Positions 1-64,000 of a stretch of DNA of 64,000 nucleotides are shown in pieces. The DNA is from Aureimonas sp. AU22. GTDB lineage: Bacteria > Pseudomonadota > Alphaproteobacteria > Rhizobiales > Rhizobiaceae. Both the position numbers and the translations under genes were made by a program. Where the stretch lies: contig NZ_BBWJ01000044.1 in the NCBI RefSeq assembly GCF_001463745.1, forward strand, positions 62,001-126,000, read 5' to 3'. Position 1 is the first letter of the stretch. Each line of letters starts with the position of its first letter. The notes below the pieces were generated by a model that did no database searches, had not been told where the DNA came from, and worked only from the letters and a program-made list of their open reading frames with translations.

Positions 1-690
1 TCCTCCGTGAAGAAGGGCGAGACGCTCATCGACACGGCGATGACGCTGAACGCCATGCGGCCCGACATCCTCGTGGTTCGCCACCATGCGGCGGGCGCGG
101 TCGCGCTTCTCTCCCAGAAGGTTGGCTGCTCGGTGGTGAATGCCGGCGACGGCGCGCACGAGCATCCCACGCAGGCACTCCTCGACGCGCTGACGATCCA
201 CCGGCGCAAGGGACGCGTGGCACGCCTGACCGTCGCCATCTGCGGTGACGTCCTCCACAGCCGGGTCGCCCGATCCAACATTCTGCTTCTGAACGCGTTG
301 GGCGCCGACGTCAGGGTCGTCGCGCCCTCGACGCTCCTGCCCAACGGCATCGAGCAGATGGGCGTGCGCGTCTTCCACGACATGGATCGTGGCCTGGAGG
401 GGGCGGATGTCGTGATGATGCTGCGCCTGCAGCGTGAGCGGATGGAAGGCTCGTTCGTGCCCTCGGTCCGTGAATATTTCCGTTTGTTCGGCCTCGACGC
501 GCAACGACTGTCGCGCGCAAAGCCGGACGCCCTCGTCATGCATCCCGGCCCGATGAACCGGGGCGTCGAGATCGCCTCCGAGGTGGCCGACGGTCCCCAG
601 AGCGTGATCGAGGAACAGGTCGAGATGGGTGTCGCCGTCCGGATGGCGGTGATGGAATGGATGATGGGCAACGAGGAGACCGCATCGTGA
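1..690 (+). CDS. pyrB: Aspartate carbamoyltransferase catalytic subunit, 5' end missing
   Basis: Aspartate carbamoyltransferase joins carbamoyl phosphate and aspartate to give carbamoyl aspartate, the committed step of pyrimidine synthesis in the cytoplasm. The reading frame is open from base 1, so the N-terminal part with the carbamoyl-phosphate STRT loop lies outside the window; the first GTG in frame is not a start. Visible family motifs are [37 protein letters not shown] and, near the C-terminus, [11 protein letters not shown]. The stop overlaps the GTG start of the next gene (GTGA), a classic pyrB-pyrC arrangement that implies translational coupling. The identification is secure; only the length cannot be judged. 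Confidence 0.95.
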
Positions 691-2003
691 CCGGCCTCGA
701 CGCTCCCCCGCTTCTCGTCCGCAACGCCCGGATTCTCGACCCTTCGCAGGGGCTCGACGAGCGCGGCGACCTCCTCGTGGAGAACGGGGCGATTTCAGCC
801 GTCGGCGCCTCGGCGGCTGGCCAGGGCGCGCCGGACGGTGCGCAGGTCCTGGACGCTAGGGGTCTTCTTCTCATTCCCGGGCTGGTCGACGTGTGCGTCC
901 ACATGGGCGAACCGGGCACCGAGCATCGCGAGACCATCCGCTCGGTCAGCCGCGCGGCCGCGGCAGGAGGCGTCACCTCCATCCTGACCATGCCCGACAC
1001 CGATCCGGTGATCGACGACGTCGCGCTCGTGCAATTCGTGATGCGAACGGCCCGTGAGACTGCATCCGTCAACGTGTTTCCGGCGGCGGCCCTGACGAAG
1101 GGGCTCAAAGGCAAGGAGATGACCGAGATCGGCCTTCTTGCCCATGCCGGCGTGCGGGCCTTCACCGACGGCCGGCGGACGCTTCGCGACAGCGGCCTGA
1201 TCCGCCGCATCATGACCTATCTCAGCGACTTCGACGCCCTGTTCGCGCACGAGACGCAGGACGCCGATCTCGTCGGTTCCGGTGTCATGAACGAGGGTCT
1301 GCTGGCTTCGTGGCTCGGTCTCCCCGGCATCCCGCGCGAGGCGGAACTGATCCCGCTCGAGCGCGACCTCCGCCTCGCAGCGCTGACCCGCGTGCGCTAT
1401 CACGCGGCGCAGATCTCGACCGGCGCTTCGGTCGAGGCGATCCGGGCCGCCAAGGATCGCGGCGTGAACGCCACCGCCGGCGTGTCGGTCAACCACCTGT
1501 CGCTGAACGAAAATGACATCGGCGAATATCGCACCTTCTTCCGCCTCTCGCCGCCGCTGCGGCACGAGGACGACCGGCAGGCGATGATCGCGGGCCTCGC
1601 CGATGGCACCGTGGACATCATCTGCTCCGCCCACGACCCGCAGGATGCCGACGGCAAGCGGCGCCCCTTCGCGGAAGCGGAGGTTGGCGCGATCGGTCTG
1701 GAAACCCTGCTTCCCGCATCCCTGCGGCTGCACCACGCCGGACAGGTCGACCTTGCCCGCATCGTCGAGGCCCTGACGATCGCTCCTGCACGGTTGCTGA
1801 AACTCGATCGCGGAACGCTGCAGGTGGGTCGCCCGGCGGACTTCGCGCTGGTCGATCTCGATGCTCCCTATCTGTTCGACAAGAGCCGTATCCAGTCACG
1901 CTCCAAGAACACGGCCTTCGAGAATGCACGCTTCCAGGGCGAGGTCGTGAAGACCTTCGTTTCCGGTCGCGAGGTTTTCTCCCTGCAACGCGAAGGGCAC
2001 TGA
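687..2003 (+). CDS. Dihydroorotase-like protein without metal-site residues (PyrC'/PyrX type)
   Basis: A 438-residue amidohydrolase-fold protein homologous to class I dihydroorotase. I start it at the GTG that overlaps the pyrB stop. The normal metal-binding signature DxHxH-x-REPG reads [10 protein letters not shown] at residues 68-77, so the first His is Cys and the Arg is Gly. The usual PHH segment reads VSVNHLSL and the TDHAPH segment reads SAHDPQ, so further metal and catalytic positions are also lost. Fold-supporting motifs ([27 protein letters not shown]) remain. Established parallel: pseudomonads carry an inactive PyrC' beside pyrB that is needed for ATCase assembly. I infer the same scaffold role here, with an active dihydroorotase elsewhere. 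Automatic annotation would call this pyrC. Confidence 0.88.
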
Positions 2004-2007
2004 GAGC

Positions 2008-2610
2008 ATGAGCGTGGAGATCGAACCGACCATCCTTCTGTTCGCATTGCTGGTCGGCTACCTCTGCGGCACGATCGCCTTCGGCCTCATCCTGACCAGG
2101 CTCTTCGGCCTCGGCGACCTGCGCTCGATCGGCTCGGGCAACATCGGTGCCACCAACGTGCTGCGCACCGGCAACAAGAAGGTCGCAGCGCTCACGCTGC
2201 TCGGCGATCTGCTCAAGGGCACGGTGCCGGTCCTGATCTTCTGGCGTTGGGGCGCCGAGGCTGCGGCAGTTGCCGGGTTCGGCGCGTTCATCGGCCACCT
2301 CTTTCCCGTCTGGCTCGGCTTCAAGGGCGGCAAGGGGGTCGCCACCTATATCGGCGTCCTTCTCGGGTTCGCCCCGATCGGCGTCCTTGTCTTCGCCGCC
2401 GTCTGGCTCGGCGCGGCGAAGATCTGGAAGTTTTCCTCGCTTGCCGCGCTCCTCGCCACTCTCATCGTGCCGATCGCCTATCTTCTTCTCGGCAACACGA
2501 TGGCGGCCGGGCTCGCTGCGATCCTCTCCCTTCTCGTCTACATCAAGCACGTACCCAACATCCGCCGCCTCGCGGCAGGGACGGAAAGCAAGATCGGATC
2601 GAAGGGGTGA
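2008..2610 (+). CDS. plsY: Acyl-phosphate glycerol-3-phosphate acyltransferase PlsY
   Basis: A 200-residue integral membrane enzyme that transfers an acyl group from acyl phosphate to glycerol 3-phosphate, the first step of phospholipid synthesis. The family motifs [13 protein letters not shown] and [11 protein letters not shown] are both present, and hydrophobic segments alternate with these loops as expected for a multi-spanning inner-membrane protein. It begins 4 bases after the preceding stop and its own stop overlaps the GTG start of dprA, so it is part of the same run of coupled genes. Length is normal for the family. Confidence 0.95.
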
Positions 2611-3740
2611 ATCCGGCGCCGGCGATCCCCGCTCCGATCCTCGACGAAGCGGAACGTCTGGCCGCGCTCCGATTGATCCGCAGCGAGAACGTCGGCCCCG
2701 TCACCTATGGAAAGCTGGTAGGCCTCTACGGCTCAGCCCTAGCCGCGCTGGAGGCCCTGCCGGATCTTGCCGCGCGGGGCGGCGCGAGAAAGCGAGCGAC
2801 CATCACTTCCGATGCGTCGATCGATGCCGAACTCTCCGCCGCGACCCGCATGGGAGCGCGCTTCGTCATCCGCGGCGAAGCGGACTATCCCGAGATGCTG
2901 ACGCGGACCGACGCTGCGCCGCCTGTGCTGGCTGTGATGGGAAAACCCTCCCTTTTCGACCGGCCGGCCGTCGCAATCGTCGGCGCGCGGTCCGCGACGG
3001 CAGCCGGAGCGAAACTCGCACGGCTTTTTGCGGAAGGCCTTGGATCGGCGGGCTATTGTGTGGCCTCGGGGCTTGCCCGCGGCATCGACACGGCGGCGCA
3101 TGAGGCCAGTCTTGCCACCGGCACGATCGGGGTCTTCGCCGGCGGCCTGGACAAGCCCTACCCGCCTGAGAACCGTCCCTTGATGCGACGCATCGTCGAC
3201 GGCGGCGGCTGCCTCGTCACCGAAATGCCTTTCGGCTGGGAGCCGCGTGCCGTCGACTTCCCGCGGCGCAATCGGGTCGTGGTCGCCCTTTCGCTCGGCG
3301 TCCTCGTCGTCGAAGCGGCGATGCGCTCCGGTACGTTGATCAGCGCCCGCCTCGCCGGTGAACTGGGTCGGCTGCTCTTTGCGGTTCCCGGGTCGCCGCT
3401 TGATGCCAAGTCTGCCGGCTGCAACGCCCTCATCAAGGACGGCGCGACGCTGGTGACGGAACCGGGCGACATACTGTCCGCACTCGCTCCGCTCGATGCG
3501 CGCGCCCTGCGTCCGACCGGCCTGTTCGAAGAGACTCTGGAGGCGGAACGATTCGAGGAGCCGCGCGACGAAGACCGCGCCCGCCTCCTGCGATCGATGA
3601 GCACCACGCCGATTTCGCTGGACGATCTCGTGGCGCATGCGGAGGTCGAATGGAGCGCCGCGCAGGTGGTTCTGCTCGAACTCGATCTGGCCGGGCGACT
3701 GGAGCGCCACAGCGGCGGACGCTTGAGTCTGCTCCCTTAG
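2607..3740 (+). CDS. dprA: DNA-processing protein DprA
   Basis: A 377-residue DprA/Smf protein that binds single-stranded DNA and loads RecA during natural transformation and related recombination. The start is the GTG overlapping the plsY stop; the frame is open further upstream but that part only shadows plsY. Residues about 6-70 form a helix-hairpin-helix-like region ([19 protein letters not shown]). The Rossmann-like core follows, with [33 protein letters not shown] and [10 protein letters not shown]-terminal winged-helix-like segment ([20 protein letters not shown]) closes the protein. It is co-directional with topA, whose start is 122 bases further on. Confidence 0.94.
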
Positions 3741-3862
3741 CAGGGGAGTGCCGCGATGCGACGCGGGGTTGACCGGCGCGTCCGGGCTGTCCATGTGAGC
3801 GAAGCCTAGATGTTTCGGCGGTCCCCGTTCGCGCCCGCCCCGTTCCCCAGGACCGTTCGCTC

Positions 3863-6577
3863 ATGGAAGTCGTTATCGTCGAATCGCCGGCCAAAGCGAA
3901 GACGATCAACAAGTATCTCGGCAGCAACTACAAGGTGCTTGCCTCCTTCGGCCATGTGCGCGATCTGCCGCCCAAGGACGGTTCGGTGCGCCCGGACGAC
4001 GACTTCGCGATGGACTGGGAGGTCGACAAGCCTTCGCAAAAGCGCCTGACCGAGATCGCGCAGGCGGTGAAGAGCGCCGACGGCCTGATTCTGGCGACCG
4101 ACCCGGATCGAGAGGGCGAGGCGATCTCCTGGCACGTGCTGGAGGTGCTCCAGCAGAAGAAGGTCATCAAAGACAAGCCGGTCAGCCGTGTGGTCTTCAA
4201 CGCGATCACCAAGAAGGCGGTGCTGGACGCGATGGCCAACCCGCGCGAGATCGACGTCCCGCTGGTGGACGCCTATCTCGCCCGACGCGCCCTCGACTAC
4301 CTCGTCGGCTTCACCCTGTCGCCCGTCCTATGGCGCAAGCTGCCGGGCGCGCGCTCGGCTGGCCGCGTCCAGTCGGTGGCGCTGCGCCTTGTCTGCGACC
4401 GCGAAGCCGAGATCGAGCGCTTCAAGACCGACGAATACTGGCAGATCGCCGCTCGCCTTTCGACGCCGCGCGGAGAAGACTTCACCGCGCGTCTGACGGC
4501 GTTCGACGGCGAGAAGTTGCAACGCCTGTCGGTCGGCAATGAGGCGCGCGCCTTCGAGATGCGCGACATGCTGAACGGCGCCACTTTCAAGGCCGTGTCG
4601 GTCGAGGCGAAGCCCACGAGGCGCAACCCCTCGCCGCCCTTCACCACGTCGAGCCTCCAGCAGGCGGCCTCCGCCAAGCTCGGCTTCGGTGCTTCCCGCA
4701 CCATGCAAATCGCGCAGCGGCTCTACGAGGGCATGGACATCGGCGGCGAGACAGTGGGTCTCATCACCTACATGCGAACCGACGGCGTGCAGATGGCGCC
4801 GGAGGCGATCGACGACGCCCGGAGTGCGATCGGCAAGACGTTCGGTGGCCGCTACGTGCCTGAAAAGCCGCGCGTCTACTCGACCAAGGCGAAGAACGCC
4901 CAGGAGGCGCACGAAGCCATCCGTCCGACGAGCTTCGACCGCCATCCGAAGGAAATGGAGAAGTTCCTCGATCGCGACCAGGCGCGCCTCTACGATTTGA
5001 TCTGGAAACGAGCGATCGCCAGCCAGATGGCCTCGGCCGAGATCGAACGTACGACCGCGGACATCGAGGCGACGGGCGGCGGTCGGCGGGCGATGCTGCG
5101 CGCGACCGGATCCGTCATCCGCTTCGACGGCTTCATCGGCGCCTATCAGGACCACCGCGACGACTCCAAAGCGCCGACCGAGGGGCCGGAGGAGGAGGAC
5201 GAAAGCGCCCGCCTGCCCGAAATCGCGGCCAACGATCCCTTGAAGCGCCTCTCGGTCGATCCGACCCAGCATTTCACCGAGCCCCCGCCGCGCTATTCCG
5301 AAGCCTCCCTCATCAAGCGGATGGAAGAGCTCGGGATCGGGCGTCCGTCCACCTATGCCGCGACGCTGCAGACGCTGCAGGACCGCGAATACATCGTCCA
5401 GGACAAGCGCAAGCTCTTCCCCGACTCCAAGGGGCGGCTCGTCACGGCCTTCCTGCACAACTTCTTCGAGCGCTACGTCGAGTACGACTTCACCGCCGAC
5501 CTCGAAGGCAAGCTCGACGGCATCTCGGCTGGCGAGCTGTCGTGGAAGGACGTGCTGCGCGAGTTCTGGCGCGACTTCTCCGCCCAGGTCGACGGGACCA
5601 AGGAGCTTCGCGTTACCGACGTCCTCGACGCTCTCAACGAGGAACTCGCACCGCTCGTTTTCCCCGACAAGGGCGACGGAACGGACCCGCGCGTCTGCCC
5701 TCGCTGCGGCAACGGCAAGCTCAGCCTGAAGCTCGGCAAGTTCGGCGCCTTCGTGGGCTGCTCCAACTACCCCGAATGCGGCTTCACGCGGCAGCTCGGC
5801 TCCAACCTGCAGGCCGAAGGCGTCGAAGGCGACGGTGGCCTGAACGAACCCAAGGACCTCGGCACCGATCCGGAGACGGGCGAGCCCGTCACCCTGCGTT
5901 CGGGCCGGTTCGGGCCCTACGTTCAGCGCGGCGACGGCAAGGAGGCCAAGCGCTCGTCGCTGCCCAAGGGATGGCAGGTCGCCGAGATCGACTTCGAAAA
6001 GGCACGCCAGCTCCTGTCGCTGCCGCGCGAGGTCGGCATGCACCCGGAAACGAACAAGCCTATCCTTGCAGGTCTCGGTCGCTACGGGCCGTTCCTCCAG
6101 CATGACGGCGCCTACGCCAATCTCGAGACGATCGAGGATGTGCTGACGATCGGTCTCAACCGCGCCGTCACGGTGATCGCCGAGAAGAAGGAGCGTGGAC
6201 CGCGCGGACGAAGCACGCCGGCGGCACTCGCGACGCTCGGCGAGCATCCCACGATCGGCGGTCCGATCACGGTGCGCGAAGGCCGTTTCGGACCCTACGT
6301 CAATGCCGGCAAGGTCAATGCCACCCTTCCCCGTGGCAAGGACCCCGCGAGCGTGACGCTGGAGGAGGCGATCCAGATCCTCAACGAGCGGGCCGAGAAG
6401 ACCGGGACGAAGGTCAAGAAGGCGCCCGCCAAGAAGGCGGCCAAGGCCGTGAAGGCGGACGGCGAAGAGAAGGCTGCCAAGCCCGCCACACGGAGGACGA
6501 CAGCCAAGGCGGGCGCGGCGAAGAAGCCCGCCGCCCCCAAGAAGCCGGCTGCCAAGGCAAAGTTGAAGATGGACTGA
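3863..6577 (+). CDS. topA: DNA topoisomerase I
   Basis: A 904-residue type IA topoisomerase that relaxes negative supercoils. The protein opens with the Toprim domain (VIVESPAKAKTINKYLG; DPDREGEAISWH). The catalytic tyrosine is Y303 in LITYMRTDG, where G replaces the S of the common TYMRTDS motif. One clear four-Cys zinc ribbon lies near residues 610-640 (CPRCGNGK, GCSNYPECGF) and is followed by several TopA C-terminal repeats (RSGRFGPYVQRGD, GLGRYGPFLQHDG, REGRFGPYVNAG). The last 60 or so residues are a Lys/Ala-rich basic tail that probably binds DNA nonspecifically. It sits between dprA and rnr, as in other Hyphomicrobiales. Confidence 0.97.
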   Translation: MEVVIVESPAKAKTINKYLGSNYKVLASFGHVRDLPPKDGSVRPDDDFAMDWEVDKPSQKRLTEIAQAVKSADGLILATDPDREGEAISWHVLEVLQQKKVIKDKPVSRVVFNAITKKAVLDAMANPREIDVPLVDAYLARRALDYLVGFTLSPVLWRKLPGARSAGRVQSVALRLVCDREAEIERFKTDEYWQIAARLSTPRGEDFTARLTAFDGEKLQRLSVGNEARAFEMRDMLNGATFKAVSVEAKPTRRNPSPPFTTSSLQQAASAKLGFGASRTMQIAQRLYEGMDIGGETVGLITYMRTDGVQMAPEAIDDARSAIGKTFGGRYVPEKPRVYSTKAKNAQEAHEAIRPTSFDRHPKEMEKFLDRDQARLYDLIWKRAIASQMASAEIERTTADIEATGGGRRAMLRATGSVIRFDGFIGAYQDHRDDSKAPTEGPEEEDESARLPEIAANDPLKRLSVDPTQHFTEPPPRYSEASLIKRMEELGIGRPSTYAATLQTLQDREYIVQDKRKLFPDSKGRLVTAFLHNFFERYVEYDFTADLEGKLDGISAGELSWKDVLREFWRDFSAQVDGTKELRVTDVLDALNEELAPLVFPDKGDGTDPRVCPRCGNGKLSLKLGKFGAFVGCSNYPECGFTRQLGSNLQAEGVEGDGGLNEPKDLGTDPETGEPVTLRSGRFGPYVQRGDGKEAKRSSLPKGWQVAEIDFEKARQLLSLPREVGMHPETNKPILAGLGRYGPFLQHDGAYANLETIEDVLTIGLNRAVTVIAEKKERGPRGRSTPAALATLGEHPTIGGPITVREGRFGPYVNAGKVNATLPRGKDPASVTLEEAIQILNERAEKTGTKVKKAPAKKAAKAVKADGEEKAAKPATRRTTAKAGAAKKPAAPKKPAAKAKLKMD

Positions 6578-6582
6578 GCGAC

Positions 6583-8856
6583 ATGGCAAGGCGAGCGAAA
6601 CCCGATGGAGACACACGCTCGCTGAGCCGGGAGGCGGTCCTGCGCTTCCTCGCCGAGAACCCGGGCCGCGCCACCAAGCGCGACCTTGCCAAGGCCTTCG
6701 GCGTCAAGGGCGACGAGCGATACGTTCTGACGGACATCCTTGCCGACCTTCAGTCCGAAGGTGTCTTGGAAGGCAGCCGCAAGAGCTATCGCCGCCCCGG
6801 CGAGTTGCCGACCGTGGGCGTGCTCGAGATCCGTGCCCGCGACGAGGATGGTGGTCTCCTGGCCGATCCCGTCGGCTGGGACGAGGAGGAGCGTGGCCTC
6901 CGCCCACGCTTCGCCGTTCGTGGCAACGCCTCGGGCCCTGCGGTCGGGATCGGGGACCGGGTCCTTGCGCAACTTACCTACGATGGCGACGAATCGCCCA
7001 GCGCCAAGGTGATCCGCAAGCTGGAGCGGCGTACCGCGCGCGCCATCGGTATCTTCCGCGAGACGCCTGGCGGTGGCGGGCGCGTCGAGCCGGTCGAGCG
7101 CCGCCAACTCGAATACACGATCCCGCCGGGGTCGACCCGCGACGCTCAGGACGGCGATCTCGTCGAAGTGGAGCCGTCCGAGCACCAGCGTCGAAGCCTG
7201 CCGACCGGCGCCATCGCCGAAGTCATCGGCGCGATGGCCACGGAGCGTGCGATCTCCACGATCGCGCTACATGCCCATTCGATTCCTCACGTCTTTCCGG
7301 CGGGTGTGATCGCGGAAGCGGACAAGGCCGGGCCGGCGACGATGGAGAGCCGCGAGGACTGGCGCGATCTCCCACTGGTGACCATCGACCCGCGCGACGC
7401 GAAGGATCACGACGACGCCGTGCATTCGAGACCGGACGAGGATCCGTCGAACCCCGGTGGCTTCGTCGTCACCGTCGCGATCGCGGACGTGTCCTGGTAC
7501 GTGCGGCCGGGAACCAAGCTCGACGCGGAGGCGCGGCTGCGCGGCAACTCGGTCTATTTCCCCGACCGCGTCGTGCCGATGTTGCCGGAGCGCATTTCCA
7601 ACGATCTGTGCTCGCTCCGCGAGGGCGTCGATCGCCCCGCCCTCGCCGTGCGGATGGTGTTCGACGCGACTGGCGAGAAGCGCAAGCACGACTTCTTCCG
7701 CATCATGATGCGCAGTCACGCCAAGCTTGCCTACGAGGACGCGCAGGCGGCGATCGACGGGCGACCCAACACCGTAGCGCCCGACATCGTCGAAACCGTT
7801 CTGCGTCCGCTCTGGGCCGCTTACCGTGCGCTGGTTGCCGCGCGACAGGGGCGCCAGCCGCTCGATCTCGATCTGCCCGAGCGCAAGATCCTGCTGAACG
7901 AGGACGGCCGCGTCGACCGCGTGATCGTGCCCGATCGCCTCGACGCCCATCGCCTCATCGAGGAGATGATGATCCAGGCCAACGTTGCGGCGGCCGAGAC
8001 CCTCGAGCGGCGCAAGCAGGCGTTGATCTACCGCGCTCACGACGCACCCTCGATGGCCAAGATGGAGTCGCTGCGCGACTTCCTTCGTACGCTGGAGTTG
8101 CCGCTCGCCAAGAGCGGGAACCTGAGGCCGGCGCATTTCAACGGCATCCTGAAGGCGGTGCGAGGTACCGAGCACGAGAGCCTCGTGAACGAGGTCGTGC
8201 TGCGCTCGCAGAGCCAGGCCAACTACTCGCCGGAGAACATCGGCCACTTCGGGCTGAACCTCATGCGATACGCGCACTTCACCTCGCCGATCCGGCGCTA
8301 TGCCGATCTCGTCGTCCACCGGGCGCTTGTGAGCGCGCTGGGCCTGGGTCCCGGCGGCATCACGCGGGAGGAAGAGGTCGATCTCGAAAGGACCGCCGAG
8401 GAGATCAGCCAGGCCGAACGCCGCGCCATGGCCGCCGAGCGCGATACGGTGGACCGCCTGATCGCTCAACATCTGGCCAGTCGTCTGAATGAAGAGTTCG
8501 ACGGACGCATCACCGGCGTCACGCGCGCCGGCCTCTTCGTCCAGCTGCCGGCCTACGGCGCCGACGGCTTTGTGCCGATCTCGACGTTGGGGCGCGACTA
8601 CTTCCACTACGACGAAGCCGCCCATACGCTCGTGGGCGAGCGGACGCGGCTTGGCTACCGGCTGGGCGACACGGTGGAAGTGAAGCTCGTCGAGGCAGCC
8701 CCGCTTCAGGGATCGATGCGTTTCGAGATGCTGACCGAGCCCCGCGAACTGCCCGGCACGACCGGATCGTTCCACAAAGTCCGCCCGCGCAGCAGCCGAC
8801 CGGGGCGCCCGCCCCGCGCGAAGAACGTGGCCGGCAAGGTGAGGAAGAAGCGATGA
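6583..8856 (+). CDS. rnr: Ribonuclease R
   Basis: A 757-residue 3'-5' exoribonuclease of the RNase II/R family that degrades structured RNA. An N-terminal winged-helix and cold-shock-like region occupies roughly residues 1-230. The RNB catalytic domain carries the aspartate cluster VTIDPRDAKDHDDAVH and the signatures RISNDLCSL and HFTSPIRRYADLVVHRAL. An S1 domain follows (FDGRITGVTRAGLFVQL), and the C-terminus is basic (GRPPRAKNVAGKVRKKR). It begins 5 bases after topA and its stop overlaps the next ATG (ATGA). Confidence 0.96.
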   Translation: MARRAKPDGDTRSLSREAVLRFLAENPGRATKRDLAKAFGVKGDERYVLTDILADLQSEGVLEGSRKSYRRPGELPTVGVLEIRARDEDGGLLADPVGWDEEERGLRPRFAVRGNASGPAVGIGDRVLAQLTYDGDESPSAKVIRKLERRTARAIGIFRETPGGGGRVEPVERRQLEYTIPPGSTRDAQDGDLVEVEPSEHQRRSLPTGAIAEVIGAMATERAISTIALHAHSIPHVFPAGVIAEADKAGPATMESREDWRDLPLVTIDPRDAKDHDDAVHSRPDEDPSNPGGFVVTVAIADVSWYVRPGTKLDAEARLRGNSVYFPDRVVPMLPERISNDLCSLREGVDRPALAVRMVFDATGEKRKHDFFRIMMRSHAKLAYEDAQAAIDGRPNTVAPDIVETVLRPLWAAYRALVAARQGRQPLDLDLPERKILLNEDGRVDRVIVPDRLDAHRLIEEMMIQANVAAAETLERRKQALIYRAHDAPSMAKMESLRDFLRTLELPLAKSGNLRPAHFNGILKAVRGTEHESLVNEVVLRSQSQANYSPENIGHFGLNLMRYAHFTSPIRRYADLVVHRALVSALGLGPGGITREEEVDLERTAEEISQAERRAMAAERDTVDRLIAQHLASRLNEEFDGRITGVTRAGLFVQLPAYGADGFVPISTLGRDYFHYDEAAHTLVGERTRLGYRLGDTVEVKLVEAAPLQGSMRFEMLTEPRELPGTTGSFHKVRPRSSRPGRPPRAKNVAGKVRKKR

Positions 8857-9263
8857 GCGAAAAGCCCATCAGCGCCGGGCCGGAACGCCGCGACGTGCTC
8901 CAATCCATGTGGCGTGGTTTCCGGATGCGCTGTCCGCATTGCGGCGAGGGCAAGCTGTTCCGGGGGTTCCTGAAAAGCGTCGACCATTGCGAGCGCTGCG
9001 GCGAGACCTACCACCACCATCGCGCTGACGACCTGCCCCCTTACCTGACCGTCTTCATCGTCGGTCACATCGTCGTGGCCCTGTTCATGGGCGCGGAGGA
9101 ATGGGCCGATCTTTCGCTCGCCGCGCATCTCGCGATCTGGATTCCCGTAACGTTGATCCTTTCGCTCGTTCTTCTCCAACCGCTCAAGGGCGCGACGATC
9201 GGCCTTCAGTGGGCGGTCCGCATGCACGGCTTCGGCGGAGAGCCGGCCGAAGCCGACCATTGA
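8853..9263 (+). CDS. DUF983 family small membrane protein
   Basis: A 136-residue protein of the DUF983 family, common in alphaproteobacteria and without an established function. An N-terminal cytoplasmic part has two CxxC pairs that could form a zinc ribbon (MRCPHCGEGKLFRG and HCERCGETYHHH). Two hydrophobic segments follow (LTVFIVGHIVVALFMG and LAIWIPVTLILSLVLLQPL). It overlaps rnr by ATGA at its 5' end and the NUDIX gene by TTGA at its 3' end, so it is translated as part of the operon. Confidence 0.85.
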   Translation: MSEKPISAGPERRDVLQSMWRGFRMRCPHCGEGKLFRGFLKSVDHCERCGETYHHHRADDLPPYLTVFIVGHIVVALFMGAEEWADLSLAAHLAIWIPVTLILSLVLLQPLKGATIGLQWAVRMHGFGGEPAEADH

Positions 9264-9958
9264 CCACCGCGGCTCCGCGCCTTCGCCCCCGGGACGCGGC
9301 GTCGCTCGTCCTGTTCGATCGGAGCGGCAGCGAGACGCGCTTCCTGATGGGCGTCAGAGCGGCGACCCACCTGTTCATGCCCGGCCACCTCGTCTTTCCC
9401 GGCGGGCGTCTGGAGCCCTCGGACGTCGCGCTGGCGCGTCGGTTGCCGGTGGAAGATGCCGTGGCGCAGCGCCTGATGTGCGGCAGCCCGAGGCTCTCCT
9501 CATCCCGGCGCGCATCGGCGCTGGCGCTGGCGGCGATACGGGAGACGCAGGAGGAAACCGGCCTTCTCGTTGCCGAACGCGGAAGCCTGCCTGCAATGCC
9601 GGATGCCTGGGCGGCGTTTGTCACCGCGGGAGCCGTGCCCTCCCCGCGCCGGCTCGTTCCCTTCGCCCGTGCGGTCACGCCGCCAGGCCTTCCCCGCCGT
9701 TTCGACGCACGGTTCTTCCTGGCCCCCGCGGAAAGCGTCCTCGAGCACACCAAGCCGATCGTCCCGCCGACCGACGAGTTCGAAACCGTCATATGGGTGG
9801 GATCGACGGAGCTTAGGAACTACCGCGTCGCTCCGGTCACCGAACTCGTTCTCGAGGCCGCCTTTGCGCGAATCGACAACGGAACGGATCGGGATGCCGA
9901 CGCCCCGATCGCCTATTTCCGCCGACGTAGGGAAGGCCACGCCACCGAGTACCTATGA
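9260..9958 (+). CDS. NUDIX hydrolase with an expanded Nudix box
   Basis: A 232-residue NUDIX-fold protein. The only start compatible with operon spacing is TTG at 9260, which overlaps the DUF983 stop; upstream of that the frame merely shadows the previous gene. The Nudix box is split: FPGGRLEP near residue 45 is separated from RETQEETG near residue 95 by about 50 residues instead of the usual dozen. Such insertions are known in the NUDT7/NUDT19 group of CoA and nucleoside-diphosphate hydrolases, so a CoA-ester or related diphosphatase role is possible but unproven. It ends in an ATGA overlap with the MFS gene. Confidence 0.8.
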   Translation: MTTAAPRLRPRDAASLVLFDRSGSETRFLMGVRAATHLFMPGHLVFPGGRLEPSDVALARRLPVEDAVAQRLMCGSPRLSSSRRASALALAAIRETQEETGLLVAERGSLPAMPDAWAAFVTAGAVPSPRRLVPFARAVTPPGLPRRFDARFFLAPAESVLEHTKPIVPPTDEFETVIWVGSTELRNYRVAPVTELVLEAAFARIDNGTDRDADAPIAYFRRRREGHATEYL

Positions 9959-11143
9959 CGGCACCTTTCCATGATGACCGGTCCGCCATCGACGCAACCG
10001 AGCGCGTCGACTGGCGAGGTGCGTTCGCGGCCATAGCCTCGATAGCTGCGGTCGGGCTGGCGCTGGGGCTCGGCCTGCCGCTGCTCAGCGTCGTGCTCGA
10101 GAATCGCGGCGTTTCCACCACCCTCATCGGCCTCAACACCGCGGTCGCGGGCGTCGCCTCCCTGTTGGCCGCGCCGGCTGTCAGTCCGCTCGCGCGCCGG
10201 TTCGGCGTTCGCGGTACGCTCTTTCTGGCAATAGCCGCCGCGGCGGCGGCGAATGTCGGCTTCCATGTGTTTCAGCCGTTCTGGACATGGTTCCCACTGC
10301 GTCTCATGTTCCATTTTTCGGTGACGCTGATGTTCATCCTGTCCGAGTTCTGGATCGGCTCCGTTTCGCCGCCGGGCCGTCGAGGCCTGATCCTCGGCAT
10401 CTATGCGACGGTTCTCGCGCTCGGCTTCGCGTTGGGGCCCTTCCTATTCTCCCTCGTCGGAAGCGAAGGATTCTTGCCGTTTGGGCTCGGCGCCGGGATG
10501 ATCCTGCTTGCGGCGATCCCACTGGTCTCAGCGGGGCGATCGCAGCCTCGTTTCGATGTAGGCCAGAGCGCGCCCTTCCATGGCTACCTCCTGGCGGTAC
10601 CGAGCGCGACCTGCGCCGTTCTCGTCTTCGGCGCGGTTGAGTCCGGAGGTCTGGCCCTTTTCCCGATCTACGGCCTCTCCATCGGCTTCACCGAGGGCGG
10701 TGCGGCCCGACTTCTGACGGCGGTCGGTCTTGGCAGCGTGGCCCTTTCAAATCCCGCTCGGCCTTCTCAGCGACCGCGTCCGAGATCGGCGACACCTCCT
10801 TCTGGCGTTCGCCGCCATCGGTCTGGCTGGTTCCCTGTTTCTGCCTCTTCTGCAAGGGAACTGGATCCTTCTGGCGGCGGTCCTCTTCCTGTGGGGCGGC
10901 GTGGTGGCAGGGCTCTATACGGTCGGCCTCGCACACCTCGGCTCGAGGCTGCGGGGAACCGACCTCGCGGCTGCCAACGCGGCCTTTATCTTCTGCTACT
11001 CACTCGGCATGCTGATCGGCCCGCAAAGCCTCGGTCTCTCCATCGATCTGTTCGGGCCGGAAGGTTTCGCCTACACGTTGGCCGCGTTCTTCGCCGCTTA
11101 TCTCGTGACGATCGGAACGCGCACGCTGCGGCGTCCCTCTTGA
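9955..11143 (+). pseudogene. MFS transporter broken by a +1 frameshift
   Basis: The first frame encodes about 263 residues of a major-facilitator protein beginning MTAPFHDD, with typical hydrophobic helices (LALGLGLPLLSVVLENRG, LILGIYATVLALGFALGPF). After the Val codon at 10738 the frame loses all hydrophobic character. A second frame, in which the text continues FQIPLGLLSDRVRDRR, carries the remaining helices to the stop at 11143. Removing one C from the CCC at 10742-10744 joins the two parts cleanly (SVA-FQIPLGLL). This is either a genuine inactivating insertion or a base-call error in a short homopolymer. The start overlaps the NUDIX stop. The family resembles sugar or drug efflux MFS proteins, with the substrate unknown. 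Confidence 0.8.
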
Positions 11144-11167
11144 CTTGAGCGCCGCCATGCGTAGTGT
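11140..11167 (+). promoter_or_regulatory. Candidate sigma-70-type promoter for rpmG
   Basis: A TTGACT box at 11140-11145 is followed after 16 bases by TAGTGT at 11162-11167. It overlaps the stop of the MFS gene and would give a leader of about 160 bases before rpmG. The match is by eye only. Confidence 0.4.
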
Positions 11168-11336
11168 CCGCCGCGATAGTCGAGGCGGCTCGTCCGCCCC
11201 GTCGAGCATCGAGCCTGAACCCGGTCCGGTACTCGAATCCTCTCGAACCTGAAGTCCTGCAAGCCTCGTGCGACGGTCGCCCATCGCTCCGCCCCGCGCA
11301 GGACACGACAATTGATAGACGGACGGACCGAAGACC

Positions 11337-11504
11337 ATGGCCAAGGCAACGACCATCAAGATCAAGCTGCTGAGCACGGCGGACACCGGCTTCTTCTACG
11401 TGACGAAGAAGAACAGCCGCACGATGACCGACAAGCTCACCAAGACCAAGTACGACCCGGTCGCGCGCAAGCACGTCGAATTCCGCGAGACCAAGATCAA
11501 GTAA
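11337..11504 (+). CDS. rpmG: 50S ribosomal protein L33
   Basis: A 55-residue protein, [20 protein letters not shown] onward, ending in [13 protein letters not shown]. This is the normal length and sequence pattern of bacterial L33, a small protein of the large ribosomal subunit near the E site. It is the Cys-free form, lacking the CxxC pairs seen in zinc-binding L33 versions. It stands alone, with a candidate promoter upstream and a clear intrinsic terminator 29 bases downstream. Confidence 0.96.
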
Positions 11505-11532
11505 ACCTTTCCGGGTTGACCGATCGATGCAG

Positions 11533-11556
11533 CGCCGCCCCCTGGGGCGGCGTTTT
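11533..11556 (+). terminator. Intrinsic terminator of rpmG
   Basis: A perfect 8-bp stem (CGCCGCCC / GGGCGGCG) with a 4-base loop is followed by TTTT. Confidence 0.85.
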
Positions 11557-11889
11557 GCGTTTGGGGATGGTTTGCTGCAGTCGGGCGATGCGCGCGTCGT
11601 GAGGGCGGGATCTGTGGTCGGCCGGCGATCCGGAAGCGGTACGAGGAAACCGCTGGAAACCGGATGCCGGCCGACCGCCCCACGGGACCCAGGAGATGCG
11701 GCGGACCTGAGCATTCCATGGGGAAACTCGAAGGGAGCGGCTTGCCTGCGCCCTTTTTCCCACGCTCAGAGACTTGCCGAGAATCGTCCGGGAATCAATC
11801 CGGTGGACTGATTCCGTCCGTGATCTTTTCATGAATGGTTAACCTTGCGGCGCGCGGTCGGCTCCCAAGGGAACGACGTCAGGGTTCGG
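11557..11889. other. Intergenic stretch between convergent rpmG and divK
   Basis: I see no gene here on either strand. An inverted repeat GGAATCA-N11-TGATTCC lies near 11790-11815; both arms contain a GANTC site, the target of the CcrM methylase in alphaproteobacteria. A TTAACC at about 11839 resembles half of a CtrA site, but the second half is absent. In Caulobacter divK is followed by pleD; no trace of pleD is found in this space. Confidence 0.5.
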
Positions 11890-12261
11890 CTACGCGTCGC
11901 CCAGAAACGACTTGATCGTCTCGATGAACTTCGTGACCGAGATCGGCTTCGAGATATAGGCCTCGCACCCGCCCTGGCGGATGCGCTCCTCGTCGCCCTT
12001 CATCGCGAAGGCGGTGACGGCGATGACCGGGATGCGGCGCAGGTCGGGATCGGCCTTCAAGAGCTGCGTGACCTCCAGTCCCGAGATCTCGGGAAGCTGG
12101 ATATCCATGAGAATCAGGTCGGGTTGGCTCTCTCGTGCCAGGTCCATGGCCGTCAGGCCGCTACGGGTCTGGACAGTGCGGTAGCCATGCGCCTCGATGA
12201 GATCGCGGAAGAGCTTCATGTTGAGCTCGTTGTCCTCGACAATCATGACGGTCTTGGTCAT
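11890..12261 (-). CDS. divK: Single-domain response regulator DivK
   Basis: A 123-residue stand-alone receiver domain. In Caulobacter and relatives DivK is phosphorylated by DivJ, dephosphorylated by PleC and controls the CckA-CtrA cell-cycle pathway through DivL. The sequence follows Caulobacter DivK closely: [18 protein letters not shown], the phosphoacceptor D53 in [17 protein letters not shown], and [20 protein letters not shown] with KPIS. I start at the ATG at 12261 because the MTK start is conserved; an upstream in-frame start would add 9 residues of poor match. It is transcribed divergently from the DUF3572 gene. The usual operon partner pleD is not downstream. Confidence 0.95.
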
Positions 12262-12349
12262 TGACGCAACCTTCCCCGCGGAATCCAATAGCTTCCGTTC
12301 CTGTGTCGGTTCGCAAAAGTACCCGCAATTTGATTTAACAAAGGTAGAA

Positions 12350-12688
12350 ATGCATCAACCGCCCGTGAGAGACGCGATCATGGTTAAAAAAGGCTTCGAA
12401 ACCGACGCCACTATCGACGACCAAGCGACGTCCCTTGCCATCGAAGGGCTGTCGTTCGTGGCGTCCGACACGGTACTCTTCAATCGCTTCCTTCGCCTCA
12501 CCGGACTGGAACTTGAGAACCTTCGCGACGCGGCGGGCGAGCCCGCGTTCCTTGCGGGTGTCCTGGACTTCATCATAGGCGACGAAACGACCCTGGAGGA
12601 GTTCGCGGCGCATGCCGGGGTGCGTCCTCAGGATGTCGCGGCGGCACGCCGGGCCTTCGGCACCGATTACGCCGAATCGTTCTCGTGA
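12350..12688 (+). CDS. DUF3572 family protein
   Basis: A 112-residue soluble protein matching the pattern of the DUF3572 family found next to divK in many Hyphomicrobiales; its function is unknown. The core is [34 protein letters not shown] and [19 protein letters not shown] chose the ATG at 12350 because AAGG lies about 5 bases upstream; ATG at 12380 (MVKKGFETD) is the alternative and would leave the core intact. The stop overlaps the GTG of the next gene, so the two are probably co-translated. Confidence 0.78.
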
Positions 12689-13371
12689 CGGGATCGAAGG
12701 CGACGACGCGCGGCCCCCGGGTCGCGGATTTGCCATGCCGCCACGGTGCGCTTCTCGTGCTCGACGTGGACGAAGTGGTGCTGCACTTCATCGCCCCGTT
12801 CTGTGAACTCCTCGAGGAATACGGAGCGAGGCTGCATTTCGACAGCTTCCGGCTGACCGGCAACGTCCGCTCCATCGCGACGGGTTCGGCGCTGACCGGG
12901 CACGAGCTGGATGGCGTGACGGAACGCCTCTATGCCGAGCAGGAGCAGCGACAGAAACCGGTGGAGGGCGTCGGCGAGGCCTTGGCACGGTTGTCGGCGG
13001 AAGCCGACATCGTGTTCCTGACGGCGATGACACCCGCGTTCTTCGACGAACGCAGGCGCCTTCTGGACGCTGCAGGCCTGCCCTACCCGATGATCGCCAC
13101 GGAGCGCTCGAAAGGCGGGGTCGTCGCAGAGCTTGCCGAGCGCTGGCAAGGACCGATCGCGTTCGCCGACGACCTGCCGCCCAATCTCGAGGGCGTTCGC
13201 CGCAGCGTGCCGGCGGTCCACCTCGTGCACCTCATGGCCAACGCGGACTTCCGACCGCATCTTCCCGCGATGCCCAAGCGCACGCTTCAGGCTTCCGACT
13301 GGGGGGAAGCGGAAGGCGCGCTTCGACGGATCGTTCGCGGTGACGCGGGCCCGAACGCGCAGGTCCCTTAG
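12685..13371 (+). CDS. HAD-superfamily-like hydrolase
   Basis: A 228-residue protein starting at a GTG that overlaps the DUF3572 stop. It has the outline of a haloacid-dehalogenase-type phosphatase: motif I LLVLDVDEVV with Asp27 and Asp29, motif II FLTAMTP with a Thr, a Lys in ERSKGGVV, and an acidic motif IV AFADDLPPN. Between motif I and II there is a helical cap-like insertion. The substrate cannot be predicted. It is convergent with dnaE, 40 bases away. Confidence 0.65.
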   Translation: MTGSKATTRGPRVADLPCRHGALLVLDVDEVVLHFIAPFCELLEEYGARLHFDSFRLTGNVRSIATGSALTGHELDGVTERLYAEQEQRQKPVEGVGEALARLSAEADIVFLTAMTPAFFDERRRLLDAAGLPYPMIATERSKGGVVAELAERWQGPIAFADDLPPNLEGVRRSVPAVHLVHLMANADFRPHLPAMPKRTLQASDWGEAEGALRRIVRGDAGPNAQVP

Positions 13372-13410
13372 CGCTGTCGCCCCACGGCTCGGGCGCGAGG
13401 TGCCTGCGCG

Positions 13411-16400
13411 TCAGACCAGCTCCACATCGACCACGCCGGGCGCCGCCTTGATGGCGCTCGCGATCTGCGGCGAGACGCGGAATCGGCCGGGAAGATCGAT
13501 CTCCACCTCGCGTTCCCCGTCGTTACGGACAAGGATCAGAGACACTTCGCTGTCGCCACCGGGCCGAAGCTGGCTGCGGACATGCGACAGCGGGCCCGCA
13601 TCGCGGAGGAAGACGCGCAGCGCCTTCTGCATCTTTTCCGCCTCCCCCTCCAGCGACTGCACCGCCGAGGCGCGCAGCGAGATGCCCTCCGGCCGATCCT
13701 CGGCCGAGACGGTCACGATGACCGAAGCGCCGGGCTCCAGCATGTCGCGGAAGTGGATCAGCGTCTCGGTGAAGAGGACGACCTCGTACTGACCCGTCGC
13801 GTCCGAAAGCTGGACGATGCCGATCTTGCCGCCGGACTTGGTCTTGCGCTCTTGGCGCGAGGTCACCGTGCCGGCAAGCCGCCCCGCGGTCTGGCCGCGT
13901 CGGACCCCGGCGACGACCTCGGCGTAGGACTGGACCTTCAGTCGCTTCAGCGCCGCCTTGTACTCGTCCAGTGGGTGCGCCGAGAGATAGAAGCCGATCG
14001 CCTGGAACTCCTTCAGGAGCCGTTCGGCGCTCGTCCAGCCCTGGACCTCGGCAAGGCGCAGCGGTTCGGGCCCGGCATTGGCACCGCCGAACATGTCGTG
14101 CTGTCCCGATGTGCGACCGGTTTGCGCCAGCGCGGCATAAGCCGCCAGGCGTTCGAGGTTGCCGCACAGGCGCGCCCGGTCGTGACCGAAGCAGTCGAGC
14201 GCACCGGCGCAGATCAGGTGCTCCAACGTGCGCTTGTTGACGATCTTCGGATCGATCCGGGCGAAGAAGTCCTCGAGGCTCGCGAACCGCCCGCCTTCGG
14301 TGCGGCGCTCCACGATATGCTCGACCGCTTGCTCGCCGACGCCCTTGATGGCGGCCATGGCGTAGATGATCTTGCCGTCCTCGACCTCGAAGGCGCGGAA
14401 CGACGTCTGCACCGACGGCGGCACCACCTCGATGCCGAGGCGCTTGGCGTCGAGGCGGAAGTCGTTGAGCTTGTCCGTGTTGCCCATGTCGAGCGTCATC
14501 GACCCGGCCAGGAACTCCACCGGGTGGTTCGCCTTGAGATAGGCCGTCTGATACGAGACCAGCGCATAGGCGGCGGCGTGGCTCTTGTTGAAGCCGTAGT
14601 CGGCGAACTTGGCCAGGAGATCGAAGATCGTGTTGGCCTGCGCCTTCTTGATGCCGCCCTTCTCGCAGCCCTCGACGAAGCGCACGCGCTGGACGTCCAT
14701 CTCGGCGCGGATCTTCTTGCCCATCGCGCGGCGCAGAAGGTCGGCTTCGCCCAGCGTATAGCCCGACAGGACCTGGGCGATCTGCATTACCTGTTCCTGG
14801 TAGACGATGACGCCTTGCGTCTCGCGCAGGATGGGCTCGATCTTCTCGTGGATGATCTCGACCTGTTCCTCGCCGTGCTTGCGCGCGTTGTAGACGGGTA
14901 TGTTCTCCATCGGGCCGGGACGATAGAGCGCGACGAGGGCGATGATGTCCTCGAAGCAGTCGGGCCGCATGCCGATCAGCGCCTTGCGCATGCCGATCGA
15001 TTCCACCTGGAAGACGCCGACCGTCTCGCCGCGGGTAAGGAGCTGATAGGTCGGTTCGTCGTCGAGCGGCAGGGCACCGAGGTCGATCTCGATGCCCCGC
15101 CGGGCGATCAGGTCGAGGGCGGTCTTCAGCGTCGTCAGCGTCTTGAGGCCGAGAAAGTCGAACTTGACCAGCCCCGCCTGCTCGACCCACTTCATGTTGA
15201 ACTGGGTGACGGGCATATCCGAGCGCGGATCCCGGTACATCGGAACCAGCTTCGACAGCGGCCGGTCGCCGATGACGATGCCGGCGGCATGGGTCGAGGC
15301 GTGGCGATAAAGGCCCTCGAGCTTCAGCGAGATCGTCAGGAGGCGGTCGACGACGTCCTCGGCCTTGCGGGCTTCCTGCAGCCGCGGCTCGTCCTCGAGC
15401 GCCTGCGCGAGCGTCACGGGGTTCGCTGGGTTCTGCGGCACCAGCTTGCAGAGCTTGTCGACATGGCCGTAGCTCATCTCGAGAACGCGGCCGACGTCGC
15501 GCAGCACGGCGCGCGCCTGCATCGAACCGAAGGTGATGATCTGCGCGACCTGCTCGCGGCCGTACTTCTCTTGGACGTAGCGGATCACCTCCTCGCGACG
15601 GTCCTGGCAGAAGTCGATGTCGAAGTCGGGCATCGACACGCGGTCCGGGTTGAGGAAGCGCTCGAAGAGCAGCGCGAACCGCAGGGGGTCGAGGTCGGTG
15701 ATGGTGAGCGAGTAGGCGACGAGCGAACCCGCGCCAGAGCCGCGCCCCGGCCCCACGGGGATCCCGTTGGCTTTCGCCCACTTGATGAAGTCCGACACGA
15801 TCAGAAAGTAGCCGGGGAACTTCATGCGCTCGATGACGGAGAGCTCGAACTCCAGCCGCTCGCGGTAGATCTCGACCGTCTGACCCGGCGCGGGACCATG
15901 TGCCGCAAGGCGTGCCTCCAGCCCCTCTTCCGCCTGCCGGCGCAACTCGCCGGCCTCGGCCCGCTCCGCCTCCAGCGCGTCGGCATCGGCGCCGGCGAAG
16001 CGCGGCAGGATCGGCTTGCGGGTGCGCACGCGATAGGAGCAGCGCCGCGCGATCTCGATCGTGTTCTCCAGGGCCTCCGGCAGATCGGCGAAGAGCTCCG
16101 CCATCTTGTTCTGGCTCTTGAGGCAATGGTCGCTGGTGAGGCGGCGCCGGTCCTCGTGGCTGACGAGGCGGTTGGATGCGACGGCGATCAACGCGTCGTG
16201 CGCATCGAAATCCTCGTCGCAGAAGAAGAAGGGCTCGTTGGTCGCAACGAGCGGCAGGCCGAGTTCGTAGGCCAGCGCGACGGTATCCGGCTCGGTACGA
16301 CGCTCGCGACCGCCATGTCGCTGAAGTTCGACATAGAGCCGGTCGCCGTAGAGCGCCGCCAGCGTCTGGAGCCGGGCGCGCGCAAGGCCCGCCTGCCCGG

Positions 16401-17010
16401 CTGCGATGGCCGTCCCGATGGGGCCGAGCGGACCGCCGGAGAGGACGATGAGACCGTCGGTGCGCCCTTCCAGCCACGCCACGGGCACATGCGGGCGCAC
16501 ATTGCCGTCATGGGCGAGATAGGAGAGGGAAACGATCTCGACGAGGTTCTCGTAGCCGCGTTCGTTCGCTGCGATGAAGGCCATCGGTGCGGCCGGACCG
16601 AAGCCGGATCGATCGCGCGGATTGACCTCGGCATCCGCGAAATCGACCTCGAGCTGGCAGCCGATGATCGGCTGGATACCGGCCTTAGCCGCCTTCTCCG
16701 AGAATTCCAGGGCGCCGAAGAGATTGTTCGTGTCGGCGATTCCGATGGCCGGAGCGCCGTCGCCCTTTGCAAATTTCACAATCTGGTCCGTGCGCAGTGC
16801 CCCTTCCAAAAGGGAGAAGGCGCTGTGCACGCGCAGATGGATGAAACGCGGCGGGGCAATCGGCTCGACGGACTCGGACACGGCGATCTCCTCGATCGTC
16901 GGCGCGTCGTCCTCGGACAGCTCGCCGACTGGCCGGAGATAGCCGATGTCGTCGTAGAACGACTCAAGGCTGATCTCGGCATCAGAAGATTCGTCAGTGT
17001 TCCAATCCAC
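13411..17010 (-). CDS. dnaE: DNA polymerase III alpha subunit (replicative, DnaE1 type)
   Basis: A 1199-residue C-family polymerase. The PHP domain begins FIHLRVHSAFSLLEGAL near residue 56. The palm carries GRGSGAGSLVAYSL and the catalytic acid motif PDFDIDF at about residues 460-466. The clamp-binding motif QHDMF lies near residue 970, and an OB domain and C-terminal tail follow. The length and internal clamp motif argue for DnaE1, not the error-prone DnaE2/ImuC. The annotated start is a GTG without a clear Shine-Dalgarno sequence, giving an unusual acidic N-terminal extension of about 55 residues. A GTG at 16881 with GAGGAG 6 bases upstream is an alternative start closer to the family norm. 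A short ORF with LexA-type boxes lies directly upstream. Confidence 0.95.
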   Translation of the reverse strand: MDWNTDESSDAEISLESFYDDIGYLRPVGELSEDDAPTIEEIAVSESVEPIAPPRFIHLRVHSAFSLLEGALRTDQIVKFAKGDGAPAIGIADTNNLFGALEFSEKAAKAGIQPIIGCQLEVDFADAEVNPRDRSGFGPAAPMAFIAANERGYENLVEIVSLSYLAHDGNVRPHVPVAWLEGRTDGLIVLSGGPLGPIGTAIAAGQAGLARARLQTLAALYGDRLYVELQRHGGRERRTEPDTVALAYELGLPLVATNEPFFFCDEDFDAHDALIAVASNRLVSHEDRRRLTSDHCLKSQNKMAELFADLPEALENTIEIARRCSYRVRTRKPILPRFAGADADALEAERAEAGELRRQAEEGLEARLAAHGPAPGQTVEIYRERLEFELSVIERMKFPGYFLIVSDFIKWAKANGIPVGPGRGSGAGSLVAYSLTITDLDPLRFALLFERFLNPDRVSMPDFDIDFCQDRREEVIRYVQEKYGREQVAQIITFGSMQARAVLRDVGRVLEMSYGHVDKLCKLVPQNPANPVTLAQALEDEPRLQEARKAEDVVDRLLTISLKLEGLYRHASTHAAGIVIGDRPLSKLVPMYRDPRSDMPVTQFNMKWVEQAGLVKFDFLGLKTLTTLKTALDLIARRGIEIDLGALPLDDEPTYQLLTRGETVGVFQVESIGMRKALIGMRPDCFEDIIALVALYRPGPMENIPVYNARKHGEEQVEIIHEKIEPILRETQGVIVYQEQVMQIAQVLSGYTLGEADLLRRAMGKKIRAEMDVQRVRFVEGCEKGGIKKAQANTIFDLLAKFADYGFNKSHAAAYALVSYQTAYLKANHPVEFLAGSMTLDMGNTDKLNDFRLDAKRLGIEVVPPSVQTSFRAFEVEDGKIIYAMAAIKGVGEQAVEHIVERRTEGGRFASLEDFFARIDPKIVNKRTLEHLICAGALDCFGHDRARLCGNLERLAAYAALAQTGRTSGQHDMFGGANAGPEPLRLAEVQGWTSAERLLKEFQAIGFYLSAHPLDEYKAALKRLKVQSYAEVVAGVRRGQTAGRLAGTVTSRQERKTKSGGKIGIVQLSDATGQYEVVLFTETLIHFRDMLEPGASVIVTVSAEDRPEGISLRASAVQSLEGEAEKMQKALRVFLRDAGPLSHVRSQLRPGGDSEVSLILVRNDGEREVEIDLPGRFRVSPQIASAIKAAPGVVDVELV

Positions 17011-17074
17011 GGGGCAGAGTCCAGCCTTGGATCTTGGGATCGGCCCGCCCCCGCAGGGCCATCCCCAGATATGA

Positions 17075-17158
17075 TCAGAGAATGTGGACGATCAGCGCGA
17101 AGCTCATGAAGAAGAGCGAAAGCGCGGTCAGCGAAGCGAGTTCCTTCAGGATCAGCAT
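17075..17158 (-). CDS. 27-residue single-span membrane protein, candidate SOS-induced
   Basis: A short ORF below the usual calling limit. It starts with ATG preceded by AAAGGGGAA at good spacing and ends in TGA. The product begins MLILKELASLTALSLFFMSF and ends ALIVHIL. After a short K/E-bearing N-terminus, nearly the whole chain is one hydrophobic helix. Immediately upstream are four GAAC blocks arranged as two GAAC-N7-GAAC boxes, the alphaproteobacterial LexA operator. In Caulobacter the SOS-induced division inhibitor SidA is a 29-residue single-span protein. The resemblance in size, topology and regulation is suggestive, but I cannot show sequence homology. It lies 64 bases upstream of dnaE on the same strand. 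Confidence 0.6.
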   Translation of the reverse strand: MLILKELASLTALSLFFMSFALIVHIL

Positions 17159-17161
17159 GTC

Positions 17162-17195
17162 GTTCCCCTTTCGTTCTGGTGTTCCTTTTTTGTTC
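17162..17195 (-). promoter_or_regulatory. Two tandem LexA-type operators
   Basis: On the minus strand the region reads GAAC-N7-GAAC-N4-GAAC-N7-GAAC; in plus coordinates the GTTC blocks are at 17162, 17173, 17181 and 17192. GTTC-N7-GTTC direct repeats are the established LexA site in alphaproteobacteria, and the distal copy has the typical T-rich spacer. The proximal box overlaps the Shine-Dalgarno sequence of the 27-codon ORF, so binding would block transcription of that ORF and probably of dnaE. Confidence 0.7.
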
Positions 17196-17789
17196 CATTT
17201 CGTTGTGGGGCGCAAGGGGCAGAGATCGGGATGGTGAAAGATTTCCTAAAATCGAACGGGACGCGCCGAAGCGCCCGCACCGCTTCGCGGCCGGGTCGAT
17301 AGGGAGGCGGATGCCGCCTCGCCTCGGTTCGGAGATGGGCGACGGGACGCCGGAGGCGAACCTCCGTTGGTTGTTGTTGGTGTGGTCCGCCTCCAGCGTC
17401 CCGCGCGGTGTTGTCCAGTTCCGGACCGGCGTGCGAAGCCGGCCCATGCGCCTTCGATGGGGGTTACGGAGGGCGCCTCGGCCCGATCGGTCCAACCGCT
17501 CTCACCGGTGGACGGGGGCTTTCTCCAGCGCCGAGTTTTCCAAGGAGCCACCTCGTTTTGGGCAGCCAACCCCCTATGCCAGGAACCGTCCGGGCCACGC
17601 TTCCTCCGGCAGGAAACGCATCGCGGACACCGCTCGCCAGCCCCTCCGAACGATCCCGGTGATCATTCGCGCCCATCCAGAATGGGCCGGCGATGGAGGA
17701 AGGTTAGTGTACGCCCCGCGGTATGGGGACATTCGGCTGAAAGATCGGCTGCGGATCTTGGAGCAAGGCACGCGCACGGCCGAGGGGCG
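17196..17789. other. Intergenic stretch upstream of the dnaE unit
   Basis: About 590 bases without a convincing gene. Open frames exist on both strands but have no start signals, family motifs or conserved composition. A small perfect hairpin (GAGGCGG-ATG-CCGCCTC) lies at 17304-17320 without a T run. The minus-strand promoter that feeds the SOS-boxed ORF must lie in its 17196-17260 part, but no clear -35/-10 pair is visible. Confidence 0.4.
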
Positions 17790-18182
17790 TCAGCCGTCGA
17801 GTTGCGCCTCGATCGCCGGCTTGTCGACGACGGACCAGACGGTCGCGATCCTTCCGTCGCGAAACTCGTAGATGACGTTCTCGGCGAAGCCGACAGTGCG
17901 GCCGTCGATCCGCAGACCGAGGAACTCACTCTTCGGCGAACAGCGAAATCAGAGACGGGCGGCGATGCGCGGCGGCTCGCAAACGAGGAGGTCGATTTGA
18001 AAGCCGAGGTCGGGGATGGCGGCGAAGTCATCCTCGAGCATCCGGCGGTAACCCGACAGGCCGAACGCACGCCCGTTGTGCTCGACGTTTTCGGCGACGT
18101 ATCGCCCGAGGTTCGCCCAGTCCTGCCGGTTGAGGCACGCGATGCAGGCACGGTAGACGTCGGGCAGCGACATCTCGGACAA
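17790..18182 (-). pseudogene. SnoaL-like ester cyclase interrupted by an in-frame TGA
   Basis: Read through one stop, this frame encodes a 130-residue SnoaL/ester-cyclase-type protein, a cone-shaped alpha+beta barrel family with diverse small-molecule substrates. The first part is MSLPDVYRACIACLNRQDW to EPPRIAARL. A TGA at 17949-17951 follows, and the same frame then continues FRCSPKSEFLGLRIDGR, TVGFAENVIYEFRDGRIATV and WSVVDKPAIEAQLDG. A CGA-to-TGA change would explain the stop, because Arg fits the position. The best start is a TTG at 18182 with GGAAAGG 8 bases upstream. It lies downstream of lolD on the same strand. Recent inactivation is likely, since the remainder is intact. Confidence 0.75.
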
Positions 18183-18262
18183 TGGTGTGACCTTTCCTCG
18201 CCGATGACAGCTCACTTCACGCCGAGACGTCGGTCCATGCCCATCCCCCGCGTCATGCCGCC

Positions 18263-18955
18263 CTACCCCAGGACGTGATCCACGATCTTTCCGCCCTTCA
18301 GCGTCACCGCGCGATCCATGCGCCTGGCGAGGTCGTGGTTGTGGGTGGCGATGAGGGCAGCGACGCCGGACTGGCGGACGAGCGCCGTCATCGCCTCGAA
18401 GACGTAGGACGAGGTCGTCGGGTCGAGATTACCGGTGGGTTCGTCGGCCAGCAGCACATAGGGGTTGTTGGCGACCGCGCGGGCGATGGCGACGCGCTGT
18501 TGCTCGCCGCCGGAGAGCTCCGCCGGACGATGCGAGACGCGCTGGCCGAGCCGCATGTACTCGAGCAGCATCTTCGCCCGGTCGGCGGCCACCTTGTGCG
18601 ACAAGCCGCGGATCATCTGCGGCAGCATCACGTTCTCCAGCGCCGAGAACTCCGGCAGGAGATGGTGGAACTGGTAGACGAAGCCGATCGAGGAACGGCG
18701 CATATCGGTGCGACCGGCGTCGTCGAGGCCCGCGCAGGACGTGCCGTTGACGAAGACGTCGCCGCCGTCCGGTTTCTCCAGGAGCCCGGCGATGTGAAGG
18801 AGCGTCGACTTGCCGGCGCCGGACGGCGCGACGAGCGCGACCATCTCGCCGGCGGCGATCTCCATGTCGGCGTGGTCGAGAATCGTGAGGCGGGATTCGC
18901 CCTGCAGGTAGTGGCGCTCGACTTGCGCGAGGCGAAGGGAGGACGTGATGCTCAT
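18263..18955 (-). CDS. lolD: Lipoprotein-releasing ABC transporter ATPase LolD
   Basis: A 230-residue ABC ATPase that powers release of outer-membrane lipoproteins from the inner membrane to LolA. Walker A is APSGAGKST, the signature is [12 protein letters not shown], Walker B is [12 protein letters not shown] and the switch His lies in [29 protein letters not shown] is the typical LolD/MacB Q-loop segment. The start overlaps the lolC/E stop by four bases, and the pair follows proS, a recurrent alphaproteobacterial order. Confidence 0.95.
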
Positions 18956-20265
18956 TCGTAGCGCAGCGCCTCGACCGGATCGAGCTTAGAGGCCTGCCAG
19001 GACGGAAGGATCGTGGCGAGGAACGACAGGCCGATGGCCATGGCGACCACGGTCGCGACCTCGCTCGGGTCGATCTCGGCCGGCAGCCGGGAGAGGAAGT
19101 AGAATTCCGGATTGAACAGCGTGGTGCCGGACACCCACGAGAAGAACTGCCGGAGGTTCTCGATGTTGAGGCAGAACAGCGTGCCCAACACGAAGCCTGC
19201 CAGCGTTCCCGCGATGCCGATCGAGGCGCCTGTGATCAGGAAGACGCGCATGATCGAGCCACGCGTCGCGCCCATCGTGCGCATGATCGCGATGTCGCGG
19301 CCCTTGTCCTTCACCAGCATGAAGAGACCGGAGATGATGTTGAGCGCGGCAACGAGCACGATCAGCGTGAGGATGATGAACATGACGTTCCGCTCGACCT
19401 CGAGCGCCGAGAAGAAGCTCTCGTTCATGCGCTGCCAGGTGACCGTGTAGTTCGGGCGTCCGGCGGCCTGCTCGATCGGCCCCTGGAGCGAGACGACCTG
19501 ATCGGGGTTGTCGAGAAAGATCTCGATCGACTGCGCCTTGTCCTCCGAGTTGAAGAAGAGCTGCGCTTCCGTCAGCGGCATGTAGACATAGGACGCGTCG
19601 TATTCGGACAGGCCGATCTCGAAGATGGCGACCACGGGATAGGCCTTGACGCGCGGTGTCACCCCGAGCGGCGTGACGTCGCCTTCGGGCGAGACGAGGG
19701 TGATGGAATCGCCGAGCCCCAGCCCAAGCGACTGGGCCAGCCGAGACCCGATGGCGACGCCCTGGCTCGTGTCGAAATGCTCGATCGAGCCGAGCTGGAT
19801 GTTGCTGGAAACCGGCGTCAGCTTCTGCAGGTCGGCTCCGCGCACGCCCTTCACCAGCGCGCCGGTGGAGGTCGAGCCGGCGCCCGTGGCCAGCACCTGC
19901 CCCTGAACCAGCGGCATCGTGTAGGCGACGCCGGCGACACCCGCGACGCGTTTGGCGACCTCGTCGTAGTCGGTCAGCGGCGTGTCGATCGGCTGCATGA
20001 TCACATGGCCGTTGACGCCGAGGATCCGCGTGAGAAGTTCGCCGCGAAAGCCGTTCATCACCGACATGACGATGATCAGGGCGGCGACGCCCAGCATGAT
20101 GCCGATGAAGGAGAACCCGGCGATTACCGAGACGCCCGCATCACGGCGGCGCGAACGCAGGTAGCGGCCGGCGATCATCCACTCGAAGCGCGAGAACGGA
20201 CGGGTTCCGCCCACTGCCGCATCCGCGCCGTGGACCGCAGCTTCCAGGGTCTCGGCCTTCGTCAC
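18952..20265 (-). CDS. lolC: Lipoprotein-releasing ABC transporter permease LolC/LolE
   Basis: A 437-residue FtsX-like permease. It starts [21 protein letters not shown] followed by the first membrane span ([31 protein letters not shown]), has a large periplasmic domain, and ends with three spans including [23 protein letters not shown] and [16 protein letters not shown]. Alphaproteobacteria generally encode a single LolC/E-type permease instead of separate LolC and LolE, so it probably works as a homodimer (often called LolF). The GTG start overlaps the proS stop. Confidence 0.93.
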
Positions 20266-21584
20266 GCGGACAGTCGCGCCAGAACGTCACCGACGGGCAG
20301 CGTCTGGCGCTCGCCGGTGGCCCGGTCCTTGATCTCGACTTCGCCGGCCTTGGCGCCGCGCGGGCCGACGATCACCTGGATCGGCAGGCCGATCAGGTCC
20401 ATCGTCGCGAATTTCGCGCCGGCGCGCGTGTCCTCGTCGTCGTAGAGGACGTCGTGGCCGGCGGCTTCGAGTTCGGCGTAGAGACGTTCGCACACGGCGT
20501 CGCAGTCGGCGTCGCCTGGCTTCATGTTGACGAGGCCGACGTCGAAGGGCGCGACGCCCTTCGGCCAGATGATGCCGTTCTCGTCATGACTCGCCTCGAT
20601 GATCGCAGCAATCAGGCGGCTCGGTCCGATGCCGTAGGAGCCCATCTGCACCGGGACGTCCTTGCCGTCGGGGCCCGTGACGGTCGCTCCCATGGGCTCG
20701 GAATACTTGGTGCCGAAGTGGAAGATGTGGCCGACCTCGATGCCGCGCGCGGCGAGGCGATCGCCCTCGGACACCTCGTTCCAGGCGGCCTCGTCGTGCA
20801 TCTCCTCCGTCGCCGCATAAGGGGTGGTCCATTTCTGGACGGTGGACGCCAGGGCACCGGCATCCGAGAAGTCGACCTCCTCGCCAGGCACCGCCATTTC
20901 CAGATAGTCCTTGTGGCAGAAGACTTCCGACTCGCCCGTCGAGGCGAGGATGATGAATTCGTGGCTGAGTTCGCCGCCGATCGGGCCGGTGTCGGCACGC
21001 ATCGGAATCGCCTTCAGCCCCATGCGCGCGAAGGTGCGCAGGTAGGCCACAAACATGCGGTCGTAGGCGGTCTTGGACGATTCGTAGTCGATGTCGAAGG
21101 AATAGGCGTCCTTCATCAGGAACTCGCGCGAGCGCATCACGCCGAAGCGCGGGCGCACCTCGTCGCGGAACTTCCACTGGATGTGGTAGAGGTTCAGCGG
21201 CAGGTCCTTGTAGGACCGCACGTAGGACCGGAAGATATCGGTGACCATCTCCTCGTTGGTCGGACCGAACAGGAGATCGCGTTCGTGGCGATCCTGGATC
21301 CGCAGCATCTCCTTGCCGTAGTCGTCGTAGCGCCCGCTCTCGCGCCAGAGATCGGCCGACTGGATGGTCGGCATCAGGAGCTCGATCGCGCCGGACCGGT
21401 TCTGCTCCTCGCGGATGATCTTCGTCACCTTGTCGAGGACGCGCTTGCCGAGCGGCAGGAACGAATAGAGCCCCGCGGCCTGCTGGCGGATCATCCCCGC
21501 GCGCAGCATCAGGCGATGCGACACGATCTCGGCTTCCTTGGGCGTCTCTTTGAGGATCGGAAGGAAGTAACGTGACAGGCGCAT
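20262..21584 (-). CDS. proS: Prolyl-tRNA synthetase, short alphaproteobacterial form
   Basis: A 440-residue class II aminoacyl-tRNA synthetase that charges tRNA-Pro. The length fits the alphaproteobacterial type that lacks the inserted editing domain of the longer E. coli enzyme. Visible elements are the N-terminus [13 protein letters not shown], the class II motif region [38 protein letters not shown] (motif 3) and the anticodon-binding C-terminal domain ([25 protein letters not shown]). It heads the proS-lolC-lolD unit. Confidence 0.96.
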
Positions 21585-21713
21585 GGGAACTCTGGGGTTC
21601 GCGTTCGGACAATGGGACGGGACGTCGTGTTGCTCTTAACCACTCGTTCAGGGCTTGGGAAGCGAACCCCTCGCCTCGCCGCTCACGCCGCAGGCCTCAT
21701 GCAAGGCGAAGCT

Positions 21714-21756
21714 AAAAAACGATGCTGCCAAAAAAGCGGGCAGTCTGACGAAAAAA
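21714..21756. promoter_or_regulatory. Phased A-tracts upstream of a candidate plus-strand promoter
   Basis: Three A6 runs start at 21714, 21730 and 21751 in otherwise GC-rich DNA. The second and third are 21 bases apart, about two helical turns, which would favour intrinsic curvature or an UP-like element. The third run is followed by GTCAC-AGAA-GTGAC; on the minus strand this gives a small hairpin plus T6 that could be a weak terminator or attenuator, but a 5-bp stem is marginal. Confidence 0.35.
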
Positions 21757-21779
21757 TGTCACAGAAGTGACGATTCGAG

Positions 21780-21809
21780 TCGACAAGCGCCCTTGCACGG
21801 GCCTAGATA
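21780..21809 (+). promoter_or_regulatory. Possible promoter of an intergenic transcript
   Basis: TCGACA at 21780-21785 and TAGATA at 21804-21809 are separated by 18 bases and lie just downstream of the phased A-tracts. The next plus-strand signal is a strong intrinsic terminator at 21941, so the unit would be about 155 nt long. Confidence 0.3.
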
Positions 21810-21815
21810 CAAACC

Positions 21816-21969
21816 GCTAAGACAAGCGCCCCAACGGCGTGAACCGCTTGGTCCAGTCATGGGAGGACGTGGTTTTCGGCGCGCTCATCGCGCAGCCCCG
21901 GTCTAGAAATCGGAGCAAAACCCGGACCAGGTAACTAAAAATGCGAAGCGCGAGCTTCGCATTTTTTTT
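21816..21969 (+). ncRNA. Candidate small RNA between proS and the DUF1467 gene
   Basis: No protein gene fits this stretch. It lies between a possible promoter and a terminator with eight T residues on the plus strand, although both flanking genes are on the minus strand. CTTGGTCC near 21847 can pair with GGACCAGG near 21925, which would enclose a smaller hairpin (GCGCG-CTCAT-CGCGC). I do not recognise it as 6S RNA, tmRNA or SRP RNA. The call is based only on signal order and is tentative. Confidence 0.3.
21941..21969. terminator. Strong, probably bidirectional intrinsic terminator
   Basis: ATGCGAAGC and GCTTCGCAT form a perfect 9-bp stem around a GCGA loop. It is followed by eight T on the plus strand and by a T-run of about five (TTTTTAGTT) on the minus strand. 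On the minus strand it sits 16 bases after the DUF1467 stop and would end the birA-rnj-DUF1467 transcript. Confidence 0.85.
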
Positions 21970-21984
21970 GTGCATCGTTCGGCG

Positions 21985-22251
21985 TCACGTGCCGGGAACG
22001 ATGTGGGGGAACGAGTTCGGGCCGATGCCCCAGACTTCCGTCACCACATAGAAGAGCGCGAAGACAGCGGTCGCGAGCAACGTGTTGTAGAAGGCGACTC
22101 GCGCCAGGCTGAAACGAGCCGGCGCGCTATGCGCCGAGCCGAGGACGATCTCGCCCTCGTCCACCTGCGAGCGCATGCGGATCGGCAGCACGACGAAGAG
22201 AACCGTCCACCAGATCACGAAGTAGATCGCGACGGCTGTCAGGATGCCCAT
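21985..22251 (-). CDS. DUF1467 family small membrane protein
   Basis: An 88-residue protein of the DUF1467 family, which is confined largely to alphaproteobacteria and has no known function. Two membrane spans are visible: TAVAIYFVIWWTVLFVVLPI near the N-terminus and YNTLLATAVFALFYVVTEVW near the C-terminus, with a charged loop between (RMRSQVDEGE). It follows rnj on the same strand, as it often does in this order, and is closed by a strong terminator. Confidence 0.85.
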   Translation of the reverse strand: MGILTAVAIYFVIWWTVLFVVLPIRMRSQVDEGEIVLGSAHSAPARFSLARVAFYNTLLATAVFALFYVVTEVWGIGPNSFPHIVPGT

Positions 22252-22344
22252 GCGTTTCCTCCTGTCCTGCCCTGCCGGCCTAGCGTCCGGGCCATCTCGC
22301 CCGAACGCTTAGGACGACCATGCGGCCGCAGCGAGGCGGCTTGA

Positions 22345-24003
22345 TCAACCGCGCGTGACGAACACCGTCACGGCCGGCTTCTTGCCCCAGACATCGTAGG
22401 CCTCGCCACGCACCGCGCGGCGGACCGCTTCGCGCACGAGTTCGAGATCCTTGCGGCGTCCGCGCGGAATGCTCTCGACAGCGCCTGCAGCCGCTTCCAT
22501 CAGGACGTCAACGAACTCCTCGCCCTCCTCGTCCTTTTCCGGAAGTCCCATCGCCACGACCTCGGGGTCGATGTCGAGCTCGAGCTTCTCGTCGAGTTCC
22601 ACGAGCACCGAGACGTGGCCGGCGAACGACAGGCGACGACGCTCACCAATCCCCATCTGGTCGGCGGTGCCGACGAGATGCCCGTCCTTGTAGATGCGGC
22701 CAACCGGCACCTCGTCGATCACGGTCGCCGCGCCCGGCGCCAGACGCAGCAGCTTGCCGTTGCGAATGGTGACGACCTCCGGCACGCCAAGTTCGCGCGC
22801 GAGCTGGGCGTGCGCCATGAGGTGCGCCGCCTCGCCATGCGCGGGAACCGCGACCTTCGGACGGATCCATTCGTACATCTGGCGCAGCTCGCTACGCCGC
22901 GGATGGCCGGACACATGAACCAGCTGGTCATGATCCTCGATCACGCGGACGCCCCGCTCGATCAGCGCGTTCTTGATGTCGAGGATCGCCTTCTCGTTGC
23001 CCGGAATGCTGCGCGACGAGAAGATGACCGTATCGCCCTTCGAAAGCGCCACGGTGGGATGGTCGTCGCGGGCGAGCTTGGCCAACGCGGCGCGGGGTTC
23101 GCCCTGGCTGCCGGTCAGCACGATCACAGCCTTGTCGCTCGGCAGATAGCCGAAGTCCTGCTCGCTGACGAAGGGCGGAATGCCTTCCAGGTATCCGAGT
23201 TCCTCCGCGACATCGGCCACCCGCTTCATCGAACGGCCGAGGAGCAGCACCTGGCGCTCGGCCTCCGCCGCCGCCGTGGCGATCGAGCGCACGCGGCCGA
23301 CGTTGGACGAGAACGTCGCGATCGCGACCCGTCCCTTGGACTCCCGAATGATCTGCGTCAGCGACTGCGTCACATCCTGCTCGCTCGGCGACACACCCTC
23401 ACGCATGGCGTTGGTGGAATCGCACACGAGGGCGAGCACACCCTCGTCGCCGATCTCCCGCAGGCGCTTCTCGTCCGTCGGATCGCCGAGCGCCGGCGTC
23501 GCGTCAATCTTCCAGTCGCCCGTATGGAGTACGGTTCCGGCCGGGGTGCGGATCGCCAGGGCCACCGGCTCCGGGATCGAGTGCGTGACGTTGATCGCCT
23601 CGATCGAGAACGGCCCGATGTCGAAGCGATCGCCCGCGTTGAAGATCTGGACCGGAACCTTGGGCGCCCCGGGCTCGCCCTCACGCTTGGCATGCAGCAG
23701 GGCTGCGGTGAAGGGCGTGGCGTAGACCGGCGCCTTAAGGCGCGGCCAGAGCGTCAGCACCGCGCCGTAATGGTCCTCGTGGGCGTGCGTGATGATGATC
23801 GCCTTCAGGCGGTCGAGGCGCGCTTCGATGAAGGACAGGTCGGGCATCACGAGATCGATGCCGGGAAACTCCGGCCCGGCGAAGGACACGCCACAATCGA
23901 TCGCGATCCACTCCCGCTGGCCGGGAGGGCCATAGCCATAGAGGCCAAAATTCATACCGATTTCGCCGATGCCGCCCAGCGGCACGAAAACTAGTTCGTT
24001 CAA
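22345..24003 (-). CDS. rnj: Ribonuclease J
   Basis: A metallo-beta-lactamase/beta-CASP ribonuclease of about 552 residues with endo- and 5'-exonuclease activity in RNA processing. The zinc motif HAHEDH lies in AIIITHAHEDHYGAVLTLW; other landmarks are FVPLGGIGEIGMN, HTGDWKID, CDSTNAMREG and ASGQP-region counterparts (SSRSIPGNEKAI, HVSGHPRRSEL). I chose the TTG at 24003 (MNELVFVPLGG) because homologues begin a few residues before ELVF. A GTG at 24054 would add 17 residues containing a GCATGC hairpin and is less likely. It lies downstream of birA. Confidence 0.92.
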   Translation of the reverse strand: MNELVFVPLGGIGEIGMNFGLYGYGPPGQREWIAIDCGVSFAGPEFPGIDLVMPDLSFIEARLDRLKAIIITHAHEDHYGAVLTLWPRLKAPVYATPFTAALLHAKREGEPGAPKVPVQIFNAGDRFDIGPFSIEAINVTHSIPEPVALAIRTPAGTVLHTGDWKIDATPALGDPTDEKRLREIGDEGVLALVCDSTNAMREGVSPSEQDVTQSLTQIIRESKGRVAIATFSSNVGRVRSIATAAAEAERQVLLLGRSMKRVADVAEELGYLEGIPPFVSEQDFGYLPSDKAVIVLTGSQGEPRAALAKLARDDHPTVALSKGDTVIFSSRSIPGNEKAILDIKNALIERGVRVIEDHDQLVHVSGHPRRSELRQMYEWIRPKVAVPAHGEAAHLMAHAQLARELGVPEVVTIRNGKLLRLAPGAATVIDEVPVGRIYKDGHLVGTADQMGIGERRRLSFAGHVSVLVELDEKLELDIDPEVVAMGLPEKDEEGEEFVDVLMEAAAGAVESIPRGRRKDLELVREAVRRAVRGEAYDVWGKKPAVTVFVTRG

Positions 24004-24099
24004 AGTCGTCGTTCTTTCATTTTGGCATGCGGAAGCATGCGGTCTTCTCGTCATTCACAGCCGGGGATCACCCGGAATTCGGTTGTGCGCGAGCCGTGC

Positions 24100-24867
24100 T
24101 CAAGCGCCGGGTGAGGCTCGCAGGAAGAACAGGTCGCCAGCGGAGAAATGGCGCCGACCGTTCGGTCCCAGATCCAGAACGAGCCGTCCCCCCGCATCGA
24201 GGTCGGCGAAGACGCCTTCCACGGCGGTGCCGTCCGGCAGGTTAACGCGGCAGGTTTCGCCGCGTCCCACGGAATGCCGGAGCCAGGCGGCGCGGACCTC
24301 GTCAAACTGGCGACCCGCGTCCCACAATTCCAGTGCCGCCTCGACACCCGCGGCGACTTTGTCGAACACGGCGTCGAGCGTACCCGTGTAGCCGCTGGAA
24401 CGCAGGCTCGTCACGGCGTAGGGCGTTTGTGTCGCACCGCTCTCCACGTTGACCCCGCAGCCGATCGCCACCGCACGGCGACCGTCCAGGCCTCGTTCGC
24501 TCTCGAGGAGGATGCCGACCGTCTTCGCGCCGGCGATCAGGATGTCGTTCGGCCACTTGATACGCACGAGGTCGGGATCGAGCCCCGGCAGTTCCGCCAG
24601 ACCGTTGCGCACGCCGAGCGCGACCACCAGCGGCAGATCCACGACGTGCTGATCGGAGGATGGGTCGATCAGAAGCAGCGTCGCGTAGAGATTGCCGCGT
24701 TCCGACAACCAGGAGCGACCACGACGGCCACGGCCCGCCGTCTGGCGAGCCGCAGTGATCCAGAGCCGACCGGGGTCGCCGGCCCGGGCGGCTTCCAGCG
24801 CAACGGCGTTGGTGGAGCCGACCTCATCGAGCGCCAGATGCCGACGTGCGCCTTGGGGACGTCGCAT
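24100..24867 (-). CDS. birA: Biotin-[acetyl-CoA carboxylase] ligase
   Basis: A 255-residue biotin protein ligase that attaches biotin to the carboxyl carrier protein. The ATP/biotin loop reads GRGRRGRSWLSERGNLYATL and the second motif is VRIKWPNDILIAGAKTVGIL with IGCGVNVE. The ATG at 24867 has GGAGAG just upstream and lies 10 bases after the nuoN stop. There is no N-terminal helix-turn-helix, so this is a class I ligase without the repressor function of E. coli BirA. It follows nuoN in the same direction. Confidence 0.92.
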   Translation of the reverse strand: MRRPQGARRHLALDEVGSTNAVALEAARAGDPGRLWITAARQTAGRGRRGRSWLSERGNLYATLLLIDPSSDQHVVDLPLVVALGVRNGLAELPGLDPDLVRIKWPNDILIAGAKTVGILLESERGLDGRRAVAIGCGVNVESGATQTPYAVTSLRSSGYTGTLDAVFDKVAAGVEAALELWDAGRQFDEVRAAWLRHSVGRGETCRVNLPDGTAVEGVFADLDAGGRLVLDLGPNGRRHFSAGDLFFLRASPGA

Positions 24868-24877
24868 CACTCTCCGG

Positions 24878-26323
24878 TCAGAAGAAGGTGTGGGCGGCTG
24901 CAGCTGCGGCGGCGAAAAGCGGACCGGCCAGCACGATATAGGCCGGGAAGATGAACAGCGTCGCGGCACCTGCCACGAGCTTCAGCTCCGTGCTCATCGG
25001 CTCGAAGCCTGCCAACGGCTCGTCGAACCACATGACCTTCACGATGCGAAGGTAGTAGAACAGGCCGATCGTCGAGGCGATCACACCGATCACCGCCAGC
25101 GGCACGAGACCGGCGCCGACCGCCGCGATGAAGACGTAGTACTTGCCCCAGAAGCCGAGCAACGGCGGCAGACCGGCAAGCGACAGCATCAGCACCGTCA
25201 TGGCGAGCGCCATCAGCGGATTGGTCCGCGACAGGCCGGCGAGTTCGTAGACGTCCTCCACCATACCGTCACGACGGCGCATCGCGAGGATCAAAGCGAA
25301 GGTGCCGAGGGTCATGGTGATGTAGGTCGCCATGTAGATCAGGACGCCCTGGACGCCGGCTTCCGTTCCCGCGGCGAGACCGACCAGGACGTAGCCCATG
25401 TGGCCGATCGACGAGTAGGCCATCAGGCGCTTGATGTTTCGCTGGCCGATCGCGGCAAAGGAACCGAACAGCATCGAGGCGATCGACAGGAAGACGACGA
25501 CCTGCTGCCAGTCCGGCGTCATCGGGCCGAAACTCTGGACAGTGAAGCGCGTGAGCAGCGCGACCGCGGCGACCTTCGGCGCGCCGGCGAGGAGCGCAGT
25601 GACCGGCGTCGGAGCCCCTTCGTAGACGTCCGGCGTCCACATGTGGAACGGCACCGCGGAAATCTTGAACGCGAGGCCGGCCAGCACGAACACGAGCCCG
25701 ACGATCAGGCCGAGCGAGCGCGCTCCGTCCACCGCCACCGCTTCGGCGATCGCGCGGAACTCGATCTGACCGGTGAAGCCGTAGACGAGCGAGGCGCCGT
25801 AGAGGAGCATGCCCGAGGACAGGGCGCCGAGCACGAAGTACTTCAGGCCCGCCTCGGTGGACTTCACATGGTCGCGATGGATCGCGGCGATGACGTAGAT
25901 CGCGAGCGACTGGAGCTCGAGGCCCATATAGAGCGCGATCAGGTCGCCCGCAGAGACCATGACCAGCATGCCGGTCGTGCAGAGCACGATCAGCACGGGA
26001 AGCTCGAAACTGGCGAAGCGCTCGCGCTGGGCGTAGCCCGTGGACATCAGCACCGCCGCAGCAGCCCCGATGAGCACCAGCGCCTTCATGAAGCGGGCGA
26101 ACGGGTCGAGGATGATCGATCCGCCGAACGCCACGCCGAGCGGGGTTGCGAAGAGCAACCAGACGAGGGCGAACAGCAGCGTTCCGACCGTCAGGGACGT
26201 GACGAGACCCGCGCTCTTCTCGCCGAGGAAGGTTCCGATCATCAGGAGACCCATGGCGCCGATCGAGAGGATCAGCTCCGGTCCGACGATGGGAAGGCTT
26301 TGCGCCACGAATTGCGAAAACAT
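24878..26323 (-). CDS. nuoN: NADH-quinone oxidoreductase subunit N
   Basis: A 481-residue antiporter-like membrane subunit of complex I that forms one of the proton channels. It starts [20 protein letters not shown] and has about 14 hydrophobic spans. The signature helix region is [20 protein letters not shown] with conserved charged residues, followed by [16 protein letters not shown]. It is the last nuo gene; birA begins 10 bases downstream. I use the ATG at 26323 because the upstream part of the frame only shadows nuoM. Confidence 0.96.
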
Positions 26324-26343
26324 CGGTTCGCCCTGCCCGTTCT

Positions 26344-27855
26344 CTAGTTCTGGATCGAAGCGACGCTGGACGCCGCCTCGATGGCCGCCGTGTAGCTCGA
26401 CAGGAGCTGTTCCACGGACGCCGTCGTCACATTGAAGACCGGCATCGGATAGACGCCGAAGAAGACCGTCAGCACCGCCAGCGGATAGAGCAGCGTCTTT
26501 TCGCGCGGCGTCAGATCCAGGATCGACTTGAGGTTCTCCTTGACCAGCGCGCCGAGGATCACGCGCCGATAAAGCCACAGTGCATAGGCGGCGGAGAGGA
26601 TGACCCCGGTCGCGGCGAAGATGGCGACCCAGGAATTGACCCGGAAGACACCCATCAGCGTCATGAACTCACCGACGAAGCCCGACGTGCCGGGAAGGCC
26701 GACATTGCCCATCGTGAACAGCAGCATCATCGCGGCATAGGCGGGCATGCGGTTCACGAGGCCGCCATAGGCCGCGATATCGCGCGTGTGCATCCGGTCG
26801 TAGACGACGCCGACGCACAGGAACAGCGCGCCCGAGATGAGGCCGTGGCTGAGCATCTGGAAGATCGCGCCCTGCACGCCCTGCTCGTTAGCCGCGAAGA
26901 TGCCCATGGTCACGAAGCCCATGTGGGCGACCGACGAATAGGCGATCAGCTTCTTGATGTCCTCCTGCATCAGCGCCACCAGCGAAGTGTAGATGATCGC
27001 GACGACGGAGAGCACGAAGACAAAGGGCGCAAAGTCCGCCGAAGCCAGCGGGAACATCGGCAGCGAGAAGCGCAGGAAGCCGTAGCCGCCGAGCTTCAGG
27101 AGGATGCCCGCCAGGATCACCGAGCCCGCCGTCGGCGCCTCGACGTGCGCGTCCGGCAGCCAGGTGTGGACCGGCCACATCGGCATCTTCACAGCGAACG
27201 AGGCAAAGAACGCGATCCAGAGCCAGGTCTGCATCTGCGCCGGGAACTGGTAGGCGAGAAGCTCGGGGATCGAGGTCGTGCCGGCGGTCCAGTACATCGC
27301 CATGATGGCGACGAGCATCAGGACGGAGCCGAGGAACGTGTAGAGAAAGAACTTGTAGGACGCGTAGACACGCCGCTTGCCACCCCAGACGCCGATGATC
27401 AGGAACATCGGAATCAGAGAGCCCTCGAAGAAGAGGTAGAAGAGCACGATGTCGAGCGCGCAGAAGACGCCGACCACCAGCGTTTCCAGCACCAGGAACG
27501 CGATCATGTACTCCTTCACCCGAACCGTGATGGCATCGCGGCTGGCGAGGATGCAGATCGGCATCAGGAAGGTGGTCAGGATCACGAACAGCATCGAGAT
27601 GCCGTCGACGCCCATGCGGTAGGCGATGCCGCCCGTCAGCCACTCCGCCTCCTCCACGAACTGGAAGCCGGCGACGGACTTGTCGAAGCCGATCCAGATG
27701 AAGAGCGAGAGGACGAAGGTGAAGATCGAGACGAGGAGCGCGACGTTGCGGATGTTACGGCGCGCGAGTTCGGAATCGTCGCGTGTGAACAGGATGATCA
27801 GCACGCCGACGAGCGGTGCGAAAGTGATGGTCGATAGGATCGGCCAGCCGGACAT
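26344..27855 (-). CDS. nuoM: NADH-quinone oxidoreductase subunit M
   Basis: A 503-residue antiporter-like membrane subunit of complex I. It begins [20 protein letters not shown] and carries the family segments [38 protein letters not shown] and [15 protein letters not shown], with the conserved Glu in the first and Lys in the second needed for proton translocation. Its start overlaps the nuoL stop by one base (TGATG). The same frame is open far upstream through nuoL, which is only a shadow. Confidence 0.96.
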
Positions 27856-29834
27856 CAGCGGATGCTCCCGAACATCATGAACGTGACGAGCGCGGCGACG
27901 CCGATCAGCATGACGAAGGCATAGTGGTAGAGGTAGCCGGTCTGCAGGCGCACGACCCAGCCGGTGACATCGAGCGCACGCGCCGAGATGCCGTCGGGAC
28001 CGAGGCGGTCGATGACCGCGACGTCGCCCTTCTTCCAGAGGAAGCGGCCGAGCCACTTGGCCGAGCGCACGAACAGAACGTCGTAGAGTTCGTCGAAGTA
28101 CCACTTGTTCAAGAGGAACTGGTAGAGCCCGGGGTTGCGCGCGGCCATCTGCGCCGGGCGCTGCGGCTGCCGGACGTAGAAGATGTAGGCGATGACGAAG
28201 CCGAGGATCATGGCGATCGTCGGCGAGTAGACGACGAGCGCCGGGACCTCGTGGGCCTCGTGCAGGATGTGGTTCTCCGGCCCGGCGAAGAGCGCCGTGT
28301 GCCAGAAGGTCTCGTAGCTGTCGCCGAGGAAGAACGGATAGAACACGATACCCGCGAGCAACGCACCCGCCGACAGGATGAAGAGCGGCGTCGTCATCAC
28401 GGGCGGAGACTCGTGCACGTGGTGCATGACCTCGTGGCTCGCGCGCGGCTTGCCATGGAAGGTCAGGAAGACGAGGCGCCAAGAGTAGAAGCTCGTGAGC
28501 GCGGCCGCGATCACCGTCATGATGTAGCCGTACATCGCGAAGGCGTTCTCGCCCGCGAAGGCGCTCTCGATGATCGCGTCCTTGGAATAGTAGCCGGCGG
28601 TGAACGGGAACCCGGTCAGGGCCAGCGTGCCGATCATCATGGTCCAGTAGGTAATCGGGATGTGCTTCCGGAGACCACCCATGTTGCGCATGTCCTGCTC
28701 GCCATCGACGGCATGGATGACCGAGCCGGCGCCGAGGAACAGGAGCGCCTTGAAGAAGGCGTGCGTGAAGAGGTGGAAGATCGCGGCGCCGTAGGCACCG
28801 ACGCCGAGCGCCACGAACATGTATCCGAGCTGCGAGCAGGTCGAATAGGCGATGACCCGCTTGATGTCGTTCTGAACGAGGCCGATCGTGGCCGCGAAGA
28901 ACGCCGTCGTTGCGCCGATGAAGGTGACGAAGGTCAGTGCCGAATGGCTGAGTTCGAACAACGGCGACAGGCGGGCCAGCATGAAGACGCCGGCGGTGAC
29001 CATCGTCGCCGCATGGATCAGCGCCGACACCGGGGTCGGGCCTTCCATCGCGTCCGGCAGCCAAGTGTGGAGACCGATCTGCGCCGACTTGCCCATGGCG
29101 CCCATGAAGAGCAGCAGGCAGATGGCGGTCATCGCGCCCCCGGCCGACAGCGAGTAGCCCGCGAAATTCAGGATCGGTGCGGCCGCCGTCGCGGCCGCCT
29201 CCCCGCCTTCCGGATAGATCGTGCCGACCATCTGCGCGGCGCCGGCGAAGATCGTGTCGAGGTTGGCCGAGCCGAACACGACGAACAGGCCGAAGATGCC
29301 GAGAAGGAAGCCGAAATCTCCGACGCGGTTGACCACGAAGGCCTTCATCGCCGCGGCGTTCGCCGAGGGCTTCTGGTACCAGAAGCCGATCAGGAGATAG
29401 GACGCGAGGCCGACGCCCTCCCAGCCGAAGAACATCTGCACCAGGTTGTCGGCCGTCACCAGCGTCAGCATCGCGAAGGTGAAGAGCGACAGGTAGGCGA
29501 AGAAGCGCGGGCGCGAGTCGTCGTGGTGCATGTACCCGATCGAGTACACGTGGACGAGCGCCGAGACGGTGTTGACGACGACCAGCATGACGAGGGTCAG
29601 GCGGTCGATGCGCAGCTGCCAGGAGATGTCGAGGTTTCCGGCCTGCATCCACTGCAGGACCGGAATGTGGAGCGTCTCGCCGCCGAAGGACAGGAATCCG
29701 ATCCACGACAGGAGCGCCGCCGCGATCAGAAGACCGCTGGTGACGTATTCGGACGCCTTGGCGCCGATCTGGTTGCCGAAGAGACCGGCAACAACGAAGC
29801 CGACCAGCGGCAGTAGGACGATCAGAGTGTACAT
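27855..29834 (-). CDS. nuoL: NADH-quinone oxidoreductase subunit L
   Basis: A 659-residue distal proton-pumping subunit of complex I. Landmarks are [40 protein letters not shown] and [20 protein letters not shown]. The C-terminal part contains the long lateral helix that clamps the other antiporter-like subunits. It begins 10 bases after nuoK. Confidence 0.97.
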
Positions 29835-29844
29835 CGCCGCGCGC

Positions 29845-30153
29845 TCAGCCCTTCATCGTGTTGACGTCATCGACGGCGATGGAGCCGCGATTCCGGAAGA
29901 AGACGACCAGGATCGCCAGACCGATGGCGGCCTCCGCGGCCGCCACGGTGAGGATGAACAGCGCGAAGACCTGTCCCGCCAGATCGTTCAGGAAGGCCGA
30001 GAACGCGACGAGGTTCAGGTTCACCGACAAGAGGATCAGCTCGACCGACATGAGGATCGTGATGATGTTCTTGCGGTTCATGAAGATGCCGAAGACCCCC
30101 GTAACGAAAAGGATCGCGGCGACCGTGAGGTAGTGTCCGAGGCCGACAGCCAT
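29845..30153 (-). CDS. nuoK: NADH-quinone oxidoreductase subunit K
   Basis: A 102-residue, three-helix membrane subunit of complex I. The two conserved glutamates in helices are present in [15 protein letters not shown] and [17 protein letters not shown], and the C-terminus is [11 protein letters not shown]. Length and position between nuoJ and nuoL are standard. Confidence 0.96.
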
Positions 30154-30174
30154 GGTTCGTATTTCCTATCTGCC

Positions 30175-30792
30175 TCAGATGCCCTTGCCGCTCTCGACCT
30201 TGCGGATCTCGATCGCGGTGGCCGGGTTGCGGGCGACCTGGGTCGGTATCGACTGTCGCTTGAGGCCCGGCTTGTGGCGAAGCGTGAGGACGATCGCGCC
30301 GATCATGGCGACGAAGAGCACAAGGCCCGCCATCTGGAAGAAGAACACGTAGCGCGTGTAGATCACCTGACCGAGCGCTTCGATGTTGGACAGCTGTCCG
30401 AGCGGCGGCGTCGGCAGGACGGTCTGCGCGCTCAGCTGCGGATCGTAGTAGTTGCCGGTGACGGCGATGATCAGCTGCGCGAGGAGGATCAGTCCAATCA
30501 CCGCGCCGATCGGAGCATACTGCAGGGCGCCCTGCTTGATCCGCCCAAAGTCGAGATCGAGCATCATGACCACGAACAGGAACAGGATCGCCACGGCGCC
30601 GACGTAGACCACGATCAGGATCAGCGCGAGGAATTCGGCGCCGGTCAGCAGGAACAGCCCGGCCGCCGCGACGAAGGTGAGGATGAGGAACAAGACCGAG
30701 TGAACGGGATTGCGGGAGAGCACCACCATCATCGCCGAGCCGACGGAAATGATGGCGAAGACGTAGAAGAAGAAGGCTTGCAGCCCCAACAT
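30175..30792 (-). CDS. nuoJ: NADH-quinone oxidoreductase subunit J
   Basis: A 205-residue membrane subunit of complex I with five hydrophobic spans (LQAFFFYVFAIISVGSAMMV, NPVHSVLFLILTFVAAAGLF, FLALILIVVYVGAVAILFLF). The last of these contains the conserved pi-bulge helix. I start at the ATG at 30792 because GGGGGAG lies 6 bases upstream; the ORF continues 11 codons further without a ribosome-binding site. Confidence 0.95.
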   Translation of the reverse strand: MLGLQAFFFYVFAIISVGSAMMVVLSRNPVHSVLFLILTFVAAAGLFLLTGAEFLALILIVVYVGAVAILFLFVVMMLDLDFGRIKQGALQYAPIGAVIGLILLAQLIIAVTGNYYDPQLSAQTVLPTPPLGQLSNIEALGQVIYTRYVFFFQMAGLVLFVAMIGAIVLTLRHKPGLKRQSIPTQVARNPATAIEIRKVESGKGI

Positions 30793-30909
30793 GTCGGGCT
30801 CCCCCTGAAATCGCGGTAGCATCAAGCAGCGGACGAAGGGTGGAGCCCTTCGCCGCCGGCAGATTCGGTTCGGAGCGTGACGACGGACCCCGCCGTCACG
30901 ATGTGCGGA

Positions 30910-31401
30910 TTAGCGGTACGGTGCGTCGAGCGCAATGTTGCGAGCGATTTCTCGCTCCCAACGGTCGCCGTTCGCCAACAGCTTTTCCTTGTCGTAGTAG
31001 AGTTCCTCGCGCGTCTCCGTCGAGAACTCGAAGTTCGGGCCTTCGACGATCGCGTCGACCGGGCAGGCTTCCTGACAGAAGCCGCAGTAGATGCATTTCA
31101 CCATGTCGATGTCGTAGCGCACCGTGCGGCGCGTGCCGTCGTTGCGGCGCGGGCCGGCCTCGATCGTGATCGCCTGCGCCGGGCAGATCGCCTCGCAGAG
31201 CTTGCAAGCGATGCACCGCTCCTCGCCGTTCGGATAGCGGCGCAGCGCATGTTCGCCGCGGAAGCGCGGGGACACGGGTCCCTTCTCGAACGGGTAGTTC
31301 ACGGTCGATTTCGGCGCGAAGAAGTAGCGCATCGAGAGGCGAAACGCCTTCAGGAACTCGACCAGGAACAGCGATTTGACGGACTGCGTCAGAGCACTCA
31401 T
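30910..31401 (-). CDS. nuoI: NADH-quinone oxidoreductase subunit I
   Basis: A 163-residue ferredoxin-like subunit carrying two [4Fe-4S] clusters (N6a, N6b) that pass electrons toward the quinone site. The two cluster motifs are [16 protein letters not shown] and [16 protein letters not shown], each with CxxCxxCxxxCP. The rest of the protein matches the alphaproteobacterial/mitochondrial TYKY type ([15 protein letters not shown]). It lies between nuoH and nuoJ. Confidence 0.97.
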
Positions 31402-31471
31402 CGAAGGATCCGATCTCCGCTAACGGAGGGTTCGGGCGGCGCGGCGGCCGCCCTCGTTATGTTGACACGGC

Positions 31472-32557
31472 CTACCAGGCAGCGAGCGCATTGTGAGCGG
31501 CCTGGACGTTGGGGGCATCGCCCCAACCCGTCAGCTGCAGCACGAGCGCCACCAGCACCACCATGCCGAGCGACAGCGGCAGGAACACCTTCCAGCCCAG
31601 GCGCATCAGCTGATCGTAGCGGTAGCGCGGCACGAAGGCCTTCACCATCGCGAACATGAAGAAGCAGAGAGCGACCTTGGCCAGGAACCAGATGACGCCT
31701 GGCACCCAAGTGAAGGGCGCGAACCCGAACGGCGGAAGCCAGCCCCCCATGAACAGGATCGTCATCAGCGAGCACATCAGGGTGATGGCCGCGTACTCGC
31801 CGAGCATGAACATCATGTACGGGGTGGAGCCGTACTCGACCATGAAGCCGGCCACGAGTTCGGACTCCGCTTCCGGAAGATCGAACGGCGGGCGGTTGGT
31901 CTCCGCGAGCGCGGAGATGAAGAAGATCACGAACATCGGGAACAGCGACAGCCAGTGCCAGTCGAGGAAGCTTGACGGCAGACCGACCATGGTGCCGACA
32001 CCGGTGTTCTGCGAAAGCACGATATCGGTGAGATTCAGCGACCCGGCGCAGAGCAGCACAGTGACGATCACGAAGCCGATCGAGACCTCGTAGGACACCA
32101 TCTGCGCGGCGGAACGGAGCGCACCGAGGAAGGCGTATTTCGAGTTCGACGCCCAGCCGCCCATGATGACGCCGTACACCTCCAGCGACGAGATCGCGAA
32201 GATGTAGAGGATGCCGATGTTGATGTCGGCGATCACCCAGCCGTTGGCCACCGGCACCACCGCGAAGGTGGCGAGCGCCAGCGTCACCGCGACGAGCGGC
32301 GCGAGAAGGAAGACGACCTTGTCGGACGAGGCCGGAATGACCGGCTCCTTCAGCACGAACTTCAGAAGGTCGGCGAAGGACTGGAACAGGCCGAACGGCC
32401 CGACGACGTTGGGGCCGCGGCGCATCTGCACGGCTGCCCAGATCTTGCGGTCGGCCAGAAGGATGTAGGCGATCAGGACCAGCAGGACCACCAGGAACAG
32501 GAGGCTCTGCCCGATGATCACGAGCGCTGGCCAGATATAGGCGGAGAACAGCTCCAT
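31472..32557 (-). CDS. nuoH: NADH-quinone oxidoreductase subunit H
   Basis: A 361-residue membrane subunit with about eight spans that contributes to the quinone chamber. Conserved cytoplasmic loops are [20 protein letters not shown] and [20 protein letters not shown]. It starts [18 protein letters not shown], 15 bases after nuoG, and is followed by nuoI. Confidence 0.97.
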
Positions 32558-32572
32558 GGGTTCGTACCGTCC

Positions 32573-34648
32573 TTACTCGGCCGCTTCGAGATGCTCGGCG
32601 TGTGCGAGGCGCGAGCACTCTGCCATGACCTTGGAGGCCCGGGCGATGGGGTTGGTCAGATAGAAGTCGCCGATGCCGGAGCGGAACGCAGCGCCGGACG
32701 GGGTGCCCGCACGGTCAGCGAGATGCGTGATCGCCGCGGCATCCGAAGTCTGGAGAGCGTCGCCCGCAAAGATCGGATGCGCCCCCACGAGGTCGCGCCG
32801 CAGGGTGCCGAGCGAATCGAAGGGAAGCGCCTGCCCGAGCACGGCGGAAAGCGCACGGAAGATCGCCCATTCCTCACGCGCGTCGCCCGGCGGGAAGCCG
32901 GCGCGCGATCCGGTCTGGACCCGGCCTTCGGTGTTGACCCAGGTTCCCGACTTCTCGGTGTAGGCAGCGCCCGGCAGGATCACGTCGGCGCGATGCGCGC
33001 CCTTGTCGCCGTGCGTGCCGACATAGACCACGAAGGCGCCCGGCGCGATCTCGATCTCGTCCGCGCCGAGGTTGAAGAGGACGTCGACGCCCCCGGCCGC
33101 CATTTCGGCCGCCGTCTTCGCGCCCTCGCCTGGCACGAAGCCGATGTCGAGGCCGCCGACGCGGCTCGCCGCGGTGTGGAGGACGTTGAAACCGTTCCAT
33201 CCTTCGGTGACGGCGCCGATCTCGCGCGCCAGTGCAGCGACGCTCGCCAGAACGTCCGCGCCGTTCTCGCCCGAGATGGCGCCCTGCCCGACGATGATCA
33301 TCGGCTTGGCGGCATTCTTCAGCGCGTCGAAGAATTCGCCGTTGGCGTTCTCGATGTCCGACAGCGTCTGCGGACCGGCCCCGAGGTAGCTGACAGCATA
33401 GCGAAGGTCGACCTTCTCGCCGATGAAGCCGACGGGGAAGTCACCCCGACGCCAGCGCTTGCGGATGCGCGCGTTGAGGACGGGCGCCTCGAAACGCGGG
33501 TTGGCGCCGATGATGAGAAGCGCATCGGCCTCTTCGATGCCGACGATCGTCGTGTTGAAGAGATACGAGGCGCGACCATCGGCAGGGTCGAGCCTAGCGC
33601 CGTCCTGGCGGCAGTCGAGGTTCGTCGAACCGAGGTTGCCCATGAGGCGCTTCAGCGCCCACATGTCCTCGACCGCGGCGAGATCGCCGGCGATGGCGCC
33701 GATGCGGTCGGCGCCGACGCCGGACGTCTTCTGGCGGATCGCCTCGAACGCTTCCGGCCAGGAAACCGGCTGCAGACGGCCGTCACGGCGCACGTAGGGA
33801 CGGTCGAGACGCTGCGTGCGCAGGCCGTCCCAGACGAAGCGGGTCTTGTCCGAGATCCACTCCTCGTTGACGAGGTCGTTGACGCGCGGGAGGATGCGCA
33901 TCACTTCGCGGCCGCGCGTGTCGACGCGGATGGCCGAGCCGACCGCATCCATCACGTCGACGGATTCGGTCTTCGACAGTTCCCACGGACGGGCCTGGAA
34001 GGCGTAGGGGCGCGAGGTCAGGGCGCCGACCGGGCAGAGGTCGATCACGTTGCCCTGGAGCTCCGACGTCATCGCCTGCTCGAGATAGGTGGTGATCTCC
34101 GCATCCTCGCCACGACCGACGAGACCGAGTTCAGAGATGCCGGCGACTTCGGTGGTAAAGCGGACGCAGCGCGTGCAGTGAATGCAGCGCGTCATGATCG
34201 TCTTGACGAGCGGGCCGATATACTTGTCCTCGACGGCGCGCTTGTTCTCCTTGTAGCGAGAACTATCCACGCCGAAGGCCATCGCCTGGTCCTGCAGGTC
34301 GCACTCGCCGCCCTGATCGCAGATCGGGCAATCCAGCGGGTGGTTGATGAGCAGGAATTCCATGACCCCCTCGCGGGCCTTCTTCACCATCGGCGTGTTG
34401 GTGAAGATCTCGGGCGCCTCTCCGTTCGGGCCGGGACGCAGGTCGCGCACCCCCATGGCGCACGACGCCGCAGGCTTGGGCGGGCCGCCCTTCACCTCGA
34501 TCAGGCACATGCGGCAGTTGCCGGCGACCGACAGGCGCTCGTGGAAACAGAAGCGCGGAATTTCGGCACCCCCCTCCTCCGCCGCCTGCAGCAGCGTGTA
34601 GTGGTCGGGAACCTCGATCTCGTTGCCGTCGACTTTGATCTTTGCCAT
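32573..34648 (-). CDS. nuoG: NADH-quinone oxidoreductase subunit G
   Basis: A 691-residue iron-sulfur subunit. The N-terminal 240 residues carry the cluster ligands: [15 protein letters not shown] with a following Cys in [10 protein letters not shown] ([2Fe-2S]), [18 protein letters not shown], and [19 protein letters not shown]. The remainder is a molybdopterin-oxidoreductase-like domain that has lost the cofactor. The length matches the alphaproteobacterial and mitochondrial 75-kDa subunit. It starts 9 bases after a small hypothetical gene. Confidence 0.96.
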
Positions 34649-34657
34649 TGGCTTCTC

Positions 34658-34903
34658 TCAGTGCCCGGTCGGGCGCAGCGAGCCTTCCAGCGCCTCACTG
34701 CGGCGCTTCAGGGCTTCGAGTTCGGCCGCGATGGCCGTATTGCGGAGGTTGGCGAGGATCGGGCGGCCGAATCCGGTGGCCGTCGTTTCCTGCCAGTCGT
34801 CGAATTTTATGTTGAGCGTGGAAGGCGCAGCTGCGTGCCCGTCCTGCGTCCCGCGGATGTCGCGAGGCATAGAAAGGATCAAGCTGGTTCCGTCCTCGCT
34901 CAC
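34658..34903 (-). CDS. Small hypothetical protein between nuoF and nuoG
   Basis: A frame of about 81 residues begins at a GTG 5 bases after the nuoF stop and ends 9 bases before nuoG. The predicted product is soluble, with a central segment LNIKFDDWQETTATGFGRP and a helical, charged C-terminus (LEALKRRSEALEGSL). The tight fit between two nuo genes argues that it is real. ATG at 34870 (MPRDIRGTQDG) is the alternative start. I recognise no family. Confidence 0.55.
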   Translation of the reverse strand: MSEDGTSLILSMPRDIRGTQDGHAAAPSTLNIKFDDWQETTATGFGRPILANLRNTAIAAELEALKRRSEALEGSLRPTGH

Positions 34904-34908
34904 GGGCG

Positions 34909-36216
<1,308 letters not shown>

Positions 36217-36230
36217 GTTCCGATCCTCGC

Positions 36231-37418
36231 CTATTCCGACGCCTTGGGCTTCGTGCCCCGACGCCCCTTGGCCGGCTCGCCCTTGCCCACATCAGGGCCA
36301 GGGGTGACGTCGTCCGTGTCCGTCCGCTGGCCTTCCAGCGTGCCGGTCGCGGTTTGATCCTTGCCCGACAGGTCCTCGGTGCCGGATGCCGGGGACAGAC
36401 GACCCTGATCGTCCACCCGCTTGTGCGCCTGCACCACCGCGTCCTCGGCCGCCGCGCCCTTGGCTTTGAGCGGACCGTCGGTGCGGGCTTGGCCGCCCGT
36501 GGTCTCGGCCTTCTTCTGCTCGGCGGCTGCATCCGTCGACGCCGCGTCGGTCGGGCCCTGGCGCGTACCACCGGTGCTGCCGGCCGTACGGCCTTCGGTC
36601 AGGTCGACGCTGGTGGCCTCTTCGGAGGCCGGATGGGTCTTCGGTGCCCCCTCGGGTCCCTTGATGGTCGGGTCCGTTTCAGCGGCATGCGTATCGACGC
36701 GCCCCGCCTGCGACGGCGCGACGCCCGCGCCACCGGAACTCGCGGCTGATGTCCCGCCGGTCTGCGGCGCCTTGCGGGCCTCGTCCGGACCCGCGTCGTC
36801 CTCGTCGTCGAACGTGTTCAGCGTCGTCAGTCCGCCGGTCGGCACCGACAGGTGCCTGTCGATCTGCGGCCCTTTCTTCACGGCCGCACCCTCGCCGCGA
36901 TCGAACGCGTCGATGATCTCGCCGAGGCGCTCGCCCGTCAGATCCTCGTAGGTGTCCTTGAAGATCATGACCATCGGCGCGTTGACGCAGGCGCCGAGGC
37001 ACTCGACCTCTTCCCACGACAGCGTCCCGCTCTCGTTGAGATGGAACGGATGTTCGTGGATCTTCTCGCGGCAGACGCGCTTCAGGTCGTCCGACCCGCG
37101 CAGCATGCAGGGCGTCGTGCCGCACACCTGAATGTGGGCGCGCGTACCGACCGGAGCGAGCTGGAACTGCGTATAGAAGGTCGCGACCTCGAGGACGCGG
37201 ATCATCGGCATGCGAAGGCGCTGCGCCACATGCTCGATCGCCGCCTTCGTCACCCATCCATCCTGCTCCTGCGCACGCATGAGAAGGGGGATCACGGCGG
37301 ACTGCTGGCGTCCTTCGGGATATTTGCGGATCGTCGCCTCGACCCACTCGGCATTCTGTGCCGAGAAGGCAAAACCTTGAGGCTGAACGGCATCTTCCGC
37401 AAGACGTCTGACGGACAT
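36231..37418 (-). CDS. nuoE: NADH-quinone oxidoreductase subunit E with a long low-complexity tail
   Basis: The N-terminal 170 residues are the thioredoxin-like NuoE domain with the four [2Fe-2S] Cys in [11 protein letters not shown] and [11 protein letters not shown] (cluster N1a). The remaining 220 or so residues are an Ala/Thr/Gly/Asp/Lys-rich, probably disordered tail (for example [18 protein letters not shown]). Extended NuoE tails occur in alphaproteobacteria, but this one more than doubles the subunit. Its function is unknown. Confidence 0.94.
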
Positions 37419-37582
37419 CGGACCTCGACTTCAGAACGGTTCCAACACACCCGTGTTGCGGCGCGTTCTAGCACATTAAGCATGAAAGACCAGCGCCCGA
37501 CCCCTTGCCGGACACCGTGTGGTCTCGATTTTTGCGCGCGTCGAAACCGCGCGCGGCGACGGACGCGGATGGCCGCTCGCGG

Positions 37583-38773
37583 TTAGCGATCGACCTCGCC
37601 GAACACGATGTCGCAGGACCCGAGGATCGCCGAGACGTCGGCCAGCATGTGGTTGCGGCACAGGAAATCCATCGCCTGCAGATGGGCGAACCCCGGGGCG
37701 CGGATCTTGCAGCGATACGGCTTGTTCGTGCCGTCCGCCACGAGGTAGACGCCGAACTCGCCCTTCGGCGCCTCGACGGCCGCGTAGATCTCGCCTTCGG
37801 GCACGTGGAAGCCCTCGGTGTAGAGCTTGAAGTGGTGAATCAGGGCTTCCATCGACCGGCGCATGTCGCTGCGCTTCGGCGGCACGACCTTGCCTTCGGT
37901 GGAAGCGAACGGCCCTGCCCTGTCTCGTCCCGCAAGACGCTCGACGCACTGCTTCATGATGGCGACGGACTGGCGCATCTCTTCCATCCGGATGAGATAG
38001 CGGTCGTAGCAGTCGCCGTTCTTGCCGATCGGAATGTCGAATTCCATCTCGTCGTAGCACTCGTAAGGCTGCGACTTGCGCAGATCCCACGCCGCGCCCG
38101 ATCCGCGAACCATGACGCCGGAGAAGCCCCAGGCCCATGCGTCTTCCAGACTGACGACGCCGATGTCGACGTTGCGCTGCTTGAAGATGCGGTTGCCGGT
38201 GAGGAGTTCGTCGATGTCGGCGAGGCGCGGCAGGAATTCGTCGCACCAGACGCCGATGTCGTCGACGAGCTGCGGCGCGAGATCCTGATGGACGCCACCG
38301 GGGCGGAAGTAGGCGGCATGGAGGCGAGCGCCGGATGCGCGCTCGTAGAAGACCATGAGCTTCTCGCGCTCCTCGAAGCCCCAGAGCGGCGGGGTAAGCG
38401 CGCCGACGTCCATCGCCTGCGTGGTCACGTTGAGAAGGTGAGAGAGGATGCGGCCGATCTCGCTGTAGAGGACACGGATCAGCTGGCCCCGGATCGGCAC
38501 CTCGACGCCGGCGAGCCGCTCCACCGCGAGGCAGAAGGCATGTTCCTGGTTCATCGGCGCGACGTAGTCGAGCCGATCGAAATAGGGCATCGCCTGAAGG
38601 TAGGTCTTCTGCTCGATCAGCTTCTCGGTGCCGCGGTGCAGCAGGCCAATGTGCGGGTCGACACGCTCGACGTTCTCGCCGTCGAGTTCGAGCACCAGTC
38701 GCAACACGCCGTGCGCGGCCGGGTGCTGCGGGCCGAAATTGATGTTGAAGTTGCGGACGTCGATCTCGGCCAC
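37583..38773 (-). CDS. nuoD: NADH-quinone oxidoreductase subunit D
   Basis: A 396-residue hydrogenase-derived subunit that forms much of the quinone pocket with NuoB. Landmarks are [39 protein letters not shown] and [14 protein letters not shown]; it ends [15 protein letters not shown] as usual. It begins 2 bases after a GFA-fold gene that separates it from nuoC. The 164 bases downstream, before nuoE, contain a GC-rich hairpin without a T run. Confidence 0.97.
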
Positions 38774-38775
38774 GG

Positions 38776-39210
38776 TCAGGCACCCTGCTCGTTTGCGAAC
38801 TGCGCCATCACCTGCGCCCCCGTCAGTTTACGGGTTTCGTTCGCGAAGGAATAATGCGGCGGCTTGTCGTCGATGAAGATTTCCTCGGCGAAGACCAAAC
38901 CGCTCTGGTCGTCGAAGGCCTGGAATGCGACGGCGGACATCGAGCCGTCCTGCATCCGCCATGCGATGCTGGAGCCGCACGTCCGGCAGAACAGGCGCTC
39001 GCCGTAGTCGGACATGCGGTGGACGCCGAGAGCATCGCCGCCCCGCACATCGAGGCTCGTGCCGCACGGCACCGACAGGAAGACGCCGCCGCTCCACCGC
39101 CGGCATCGGCTGCAATGGCACGCGTCGATCTCGGGCTTCTCCGGCACCGCATCGAAACGCACGGCGCCGCAGAGGCAGCCTCCGGTTCGTGCCGCGCCCT
39201 CGCCCGTCAT
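38776..39210 (-). CDS. GFA-fold (glutathione-dependent formaldehyde-activating enzyme-like) protein inside the nuo operon
   Basis: A 144-residue zinc-binding protein of the GFA/CENP-V family. The zinc Cys clusters are visible: [22 protein letters not shown] and [12 protein letters not shown]. The family includes glutathione-dependent formaldehyde-activating enzyme, but most members have no proven activity. I start at the ATG at 39210, which is 1 base from the nuoC stop; it ends 2 bases before nuoD, so it is a fully integrated cistron. GFA genes are not part of complex I, and this placement is unusual. Confidence 0.88.
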
Positions 39211-39211
39211 A

Positions 39212-39805
39212 TCAGTTCGCCTTGGCCTTCTCGTCGCCCGGAAGGACATAGTCGGTCCCCTCCCACGGCGACAGGAAGTCGAACTGACGGAACTCCTGCC
39301 GCAACTCGACGGGATCGTAGACGACCTGCTTCAGCTGCTCGTCGTAGTGAACCTCGACGAAGCCGGTCAGCGGGAAGTCCTTGCGCAGCGGGTGCCCCTC
39401 GAACCCGTAGTCCGTCAGGATGCGACGCAGGTCCGGATGGCCCGTGAACAGAATGCCGTAGAGATCGTAGGCTTCGCGCTCGAACCAGTCCGCGCCCGGA
39501 AAGACGCCGGTGATCGAGGGAACGGGATCGTCCTCGCCGGTCGAGACCTTCACCCGAACGCGATGGTTCAGGTACGGCGACAGGAGATGGATGACGACCT
39601 CGAACCGATCGACGCGGGCCGGATAGTCCACGCCGCACAGGTCGACGAACGACTTGAACTGGCACTGCGGATCGTCCCGCAGCAGCGTCACGACCTCGAC
39701 GAGGTCCTTCGCCGCGACGGTCAGCGTCAGTTCGCCGAGCCGTATGTCCGACCGAACGATCTTCTCGCCAAGCAACGGCCCGAGATATTCCGCAAGCTCG
39801 TTCAT
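39212..39805 (-). CDS. nuoC: NADH-quinone oxidoreductase subunit C
   Basis: A 197-residue peripheral subunit of complex I (30-kDa type). The signature [15 protein letters not shown] and the downstream [20 protein letters not shown] are present, then [21 protein letters not shown] start at the ATG at 39805 (MNELAEYLG), as upstream frame extension overlaps nuoB. Confidence 0.96.
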
Positions 39806-39812
39806 TGCGTCC

Positions 39813-40370
39813 TCAACGCTCGATCGTTCCGAGGCGCCGGATCTTCTTCTGCAGAAGCAGAACGCCATAGAGAAGGGCCTCGGCGGTCGGGGGACAGCCC
39901 GGCACGTAGATGTCGACGGGCACGACGCGATCGCAGCCACGGACCACCGAGTAGGAATAATGGTAGTAGCCGCCGCCGTTGGCGCAGGACCCCATCGAGA
40001 TGACGTAGCGCGGCTCCGGCATCTGGTCGTAGACCTTGCGGAGCGCGGGAGCCATCTTGTTGGTCAGTGTACCGGCGACGATCATCACGTCCGACTGGCG
40101 CGGGGAGGCGCGCGGCGCGAAGCCGAACCGCTCGCCGTCATAGCGCGGCATGGACATCTGCATCATCTCGACCGCGCAGCAGGCGAGGCCGAAGGTCATC
40201 CACATGAGCGAGCCGGTGCGCGCCCACTGGATCAGATCCTCCGTGGAGGTGACGATGAAGCCCTTGTCGGCCAGCTCGTTGTTGACCTCGGCCACGAACG
40301 GATCGGCCGCAGGCGCAACCTGCAAGTCGGACCGCTCGGCGAAGGGTGCGGTACCGGGGTTCAATCCCAT
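39813..40370 (-). CDS. nuoB: NADH-quinone oxidoreductase subunit B
   Basis: A 185-residue subunit holding the terminal cluster N2. The ligands are in [29 protein letters not shown] and [14 protein letters not shown], including the tandem Cys pair. I start at the ATG at 40370 because AAGGTG lies about 7 bases upstream; an in-frame ATG at 40391 would add 7 residues. The start overlaps the end of nuoA by 10 bases. Confidence 0.97.
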
Positions 40371-40726
40371 TCGAGGGCACCTTTCTTCCATTCATAGACA
40401 AACCCGACGGTCAGAACGCCGAGGAACACCATCATCGACCAGAAACCCGCCCACCCGAGCGTGCCGAACGAGGCGGCCCAGGGAAAGAGGAATGCCACTT
40501 CGAGATCGAAGATGATGAAGAGAATCGACACCAGGTAGAACCGGACGTCGAATTTCATGCGCGAATCGTCGAACGCGTCGAAGCCGCATTCGTAGGCGGA
40601 CAGCTTCTCGTCGTCCGGAGCCTTGAAGGCCAGGAGAAACGGAGACACGAGAAGCGCGACTCCGATGAGGAGCGCGACGCCGACGAAGATGACGATCGGC
40701 AGGTAGGATCCGAGAAGCTCGTTCAC
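40361..40726 (-). CDS. nuoA: NADH-quinone oxidoreductase subunit A
   Basis: A 121-residue membrane subunit with three spans. It starts at a GTG ([20 protein letters not shown]). The loop [20 protein letters not shown] contains the conserved Cys that lies near the quinone channel, and helices [20 protein letters not shown] and [18 protein letters not shown] follow. It is the first gene of the nuo operon. Confidence 0.96.
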
Positions 40727-41035
40727 AAGCGGGTCTTCCTCTGAGCCGGGTGCGCCAACGCGGCGCACCGGCCGCGGCGGTGCGGCTTTGAGACCTGACG
40801 GGGACGTAAGTGGTTCATGGACGGCTTCAATGCGTCCAACAGCCACGGCAAACGCCCTTCGCATTGCGGCGAGGATTAGACCCTTCCTAATGTGGACGCA
40901 AGAAGCTTCCCCAGCGCTTTGGACAGGTCCGAACAAACTTCGGAATGCCCGTCCGGAAGCGGCCAAGGCGGGGGTCGAGCGGACTTCGGGAATGCCAGTC
41001 TAAGAGATGGGGAAGCCTGCTCCGAAGGGAGAAGA
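40727..41035. other. Leader and promoter region of the nuo operon
   Basis: No gene is visible. The nuo promoter must lie here. On the minus strand TTGCGT and TAATCC with a 17-base spacer near 40875-40905 are the best by-eye pair, but the match is poor. No known operator is recognisable. Confidence 0.4.
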
Positions 41036-41112
41036 TGGCGCGAGTGACGGGGCTCGAACCCGCGACCTCCGGCGTGACAGGCCGGCACTCTAACCGACTG
41101 AGCTACACCCGC
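41036..41112 (-). tRNA. tRNA-Asp (GTC)
   Basis: A 77-base cloverleaf with GCGGGTG/CACTCGC acceptor stem, anticodon loop CTGTCAC (anticodon GTC), T loop TTCGAGC and encoded CCA. It differs from the neighbouring copy by one base in the D-loop. Confidence 0.97.
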
Positions 41113-41163
41113 GCTTGTCGTCGCCGTTGGAAGCCAACTGGCAACGTAGTCCAAGAAATGCGC

Positions 41164-41240
41164 TGGCGCGAGTGACGGGGCTCGAACCCGCGACCTCCGG
41201 CGTGACAGGCCGGCACTCTAACCAACTGAGCTACACCCGC
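41164..41240 (-). tRNA. tRNA-Asp (GTC), second copy
   Basis: A 77-base cloverleaf with encoded CCA and the same stems and anticodon GTC as the copy 51 bases downstream. It is nearest to the promoter of the pair. Confidence 0.97.
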
Positions 41241-41280
41241 GCATTGTGTCGCTGGCGTGTCCGTCAGCGGCATGAGCGGT

Positions 41281-41309
41281 CGTTTACGGGCTCCCTCCCC
41301 GTCTGTCAA
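41281..41309 (-). promoter_or_regulatory. Promoter of the tRNA-Asp pair
   Basis: On the minus strand TTGACA (41309-41304) and TAAACG (41286-41281) are separated by 17 bases, a near-consensus sigma-70 arrangement about 40 bases before the first tRNA-Asp. Confidence 0.65.
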
Positions 41310-41472
41310 CGCGCTTTCGCACTGGTTTTGAAAACGACTTGGGAACAGTGGCTTGGGGTGGCAGGCCTGAGGGATCGCCGCCCGAAAATCGGACGGCTGC
41401 ACCTCTTCGGATAGCTCCCCTCGCGAATCCTCGGGTTCTTCAAGGCAAGCCCCGGTGGAAACTGCTCGGCCC

Positions 41473-41502
41473 TTGACCGGAGATATACGAACCGCGTAAG
41501 CC
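41473..41502 (+). promoter_or_regulatory. Promoter of tRNA-Val
   Basis: TTGACC at 41473 and TAAGCC at 41497-41502 with an 18-base spacer place a start point a few bases before the mature tRNA at 41514. Confidence 0.45.
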
Positions 41503-41513
41503 GCAGGCCTGAA

Positions 41514-41589
41514 GGGCGATTAGCTCAGTTGGTAGAGCGCCTCGTTTACACCGAGGATGTCGGCAGTTCGAGCCTGTCATCGCCCACCA
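41514..41589 (+). tRNA. tRNA-Val (TAC)
   Basis: A 76-base cloverleaf: acceptor GGGCGAT/ATCGCCC, anticodon stem CCTCG/CGAGG with loop TTTACAC (anticodon TAC), T loop TTCGAGC and encoded CCA. It lies at the border between housekeeping genes and the catabolic cluster. Confidence 0.97.
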
Positions 41590-41610
41590 AATCATCTCGT
41601 GCGAGAACCA

Positions 41611-41641
41611 GGGGCTTGGGAGCCGATTCCAAGCCCCTTTT
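41611..41641 (+). terminator. Intrinsic terminator of tRNA-Val
   Basis: GGGGCTTGG and CCAAGCCCC form a perfect 9-bp stem with a 9-base loop, followed by TTTT. The 270 bases after it, up to 41910, hold no recognisable gene. Confidence 0.88.
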
Positions 41642-41910
41642 GCGTGGCACGGTTGGAAACCGAGGCAGCGTCGATCCCAACGTCTCTACCGCGCTTGGCG
41701 GAATAGGTTCTCGGTTCGCTGGAAGCGCTGCCGTCGAGGCGGGACCGAACGTCATGTCCCTAACAAGACCCAATCGCTTCGATGCAATGGGTGCTCCGCC
41801 TTTGAAAACGGGGACGCCGCAAGTGCCAGTGCGATCGGCGCCGGCGCTAGCATGGACGTGGACGCCTCGCGTCGCTCTCCTCGGACCGGGAAAACTAAGC
41901 CTCGATCGTT

Positions 41911-42921
41911 TCAGATGCGCCGATTTGAGGAGGCAAGGCGCTGGGCCAGCCGGATAGCGGCCTGAAGCGCGCCGGGATCGGCCAAGCCCTGTCCCGCGAT
42001 GTCGAACGCTGTCCCGTGCGCAGGGGTCGTGAACACGGTGTCGAGTCCGGCCGTGACTGTGACGCCGCGATTGAACCCTTTCAGCTTTGTCGCGATCTGG
42101 CCTTGGTCGTGATACATGGCCACGACCCCGTCGTAAGATCCGCCGAACGCCTTCACGTAGACCGTGTCTGCGGGAAACGGGCCCTCGCAGTCGATCCCGT
42201 CTTCGCGCGCCGCGGCTTCGACGGCCGGACGAATGACGTCGATCTCCTCCATTCCGAAAAGACCATTTTCGCCGCCGTGGGGGTTGAGCGCCGCCACTGC
42301 GATGCGTGGGCGCTCGTAGCCGGCCTGCCGCATTATCCGGTCGCACAGTCGGATCGCGTCCCGGATCGCAGGCCCGGTCACCCCGTCCAGCGCCTCGCGC
42401 AGCGAGACGTGCGAGGTGACGCGCGACATCCACCAGCCTTCGAGGACGTTCATCTCGCTGAAATACGTCGTGTGGCGGAGAAGATGCGCGAACATCTTGT
42501 GCTCATCGGGAAACCGCCATCCGCCGTCGAACATCGCCCGCTTGTTCAGGGGAGCGAACGAGACGGCGTCGACCTCGCCACGCTGGGAGAACGCCACAGC
42601 GCGCGCCAACGTATCACCGGTCAAACGTCCCGATTCGGCCGAGGCTACCCCTTGCGGAAAGAGAGCGGGGTCGGTGTTGCCGAGGTCCACGATCGGCACG
42701 ACGTCCGGGTCGTCCCAAGCCGCCTCCGACGGCGAGGAAACGCTATGGAAGCGAAGGGACGCGCCGGTCTGTTCGCAGGCGCGGTCCATGACCCGACGGT
42801 CGCCGACGACCACGAGGCGCGGATCGCCTGCCTCGCGCGGGTTCATCAGGACCTTGGCGAGAATTTCGGGGCCGATGCCGGTGCAGTCGCCCGGGGTCAC
42901 CGCGATGACGGGGTCGTTCAT
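41911..42921 (-). CDS. PdxA-family dehydrogenase (PdxA2/TphB-like)
   Basis: A 336-residue metal- and NAD-dependent oxidative decarboxylase of the PdxA family. Motifs are TPGDCTGIGPEILAKVL, FAPLNKRAMFDGGW, ALNPHGGENGLFGMEE, MYHDQGQIATKLKGF and TPAHGTAFDIAGQG, with the metal His residues present. The family holds biosynthetic PdxA but also catabolic PdxA2 (four-carbon acid phosphates) and TphB (terephthalate diol). The catabolic context and the HDQGQIATKLKGF variant favour a catabolic role. I start at 42921, where GGAG lies 8 bases upstream. It is third in a unit after two isopropylmalate-dehydrogenase-like genes. Confidence 0.85.
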   Translation of the reverse strand: MNDPVIAVTPGDCTGIGPEILAKVLMNPREAGDPRLVVVGDRRVMDRACEQTGASLRFHSVSSPSEAAWDDPDVVPIVDLGNTDPALFPQGVASAESGRLTGDTLARAVAFSQRGEVDAVSFAPLNKRAMFDGGWRFPDEHKMFAHLLRHTTYFSEMNVLEGWWMSRVTSHVSLREALDGVTGPAIRDAIRLCDRIMRQAGYERPRIAVAALNPHGGENGLFGMEEIDVIRPAVEAAAREDGIDCEGPFPADTVYVKAFGGSYDGVVAMYHDQGQIATKLKGFNRGVTVTAGLDTVFTTPAHGTAFDIAGQGLADPGALQAAIRLAQRLASSNRRI

Positions 42922-42934
42922 ATCGGTGTCTCCT

Positions 42935-43999
42935 TCAGGCATCGGCCAGAGCGTCGACGACCGCTCGTCCGCAGGCTGCCGTATCGGCGGTGCCCTTCAG
43001 GTCGGCTGTGCGGGTGGCGGGGTCGGCAAGCGTCCGCTCCACGGCGCGCACGATCGCATCGGCGGCTTCGACGTACCCGAAGTGTTCCAGCATCATCGCG
43101 CCGGTCCAGATCTGGCCGATCGGATTGGCGATGCCGCGGCCCGCGATGTCGGGGGCCGATCCGTGAACCGGCTCGAAGAGCGACGGGAAGCGGCGCTCGG
43201 GATTGATGTTGGCGGAAGGCGCGATGCCGATCGTGCCCGTGCAGGCGGGACCAAGGTCCGAAAGGATATCGCCGAAGAGGTTCGAGGCGACCACGACGTC
43301 GAATCGGTCGGGCTGAAGCACGAAGCGCGCGCAGAGGATGTCGATATGGTCCTTGTCCCAGCGCACGTCCGGATAGGCGGCGGCCATCGCCTCCACGCGC
43401 TCGTCCCAGTAGGGCATGGTGATCGAGATGCCGTTGGACTTGGTGGCCGATGTCAGGTGTCGCTTCGGCCGTGCCCGAGCGAGTTCGAAGGCGAAGCGCA
43501 GGATGCGATCGACGCCGATCCGGCTCATCACCGTTTCCTGGAGCACGATCTCGCGCTCGGTGCCGGGAAACATGCGTCCGCCAACCGAGGAATACTCGCC
43601 TTCCGTGTTCTCGCGAACCACCATGAAGTCGATATCGCCGGGCTCGCGTCCCGCCAGCGGCGACGGCACGCCGGGCATGAGACGCACGGGGCGCAGGTTC
43701 ACGTACTGGTCGAACTCGCGCCGGAACTGGAGGAGCGAACCCCAGAGGGAGATATGGTCGGGCACCTTCTGCGGCCATCCGACCGCGCCGAAGAAGAGTG
43801 CGTCGTGCGAACCGATCTGCTGCTTCCAGTCCTCGGGGAGCATGCGCCCATGTTCGAGATAGTAGTCGCAGGAAGCGAAGTCGAAGAAGTCGAAGTCGAG
43901 GTCCAGCCGGAAGCGCCTGCCCGCGGCTTCCAGCACGCGGATGCCTTCCGGCATGACCTCGGTCCCGATTCCGTCCCCCGGTATGACCGCAATGCGCAT
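42935..43999 (-). CDS. Isocitrate/isopropylmalate-type dehydrogenase (tartrate/D-malate dehydrogenase-like), copy 1
   Basis: A 354-residue beta-decarboxylating dehydrogenase. It starts MRIAVIPGDGIGTEV and carries VVRENTEGEYSSVGGR (substrate loop), the catalytic Lys in SATKSNGISITMPYWD and the NAD/metal segment SNLFGDILSDLGPA with FEPVHGSAPDIAGRGIANP. RENTEGEYS and the SNGI segment are typical of tartrate/D-malate dehydrogenases, not LeuB. The start at 43999 has GGGGAG 6 bases upstream. It lies between another copy and the pdxA-like gene. Confidence 0.88.
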   Translation of the reverse strand: MRIAVIPGDGIGTEVMPEGIRVLEAAGRRFRLDLDFDFFDFASCDYYLEHGRMLPEDWKQQIGSHDALFFGAVGWPQKVPDHISLWGSLLQFRREFDQYVNLRPVRLMPGVPSPLAGREPGDIDFMVVRENTEGEYSSVGGRMFPGTEREIVLQETVMSRIGVDRILRFAFELARARPKRHLTSATKSNGISITMPYWDERVEAMAAAYPDVRWDKDHIDILCARFVLQPDRFDVVVASNLFGDILSDLGPACTGTIGIAPSANINPERRFPSLFEPVHGSAPDIAGRGIANPIGQIWTGAMMLEHFGYVEAADAIVRAVERTLADPATRTADLKGTADTAACGRAVVDALADA

Positions 44000-44010
44000 C
44001 ACCATCTCCC

Positions 44011-45087
44011 CTATGCGTTGTCGCCGAGGATGGCAGCGACAGCCGCCTCCGTCACGTCGGTCGTCGTCGCCGTGCCGCCGAGATCGGGCGTATGAAGCGC
44101 GGGGTCGGCGGTGATGCGCTCCACCGCGCGCATGACCCGTGCGGCAGCGTCGGTTTCGCCCATGTGATCCAGCATCATGGCAGTCGACCAGAAGGTACCG
44201 ACGGGGTTCGCGATCCCTTTCCCGGTGATGTCGAAGGCAGAGCCATGAATCGGCTCGAACATGGACGGGCTGCGCCGCTCGGGATCGAGATTGGCTGTGG
44301 GCGCGATTCCGATCGACCCCGCGAGCGCTGCCGCCAGATCCGACAGGATGTCGGCATGCAGGTTCGTCGCGACGATCGTGTCGAGGCTCTGCGGCTTCAT
44401 CACCATGCGCACCGTCATGGCGTCCACCAGCATCTTGTCGTGCGTGACGTCGGGAAAGTCCCGCGCCACCTCGGCGGCGATCTCGTCCCACAGCACCATG
44501 CCGTGGCGTTGGGCGTTGGACTTGGTGACGATGGTCAGACGCTTGCGCGGGCGTGCGCGCGCCGTCTCGAAGGCGAAGCGCATGATGCGCTGGACCCCGG
44601 CCCGCGTGAAGATCGAGACGTCGGTCGCCACCTCCTCCGGCAAGCCCTTGTGCGAGCGTCCACCCTGCCCGGCATACTCGCCTTCCGAGTTCTCCCGCAC
44701 GATCACCCAGTCGAGGTCGCCGGGTTCGATGTCCCCGAGCGGTGAACGGATGCCCGGCAGGATACGCGTCGGCCGGACGTTGGCGTACTGGTCGAGCGGC
44801 TGGCAGATGGCGAGCCGCAAGCCCCATAGCGTGAGGTGGTCGGCAATGTCGGGAGCGCCGACGGCGCCGAAGAGGATGCCGTCGAAGGCACGAAGCTGGT
44901 CGGCCCCGTCGGCGGGCATGAAGGCGCCGGTCCGACGGTAGCGCTCCGAACCCCAGTCGAATGGTTGGAGATCGAGCGCAAACCCGCCGTCGCGTTGCGC
45001 CGAGGCTTCCAGAACGCGGCAACCGGCAGCCACCACTTCGATGCCGATGCCATCGCCCGGTATGACGGCGATCCGGTACTGGCGCAT
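44011..45087 (-). CDS. Isocitrate/isopropylmalate-type dehydrogenase, copy 2
   Basis: A 358-residue paralogue of the next gene, MRQYRIAVIPGDGIGIEVV. The substrate loop is VRENSEGEYAGQGGRSHKG, the catalytic Lys lies in TKSNAQRHGMVLWDEI and the cofactor region is TNLHADILSDLAAALAGSIG with FEPIHGSAFDITGKGIANP. It is closest to tartrate dehydrogenase/D-malate decarboxylase-type enzymes. It heads the three-gene minus unit. GGGAGG lies upstream of the ATG at 45087, and the promoter region is shared divergently with the alpha/beta hydrolase. Confidence 0.87.
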   Translation of the reverse strand: MRQYRIAVIPGDGIGIEVVAAGCRVLEASAQRDGGFALDLQPFDWGSERYRRTGAFMPADGADQLRAFDGILFGAVGAPDIADHLTLWGLRLAICQPLDQYANVRPTRILPGIRSPLGDIEPGDLDWVIVRENSEGEYAGQGGRSHKGLPEEVATDVSIFTRAGVQRIMRFAFETARARPRKRLTIVTKSNAQRHGMVLWDEIAAEVARDFPDVTHDKMLVDAMTVRMVMKPQSLDTIVATNLHADILSDLAAALAGSIGIAPTANLDPERRSPSMFEPIHGSAFDITGKGIANPVGTFWSTAMMLDHMGETDAAARVMRAVERITADPALHTPDLGGTATTTDVTEAAVAAILGDNA

Positions 45088-45137
45088 GCAATCCTCCCCT
45101 CGTGCTTCGGCGGAGGCTGCGGCAGCGCGGCCATCGA

Positions 45138-45169
45138 TGTCAACCATTATTGTTGACAATTTACAGATA
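45138..45169. promoter_or_regulatory. Shared operator-like element, site 1 (divergent promoter)
   Basis: TGTCAAC-N7-GTTGACA forms an inverted repeat at 45138-45158. The right part belongs to TGTTGACAATTTACAGATA (45151-45169), which is nearly identical to elements before the PrpD and ABC-importer units. It lies 34 bases before the hydrolase ATG and 64 bases before the dehydrogenase ATG. The TTGTNNACAA core fits a GntR/FCD operator, and TTGACA could also act as a -35 box. Confidence 0.6.
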
Positions 45170-45202
45170 CCGACCCATGACTGCGGTCGGGAGGACCATG
45201 CG

Positions 45203-46135
45203 ATGTCGACGACTGAAAGCGTATCGAGCGCGACGGAGGCCTTGATGCCGGGCTTCCGCGTCCAGCGGATCGAAACCAAGGGCGCATCGATCCATACCGC
45301 GATAGGCGGCTCCGGCCCGCCGCTCCTCCTGATCCATGGCAATCCGCTGACCCACATCAGCTGGCACCGTGTCGCACCGCAGCTTGCCGAGCGATTCACG
45401 GTCGTCGCGCCCGATCTTCGCGGCTACGGCGACAGCTCCAAGCCGGACGGCGGCGAAGACCATGCCGCCTACTCGTTCCGTGCCATGGGTGAGGATATGG
45501 TCGACGTGATGAGGCAGCTCGGCTTCGAACGCTTTGCGGTGGCCGGCCACGACCGAGGTGCGCGCGTCGCCTTCCGCATGGCCCTGGACCATCCGGACCG
45601 CATCGAGCGAATGGCGGCTCTCGACATCGTGCCGACTTACGAGCTCCTGTCCAACGTCACGATGGGCTGGGGGCTGGAGAGCTACCATTGGTTCTTCATG
45701 GCGCAGAAAGCGCCCTTCCCCGAGAAGCTGATCGGGGCCGATCTCGACTATTACATCCACTACAAGCTCAACAAGCGGGGCGTCGGGCTCGGAATCTTCG
45801 ATCCGCGTGCCTTCGCCGAATACGCCCGCTGCACCACGGCCGAACAGATCCATGCGGTCTGCGAGGACTACCGCGCGACCGTCACCCTGGACTTCGCGAT
45901 GGACAAGGCGGACCACGAGGCGGGACGACGCATCGCCTGTCCGGTTCTGGCGCTGTGGGGGTCCAACAGCCACGTGGGCCGGCATCTCAAGCCCGACGAG
46001 GCATGGGGGCGCTGGACGACGGACTATCGGGGATACGCGATCCCAACGGGCCACTACCCGGCCGAGGAGCGGCCCGATCTGGTCGCGCCCGCGCTCCTCG
46101 ACTTCTTCTCGGGCATCGAGCCCCGCACGCCCTAG
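45203..46135 (+). CDS. Alpha/beta hydrolase of the fluoroacetate/haloacetate dehalogenase type
   Basis: A 310-residue alpha/beta hydrolase. The oxyanion motif HGNPLTHISWH is followed by the nucleophile D117 in GHDRGARVAFRMALDHP, with R118 and R121 placed to hold a carboxylate. D141 (LDIVPTY) and H284 (TGHYPAEE) complete the triad. H162-W163 and Y223 occupy the positions of the halide-binding His-Trp and Tyr of the characterised Rhodopseudomonas palustris fluoroacetate dehalogenase, with matching spacing as far as I recall that structure. Defluorination or dechlorination of a small 2-haloacid is therefore plausible; epoxide or other ester substrates are not excluded. GGGAGGA precedes the ATG. 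It is convergent with copy 3 of the dehydrogenases. Confidence 0.85.
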   Translation: MSTTESVSSATEALMPGFRVQRIETKGASIHTAIGGSGPPLLLIHGNPLTHISWHRVAPQLAERFTVVAPDLRGYGDSSKPDGGEDHAAYSFRAMGEDMVDVMRQLGFERFAVAGHDRGARVAFRMALDHPDRIERMAALDIVPTYELLSNVTMGWGLESYHWFFMAQKAPFPEKLIGADLDYYIHYKLNKRGVGLGIFDPRAFAEYARCTTAEQIHAVCEDYRATVTLDFAMDKADHEAGRRIACPVLALWGSNSHVGRHLKPDEAWGRWTTDYRGYAIPTGHYPAEERPDLVAPALLDFFSGIEPRTP

Positions 46136-47229
46136 GCGGTAGCGAGCGCTGCGGCCTCCATGCCGCTCAGGATGCCGCGCGTCATGTCGGCGGTGCCGCC
46201 GGTTCCTTTGATATCGCGGGTCCGGGTCGCGGGGTCGGCAAGGGCTGCTCCGATGCCCTCGCTCATCAGTCGCGCCGCGTCCACGGCCTCAGGTACGCCC
46301 CGGTCGTGGCCGAGCCATTCCACCATCATGCGGGCGGACTCGATCATCGCATAGGGGTTCGCGACGCCGGCCCCGGCGATGTCCGGCGCCGAACCGTGGG
46401 TCGCCTGCGCCATGGCGATCTTGCCCTCGCCGATGCACAGACCCGGCGCCATGCCGAGACCACCCACGAGGCCCGCCGCTTCGTCGGTGAGGATGTCGCC
46501 GAACATGTTGGTGGTGACGATGACGTCGAAACTCTGGGGATCGCGGACGAGGCGCATGGCCATCGTGTCGACGATCACCTCGTCGCAGCGAACGTCCGGG
46601 AACTCCTGCGCCACGCGTCGGCACTCCTCCGCGAACATCCCGCAGCCGAGCTTGAAAACCGTGTCCTTGTGTACGAAGGTCAGATGCTTCTTCGGCCGTT
46701 GGCGGGCAATCTCGAAGGCCGCTCGGGCGACGCGCGAGGAGCCGCGCCGGGTGATCACCCGGACGGAGATCGTCACGTCCTCCGTCGGGCGAAACTCGCC
46801 GGAGCCCGCAACGACATTGCGATCCGGCTGGAAGCCCTCGTTGTTCTCGCGAACGATCACGAGGTCGACGTCGTCGTAGATCGCCCCGAGGCCCGGAAAG
46901 CTCCGGGTCGGCCGCACATTGGCGAAGAGGTCGAAATGCTTGCGCAGGATCGGGTGCGGATTGATCGCGCCCGGTCCCTTCGGATAGGCCTGATGGCCGA
47001 TCGGACCGAGGATGAAGCCGTCGAGCTTCGACAGGGCCTCCAGCGTTCCGTCCGGCATGGTGGAGCCATGCATGTCGAGGGAGCGCCGGCCGATCGGCAT
47101 GGGACGCCAGTCGATACGAAGGCCGGTGCGCGCGGCAGCCGCGCGCACGACTTCGACCGCCGCCGGCACGATCTCGTGGCCGATGTCGTCGCCGTCGAGG
47201 ATGCCGATCGTCAGGTGTTGGTCCGCCAT
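46132..47229 (-). CDS. Isocitrate/isopropylmalate-type dehydrogenase, copy 3
   Basis: A 365-residue beta-decarboxylating dehydrogenase, more divergent than the two upstream copies: TIGILDGDDIGHEIVPAAVE at the start, IVRENNEGFQPDRN as the substrate loop, the catalytic Lys in FVHKDTVFKLGCGMF, and TTNMFGDILTDEAAGLVGG with QATHGSAPDIAGAGVANP. The Asn-rich loop differs from tartrate and LeuB types, so the substrate may be another 3-substituted malate. GGAGGAGG lies upstream of the ATG at 47229. It shares a CTAG with the convergent hydrolase, so the two stops overlap. Confidence 0.84.
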   Translation of the reverse strand: MADQHLTIGILDGDDIGHEIVPAAVEVVRAAAARTGLRIDWRPMPIGRRSLDMHGSTMPDGTLEALSKLDGFILGPIGHQAYPKGPGAINPHPILRKHFDLFANVRPTRSFPGLGAIYDDVDLVIVRENNEGFQPDRNVVAGSGEFRPTEDVTISVRVITRRGSSRVARAAFEIARQRPKKHLTFVHKDTVFKLGCGMFAEECRRVAQEFPDVRCDEVIVDTMAMRLVRDPQSFDVIVTTNMFGDILTDEAAGLVGGLGMAPGLCIGEGKIAMAQATHGSAPDIAGAGVANPYAMIESARMMVEWLGHDRGVPEAVDAARLMSEGIGAALADPATRTRDIKGTGGTADMTRGILSGMEAAALATA

Positions 47230-47243
47230 GTCCTCCTCCCGGC

Positions 47244-48587
47244 TCAGGCGGCGCAGAGGCGCGAGATCGCGCCCGCGTCCGACGCTTCGGCGAGACCCCA
47301 TCCGGCCTCGATCGCTCGCGCGGTCGTGTCGGCCCCCACCACCGGCTCGGCCTGGCGGCGGAACTTCTCCGTGATCGCCTCGTCCGACAAGGGCCTCTCA
47401 AGGCTGCCCAGCGCATGCTCGACGTGGAGCTCGACCCGCTCGCCGTCCTCGAGCGTGACGACGATCCTGACCGCGTCCTCCTCGATGCCGGGCTCGACCT
47501 TGGCCGACACACGGTCGCGCAGGGCGATGATCTCGGGATCGCGAACCATCTCGTCGGTGAAGGCGGTGGGCGTACCGTCGCCATGAAGAAGCGCGGCGGC
47601 TGCCGCGTGATACACGCTGAACTTGCCTTCGAGCCCCGTCTGCGGCGTGCGCTTGCCGGTGAGTTCCAGGACGAGGTAGTGGGTGCCGAGCTCCACCGAA
47701 CGGATGCGCTTCACCCGGTCGCCCAGGCGCTCGCGCAGCTGCGTGCAGCCGTCGATCGTGGGGTGGATCACGATCCCGCAGGCATAGGGCTTGTAGCTGT
47801 TGAGCCCCGCTTCCCAGTGCGTCCCCAGACCGTCCACGATCTCACCGTAGTCCTGCTTGGTGGACAGGACGTTCGCCCAGCCGCGGGGCGCCTCGATGCC
47901 GCGCAGCGAGGAATCGAAGTTCGCCTTGGCCAGGAAGGCCGCCGCCGCCCCGTTCTGCGCGGCGCGTCCGGGATGGAAGCTCTTGGTCATGGTGCCGAAC
48001 ATCTCGCGCAGGCCCGAAGATTGCGTTGCCGCGATGCCGAAGGCCCAGCTCATCTGCCGCTCGTCGAGGCGCAGGAGCCGCCCCACCGCGGCAGCCGCAC
48101 CGAAGACACCCGCGGTTCCGGTGATGTGCCAGCCCCTGTCGTAATGCTCGGGGTAGACGGAATTGCCGATCCGGCACTCGACCTCGACGCCCACCACAAG
48201 CGCCGCCAGGAACTCCTCGCCCGTGACGGGCCGCGCCTCCGCCACCGCCAGGATCGCCGAGGCGACGGGACCGGCGGGATGGATGATGGTCTTCAGATGC
48301 GTGTCGTCGTAGTCGAGCACATGGGACGAGATGCCGTTCATGAGCGCGGCGTGGAGTTCGTCGAGGCGTTCCGCGCGGCCCAGAACCTGCGCCCGCGCGG
48401 GGCCCGAGAACGGGGCGAGCGCTTCGATGGCGCGATCCACCGTTTCGTGTCGCGCGCCGCCGAGCGCGCAACCCAGCCAGTTGACGAAGGTGCGCACGCC
48501 CTCCCGCCGCACAGCGGCGGGAATGTCGCCGGGACGAAGGCCCACGGTCCAGTCGGCGAGGCGCTTGGTGATGTCGGTATCGGTCAT
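47244..48587 (-). CDS. MmgE/PrpD family protein, copy 1
   Basis: A 447-residue MmgE/PrpD-fold protein. The family contains 2-methylcitrate dehydratase, cis-aconitate decarboxylase and iminodisuccinate epimerase, and acts without metal or cofactor. Visible family segments are NGISSHVLDYDDTH, HPAGPVASAILAVAEA, GIAATQSSGLREMFGTMTKS, FHPGRAAQNGAAAAFLA and YKPYACGIVIHPTIDG. The start is taken as ATG 48587; a TTG at 48614 overlapping the upstream stop is possible. It lies between copy 2 and dehydrogenase copy 3. Confidence 0.85.
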   Translation of the reverse strand: MTDTDITKRLADWTVGLRPGDIPAAVRREGVRTFVNWLGCALGGARHETVDRAIEALAPFSGPARAQVLGRAERLDELHAALMNGISSHVLDYDDTHLKTIIHPAGPVASAILAVAEARPVTGEEFLAALVVGVEVECRIGNSVYPEHYDRGWHITGTAGVFGAAAAVGRLLRLDERQMSWAFGIAATQSSGLREMFGTMTKSFHPGRAAQNGAAAAFLAKANFDSSLRGIEAPRGWANVLSTKQDYGEIVDGLGTHWEAGLNSYKPYACGIVIHPTIDGCTQLRERLGDRVKRIRSVELGTHYLVLELTGKRTPQTGLEGKFSVYHAAAAALLHGDGTPTAFTDEMVRDPEIIALRDRVSAKVEPGIEEDAVRIVVTLEDGERVELHVEHALGSLERPLSDEAITEKFRRQAEPVVGADTTARAIEAGWGLAEASDAGAISRLCAA

Positions 48588-48610
48588 GGATCGGCTTTCG
48601 GAGCGCGCGT

Positions 48611-50026
48611 TCAACGGACGGTGACGAGCCGCCGGGCCAGCGCGGAGAGGTCCGGCAGGTCCTCGAGGCGGTGCACGAGATCGACGATCTCGTCGGCGCG
48701 AGCCGTGCTCATTCCGGCGAACTCGGCATTCTCGCGGAACTTGCCCGCCACCTCGTCGTAGCTCATGGGGAACGCAGGCGAGCCCTTGCCGAAGTCGGCG
48801 CGACCCGAGATGCGACGGCCGTCCGCAAGGTCGATGTCGATGATCGTGGTCATGAGGTGGTAGCCGGCGGCCTCGGCCTCGTCGTCCACCACGAAGTCGA
48901 TCTGCTCGATCATGCGCTTGACGTCCTCGCGCGCGACCGCCTCGTCGGTGAACTCGTTCAGCCCAGCCCGCCCATCGAGGAGCAGGATCGCCATGCAGAA
49001 CTCCATGGAGAACTTGGCCTGGAGCTCGTCGCTCGGACGATGGTGGATCAGCGCGTTCGGCATGTTGGAGTTGGTGCCGACGCGAACGTGGCGAACGTCC
49101 TCGGCCTTGATGCCGTTCTCTGCGATGAGGCGCAGCATCTCGGTCATACCGGGATGGGTCAGCGAGCCGGACGGGTGCGGCTTGATGGAGACGCCCGGAT
49201 CGAGGAAGGTCCAGGGGCTGCCGAGCTTGCCGTGGATGGCGCCGAGGTCGTAGCCCCCGCCCGCCGCCGAGAAGAAGCCGCGCGGCGCTTCCAGGATGCG
49301 ACCGGTCGCGGTCCAGCCGAGTTCGGCGAACTGGGCGGCCGCCACCCCGTTCTCGGCCGCCTTACCAGCGTGGAACGGCTTTGTCATCGTACCGAAGTTC
49401 TCGCGTAGGCCCGCTGACTGGGAACCCGCGATGGAAAGCGCCCGTCGCGTCGTCTCGACGTCGAAGCGCGAGAGGCTTGAAGCCGCCGATGCCGCCGCGA
49501 ATGGTCCGCAGGTGGCCGTGGCATGGAAGCCGGTCTGGTAGTGGCGCGGCGCGATCGCCTCGGCGATCTTGCACTCGACCTCGACGCCGAGGTGGTAGGC
49601 CAGCATGAAGTCGCGGCCCGAGGCACTCGTCACCTCGGCCATCGCGAAGGCGGCCGGCAGGGCCGGAGCGGTCGGGTGGGTCAGCAGCCCGTAGACGCGA
49701 TCCTTGGCGACGGCGAGCTGGGTATCGTCGTAGTCGTCGGCATGGATGCCGACGCCGTTGGCGAAGGCGGCGAAGCGCGGCGCGACGCGGCGCCCGCCAC
49801 CGATCACCGTGGCGACGCCGTCCGCCAGACCGAGGCTGTCGAGATGCTGGCGCACCAGCTCGCCGCTCTTGGCGACGGAGCCGGACAGGGCAAGGCCGAA
49901 GCCGTCCAGGATCGACTTCTTGCCGACTGCCAGAAGCTCCGCCGAAAGGTCTTCGTAGCGAGCCCCCACGACGAATTCGGCAACATACTTCGTCAGTTCG
50001 ACGTCGACCGGCATGGTCTGGTTCAT
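48611..50026 (-). CDS. MmgE/PrpD family protein, copy 2
   Basis: A 471-residue paralogue of the following gene. Family segments are GVGIHADDYDDTQLA, GLLTHPTAPALPAAFA, SIAGSQSAGLRENFGTMTKP, FHAGKAAENGVAAAQFAELG and SIKPHPSGSLTHPGMTEM. The ATG at 50026 has GGGAGGGA upstream. It is first in the unit prpD-prpD-dehydrogenase, and the shared 19-bp element lies 41 bases upstream. The substrate is unknown; a small di- or tricarboxylate is the family expectation. Confidence 0.85.
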   Translation of the reverse strand: MNQTMPVDVELTKYVAEFVVGARYEDLSAELLAVGKKSILDGFGLALSGSVAKSGELVRQHLDSLGLADGVATVIGGGRRVAPRFAAFANGVGIHADDYDDTQLAVAKDRVYGLLTHPTAPALPAAFAMAEVTSASGRDFMLAYHLGVEVECKIAEAIAPRHYQTGFHATATCGPFAAASAASSLSRFDVETTRRALSIAGSQSAGLRENFGTMTKPFHAGKAAENGVAAAQFAELGWTATGRILEAPRGFFSAAGGGYDLGAIHGKLGSPWTFLDPGVSIKPHPSGSLTHPGMTEMLRLIAENGIKAEDVRHVRVGTNSNMPNALIHHRPSDELQAKFSMEFCMAILLLDGRAGLNEFTDEAVAREDVKRMIEQIDFVVDDEAEAAGYHLMTTIIDIDLADGRRISGRADFGKGSPAFPMSYDEVAGKFRENAEFAGMSTARADEIVDLVHRLEDLPDLSALARRLVTVR

Positions 50027-50066
50027 GGCCTTCCCTCCCAATGGTGACGGGAAAGCCTTGCGAGTT

Positions 50067-50085
50067 TATCTGTCGATTGTCAACA
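50067..50085 (-). promoter_or_regulatory. Shared operator-like element, site 2
   Basis: On the minus (gene) strand the element reads TGTTGACAATCGACAGATA. It matches site 1 at 17 of 19 bases and lies upstream of the copy 2 PrpD gene. Confidence 0.6.
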
Positions 50086-50095
50086 GTTTGTAATT

Positions 50096-50842
50096 TCAAT
50101 CGTCAGAGGGACGTCCGCGCTGACGAGCCTTCGGCTTCTCGGCGGCCTCGTCGCCCGGCTGTCCAGCCTGCCGGGTGCGCAGAATGCCGTTCATGATATG
50201 GCTGCGGGCGGCCTGAAGGGCGGCCAACGGATCACGCTGCTCGAGGGCGGCCACGATCGCGCGATGCTCCTCGTTCGAGATATGCAGAACGTCGGGGCTC
50301 GCGAGCGCGCGGTAGCGCTGTATGTGCAACTCCCGCACGAAGCTCTGGTAGAGAAGCTCCAGCCGCTTGTTGCCGGCCATCTGCGCGATACGCCGATGGA
50401 ATTCGAGGTTGACGGGATAGTAGACGTGGACGTCGCCGAGCTCGACGATGGCGTCCATGCGGTCGGTCAGCGCTCGCAACTCGGCGAGATCGGCATCGGT
50501 GATGCGCTCGGCCAGCATCATGGCGATGCAGCCGAAGACGCTGGCGCGTGCTTCCGAAAGGTCCAGCGCCTCGTCGTTGGTAAGCGCACGGATGAAGAAG
50601 CCGCGATTGGGGATGATCTCGATGAGGCCGATGGCGGCGAGTGCCGAGCACGCCTCGCGGATCGGCCCGCGGCTGACGCCCAAGCGCTGGGACAGTGCGT
50701 TCTCGTTGACGCGCTCGTTGGGTTTAAGCTCGCCATCGATGATCATGCGCTCGATCTCGGCCTGAACCACGTTGGCGAGTGAGCGCGTGCGCAGGAAGTC
50801 GATCGCGGCGAGATGGGGCTGCTGGTTCGAGCTGTCCGACAT
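50096..50842 (-). CDS. GntR family regulator with FCD domain
   Basis: A 248-residue transcription factor. An N-terminal winged helix-turn-helix (LANVVQAEIERMIIDGELKP, NENALSQRLGVSRGPIREA, LIEIIPNRGFFIRAL) is followed by an all-helical FCD ligand domain of about 130 residues with potential metal His residues (NLEFHRRIAQMAGN, SNEEHRAIVAALEQRD, RSHIMNGI). FCD regulators usually sense organic acids and repress neighbouring catabolic genes. It follows the ABC importer genes on the same strand and no separate operator is visible before it, so it is probably co-transcribed with them. It is the natural candidate to bind the four shared elements. Confidence 0.93.
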   Translation of the reverse strand: MSDSSNQQPHLAAIDFLRTRSLANVVQAEIERMIIDGELKPNERVNENALSQRLGVSRGPIREACSALAAIGLIEIIPNRGFFIRALTNDEALDLSEARASVFGCIAMMLAERITDADLAELRALTDRMDAIVELGDVHVYYPVNLEFHRRIAQMAGNKRLELLYQSFVRELHIQRYRALASPDVLHISNEEHRAIVAALEQRDPLAALQAARSHIMNGILRTRQAGQPGDEAAEKPKARQRGRPSDD

Positions 50843-50964
50843 CGTGCTGGGGCCTGAACTGGAAGACGGATGGCCGGATGGCCGACCGCTCCGCATAGCA
50901 ATATTCCGCGTCCGGCGCACCTCGTCTGGCACGCGATCCCGGCGGTCGCCCCCGCCTCGCCCGG

Positions 50965-52695
50965 TCAGGCGCGCGGCCCCACGCGCTCGCCACCCAGAAC
51001 CGGCACGCGGTTCGCCACGAACACCACCGCGAAGGAGGCGAGCAGGAGGATGATGCCGAGGACGCAGATCGCACCGAGATCTCCGCTCTCGTTGAGATCG
51101 TAGATGATCACCGACACGAGCTTGGTGTTGGCCGTGGTCAGGAGGATCGTCGCCGAAAGCTCGCGGATCGTGCCCACGAAGACGAAGCACCAGGCTGCCA
51201 CGACGCTGGTTCGCAGGAGCGGCGCGGTGATGTCCCAGAGCGTCTTCAAGCGTGAGGCGCCCAGGATCCGGCCCGCCTCCTCCAGCTCGGGGTGGACGCC
51301 CTGGAAGGCCGAGGACATCTGCTGGTAGCCGGCGGGCAGCTCGATCGTCATGAAGGCGATGAGCAGGATCCAGATCGTGCCGTAGAGCTGGAACGTCGGG
51401 TTGGCGTAGGCAAGAAAGAGCGCGACGCCGAGCACGATGCCCGGAATGGCGACCGGCGCGGTCGCCAGGACCCCGAGATACTGGGCGCCCGGCAGCGAGC
51501 GCCGCGTCACGAGATAGGACACGACCAGCGCGATGGCGGTGACGATCGTGGCCGTCATCAGACCAAGCAGGAACGTGTTGCGCAGTGCCAGCTGCGTGGC
51601 GGAAAACTCGAACAGCACGAAGTTCCAGTGGCGCAGCGTCAGCGTGTCGAAGTTGAGCGCGTCGCCCACCGTGCCCGTGAAGGCCGTCTTCAGGATCGCC
51701 GCGTAGGGCAGGAAGATCGTCAGCGACAGGATCGCGACCACGAACAGGACGGCCACAGGCTTCCACCGGCCGAGTTCGGTGACGCGCGGCGTGCCGCTCT
51801 TGCCCCCGAGAACCGTGTAGCCGCGCCGCCCGAGAATCGCCTTCTGCGCCCTCAGAAGTAGGATAGTGAGAAGCAGCAAGGGGATGGCCGCGGCGGCCGC
51901 GAGACCGGGTTTGGGCGGAAACTGGAACAGGCTCCAGATTTTGGTGGTGATGACGTGGAAGCCTGCCGGCAGCGCCAGGATCGCGGGCGAACCGAACATG
52001 GTCAGCGCCTGCAGGATCGCGATCAGCGTTCCCGCCAGCATGGCGGGCAGCACCATGGGGATTGTGACGCGTCGCAGCGTCGTCATCGCGCGTCCGCCGA
52101 GGATCGAGGAGGCGTCCTCGAGATCGGAGGGCACGCGGTCGAGCGCGTTGGCGACCAGCGTGAAGACGAAGGGGAAGGTGAAGCAGGCGATCGCGAAGAC
52201 GAGGCCGGAGAACGAGTAGATGTTGACGAGATAGGCCGAAGCCTCCAGCCCGAACAGCCAGCGGTAGACGATGTTGACGATGCCGCTGTTGGGCGCGGCG
52301 ATGATCTCGTAGGCGATCGCACCGAGGAACGGGGGCGTCACGAAGGAGGCGGTCACCAGCGGCCGGATCCAGCGCCGCCCCGGCAGGTCGGTGCGTGCGA
52401 CCAGCCAGGCCATCGGCGTCGCGATCAGGCACGCGAGAATGCCGACGGCCAGCGCCATGCCGATCGCGATGGCATAGGAGCGCAGCATGGTCGGATCGGT
52501 GACGAGCTGCGTGTAGTTGTCGAGCGTGAACGTCGCGCGCCGCCCGCTGGTCCGGAACGAGTACCAGACCAGCCAGAAGAGCGGCAGGATGACGAGGACG
52601 CCGAGCAGCGCGGCGAGAAAGCCGAATGTCGGCCAGGACCAGTCGAAGCCCTTGCGGCGACGCTCTACGGTCTGCGTGTCGGCGATAACAGCCAT
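50965..52695 (-). CDS. ABC importer permease with two fused membrane domains
   Basis: A 576-residue inner-membrane protein with two BPD_transp_1 domains in tandem, each with an EAA-type loop: DASSILGGRAMTTLRRVTIP in the first half and EEAGRILGASRLKTLWDITA in the second. Such fused permeases occur in ferric-iron (FbpB-like), 2-aminoethylphosphonate and related importers. It lies between the binding-protein gene and the GntR gene. The substrate cannot be read from the permease. Confidence 0.92.
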   Translation of the reverse strand: MAVIADTQTVERRRKGFDWSWPTFGFLAALLGVLVILPLFWLVWYSFRTSGRRATFTLDNYTQLVTDPTMLRSYAIAIGMALAVGILACLIATPMAWLVARTDLPGRRWIRPLVTASFVTPPFLGAIAYEIIAAPNSGIVNIVYRWLFGLEASAYLVNIYSFSGLVFAIACFTFPFVFTLVANALDRVPSDLEDASSILGGRAMTTLRRVTIPMVLPAMLAGTLIAILQALTMFGSPAILALPAGFHVITTKIWSLFQFPPKPGLAAAAAIPLLLLTILLLRAQKAILGRRGYTVLGGKSGTPRVTELGRWKPVAVLFVVAILSLTIFLPYAAILKTAFTGTVGDALNFDTLTLRHWNFVLFEFSATQLALRNTFLLGLMTATIVTAIALVVSYLVTRRSLPGAQYLGVLATAPVAIPGIVLGVALFLAYANPTFQLYGTIWILLIAFMTIELPAGYQQMSSAFQGVHPELEEAGRILGASRLKTLWDITAPLLRTSVVAAWCFVFVGTIRELSATILLTTANTKLVSVIIYDLNESGDLGAICVLGIILLLASFAVVFVANRVPVLGGERVGPRA

Positions 52696-52795
52696 CGTGC
52701 CCCTCGGGTCCGTTCGGGATTGGGGTAACCTGGGCCGCCGATCGTCGGCCCAGGAAGGTCTCGCCGGGTTCGGCGAGACCGGGCGTCAGGCAGGA

Positions 52796-53845
52796 TCAGG
52801 TGCCGAAGTAGCGCTCGTAGTTCGACTTGATCGTATCGATCTCGGGCTCCAGCGCCTCGGGGTCGCTCTCCAGGACCTTGATGTCCTTCAGCGGCGTGCG
52901 GCCGGCCTTCTCGACCACTTCCGGGTGGAAGGAGCGAAGACCGCCGAAGTCGCTGTTCAACTGCTGCGCCTCCTTGGAGAACAGGAAGCTGTAGAAGAGC
53001 TTGGCGGCGTTGGGATGAGGCGCTTCGGCGAGCACCGCCGCGTTGCCGACGGCCAGGGGCGTGCCCTCGGCCGGATAGACGATCTTGATCGGAACGCCCT
53101 CTTCCTGGAGCCGGAAGACGTTGTATTCGTTGCCGTCGATCTCGAGCGCGCGCTCGCCCTGGGCAAGCTTCTTGGGCGGCTCGGTCGAGGACTGGACCTG
53201 CATGACGTTCTGGCCGCCCAGCTTCTCGAACCATTCCCAGCCGAGCGCCTGGGACAGGGCGAAGGTCGCGGTCATCACCGTGCCGCTGTAGCCGGGATGG
53301 GCCTTGACCATCTTGTCCTTGTACTTCGGGTCCAGAAGATCGGTCCACGTCTTGGGTGCATCGGCCTCCGGCATGAGGTCGGTGCGGTAGGCGAGAACCG
53401 AGAGATGCGCGCGGTAGGCGGCGAAGTTGCCGTCCGGGTCCTTTTCCGTCTCTGGCCAGAGGGAGGCAACGACCTCGGGGACCATGGGCTCGAGCCAGCC
53501 CTCGCGCTTGAAATACTCGAAGTGCACGGCGTCCGAGGTCTCGATCACGTCGGCATTATAGATGCCGCTCGTGTATTCCTGGCCGATGCGCTGGAAAACG
53601 CGCTCGGAGCCCGCCCGCTCCACCTGGACCTGGATCTCGGGATACTTCTCACGGAAGAGGCCGGCGAGGCGCTCGGCGACCGCGACGTCGGTGGCGGTGT
53701 AGAAGACCACCCGCCCCTCGCCTTTCGCGGCCGTCTCGAGTTCTGGTGTGATCTGGTAGGGCTCGGGCGCCTGGGCCAGCGCCGCCGGCGCGCACCCGAC
53801 GGCTGCGACGAGCCCCGCGGCCAAAAGCTTCCAATGGTTCGACAT
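52796..53845 (-). CDS. ABC importer periplasmic binding protein
   Basis: A 349-residue extracellular solute-binding protein (Fe3+/2-aminoethylphosphonate/polyamine superfamily). The signal peptide is MSNHWKLLAAGLVAAVGC with likely cleavage after APAALA. Family features include GRVVFYTATDVAVAERLAGL, NADVIETSDAVHF, PGYSGTVMTATFALSQALGW and VGNAAVLAEAPHPNAAKLF. I do not see the tandem Tyr ligand of ferric-binding proteins, so an organic anion is more likely than iron, in keeping with the surrounding catabolic genes. Confidence 0.9.
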   Translation of the reverse strand: MSNHWKLLAAGLVAAVGCAPAALAQAPEPYQITPELETAAKGEGRVVFYTATDVAVAERLAGLFREKYPEIQVQVERAGSERVFQRIGQEYTSGIYNADVIETSDAVHFEYFKREGWLEPMVPEVVASLWPETEKDPDGNFAAYRAHLSVLAYRTDLMPEADAPKTWTDLLDPKYKDKMVKAHPGYSGTVMTATFALSQALGWEWFEKLGGQNVMQVQSSTEPPKKLAQGERALEIDGNEYNVFRLQEEGVPIKIVYPAEGTPLAVGNAAVLAEAPHPNAAKLFYSFLFSKEAQQLNSDFGGLRSFHPEVVEKAGRTPLKDIKVLESDPEALEPEIDTIKSNYERYFGT

Positions 53846-53935
53846 GCTCTTCCTCCCTGGATATCCGGATGGATGGGCCGATGCGGCTCTTCTCGCCCGC
53901 TTCCCGGCAGTGACTGCACGTTCGGAACGTCGCCC

Positions 53936-55003
53936 TCAGCGGGCCAGCGCGCGGCAGCGCTCGGGCGGAAAGCGCACCCAGACCTGCCCGCCCGCCGGCA
54001 CGGCGAAGTCGACGGGAGCGAAGGCGCGCACAGTCTCGCCGTCGGCGAGCGAGACGAGGTAGTCGCGATGCGAGCCGAGATAGATCTGACGGACCACGGT
54101 GGCGGGCGCCGTGTTGGTGTCGATGCCGTTCGGCTTGGTCTCGGACAGATGAATATCATGCTGGCGGATCGAGACGGCGGTCTCGCCATCGCCCGCCACC
54201 GTCCCGCTGCGGCACTCGATGGCGAGGCCGTCGGGCCGGACCACGGTGGCCCCGTCGCCGCGGCGACCCTTGAGGATGTTCGTGCCGCCGATGAAGCGGG
54301 CGACGAACTCGGTCTCGGGCCGCTCGTAGATGTCCTCCGGCGAGCCGGCCTGCTCGATCCGGCCGTCGTTCATCACCACGATGAGATCGGCCGTGGTCAT
54401 GGCCTCCGACTGATCGTGGGTGACGTAGACGGTGGTGTAGCGGAACTCGTCGTGGAGGCGCCGGATCTCGAAGCGCATCTCCTCGCGAAGATTGGCGTCG
54501 AGGTTCGACAGCGGCTCGTCGAGGAGCAGGATCTCCGGCTTCACCACCAGGGCCCGCGCCAGCGAGACGCGCTGCTGCTGTCCGCCGGACAGCTCGCCCG
54601 GATAGCGGTCGGCGAGCGGCGACAGCCGGGTGGCGGCCAGGATTTCCTCGACGCGCCGGCGGATTTCGTCGGCCGGCAGCTTGCGCAGCTTGAGGCCATA
54701 GGCGACGTTCCCGAACACCGTCATGTGCGGCCAGAGCGCGTAGGACTGGAAGATCATCGACATGTTGCGGTCTTCGGGCGGCACCGTCGATCCAGCCGCC
54801 GACACGACCTTGCCGCCCACGCGGATCTGCCCGCCATTGGCGGGAACGAACCCGGCGACGAGCCGGAGCGTCGTGGTCTTGCCGCAGCCCGACGGCCCCA
54901 GCAGGCAGACGAGGTGGCCGCGCTCGACCGCGAGATCGATGCCCTTCACGGCTTTAAACGCGCCGTAGTTCTTGGTCAGGCCGTCCAGTTCCAGAAACGC
55001 CAT
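53936..55003 (-). CDS. ABC importer ATPase
   Basis: A 355-residue ABC ATPase of the Fe3+/polyamine/sugar type with a C-terminal TOBE domain. Walker A is GPSGCGKTT, the signature is LSGGQQQRVSLARAL, Walker B is ILLLDEPLSNLD and the switch is YVTHDQSEAM. The ATG at 55003 is preceded by GGGAGGAA. It is the first gene of the importer unit, with the shared element 57 bases upstream; the binding protein, permease and regulator follow. Confidence 0.94.
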   Translation of the reverse strand: MAFLELDGLTKNYGAFKAVKGIDLAVERGHLVCLLGPSGCGKTTTLRLVAGFVPANGGQIRVGGKVVSAAGSTVPPEDRNMSMIFQSYALWPHMTVFGNVAYGLKLRKLPADEIRRRVEEILAATRLSPLADRYPGELSGGQQQRVSLARALVVKPEILLLDEPLSNLDANLREEMRFEIRRLHDEFRYTTVYVTHDQSEAMTTADLIVVMNDGRIEQAGSPEDIYERPETEFVARFIGGTNILKGRRGDGATVVRPDGLAIECRSGTVAGDGETAVSIRQHDIHLSETKPNGIDTNTAPATVVRQIYLGSHRDYLVSLADGETVRAFAPVDFAVPAGGQVWVRFPPERCRALAR

Positions 55004-55059
55004 CGTTCCTCCCAATGGCATCCCGCGCTTCGGCGGGTACGAACCAAAAGCTAGAAGCC

Positions 55060-55078
55060 AATCTGAAGATTGTCAACA
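55060..55078 (-). promoter_or_regulatory. Shared operator-like element, site 3
   Basis: The gene-strand text is TGTTGACAATCTTCAGATT, which shares TGTTGACAAT and CAGAT with sites 1 and 2. It sits between the AbrB-type gene and the ABC importer unit. Confidence 0.6.
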
Positions 55079-55086
55079 AAAGGCAA

Positions 55087-56145
55087 TTATTCTGTTCGTT
55101 GACGATCTCGTGTTGCGTGCCAGCGGACGAGCGGCGCCACGAAGAGGTTGGTGACCAAGGTGCGCCATAGCTGGAAGCAGGCGATCGGCGCCGCCAGAAT
55201 GCCCAGCGCGCCGGCCGACGCGACCATCTCGCCTAGGCCGCCCGGCGCCGCGCTCAGGACCGACGACAAAGGATCCAGCCCCGTGGCCCAACGCACGAGC
55301 GGGGCGAAAAGCAGGAACGACACCAGGAAAAGGACCGTGCCGGATGCGAGGCCGGCGAGCGCGACCCGTGGAAGCCGGCTGAGACGCTCGAGCCGCAGCC
55401 GCAGGCCGAGCGTCGCGCCGATGGCGACCTCGGCTGGCGCGAGGACGACGTCGGGGACGGGCGGGATCGCGATGCCGGCCGCGGCGACCGCGAGCGCAAG
55501 AAGCATCGGCGTCAGGACGAAGGCATTGATGAGCCCGAGCCGGGTCGCTCCCCAGGCGATCAGCAGCGAGGCGGCCAGCATGGGAAGGAGGACCGTGAAG
55601 TCGTCGGCGATGAACCCGTGCGCCGGCATGGCGCCATGAGGCGGGTGGCCCGTCAGGCCCAGCCAGAGCGGGATCAGCGTGATCACGATCGCGACCCGAA
55701 GCGTGTGGACGAGCGTCACCGCCTGTTCGTCGGCGGCGATCTCGCGGGCCAGCGTCGCCATCTCGGCCAGTCCCGCCGGAAGGCAGCAGAGGAGCGCGCT
55801 CGTGCGGTCGATGCCTGCCATTCTGGCCGCGGGCACGGCGATGAGCGCCCCCGCGAGATTGGCCAGGAGGGCGACCAGAAGCATGACCGGCGCCATCCGG
55901 AGAAGGACGTCGAGGACCGAGGTGTCGAGCAGCGCGCCGATCGAAAGGCCGGCCGCCATCTGTCCGGCTCGCCGGACCAGCCGGCCGCCCGGCATCGCCG
56001 CCCATATGTTGGCGACCAGCGCCCCGCCCGCCATGCCACCGAGGATCAGGGCGAGCGGCAGGCCGAGGGCGCGAAACGCAAGCGCCCCGAGCGTTGCGGC
56101 CAGCGCTGTCGCTGCGACGAGTGCGAGCGTGCGAAGCGCGCTCAT
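55087..56145 (-). CDS. AbrB family membrane protein
   Basis: A 352-residue, very hydrophobic protein with two similar halves of about five helices (family annotated AbrB duplication, formerly putative ammonia monooxygenase). It is unrelated to the Bacillus AbrB DNA-binding regulator. Repeat signatures are LALILGGMAGGALVANIWA, CCLPAGLAEMATLAREIAA in the first half and SVLSAAPGGLGEMVASAGAL in the second. The fold suggests a transporter, but no substrate is established. It is the last gene of the tctC-tctB-tctA-prpD-SDR unit, 5 bases after the SDR. Confidence 0.82.
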   Translation of the reverse strand: MSALRTLALVAATALAATLGALAFRALGLPLALILGGMAGGALVANIWAAMPGGRLVRRAGQMAAGLSIGALLDTSVLDVLLRMAPVMLLVALLANLAGALIAVPAARMAGIDRTSALLCCLPAGLAEMATLAREIAADEQAVTLVHTLRVAIVITLIPLWLGLTGHPPHGAMPAHGFIADDFTVLLPMLAASLLIAWGATRLGLINAFVLTPMLLALAVAAAGIAIPPVPDVVLAPAEVAIGATLGLRLRLERLSRLPRVALAGLASGTVLFLVSFLLFAPLVRWATGLDPLSSVLSAAPGGLGEMVASAGALGILAAPIACFQLWRTLVTNLFVAPLVRWHATRDRQRTE

Positions 56146-56150
56146 CTCCG

Positions 56151-56897
56151 TCAGACCATCAGTGCACCGCCGTTCACGTGCAGCGTCTGACCGGTGACGT
56201 AACGCATGTCGGGGCGCGTGAGGCTGGCGACGGCGGCCGCGACCTCCTCGGGCGTGCCGCGCCGGCCGAGCGGGTTCGTACGGGCGGCGTGGTGGGCAGG
56301 CTCGGAGCCGGCGCGCCGCGTCTCGATCAGGCCCGGCGCGACGGTGTTGACGGCGATGCCTGCGGGTCCGAGTTCATGCGCCAACGCCTTCGCGAAACCC
56401 ACGAGGCCTGCCTTGGCGGCAATCACGTGCGCCCGGTGCGCGGCGCCCGAATGTCCCGTCAGGCCCCCGATCATGACGATCGAGGCGGCCGGGCTTCGCT
56501 TGAGGGCGGGCAAGGCCGCCTTCACCAGCAGGAACACGCTGTCGAGACCGAGCGAGAGCACGCGCCGCCAGTCCTCGAAGCTCATCTCCTCGATCGTTGA
56601 TTCCGGCCGGATCGCGGCGTTGGCGACGACGATGTCGAGGCGACCGAAACGCTCGAGCGCCGCGTCCACCATCCGTTCGGCCATGGCGGGATCGGTGAGA
56701 TCTCCGAGGGCAACCTCGGCCCGGCGACCCGTCGCCCGAACGAGACCGGCCGTCTCCTCGACGCTGGCGCGGTCGCTCGCGGCGTGAACGAGGACGTCGG
56801 CTCCGTCCTGCGCAAGGCGCTCGGAGATCGCGCGCCCGATGTTGCGGGAGGCACCCGTCACGAGGGCGACGCGTTCGGCGGCGGCGGGTTCGGTCAT
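56151..56897 (-). CDS. SDR-fold protein without canonical Ser-Tyr catalytic residues
   Basis: A 248-residue short-chain dehydrogenase/reductase fold. The cofactor motif VTGASRNIGRAI is intact, the usual NNAG reads VANAA, and the structural segment PLGRRGTPEEVAAAVASL is normal. In the catalytic region VMIGGLTGHSG has Gly where Ser is expected (residues 144-145), and the Y-x3-K motif reads V158-x3-K162 in AHVIAAKAGL. So Lys is kept but Ser and Tyr are gone. Related divergent SDRs with this AHVxxAKAGL pattern exist, to my recollection, and their reaction is unclear. The start overlaps the prpD copy 3 stop by 4 bases. Confidence 0.85.
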   Translation of the reverse strand: MTEPAAAERVALVTGASRNIGRAISERLAQDGADVLVHAASDRASVEETAGLVRATGRRAEVALGDLTDPAMAERMVDAALERFGRLDIVVANAAIRPESTIEEMSFEDWRRVLSLGLDSVFLLVKAALPALKRSPAASIVMIGGLTGHSGAAHRAHVIAAKAGLVGFAKALAHELGPAGIAVNTVAPGLIETRRAGSEPAHHAARTNPLGRRGTPEEVAAAVASLTRPDMRYVTGQTLHVNGGALMV

Positions 56898-58297
56898 ACG
56901 GCTTGTCCTTCGTCTTCACGGAGAGCGGCGATGGCGGGTGCCCCGTCGGCCAGGACGCGGCGCACGAGGCCGAGCATCCGCTCGGGGTCGCGGACGCCAC
57001 CATAGGCGGCGTTGCGCAGGAACTTGCGTTCGACGTCGGCTCGCGACAGCGGCGCATCCACCCCGCCGCGCATGTGATCCTGCCGCATCTCGCGCCGCGA
57101 GCCGTCGGCGAGTTGCACCTCGATGTGCCCGGTGAAGCGCGCGGGATAAGGATCGGCCGGATCGATCTCGTAGCCGACGAGCCCGGCGACGCGAAGGAGG
57201 TCGGGATCCGCGATCGTCTCGGGCGTGAAATCCGGAAGGTCGGCATGCCCGCGCACCAACCCGAGCGCGACCCCGAAGGGAACGCTGAACTTGGCGGCGT
57301 AGTCGGTGGGCGGGCGACGCTTGAGCGCGAGCGGCTCCCACAGACGATGGACGTAGCCGTCAGACGTCAGGCAGCGGATCGCGCGCACCTCGCGCCAGTC
57401 CAGGCCCTCGGCGCGCAGCATGGCGGCGCAGTCGATATAGGGCTGGACCATCGTGCCGCAGGGAAACGGCTTGAAGGTGATGCGCTCCGAGACCCAGCGC
57501 GCGCCGAGATCCCCTACGAGTTCGCCGACGAGCGGCTCGATCGAGGGCGCGAAGGCGCGGAAGAATCCGTGCTCGCCTTCGAGGACGCGGCGCGCCCCGA
57601 TGAAGCCAGCCCCGCCCATGCGCGCGGCGCGAAGGCCCGACTGCGCGGCCCAGCCGGCATGCATGCGTTTCGTCCAGCTGCCGTCACCGAGGTACTCGAT
57701 GATGCCGGATGCCGTGGAGCCGGCGATACCGAGCCCCTGGCGCAGGGCCGCAGCGTCCTGGCCGAGGGCGACCCCGACGGCGAAGGCGCTGGCGAGCGCC
57801 CCGAGCACGGCGGTCGGGTGAAAACCGGCTCGGTGTATGGCCTTCGGCGCCGTCAGCCCGAGCCGGCAGAGAAGCTCGGTGCCGGCCGCGATCCCGAGGA
57901 GGATGCGTTCGGGCGGAAGTCCGTCGCGCTCGGCCGCAGCCAGGACTGCGGGCACGATCACCGCGCCCGAATGGACCGGTCCGCCTTCGAACGTGTCGTC
58001 GAAGTCCTCGCCATGCGCGGCCGTGCCGTTGAGGAGCGCGGCATCGGCCGCCGTCAGGCGCGCGGCATGGCCGAACGCGGTCGAGTGCCCGGGCTCGGCT
58101 GAACGCAGAACCGCGCCGACATAGTCGCTTCGGCGCGCTGCGAGGCATAGGCCGATCACGTCGACAAGGAGAAGGTCGGCCTTTTCGATCACCGGCTCGG
58201 GCAGGTCGCGGACGGCGAGACGGGAGCCCCACTCGGCGATCGTCTGCGAGAGGCTGGGCGCCGTGTCGGCGGAAGCGGCATGGGCTGTGGCGGTCAT
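56894..58297 (-). CDS. MmgE/PrpD family protein, copy 3
   Basis: A 467-residue third MmgE/PrpD protein. Family segments are NGTAAHGEDFDDTFEGGPVH, GIAGSTASGIIEYLGDGSWT, KRMHAGWAAQSGLRAARMGG and TFKPFPCGTMVQPYIDCAAM. It differs from copies 1 and 2 in using HGEDFDDTF and GDGSWTKRMHAGWAAQSG, so it is a different subgroup. It begins at the ATG overlapping the tctA stop and ends overlapping the SDR start. Co-translation with the importer suggests that it acts on the imported acid. Confidence 0.86.
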   Translation of the reverse strand: MTATAHAASADTAPSLSQTIAEWGSRLAVRDLPEPVIEKADLLLVDVIGLCLAARRSDYVGAVLRSAEPGHSTAFGHAARLTAADAALLNGTAAHGEDFDDTFEGGPVHSGAVIVPAVLAAAERDGLPPERILLGIAAGTELLCRLGLTAPKAIHRAGFHPTAVLGALASAFAVGVALGQDAAALRQGLGIAGSTASGIIEYLGDGSWTKRMHAGWAAQSGLRAARMGGAGFIGARRVLEGEHGFFRAFAPSIEPLVGELVGDLGARWVSERITFKPFPCGTMVQPYIDCAAMLRAEGLDWREVRAIRCLTSDGYVHRLWEPLALKRRPPTDYAAKFSVPFGVALGLVRGHADLPDFTPETIADPDLLRVAGLVGYEIDPADPYPARFTGHIEVQLADGSRREMRQDHMRGGVDAPLSRADVERKFLRNAAYGGVRDPERMLGLVRRVLADGAPAIAALREDEGQAV

Positions 58298-59808
58298 CAG
58301 CGTGAGGTCTCCACCGAGGCTGGGGCGCGCCGTGCGCGCCAGCCGTCCCGCAGGTCGCGGCCGAGCGAGAAGGCGACGAAGCCGAACGCGACCAGAAGCA
58401 ATCCGATCGCGATCGGATCTTCCAGGAAGATGCCGAGGTCGCCGTCCGACAGGAGAAGCGAACGTCGATAGGAGGATTCCACCATGTGCCCCAGGACGGC
58501 GCCGAGAATCAGCGGCAGAAAGGGGAAGCCGGCGATCCGCATGAGATAGCCGACGGCACCCATGGCGAGCGCGAAGCCGATGTAGAACAGCGAGTGATCG
58601 AGCGTGTAGACGCCCGAGAGGATCAGGGCGAGGATGAAAGCCGCGAGATACGGGCGCGGCCGGTTCACGAGCCAGACGCAGGCCGGCAGCAGCAGAATGC
58701 CGAAGGCGAGCTGTGCGACGATCGCAACGAAGGAGCCGATGTAGAGACCGGTGACGACCTCGCCGTTCTGCTCGAACAGGCGCGGCCCCGGCAGGAGGCC
58801 ATGGATCAGGAATCCGCCGAGCAGGACCGCGGTGGAGTTCGAACTCGGAATGCCGAAGGAGAGAAGCGGGATCAGCGTGGTGGAGGCCACCGTGTTGTTC
58901 GCGGTCTCGGGTGCCGCGACGCCCTCCTCCGAGCCCTTGCCGAAGAGCGCCGGGTTCTTCGACCAGCGCTTGGCCTCGTTGTAGGACATGAAGGCGGCGA
59001 TCGAGCCGCCACCGCCCGGCGTCAGCCCCTCGAACAGACCCATCACGCAGCCGATGAACTGAGAGCGCTTCAGCCGGCTCATCATGGCACGCGTCGGCAG
59101 CCGGACGCGCACCTTCTCCTTCAACTCGCCGAGATCCGGCGCGCCGGACTGCACCATGAGCTCGGACAGGGCGAAGACGCCGACCATCACCAGGACCGGC
59201 TCGATCCCGTTCAGGAGATCCGGGATCCCGAATGTGAAGCGGTTGACGCCGGCAATCGGGTCGGCACCGACGGTGGCGATCATCAATCCTACCACGGCCG
59301 CTGCCAGCCCCTTCACCAGCGAGCCGCCGGACATCGAGGCGATGACGCTGAGCCCGAGAACGCCGAGGCCGAAATAGCTCGTCGGCTTGAAGGCGAGCGC
59401 CAGCCACGACAGGGGCTCGGTCATGGTGACCAGCATCACGAGACCGAACATCGAGCCGAGGAAGCCCGACCAGAGCGAGATGCCGAGCGCCTCGCCCGCC
59501 CGGCCCTGCCGCTTCATCTCGTAGCCGTCGATCACGGTCGCGGCGGCGGAGTTGGTGCCGGGCGTGCGGATCAGGATGGCGGGAATCGAGCCGCCGTACT
59601 CCGCGCCGATATAGACTGAGGCGAGGAGCACGATCGCCGTCATCGGCTCCATCGTGTAGGTGAAGGGCAGGAGAAGGGCCATCGTGATCGAGGCCGAGAT
59701 GCCCGGCAGCGCGCCTCCCAGGATGCCCCAGACGAGCCCGGCGATCGCTGCCGGGATCACCATGGTGGTGGTGGAAAGCGTGAAGATCTCAGTGAGGGTT
59801 TCCATCAT
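58297..59808 (-). CDS. tctA: Tripartite tricarboxylate transporter large membrane subunit TctA
   Basis: A 503-residue membrane protein with about 12 spans. TctA signatures are GILGGALPGISASITMALLL, YIGAEYGGSIPAILIRTPG, GYEMKRQGRAGEALG and GLFEGLTPGGGGSIAAFMSY. It forms the channel of a secondary importer that uses a periplasmic binding protein and takes up di- or tricarboxylates such as citrate, tartrate or aromatic acids. It lies 6 bases after tctB. Confidence 0.95.
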   Translation of the reverse strand: MMETLTEIFTLSTTTMVIPAAIAGLVWGILGGALPGISASITMALLLPFTYTMEPMTAIVLLASVYIGAEYGGSIPAILIRTPGTNSAAATVIDGYEMKRQGRAGEALGISLWSGFLGSMFGLVMLVTMTEPLSWLALAFKPTSYFGLGVLGLSVIASMSGGSLVKGLAAAVVGLMIATVGADPIAGVNRFTFGIPDLLNGIEPVLVMVGVFALSELMVQSGAPDLGELKEKVRVRLPTRAMMSRLKRSQFIGCVMGLFEGLTPGGGGSIAAFMSYNEAKRWSKNPALFGKGSEEGVAAPETANNTVASTTLIPLLSFGIPSSNSTAVLLGGFLIHGLLPGPRLFEQNGEVVTGLYIGSFVAIVAQLAFGILLLPACVWLVNRPRPYLAAFILALILSGVYTLDHSLFYIGFALAMGAVGYLMRIAGFPFLPLILGAVLGHMVESSYRRSLLLSDGDLGIFLEDPIAIGLLLVAFGFVAFSLGRDLRDGWRARRAPASVETSR

Positions 59809-59814
59809 CGCCGC

Positions 59815-60312
59815 CTAGAACAGGACGCCCATCGGCTGCGCGACGCCGAGGAGCCCGTTGAACAGGAGCCAGAAGCCGAGGCCCCCGACGATCGCGACGA
59901 CCGGGATGCGCCAGTCGCGGGCCGCGCCCTCGTAGAGCGCGATGGCGGCGATCGCGACCGCGATCGCGACGGGATAGCCGAGGATGGGAAGAAGAACGAG
60001 ATATCCCGCCCCGATCAGAAGGAAGCCGAAGGCACGGCCGAGGGAGGCCGTGTAGTCGTCGCCCGCCTCCTCCTCGTCGTTGGCCGCGGCGCCGGTGTTC
60101 AGCCGCGCCTGGGCACACTGCGCCCGAAGGCCGGCCAGCGCCCTGACGATCAGCACCAGGGCCAGCACACCTAGAAGAGTGGCGAGATAGACCGGCAGTC
60201 CGCGCGGACCGAAGTCGTCGTCGAGCATGCTGGAGGGAATGGTTTCGGTCGCCGCGAAGTAGGCGGCCGCCAGCGCAAGCAGCACGAGGCCGCCGATCAG
60301 ATCCGTCTTCAT
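59815..60312 (-). CDS. tctB: Tripartite tricarboxylate transporter small membrane subunit TctB
   Basis: A 165-residue protein with four hydrophobic spans (LIGGLVLLALAAAYFAATET, VYLATLLGVLALVLIVRALA, FGFLLIGAGYLVLLPILGYP, VVAIVGGLGFWLLFNGLLGV). A charged loop (NTGAAANDEEEAGDD) sits after the second span. It lies between tctC and tctA, as usual for this system. Confidence 0.9.
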   Translation of the reverse strand: MKTDLIGGLVLLALAAAYFAATETIPSSMLDDDFGPRGLPVYLATLLGVLALVLIVRALAGLRAQCAQARLNTGAAANDEEEAGDDYTASLGRAFGFLLIGAGYLVLLPILGYPVAIAVAIAAIALYEGAARDWRIPVVAIVGGLGFWLLFNGLLGVAQPMGVLF

Positions 60313-60337
60313 GTCGCAATCCTCGGACCTGGACAGG

Positions 60338-61288
60338 CTACTGGATCACGCCCGAGGCCCGCAGGAAGCCCGCGGTCTTGTCGGCGAAATCGGTGACGAA
60401 CTGCGGATAGCTCTCATGACCGATGAAGTTCGCGATCAGGCTCTCCTCTTCATAGGCCTTGCGGTACTCGGGATCGTCGAGCGTCGTCTTGGCCGCGCGG
60501 TCCCAGATTGCGGCAATGTCGTCCGGCAGGCCCTTGGGCGCGGCCAGCCCCCGGAACTTCTGGAGAACGACGTCGTAGCCGCTCTCCTTCACGGTGGGCA
60601 CGTCCGGGAAGGCGGCGAGGCGCCCTGGATTGAAGGTCGCCAGCAGCCGGATCTGGCCGCTTTCGATCTGCGATCGCAGTTCGGGAACCTCGCCGACGCC
60701 GATATCGAGCGTGCCGTTCAGGACGTTGATCATCATGTCGCCGCCGCCTTCGTGGCTGACGACCGCAGCCTTGACGCCTGCGGCGGCTTTGAGCTGCTCG
60801 GCGGCCTGGCGCTCCAGCGAAGCCGGATTGGCCGCGCCCCAGCGCCCGCGCTCGTTGCGCGCATGCTCGATCACATCGGCGAGCGTTTGATAAGGGCTGC
60901 TCGCGGCCGTGTAGACCACTTCCGAGTCGGTGAAGAAGTTCACGACCGGCTGGAGATCCTTATAGCTCGTCGCCGAGGACGACAGGAGCGAGGTGTAGAT
61001 GTAGGTCGGCGTCGTCGCGTAGAAGATGCTGCCGTCGGGGGGCGAATTCGCAAGCCGCGCCATGGCCTTGGCGCCGCTCCCGCCCTGCACGTTCTCGACC
61101 ACGAAGGTCGCGTCGATCTGCCTCGACAGATACTTCACGAGCTGGCGCAGGAAGACGTCGCTGCCCCCGCCCGGGCTGGAATGGGTCACCAGCGTGACCG
61201 TGCGATGCGGGTAGGGTTCGGCCCAAGCGGCGCCGATCCCGGTTGCGATTTGAACGGCGACCAACGCGCCGACGATTAGTTTGCGCAT
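60338..61288 (-). CDS. tctC: Tripartite tricarboxylate transporter binding protein TctC
   Basis: A 316-residue periplasmic binding protein of the Bug/TctC family. The signal peptide MRKLIVGALVAVQIATGIG ends at AWA-EP. Family segments are PGGGSDVFLRQLVKYLSRQ, VENVQGGSGAKAMARLANSP, NPASLERQAAEQLKAAAG and LKPA-region counterpart LAAPKGLPDDIAAIWDRA. The acidic loop normally used to define aspartate/glutamate binders is not diagnostic by eye. The ATG at 61288 is preceded by GGGAGGG. It is the first gene of its unit. Confidence 0.92.
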   Translation of the reverse strand: MRKLIVGALVAVQIATGIGAAWAEPYPHRTVTLVTHSSPGGGSDVFLRQLVKYLSRQIDATFVVENVQGGSGAKAMARLANSPPDGSIFYATTPTYIYTSLLSSSATSYKDLQPVVNFFTDSEVVYTAASSPYQTLADVIEHARNERGRWGAANPASLERQAAEQLKAAAGVKAAVVSHEGGGDMMINVLNGTLDIGVGEVPELRSQIESGQIRLLATFNPGRLAAFPDVPTVKESGYDVVLQKFRGLAAPKGLPDDIAAIWDRAAKTTLDDPEYRKAYEEESLIANFIGHESYPQFVTDFADKTAGFLRASGVIQ

Positions 61289-61342
61289 GCGACCCTCCCC
61301 TATCGCGGTCTTCCACCGCGTTGGAGACAGAGTTGCTCGCAC

Positions 61343-61361
61343 GGAAAGTTTATTGTCAAGT
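61343..61361 (-). promoter_or_regulatory. Weaker copy of the shared operator-like element, site 4
   Basis: The gene-strand text ACTTGACAATAAACTTTCC keeps TTGACAAT but not the CAGAT part. It lies 55 bases before the tctC ATG, the same relative position as the other three sites. Confidence 0.4.
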
Positions 61362-61905
61362 GTCGACTATTTACAAAATTGCTGTAGGGACGTCCTTCCG
61401 TGTTGCCGCAAGGGTTGAACCGGCGGCTGCGAAGAATCGGTGGGAAACGTTTAGCTGGGTTGCCAGAAGCCGACTTGAATAGCGCCGCGAGTTGCAGGCG
61501 CCAGAGCGGTTGGCCCTGTTCCGAATGGTGGCCCCGCCGAAACGTGTCCGCCGTAATTCGGACACGGTGAAACCGTGGGGTTCATTTGCGACACAGTCAT
61601 GCAACCGGCTCGTAGCGCGAGCATCTAGCCGCACCCGCGCACGCGCCCCCACCCGCGTTACGTAGGCGGCATGGGCTACCCGTGGGCACCCAACGCAGTT
61701 GGCGCTTTTGATGGTGAGCCGATCCGCTACATGCCGTAGTCAGCGCGACTGCCGCCAACCTTCAGCGGTCGTTGCGTCGGTGCGCGCAAAGACGAACGAT
61801 GGCGGCGATTGCAAAACGCCACGGAAGCCGAATTGGCCCCGTGGCGGTTGCTACCATCATCCATTCGCCGGTCCATCCGCTCCGGCCAGGACGGAAGCGC
61901 TGGAA
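61362..61905. other. Intergenic stretch upstream of tctC
   Basis: No gene is visible in about 540 bases. The main landmark is an inverted repeat GTGTCCG-N8-CGGACAC at 61544-61565, which may be an operator or the remnant of an element end. It is followed by lower-complexity GC-rich DNA. Confidence 0.4.
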
Positions 61906-64000
61906 TCAGCTGCGCGGCTTGACGTTCTGCGGATCGTAAAGCGGCTTGTAGCCCACGCTCGCGACCTCGGCGGGGAACGTGTCTCCGAAGTACTCGAGAT
62001 CGACCGCGCGTCCCACTTCGCAGTGGCTCCGCGGCAGATACGCGAGCGCGATGTTCTTGCCGATCGTCGGGCCGTAGGCCACCGAGGTCGTGTAGGAGCG
62101 CCGGCCGAGTTCGTCGACGAGCGTCTCGCCCGTCTCGGGGCAGAGAACTGGCATGGTCCCCACGGGGTAGCGGGCGATGCCCTTCGAATCCGTGTTGTCG
62201 GTCATGATCAACGTACAGAGCATCGCGGGCTGGTGATCGCGCGCCTTGTACTCGAGGTGCTTGGCCCTGCCCCGGAAGTCGGCGTCCTTGACCTTCGGGC
62301 GCGCTAGGTCGGCCTCCATGAGATTGTACTCGGTCAGCAGGTCGGCGTTCTGAAGACGCAGGCTCTTTTCCATGCGGCGTGTGTTGGCGTAGGTCTCGAC
62401 GCCCACCGCGATGACGCCGGTGGAGCGCAGCGCGTCCCAGACGGCCAGCCCGTCCTCGTAGGCCATGTGCAGCTCCCATCCCTGCTCGCCAACATAGGAA
62501 ATGCGGAAGGCGGTGACCGACCTGCCGGCGATGGTGAGCGGCTTGATCGCAGCGAAGGGGAAGTTCTCGGGAGATAGCACGGACGCATCGTCCAGAAGGC
62601 TGCCGAGGTTCTCTCGCGCGTTCGGCCCCCAGATGCCGATCGTGATGTACTTTTCCGATACGTCCGTGATCGTGACGTCCAAACCGCGGTCCTGCGCCGT
62701 GCGGCGCATGTACTGAAAGTCGCGCGGACCGGCATCGGCGCCGTTGATCATGCGGATGCGGTCGGCCATGCGGATCACCGTGAAGTCGGCGCGCACCATG
62801 CCCTCGTCATCGAGGAAGTGGGTGTAGATGCCCTTCCCGATATTGGCGTCGCCCCCGATCTTGGCCGCGCAAAGCCATTCCATCAGCTCGACGTGGTCCG
62901 GTCCCTCGATGTCGATGATGGAGAAGTGCGACAGGTTGATGATGCCGCAGTTCTCGCTCATCTCGAGATGCTCGGCGTTGGACACGCGCCAGAAATGGCG
63001 GTTGTCCCACTCGTTCTCGCGTACGGGAATGCGGTTGCCGTATTTCTCCAGGAGGTGTTCGTTGGCCGCGTAGCCGTGCGCGCGTTCCCAGCCGCCGAGC
63101 TCCATGAAGTAGCCGCCGAGTTCCTTCTCCCGTTCGTGGAACGGCGAGCGGCGGATGCCGCGCCCGCCGGCGAAGGGCTCGCGCGGGTGGACCGGCGGGT
63201 TGTAGATCTTCCGCGCCGTCTCGGTGCAGCGTTCCTCGATGAACTTCTCGTCCAGCTGAAAGCCGCTGAAGCGTGCGTAGTCGATCCGGTTGTGATCGAT
63301 CGGAGTGCGGCCGTCGGTCATCCAGTCGGCGATGAGCTTGCCCATGCCCGGGCCGTCCTTCACCCAGATGCCGACGCAGTACCAGAGACCGCGTACCTTC
63401 TGGCTTTCGCCCATCGAAGGGCCGCCGTCGGTGGTGGTCTGCAGGAGGCCGTTGAAGGAATGGCCTTCGTTGTAGCCGATTTCGCCGAGGATCGGCGTCA
63501 GCTCGATCGCCCGCTCGAGAGGCTCGATCACCTGCTCCATGTCGAGGTCGCGCTGCGAGGGCGACAGGCGCGCCTCGTGCTTCTCGAGAAGCTCGCGCGG
63601 ATGGACGAGGCGCACGTTGTGCTCCTCGTAGTAGCCCCACTCGATCTGGCCACCTTCGGCGGTCTTCGGATCGCCGGTATCGCGGAGGTAGGCCGAATTG
63701 CCCTGGTCGCGCAGCAGCGGGTAGCCGATCTCCTTGCCGGTGCCGGCGAACTCGTTGTAGGGGCCGAAGAAGGTGAGCGGATGATCCACCGGCATGACCG
63801 GCAGGTCCTCGCCGGCCATTTCTGCGATGAGGCGACCCCATAGCCCGGCGCAGACCACCACATGGTCGGCCATGATCGTGCCGCGGTTGGTGACCACGCC
63901 CTGGATGCGACCGTTCTCGATGACGAGCGACTTGGCGGACGTGTTGGCGAAGGCCTGCAGCTTCCCGGCGTTCACCGCCTGGTCGACGAGCTTGCCGGCG
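61906..64000 (-). CDS. Sarcosine/dimethylglycine dehydrogenase-like flavoprotein, N-terminus outside the window
   Basis: The frame is open to the window end, so the FAD-binding N-terminus is missing. The visible part has the end of a DAO-type oxidase domain (MADHVVVCAGLWGRLIAEMA, GLWYCVGIWVKDGPGMGKLI). It is followed by a linker (GGWERAHGYAANEHLLEKYG) and a GcvT-like folate-binding domain (CGIINLSHFSIIDIEGPDHV, ISYVGEQGWELHMAYEDGLA, RRMEKSLRLQNADL). Such fusions oxidatively demethylate N-methylated glycines or related amines and pass the methyl group to tetrahydrofolate. The exact substrate is open. It is on the same strand as the tct unit but separated by more than 600 bases from tctC. Confidence 0.85.
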   Translation of the reverse strand, partial: AGKLVDQAVNAGKLQAFANTSAKSLVIENGRIQGVVTNRGTIMADHVVVCAGLWGRLIAEMAGEDLPVMPVDHPLTFFGPYNEFAGTGKEIGYPLLRDQGNSAYLRDTGDPKTAEGGQIEWGYYEEHNVRLVHPRELLEKHEARLSPSQRDLDMEQVIEPLERAIELTPILGEIGYNEGHSFNGLLQTTTDGGPSMGESQKVRGLWYCVGIWVKDGPGMGKLIADWMTDGRTPIDHNRIDYARFSGFQLDEKFIEERCTETARKIYNPPVHPREPFAGGRGIRRSPFHEREKELGGYFMELGGWERAHGYAANEHLLEKYGNRIPVRENEWDNRHFWRVSNAEHLEMSENCGIINLSHFSIIDIEGPDHVELMEWLCAAKIGGDANIGKGIYTHFLDDEGMVRADFTVIRMADRIRMINGADAGPRDFQYMRRTAQDRGLDVTITDVSEKYITIGIWGPNARENLGSLLDDASVLSPENFPFAAIKPLTIAGRSVTAFRISYVGEQGWELHMAYEDGLAVWDALRSTGVIAVGVETYANTRRMEKSLRLQNADLLTEYNLMEADLARPKVKDADFRGRAKHLEYKARDHQPAMLCTLIMTDNTDSKGIARYPVGTMPVLCPETGETLVDELGRRSYTTSVAYGPTIGKNIALAYLPRSHCEVGRAVDLEYFGDTFPAEVASVGYKPLYDPQNVKPRS

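Follow-up and report, generated by a model that had tools for sequence, protein, structure and literature searches.

The window, that is, the whole stretch of 64,000 nucleotides analysed here, carries a very short candidate gene directly upstream of dnaE. The features of this locus are the following:

17158..17075, minus strand: sidA-like gene of 27 codons plus TGA, with an ATG start at 17158, MLILKELASLTALSLFFMSFALIVHIL
17195..17181, minus strand: LexA-type box 1, GAACAAAAAAGGAAC, GAAC-N7-GAAC, overlapping the putative -10 region
17176..17162, minus strand: LexA-type box 2, GAACGAAAGGGGAAC, GAAC-N7-GAAC, overlapping the ribosome-binding site
17165..17171, minus strand: Shine-Dalgarno-like AAAGGGG, inside box 2 and 6 nt before the ATG
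17210..17215, minus strand: -35-like TTGCGC, 20 nt 5' of box 1
13411..17010, minus strand: dnaE, DNA polymerase III alpha subunit, the conserved downstream neighbour (first possible start GTG at 17010)
18263..18955, minus strand: ABC ATPase (PF00005), the upstream neighbour, presumably lolD-like
18952..20265, minus strand: permease with FtsX and MacB_PCD domains, which we take to be lolC/E-like

Read 5' to 3' on the minus strand, the order is box 1, ACCA, box 2, GAC and the ATG at 17158, and 64 nt separate the end of the ORF from the first possible start of dnaE, whose product has PHP, DNA_pol3_alpha, finger, HHH and OB domains. The earlier note had described two GAAC-N7-GAAC boxes ahead of a 27-codon one-helix ORF, with the second box over the ribosome-binding site, and both points are borne out at the coordinates listed above. 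The ORF product is a predicted single hydrophobic helix (best 17-residue Kyte-Doolittle mean 2.16) in the length class of the ~29-aa SidA. Pfam and NCBIfam scans of five representative ORFs gave no meaningful match (the one Pfam match, at E 0.048, was below threshold), PHROGs had no match for the window ORF or a phage-borne copy, and no Rfam family match overlaps the sidA-like locus.

The surroundings hold some other elements. No convincing gene was seen in the ~1 kb between the sidA-like and lolD-like genes (17216-18262). The EcpR1 (Atu_C6) sRNA family is matched on the minus strand at 11611-11725, ~5 kb from the sidA-dnaE boundary, and the alphaproteobacterial sRNA ar9 of Rfam on the plus strand at 21817-21968 (62.8 bits). 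EcpR1 is a cell-cycle regulating sRNA in Sinorhizobium.

In the window as a whole, the exact box pattern occurs 3 times against 2.0 +/- 1.5 in shuffles, and one box alone is weak evidence. In the entire 4.63 Mb genome, it occurs 167 times, compared with 55 for a mirrored control pattern; among 264 dnaE-upstream regions, the box alone is present at 123 loci, whereas shuffles average 2.95. When a perfect box and a hydrophobic ORF are sought together, the opposite strand yields none in 264 loci, and 20 dinucleotide shuffles per locus yield none either. It is because box and ORF are conserved across relatives that the locus lies beyond chance.

The layout of the promoter was also compared. TTG[AC] stands 16-25 nt before the box at all 19 boxed loci of the genus, and TTGA[CT] occurs in the stretch from 30 nt before the box to the first box bases at 77 of 116 loci, compared with 21 of 464 background windows. 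The box would fall on the -10 region, as one expects for a LexA operator. Two boxes in this orientation are found at 10 of the 19 boxed same-genus loci, so the second box is not general in the genus; where it lies over the ribosome-binding site, as it does in part of the genus only, it may give tighter repression. The window's genome carries recA and lexA. In front of lexA, a perfect box, GAACACAAGCGGAAC, starts 57 nt ahead of the matched gene start; the sequence GAACAAAAAGGGTAC, which lies before recA, differs from the box at one position.

Conservation of the ORF in relatives had been named beforehand as a check, and the ORF is kept: among 21 genomes of the genus (counting the window's own), 20 carry a 27-codon homologue at the same spot, with the shared pattern [KR]E..hSL....F. 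A perfect box precedes the ORF at 19 of the 21 loci, and one further locus (L020) has the ORF without a perfect box. In the remaining same-genus genome, G004 (L017, ~721-1485), tandem repeats of ~96 bp replace the ORF; several of them carry the ORF tail FVPGFSLVIHA, and no intact copy of the ORF was found. The ratio pN/pS is 0.49 over 19 sequences and 0.23 over L001-L007, which supports protein-like substitution with constraint on nonsynonymous change.

To survey the class more widely, 264 dnaE-upstream regions were screened with one rule, namely an ATG-started hydrophobic ORF of 22-45 codons that begins no more than 110 nt after a perfect box. The rule matched 116 of the 264 loci, or 113 of 260 without four duplicate loci. 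Matches were found at 19 of 21 same-genus loci, 20 of 39 loci of family and order relatives, 11 of 75 in the class sample, 21 of 77 in the genome-contig scan (aimed with family f29; 80 loci of other orders) and 23 of 30 in Caulobacteraceae, whose genomes were mostly chosen by RsaA. In family f29, all 22 loci matched, and these are a biased subset (22 loci from 60 genomes, found with a query matching the antisense of dnaE and all covering dnaE). Named carriers include Bradyrhizobium sp. (MAG), Afipia, Ancylobacter, Methylopila, Rhodoplanes, Hansschlegelia and Amphiplicatus, and the rule gave no match in loci named Azospirillum or Rhodobacteraceae. The gene is found widely but is by no means universal, as more than half of the sampled loci have no match by the rule. 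Adding the matches of profiles built from the same loci gives 129 of 264, with none on the opposite strand at E < 0.01. These counts omit L138, L177, L185 and L225, which have too little upstream sequence, the DNA polymerase family matches L031-L033 in the genome of the window itself, and L034, which repeats the window's locus; one search, with an E-value limit of 1e-40, left out 67 of 144 genomes. All 264 loci were retrieved through DnaE, hence the need for a search free of position.

For this search, a protein profile of 20 sequences and 28 positions was run in six frames against 247 whole genomes of the family, using neither box nor dnaE information; the 247 include the window's genome, in which the match falls on the ORF described here, and several that supplied profile rows. 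At E <= 0.05, matches were obtained in 214 of the 247 genomes and 92 of the 106 genera. The best 30 matches, 7 of which come from genomes supplying profile rows, all lie 246-791 nt upstream of the conserved DnaE start, and 27 of them have a perfect box. Another 40 lower-ranked matches, two of them second matches, were picked by hand down the ranks among the matches listed. Within this sample, 37 have a perfect box no more than 200 nt upstream, and dnaE lies within ~1 kb downstream of 29 and is absent there in 11.

The 11 sampled matches without dnaE are informative, since 9 of them keep a perfect box, and gene and box kept together away from dnaE argue against a dnaE leader peptide. Eight of these nine boxed loci face a convergent gene. 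At seven, which come from one group of relatives (L316, L326, L336, L338, L340, L342 and L345), this neighbour is gamma-glutamyltranspeptidase-like, with PF01019 confirmed at the three checked (L316, L338 and L345). At another, a convergent gene of lipoyl ligase type (PF21948) is found, and one boxed locus is followed by a same-strand gene of no clear family. The remaining two of the 11 are phage-linked copies without a box.

Copies of this last kind encode the SidA-like peptide MRDLLHDIASFVAVSTFIATFAVWAGYLAEKV and variants of it, with no perfect LexA box nearby (L308, L309 and L348-L351, the last four being IMG/VR contigs). In L348, the peptide gene is located 5' of two others, one PDDEXK-like (DUF3799) and one recT, and the IMG/VR contig concerned (42,186) has the same size as contig C27 of genome G036. 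A short-peptide tblastn against phages and plasmids, which is insensitive at such length, gave no match. The phage copies are possibly a division inhibitor carried by phage.

The next question is how the ORF relates to SidA of Caulobacter, an inner-membrane protein of 29 aa that acts on FtsW (PMC4211646). Caulobacteraceae (family f78) were recognised by C. crescentus MreB at 94-95% identity, and 30 genomes were chosen from 322, mostly for an RsaA-like match. Genus g276 was taken as Caulobacter on N-terminal RsaA matches of 75-84% in seven genomes. No near-identical RsaA was found among the 322 genomes, so C. vibrioides itself is not among them. As a marker of the family, Rfam RF01867 was tried and set aside as too widespread (31 of 144 genomes).

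In the genomes taken as Caulobacter, all 19 examined have a 29- or 30-codon ORF with a perfect box before dnaE. Counted from the ATG behind GGAGG, 16 of the 19 ORFs are 29 codons long; at most of these loci, a start at another in-frame ATG, 11 codons upstream of this one, would lengthen the ORF to 40 codons. The upstream gene was inspected at two Caulobacter loci, L252 and L259. It runs divergently at both and is similar in the two; that of L259 encodes an inosine-uridine nucleoside hydrolase (PF01156, E 3.2e-76), and the ORF lies between this gene and dnaE. In the published numbering, sidA is CCNA_02004 (PMC10769358), CCNA_02005 is an IU nucleoside hydrolase (PMC3667746) and dnaE of C. crescentus is CC1926, a number older than the CCNA tags (PMC1839093). 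Length, neighbour and box of the Caulobacter ORF fit sidA, with its position deduced from congeners and from locus tags of two numbering systems. The order lolC-lolD-ORF-dnaE was also seen by eye in another Caulobacteraceae locus (L246).

Sequence comparison links the two ends through intermediates. Profile-profile comparison gives 96% between the genus and its relatives and 92% between the relatives and f29 (0 of 100 column-permuted controls reaching the value in either case), and 75% between the relatives and Caulobacteraceae (1 of 100). Compared directly, genus and Caulobacteraceae give 2.7%, which is not significant, since 13 of 100 permuted profiles reach this score; the pairs genus-f29 (53 of 100) and Caulobacteraceae-f29 (41 of 100) are not significant either. 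A profile iterated with the window ORF as its sole seed, over an ORF set that includes the 40 lower-ranked profile loci, converges at an inclusion E of 0.001 on 72 ORFs, none of them from Caulobacteraceae. A single Caulobacteraceae locus is added at 0.005 and 0.01, 29 of 30 at 0.02, where the frames matched correspond to the ORFs discussed here, and all 30 at 0.05. None of 3278 reverse-strand decoy ORFs is drawn in at 0.005, 0.01, 0.02 or 0.05, and f29 is not reached by iteration from the window ORF. Homology to Caulobacter SidA is probable through these intermediates, and a direct comparison of 27 residues cannot prove it. The suggestion of the earlier note that the ORF is a SidA-like SOS division inhibitor gains support from the shared position upstream of dnaE, the [KR]-[ED] and hydrophobic pattern, the LexA boxes and the iterated-profile link.

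We consider it probable, judging from the sequence, that the ORF is an orthologue of sidA, repressed by LexA and made after DNA damage, whose 27-aa inner-membrane helix would block septation by FtsW/FtsI/FtsN. The gene itself, its conservation, the constraint at the protein level, the LexA-type boxes and the synteny with sidA are supported in silico; LexA binding, damage induction, membrane insertion and the FtsW/I/N target are what we infer by analogy. In undamaged cells, LexA would sit on the box or boxes over the -10 region, and here also over the ribosome-binding site, keeping the gene off. Upon DNA damage, RecA-stimulated cleavage of LexA would free the promoter, and the 27-residue peptide would insert as a single helix in the inner membrane. 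There it would hold the septal synthase complex FtsW/FtsI/FtsN inactive, and septation would wait until repair is done. AlphaFold 3 models, which are not of high confidence, place SidA at TM7 of FtsW (PMC13396833).

Three other explanations were weighed against the sidA orthologue. That a short hydrophobic ORF stands by accident behind two LexA-like motifs would agree with the lack of enrichment of the box pattern in the window as a whole, but the opposite strand and the shuffles are empty, the protein profile matches 214 of 247 genomes and pN/pS is 0.23-0.49; because of these conservation data, chance is refuted, and we give it next to no probability. The ORF might instead be another SOS-induced one-helix peptide that is no divisome inhibitor, for example a depolarising toxin such as TisB or DinQ. 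TisB is a small SOS-controlled one-helix toxic peptide. DinQ is another (PMC3567139), and 27 residues hold little diagnostic sequence. However, the position of sidA, the length class, the N-terminal [KR][ED] and the sequence bridge to the Caulobacteraceae ORFs speak for SidA, and no Rfam family match overlaps the locus, so that a toxin appears unlikely.

The ORF could also be a leader peptide or uORF whose translation tunes dnaE expression, with no protein acting alone. It lies only 64 nt before dnaE, and a translated small ORF is reported ahead of dnaE1 in Sinorhizobium meliloti. In that species, Ribo-seq and proteomics revealed 48 translated sORFs that two annotations lack, 37 of which came from Ribo-seq; sORF25, from the Ribo-seq set, maps to the 5'-UTR of dnaE1, and for some sORFs of this type the authors propose a role as uORFs (PMC10117765). 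Seven of the novel S. meliloti proteins have a predicted membrane location (PMC10117765). Judging from the published description, sORF25 is probably the same gene as the window ORF. Against a leader stand the conserved amino-acid sequence, the hydrophobic helix, which a leader does not need, and the 11 of 40 sampled among the matches listed that have no dnaE within ~1 kb, 9 of which are boxed. We regard a leader as quite unlikely.

With the sidA orthologue as the preferred explanation, the broader picture can be considered. On balance, we favour the view that SidA is no peculiarity of Caulobacter and represents an old, widespread SOS checkpoint of Alphaproteobacteria, hidden by its size of ~27-35 codons and usually beside dnaE, and that some phage copies in Rhizobiales without a LexA box could halt host division on their own schedule. 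Since sidA usually lies beside dnaE, damage may couple division arrest to the supply of the replicative polymerase. What is new here is the breadth, of which the texts retrieved in our literature search gave no report, though it may have been noticed earlier. This search, which did not include the original SidA paper (Modell 2011), retrieved texts that name no alphaproteobacterial SOS division inhibitor outside Caulobacter.

If the gene is a rhizobial SOS division inhibitor, the question can be put to a direct test by a 27-codon deletion in rhizobia commonly used in the laboratory. It also provides a hypothesis for the translated and unexplained sORF25 of S. meliloti, and its homologues would form a natural set of short helices with which the inactivation of FtsW/I/N by a minimal peptide could be mapped.

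Several known systems can be compared with the window ORF. YneA, DivS, ChiZ and SosA are likewise SOS-induced division inhibitors, but all are from Gram-positive or mycobacterial species; yneA, divS and chiZ have been called unrelated genes (PMC4211646), and YneA interacts with FtsW (PMC13396833). DidA of Caulobacter is also a division inhibitor acting on the FtsW/I/N complex, whereas it is SOS-independent, needs DriD and interacts with FtsN (PMC4211646). Closer is sORF25, a small translated ORF in front of dnaE1, although its published description presents it as a possible uORF and not as SidA (PMC10117765). SidA itself differs from the window ORF by low direct sequence identity and by the sequence of the box and its spacing to the start. 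The two are nevertheless alike in size (29 aa versus 27 aa), in the predicted single hydrophobic helix, in the predicted control by LexA and in the place directly upstream of dnaE, which for C. crescentus is deduced from congeners and papers, and the window and Caulobacteraceae ORFs share the N-terminal [KR][ED] and the hydrophobic pattern.
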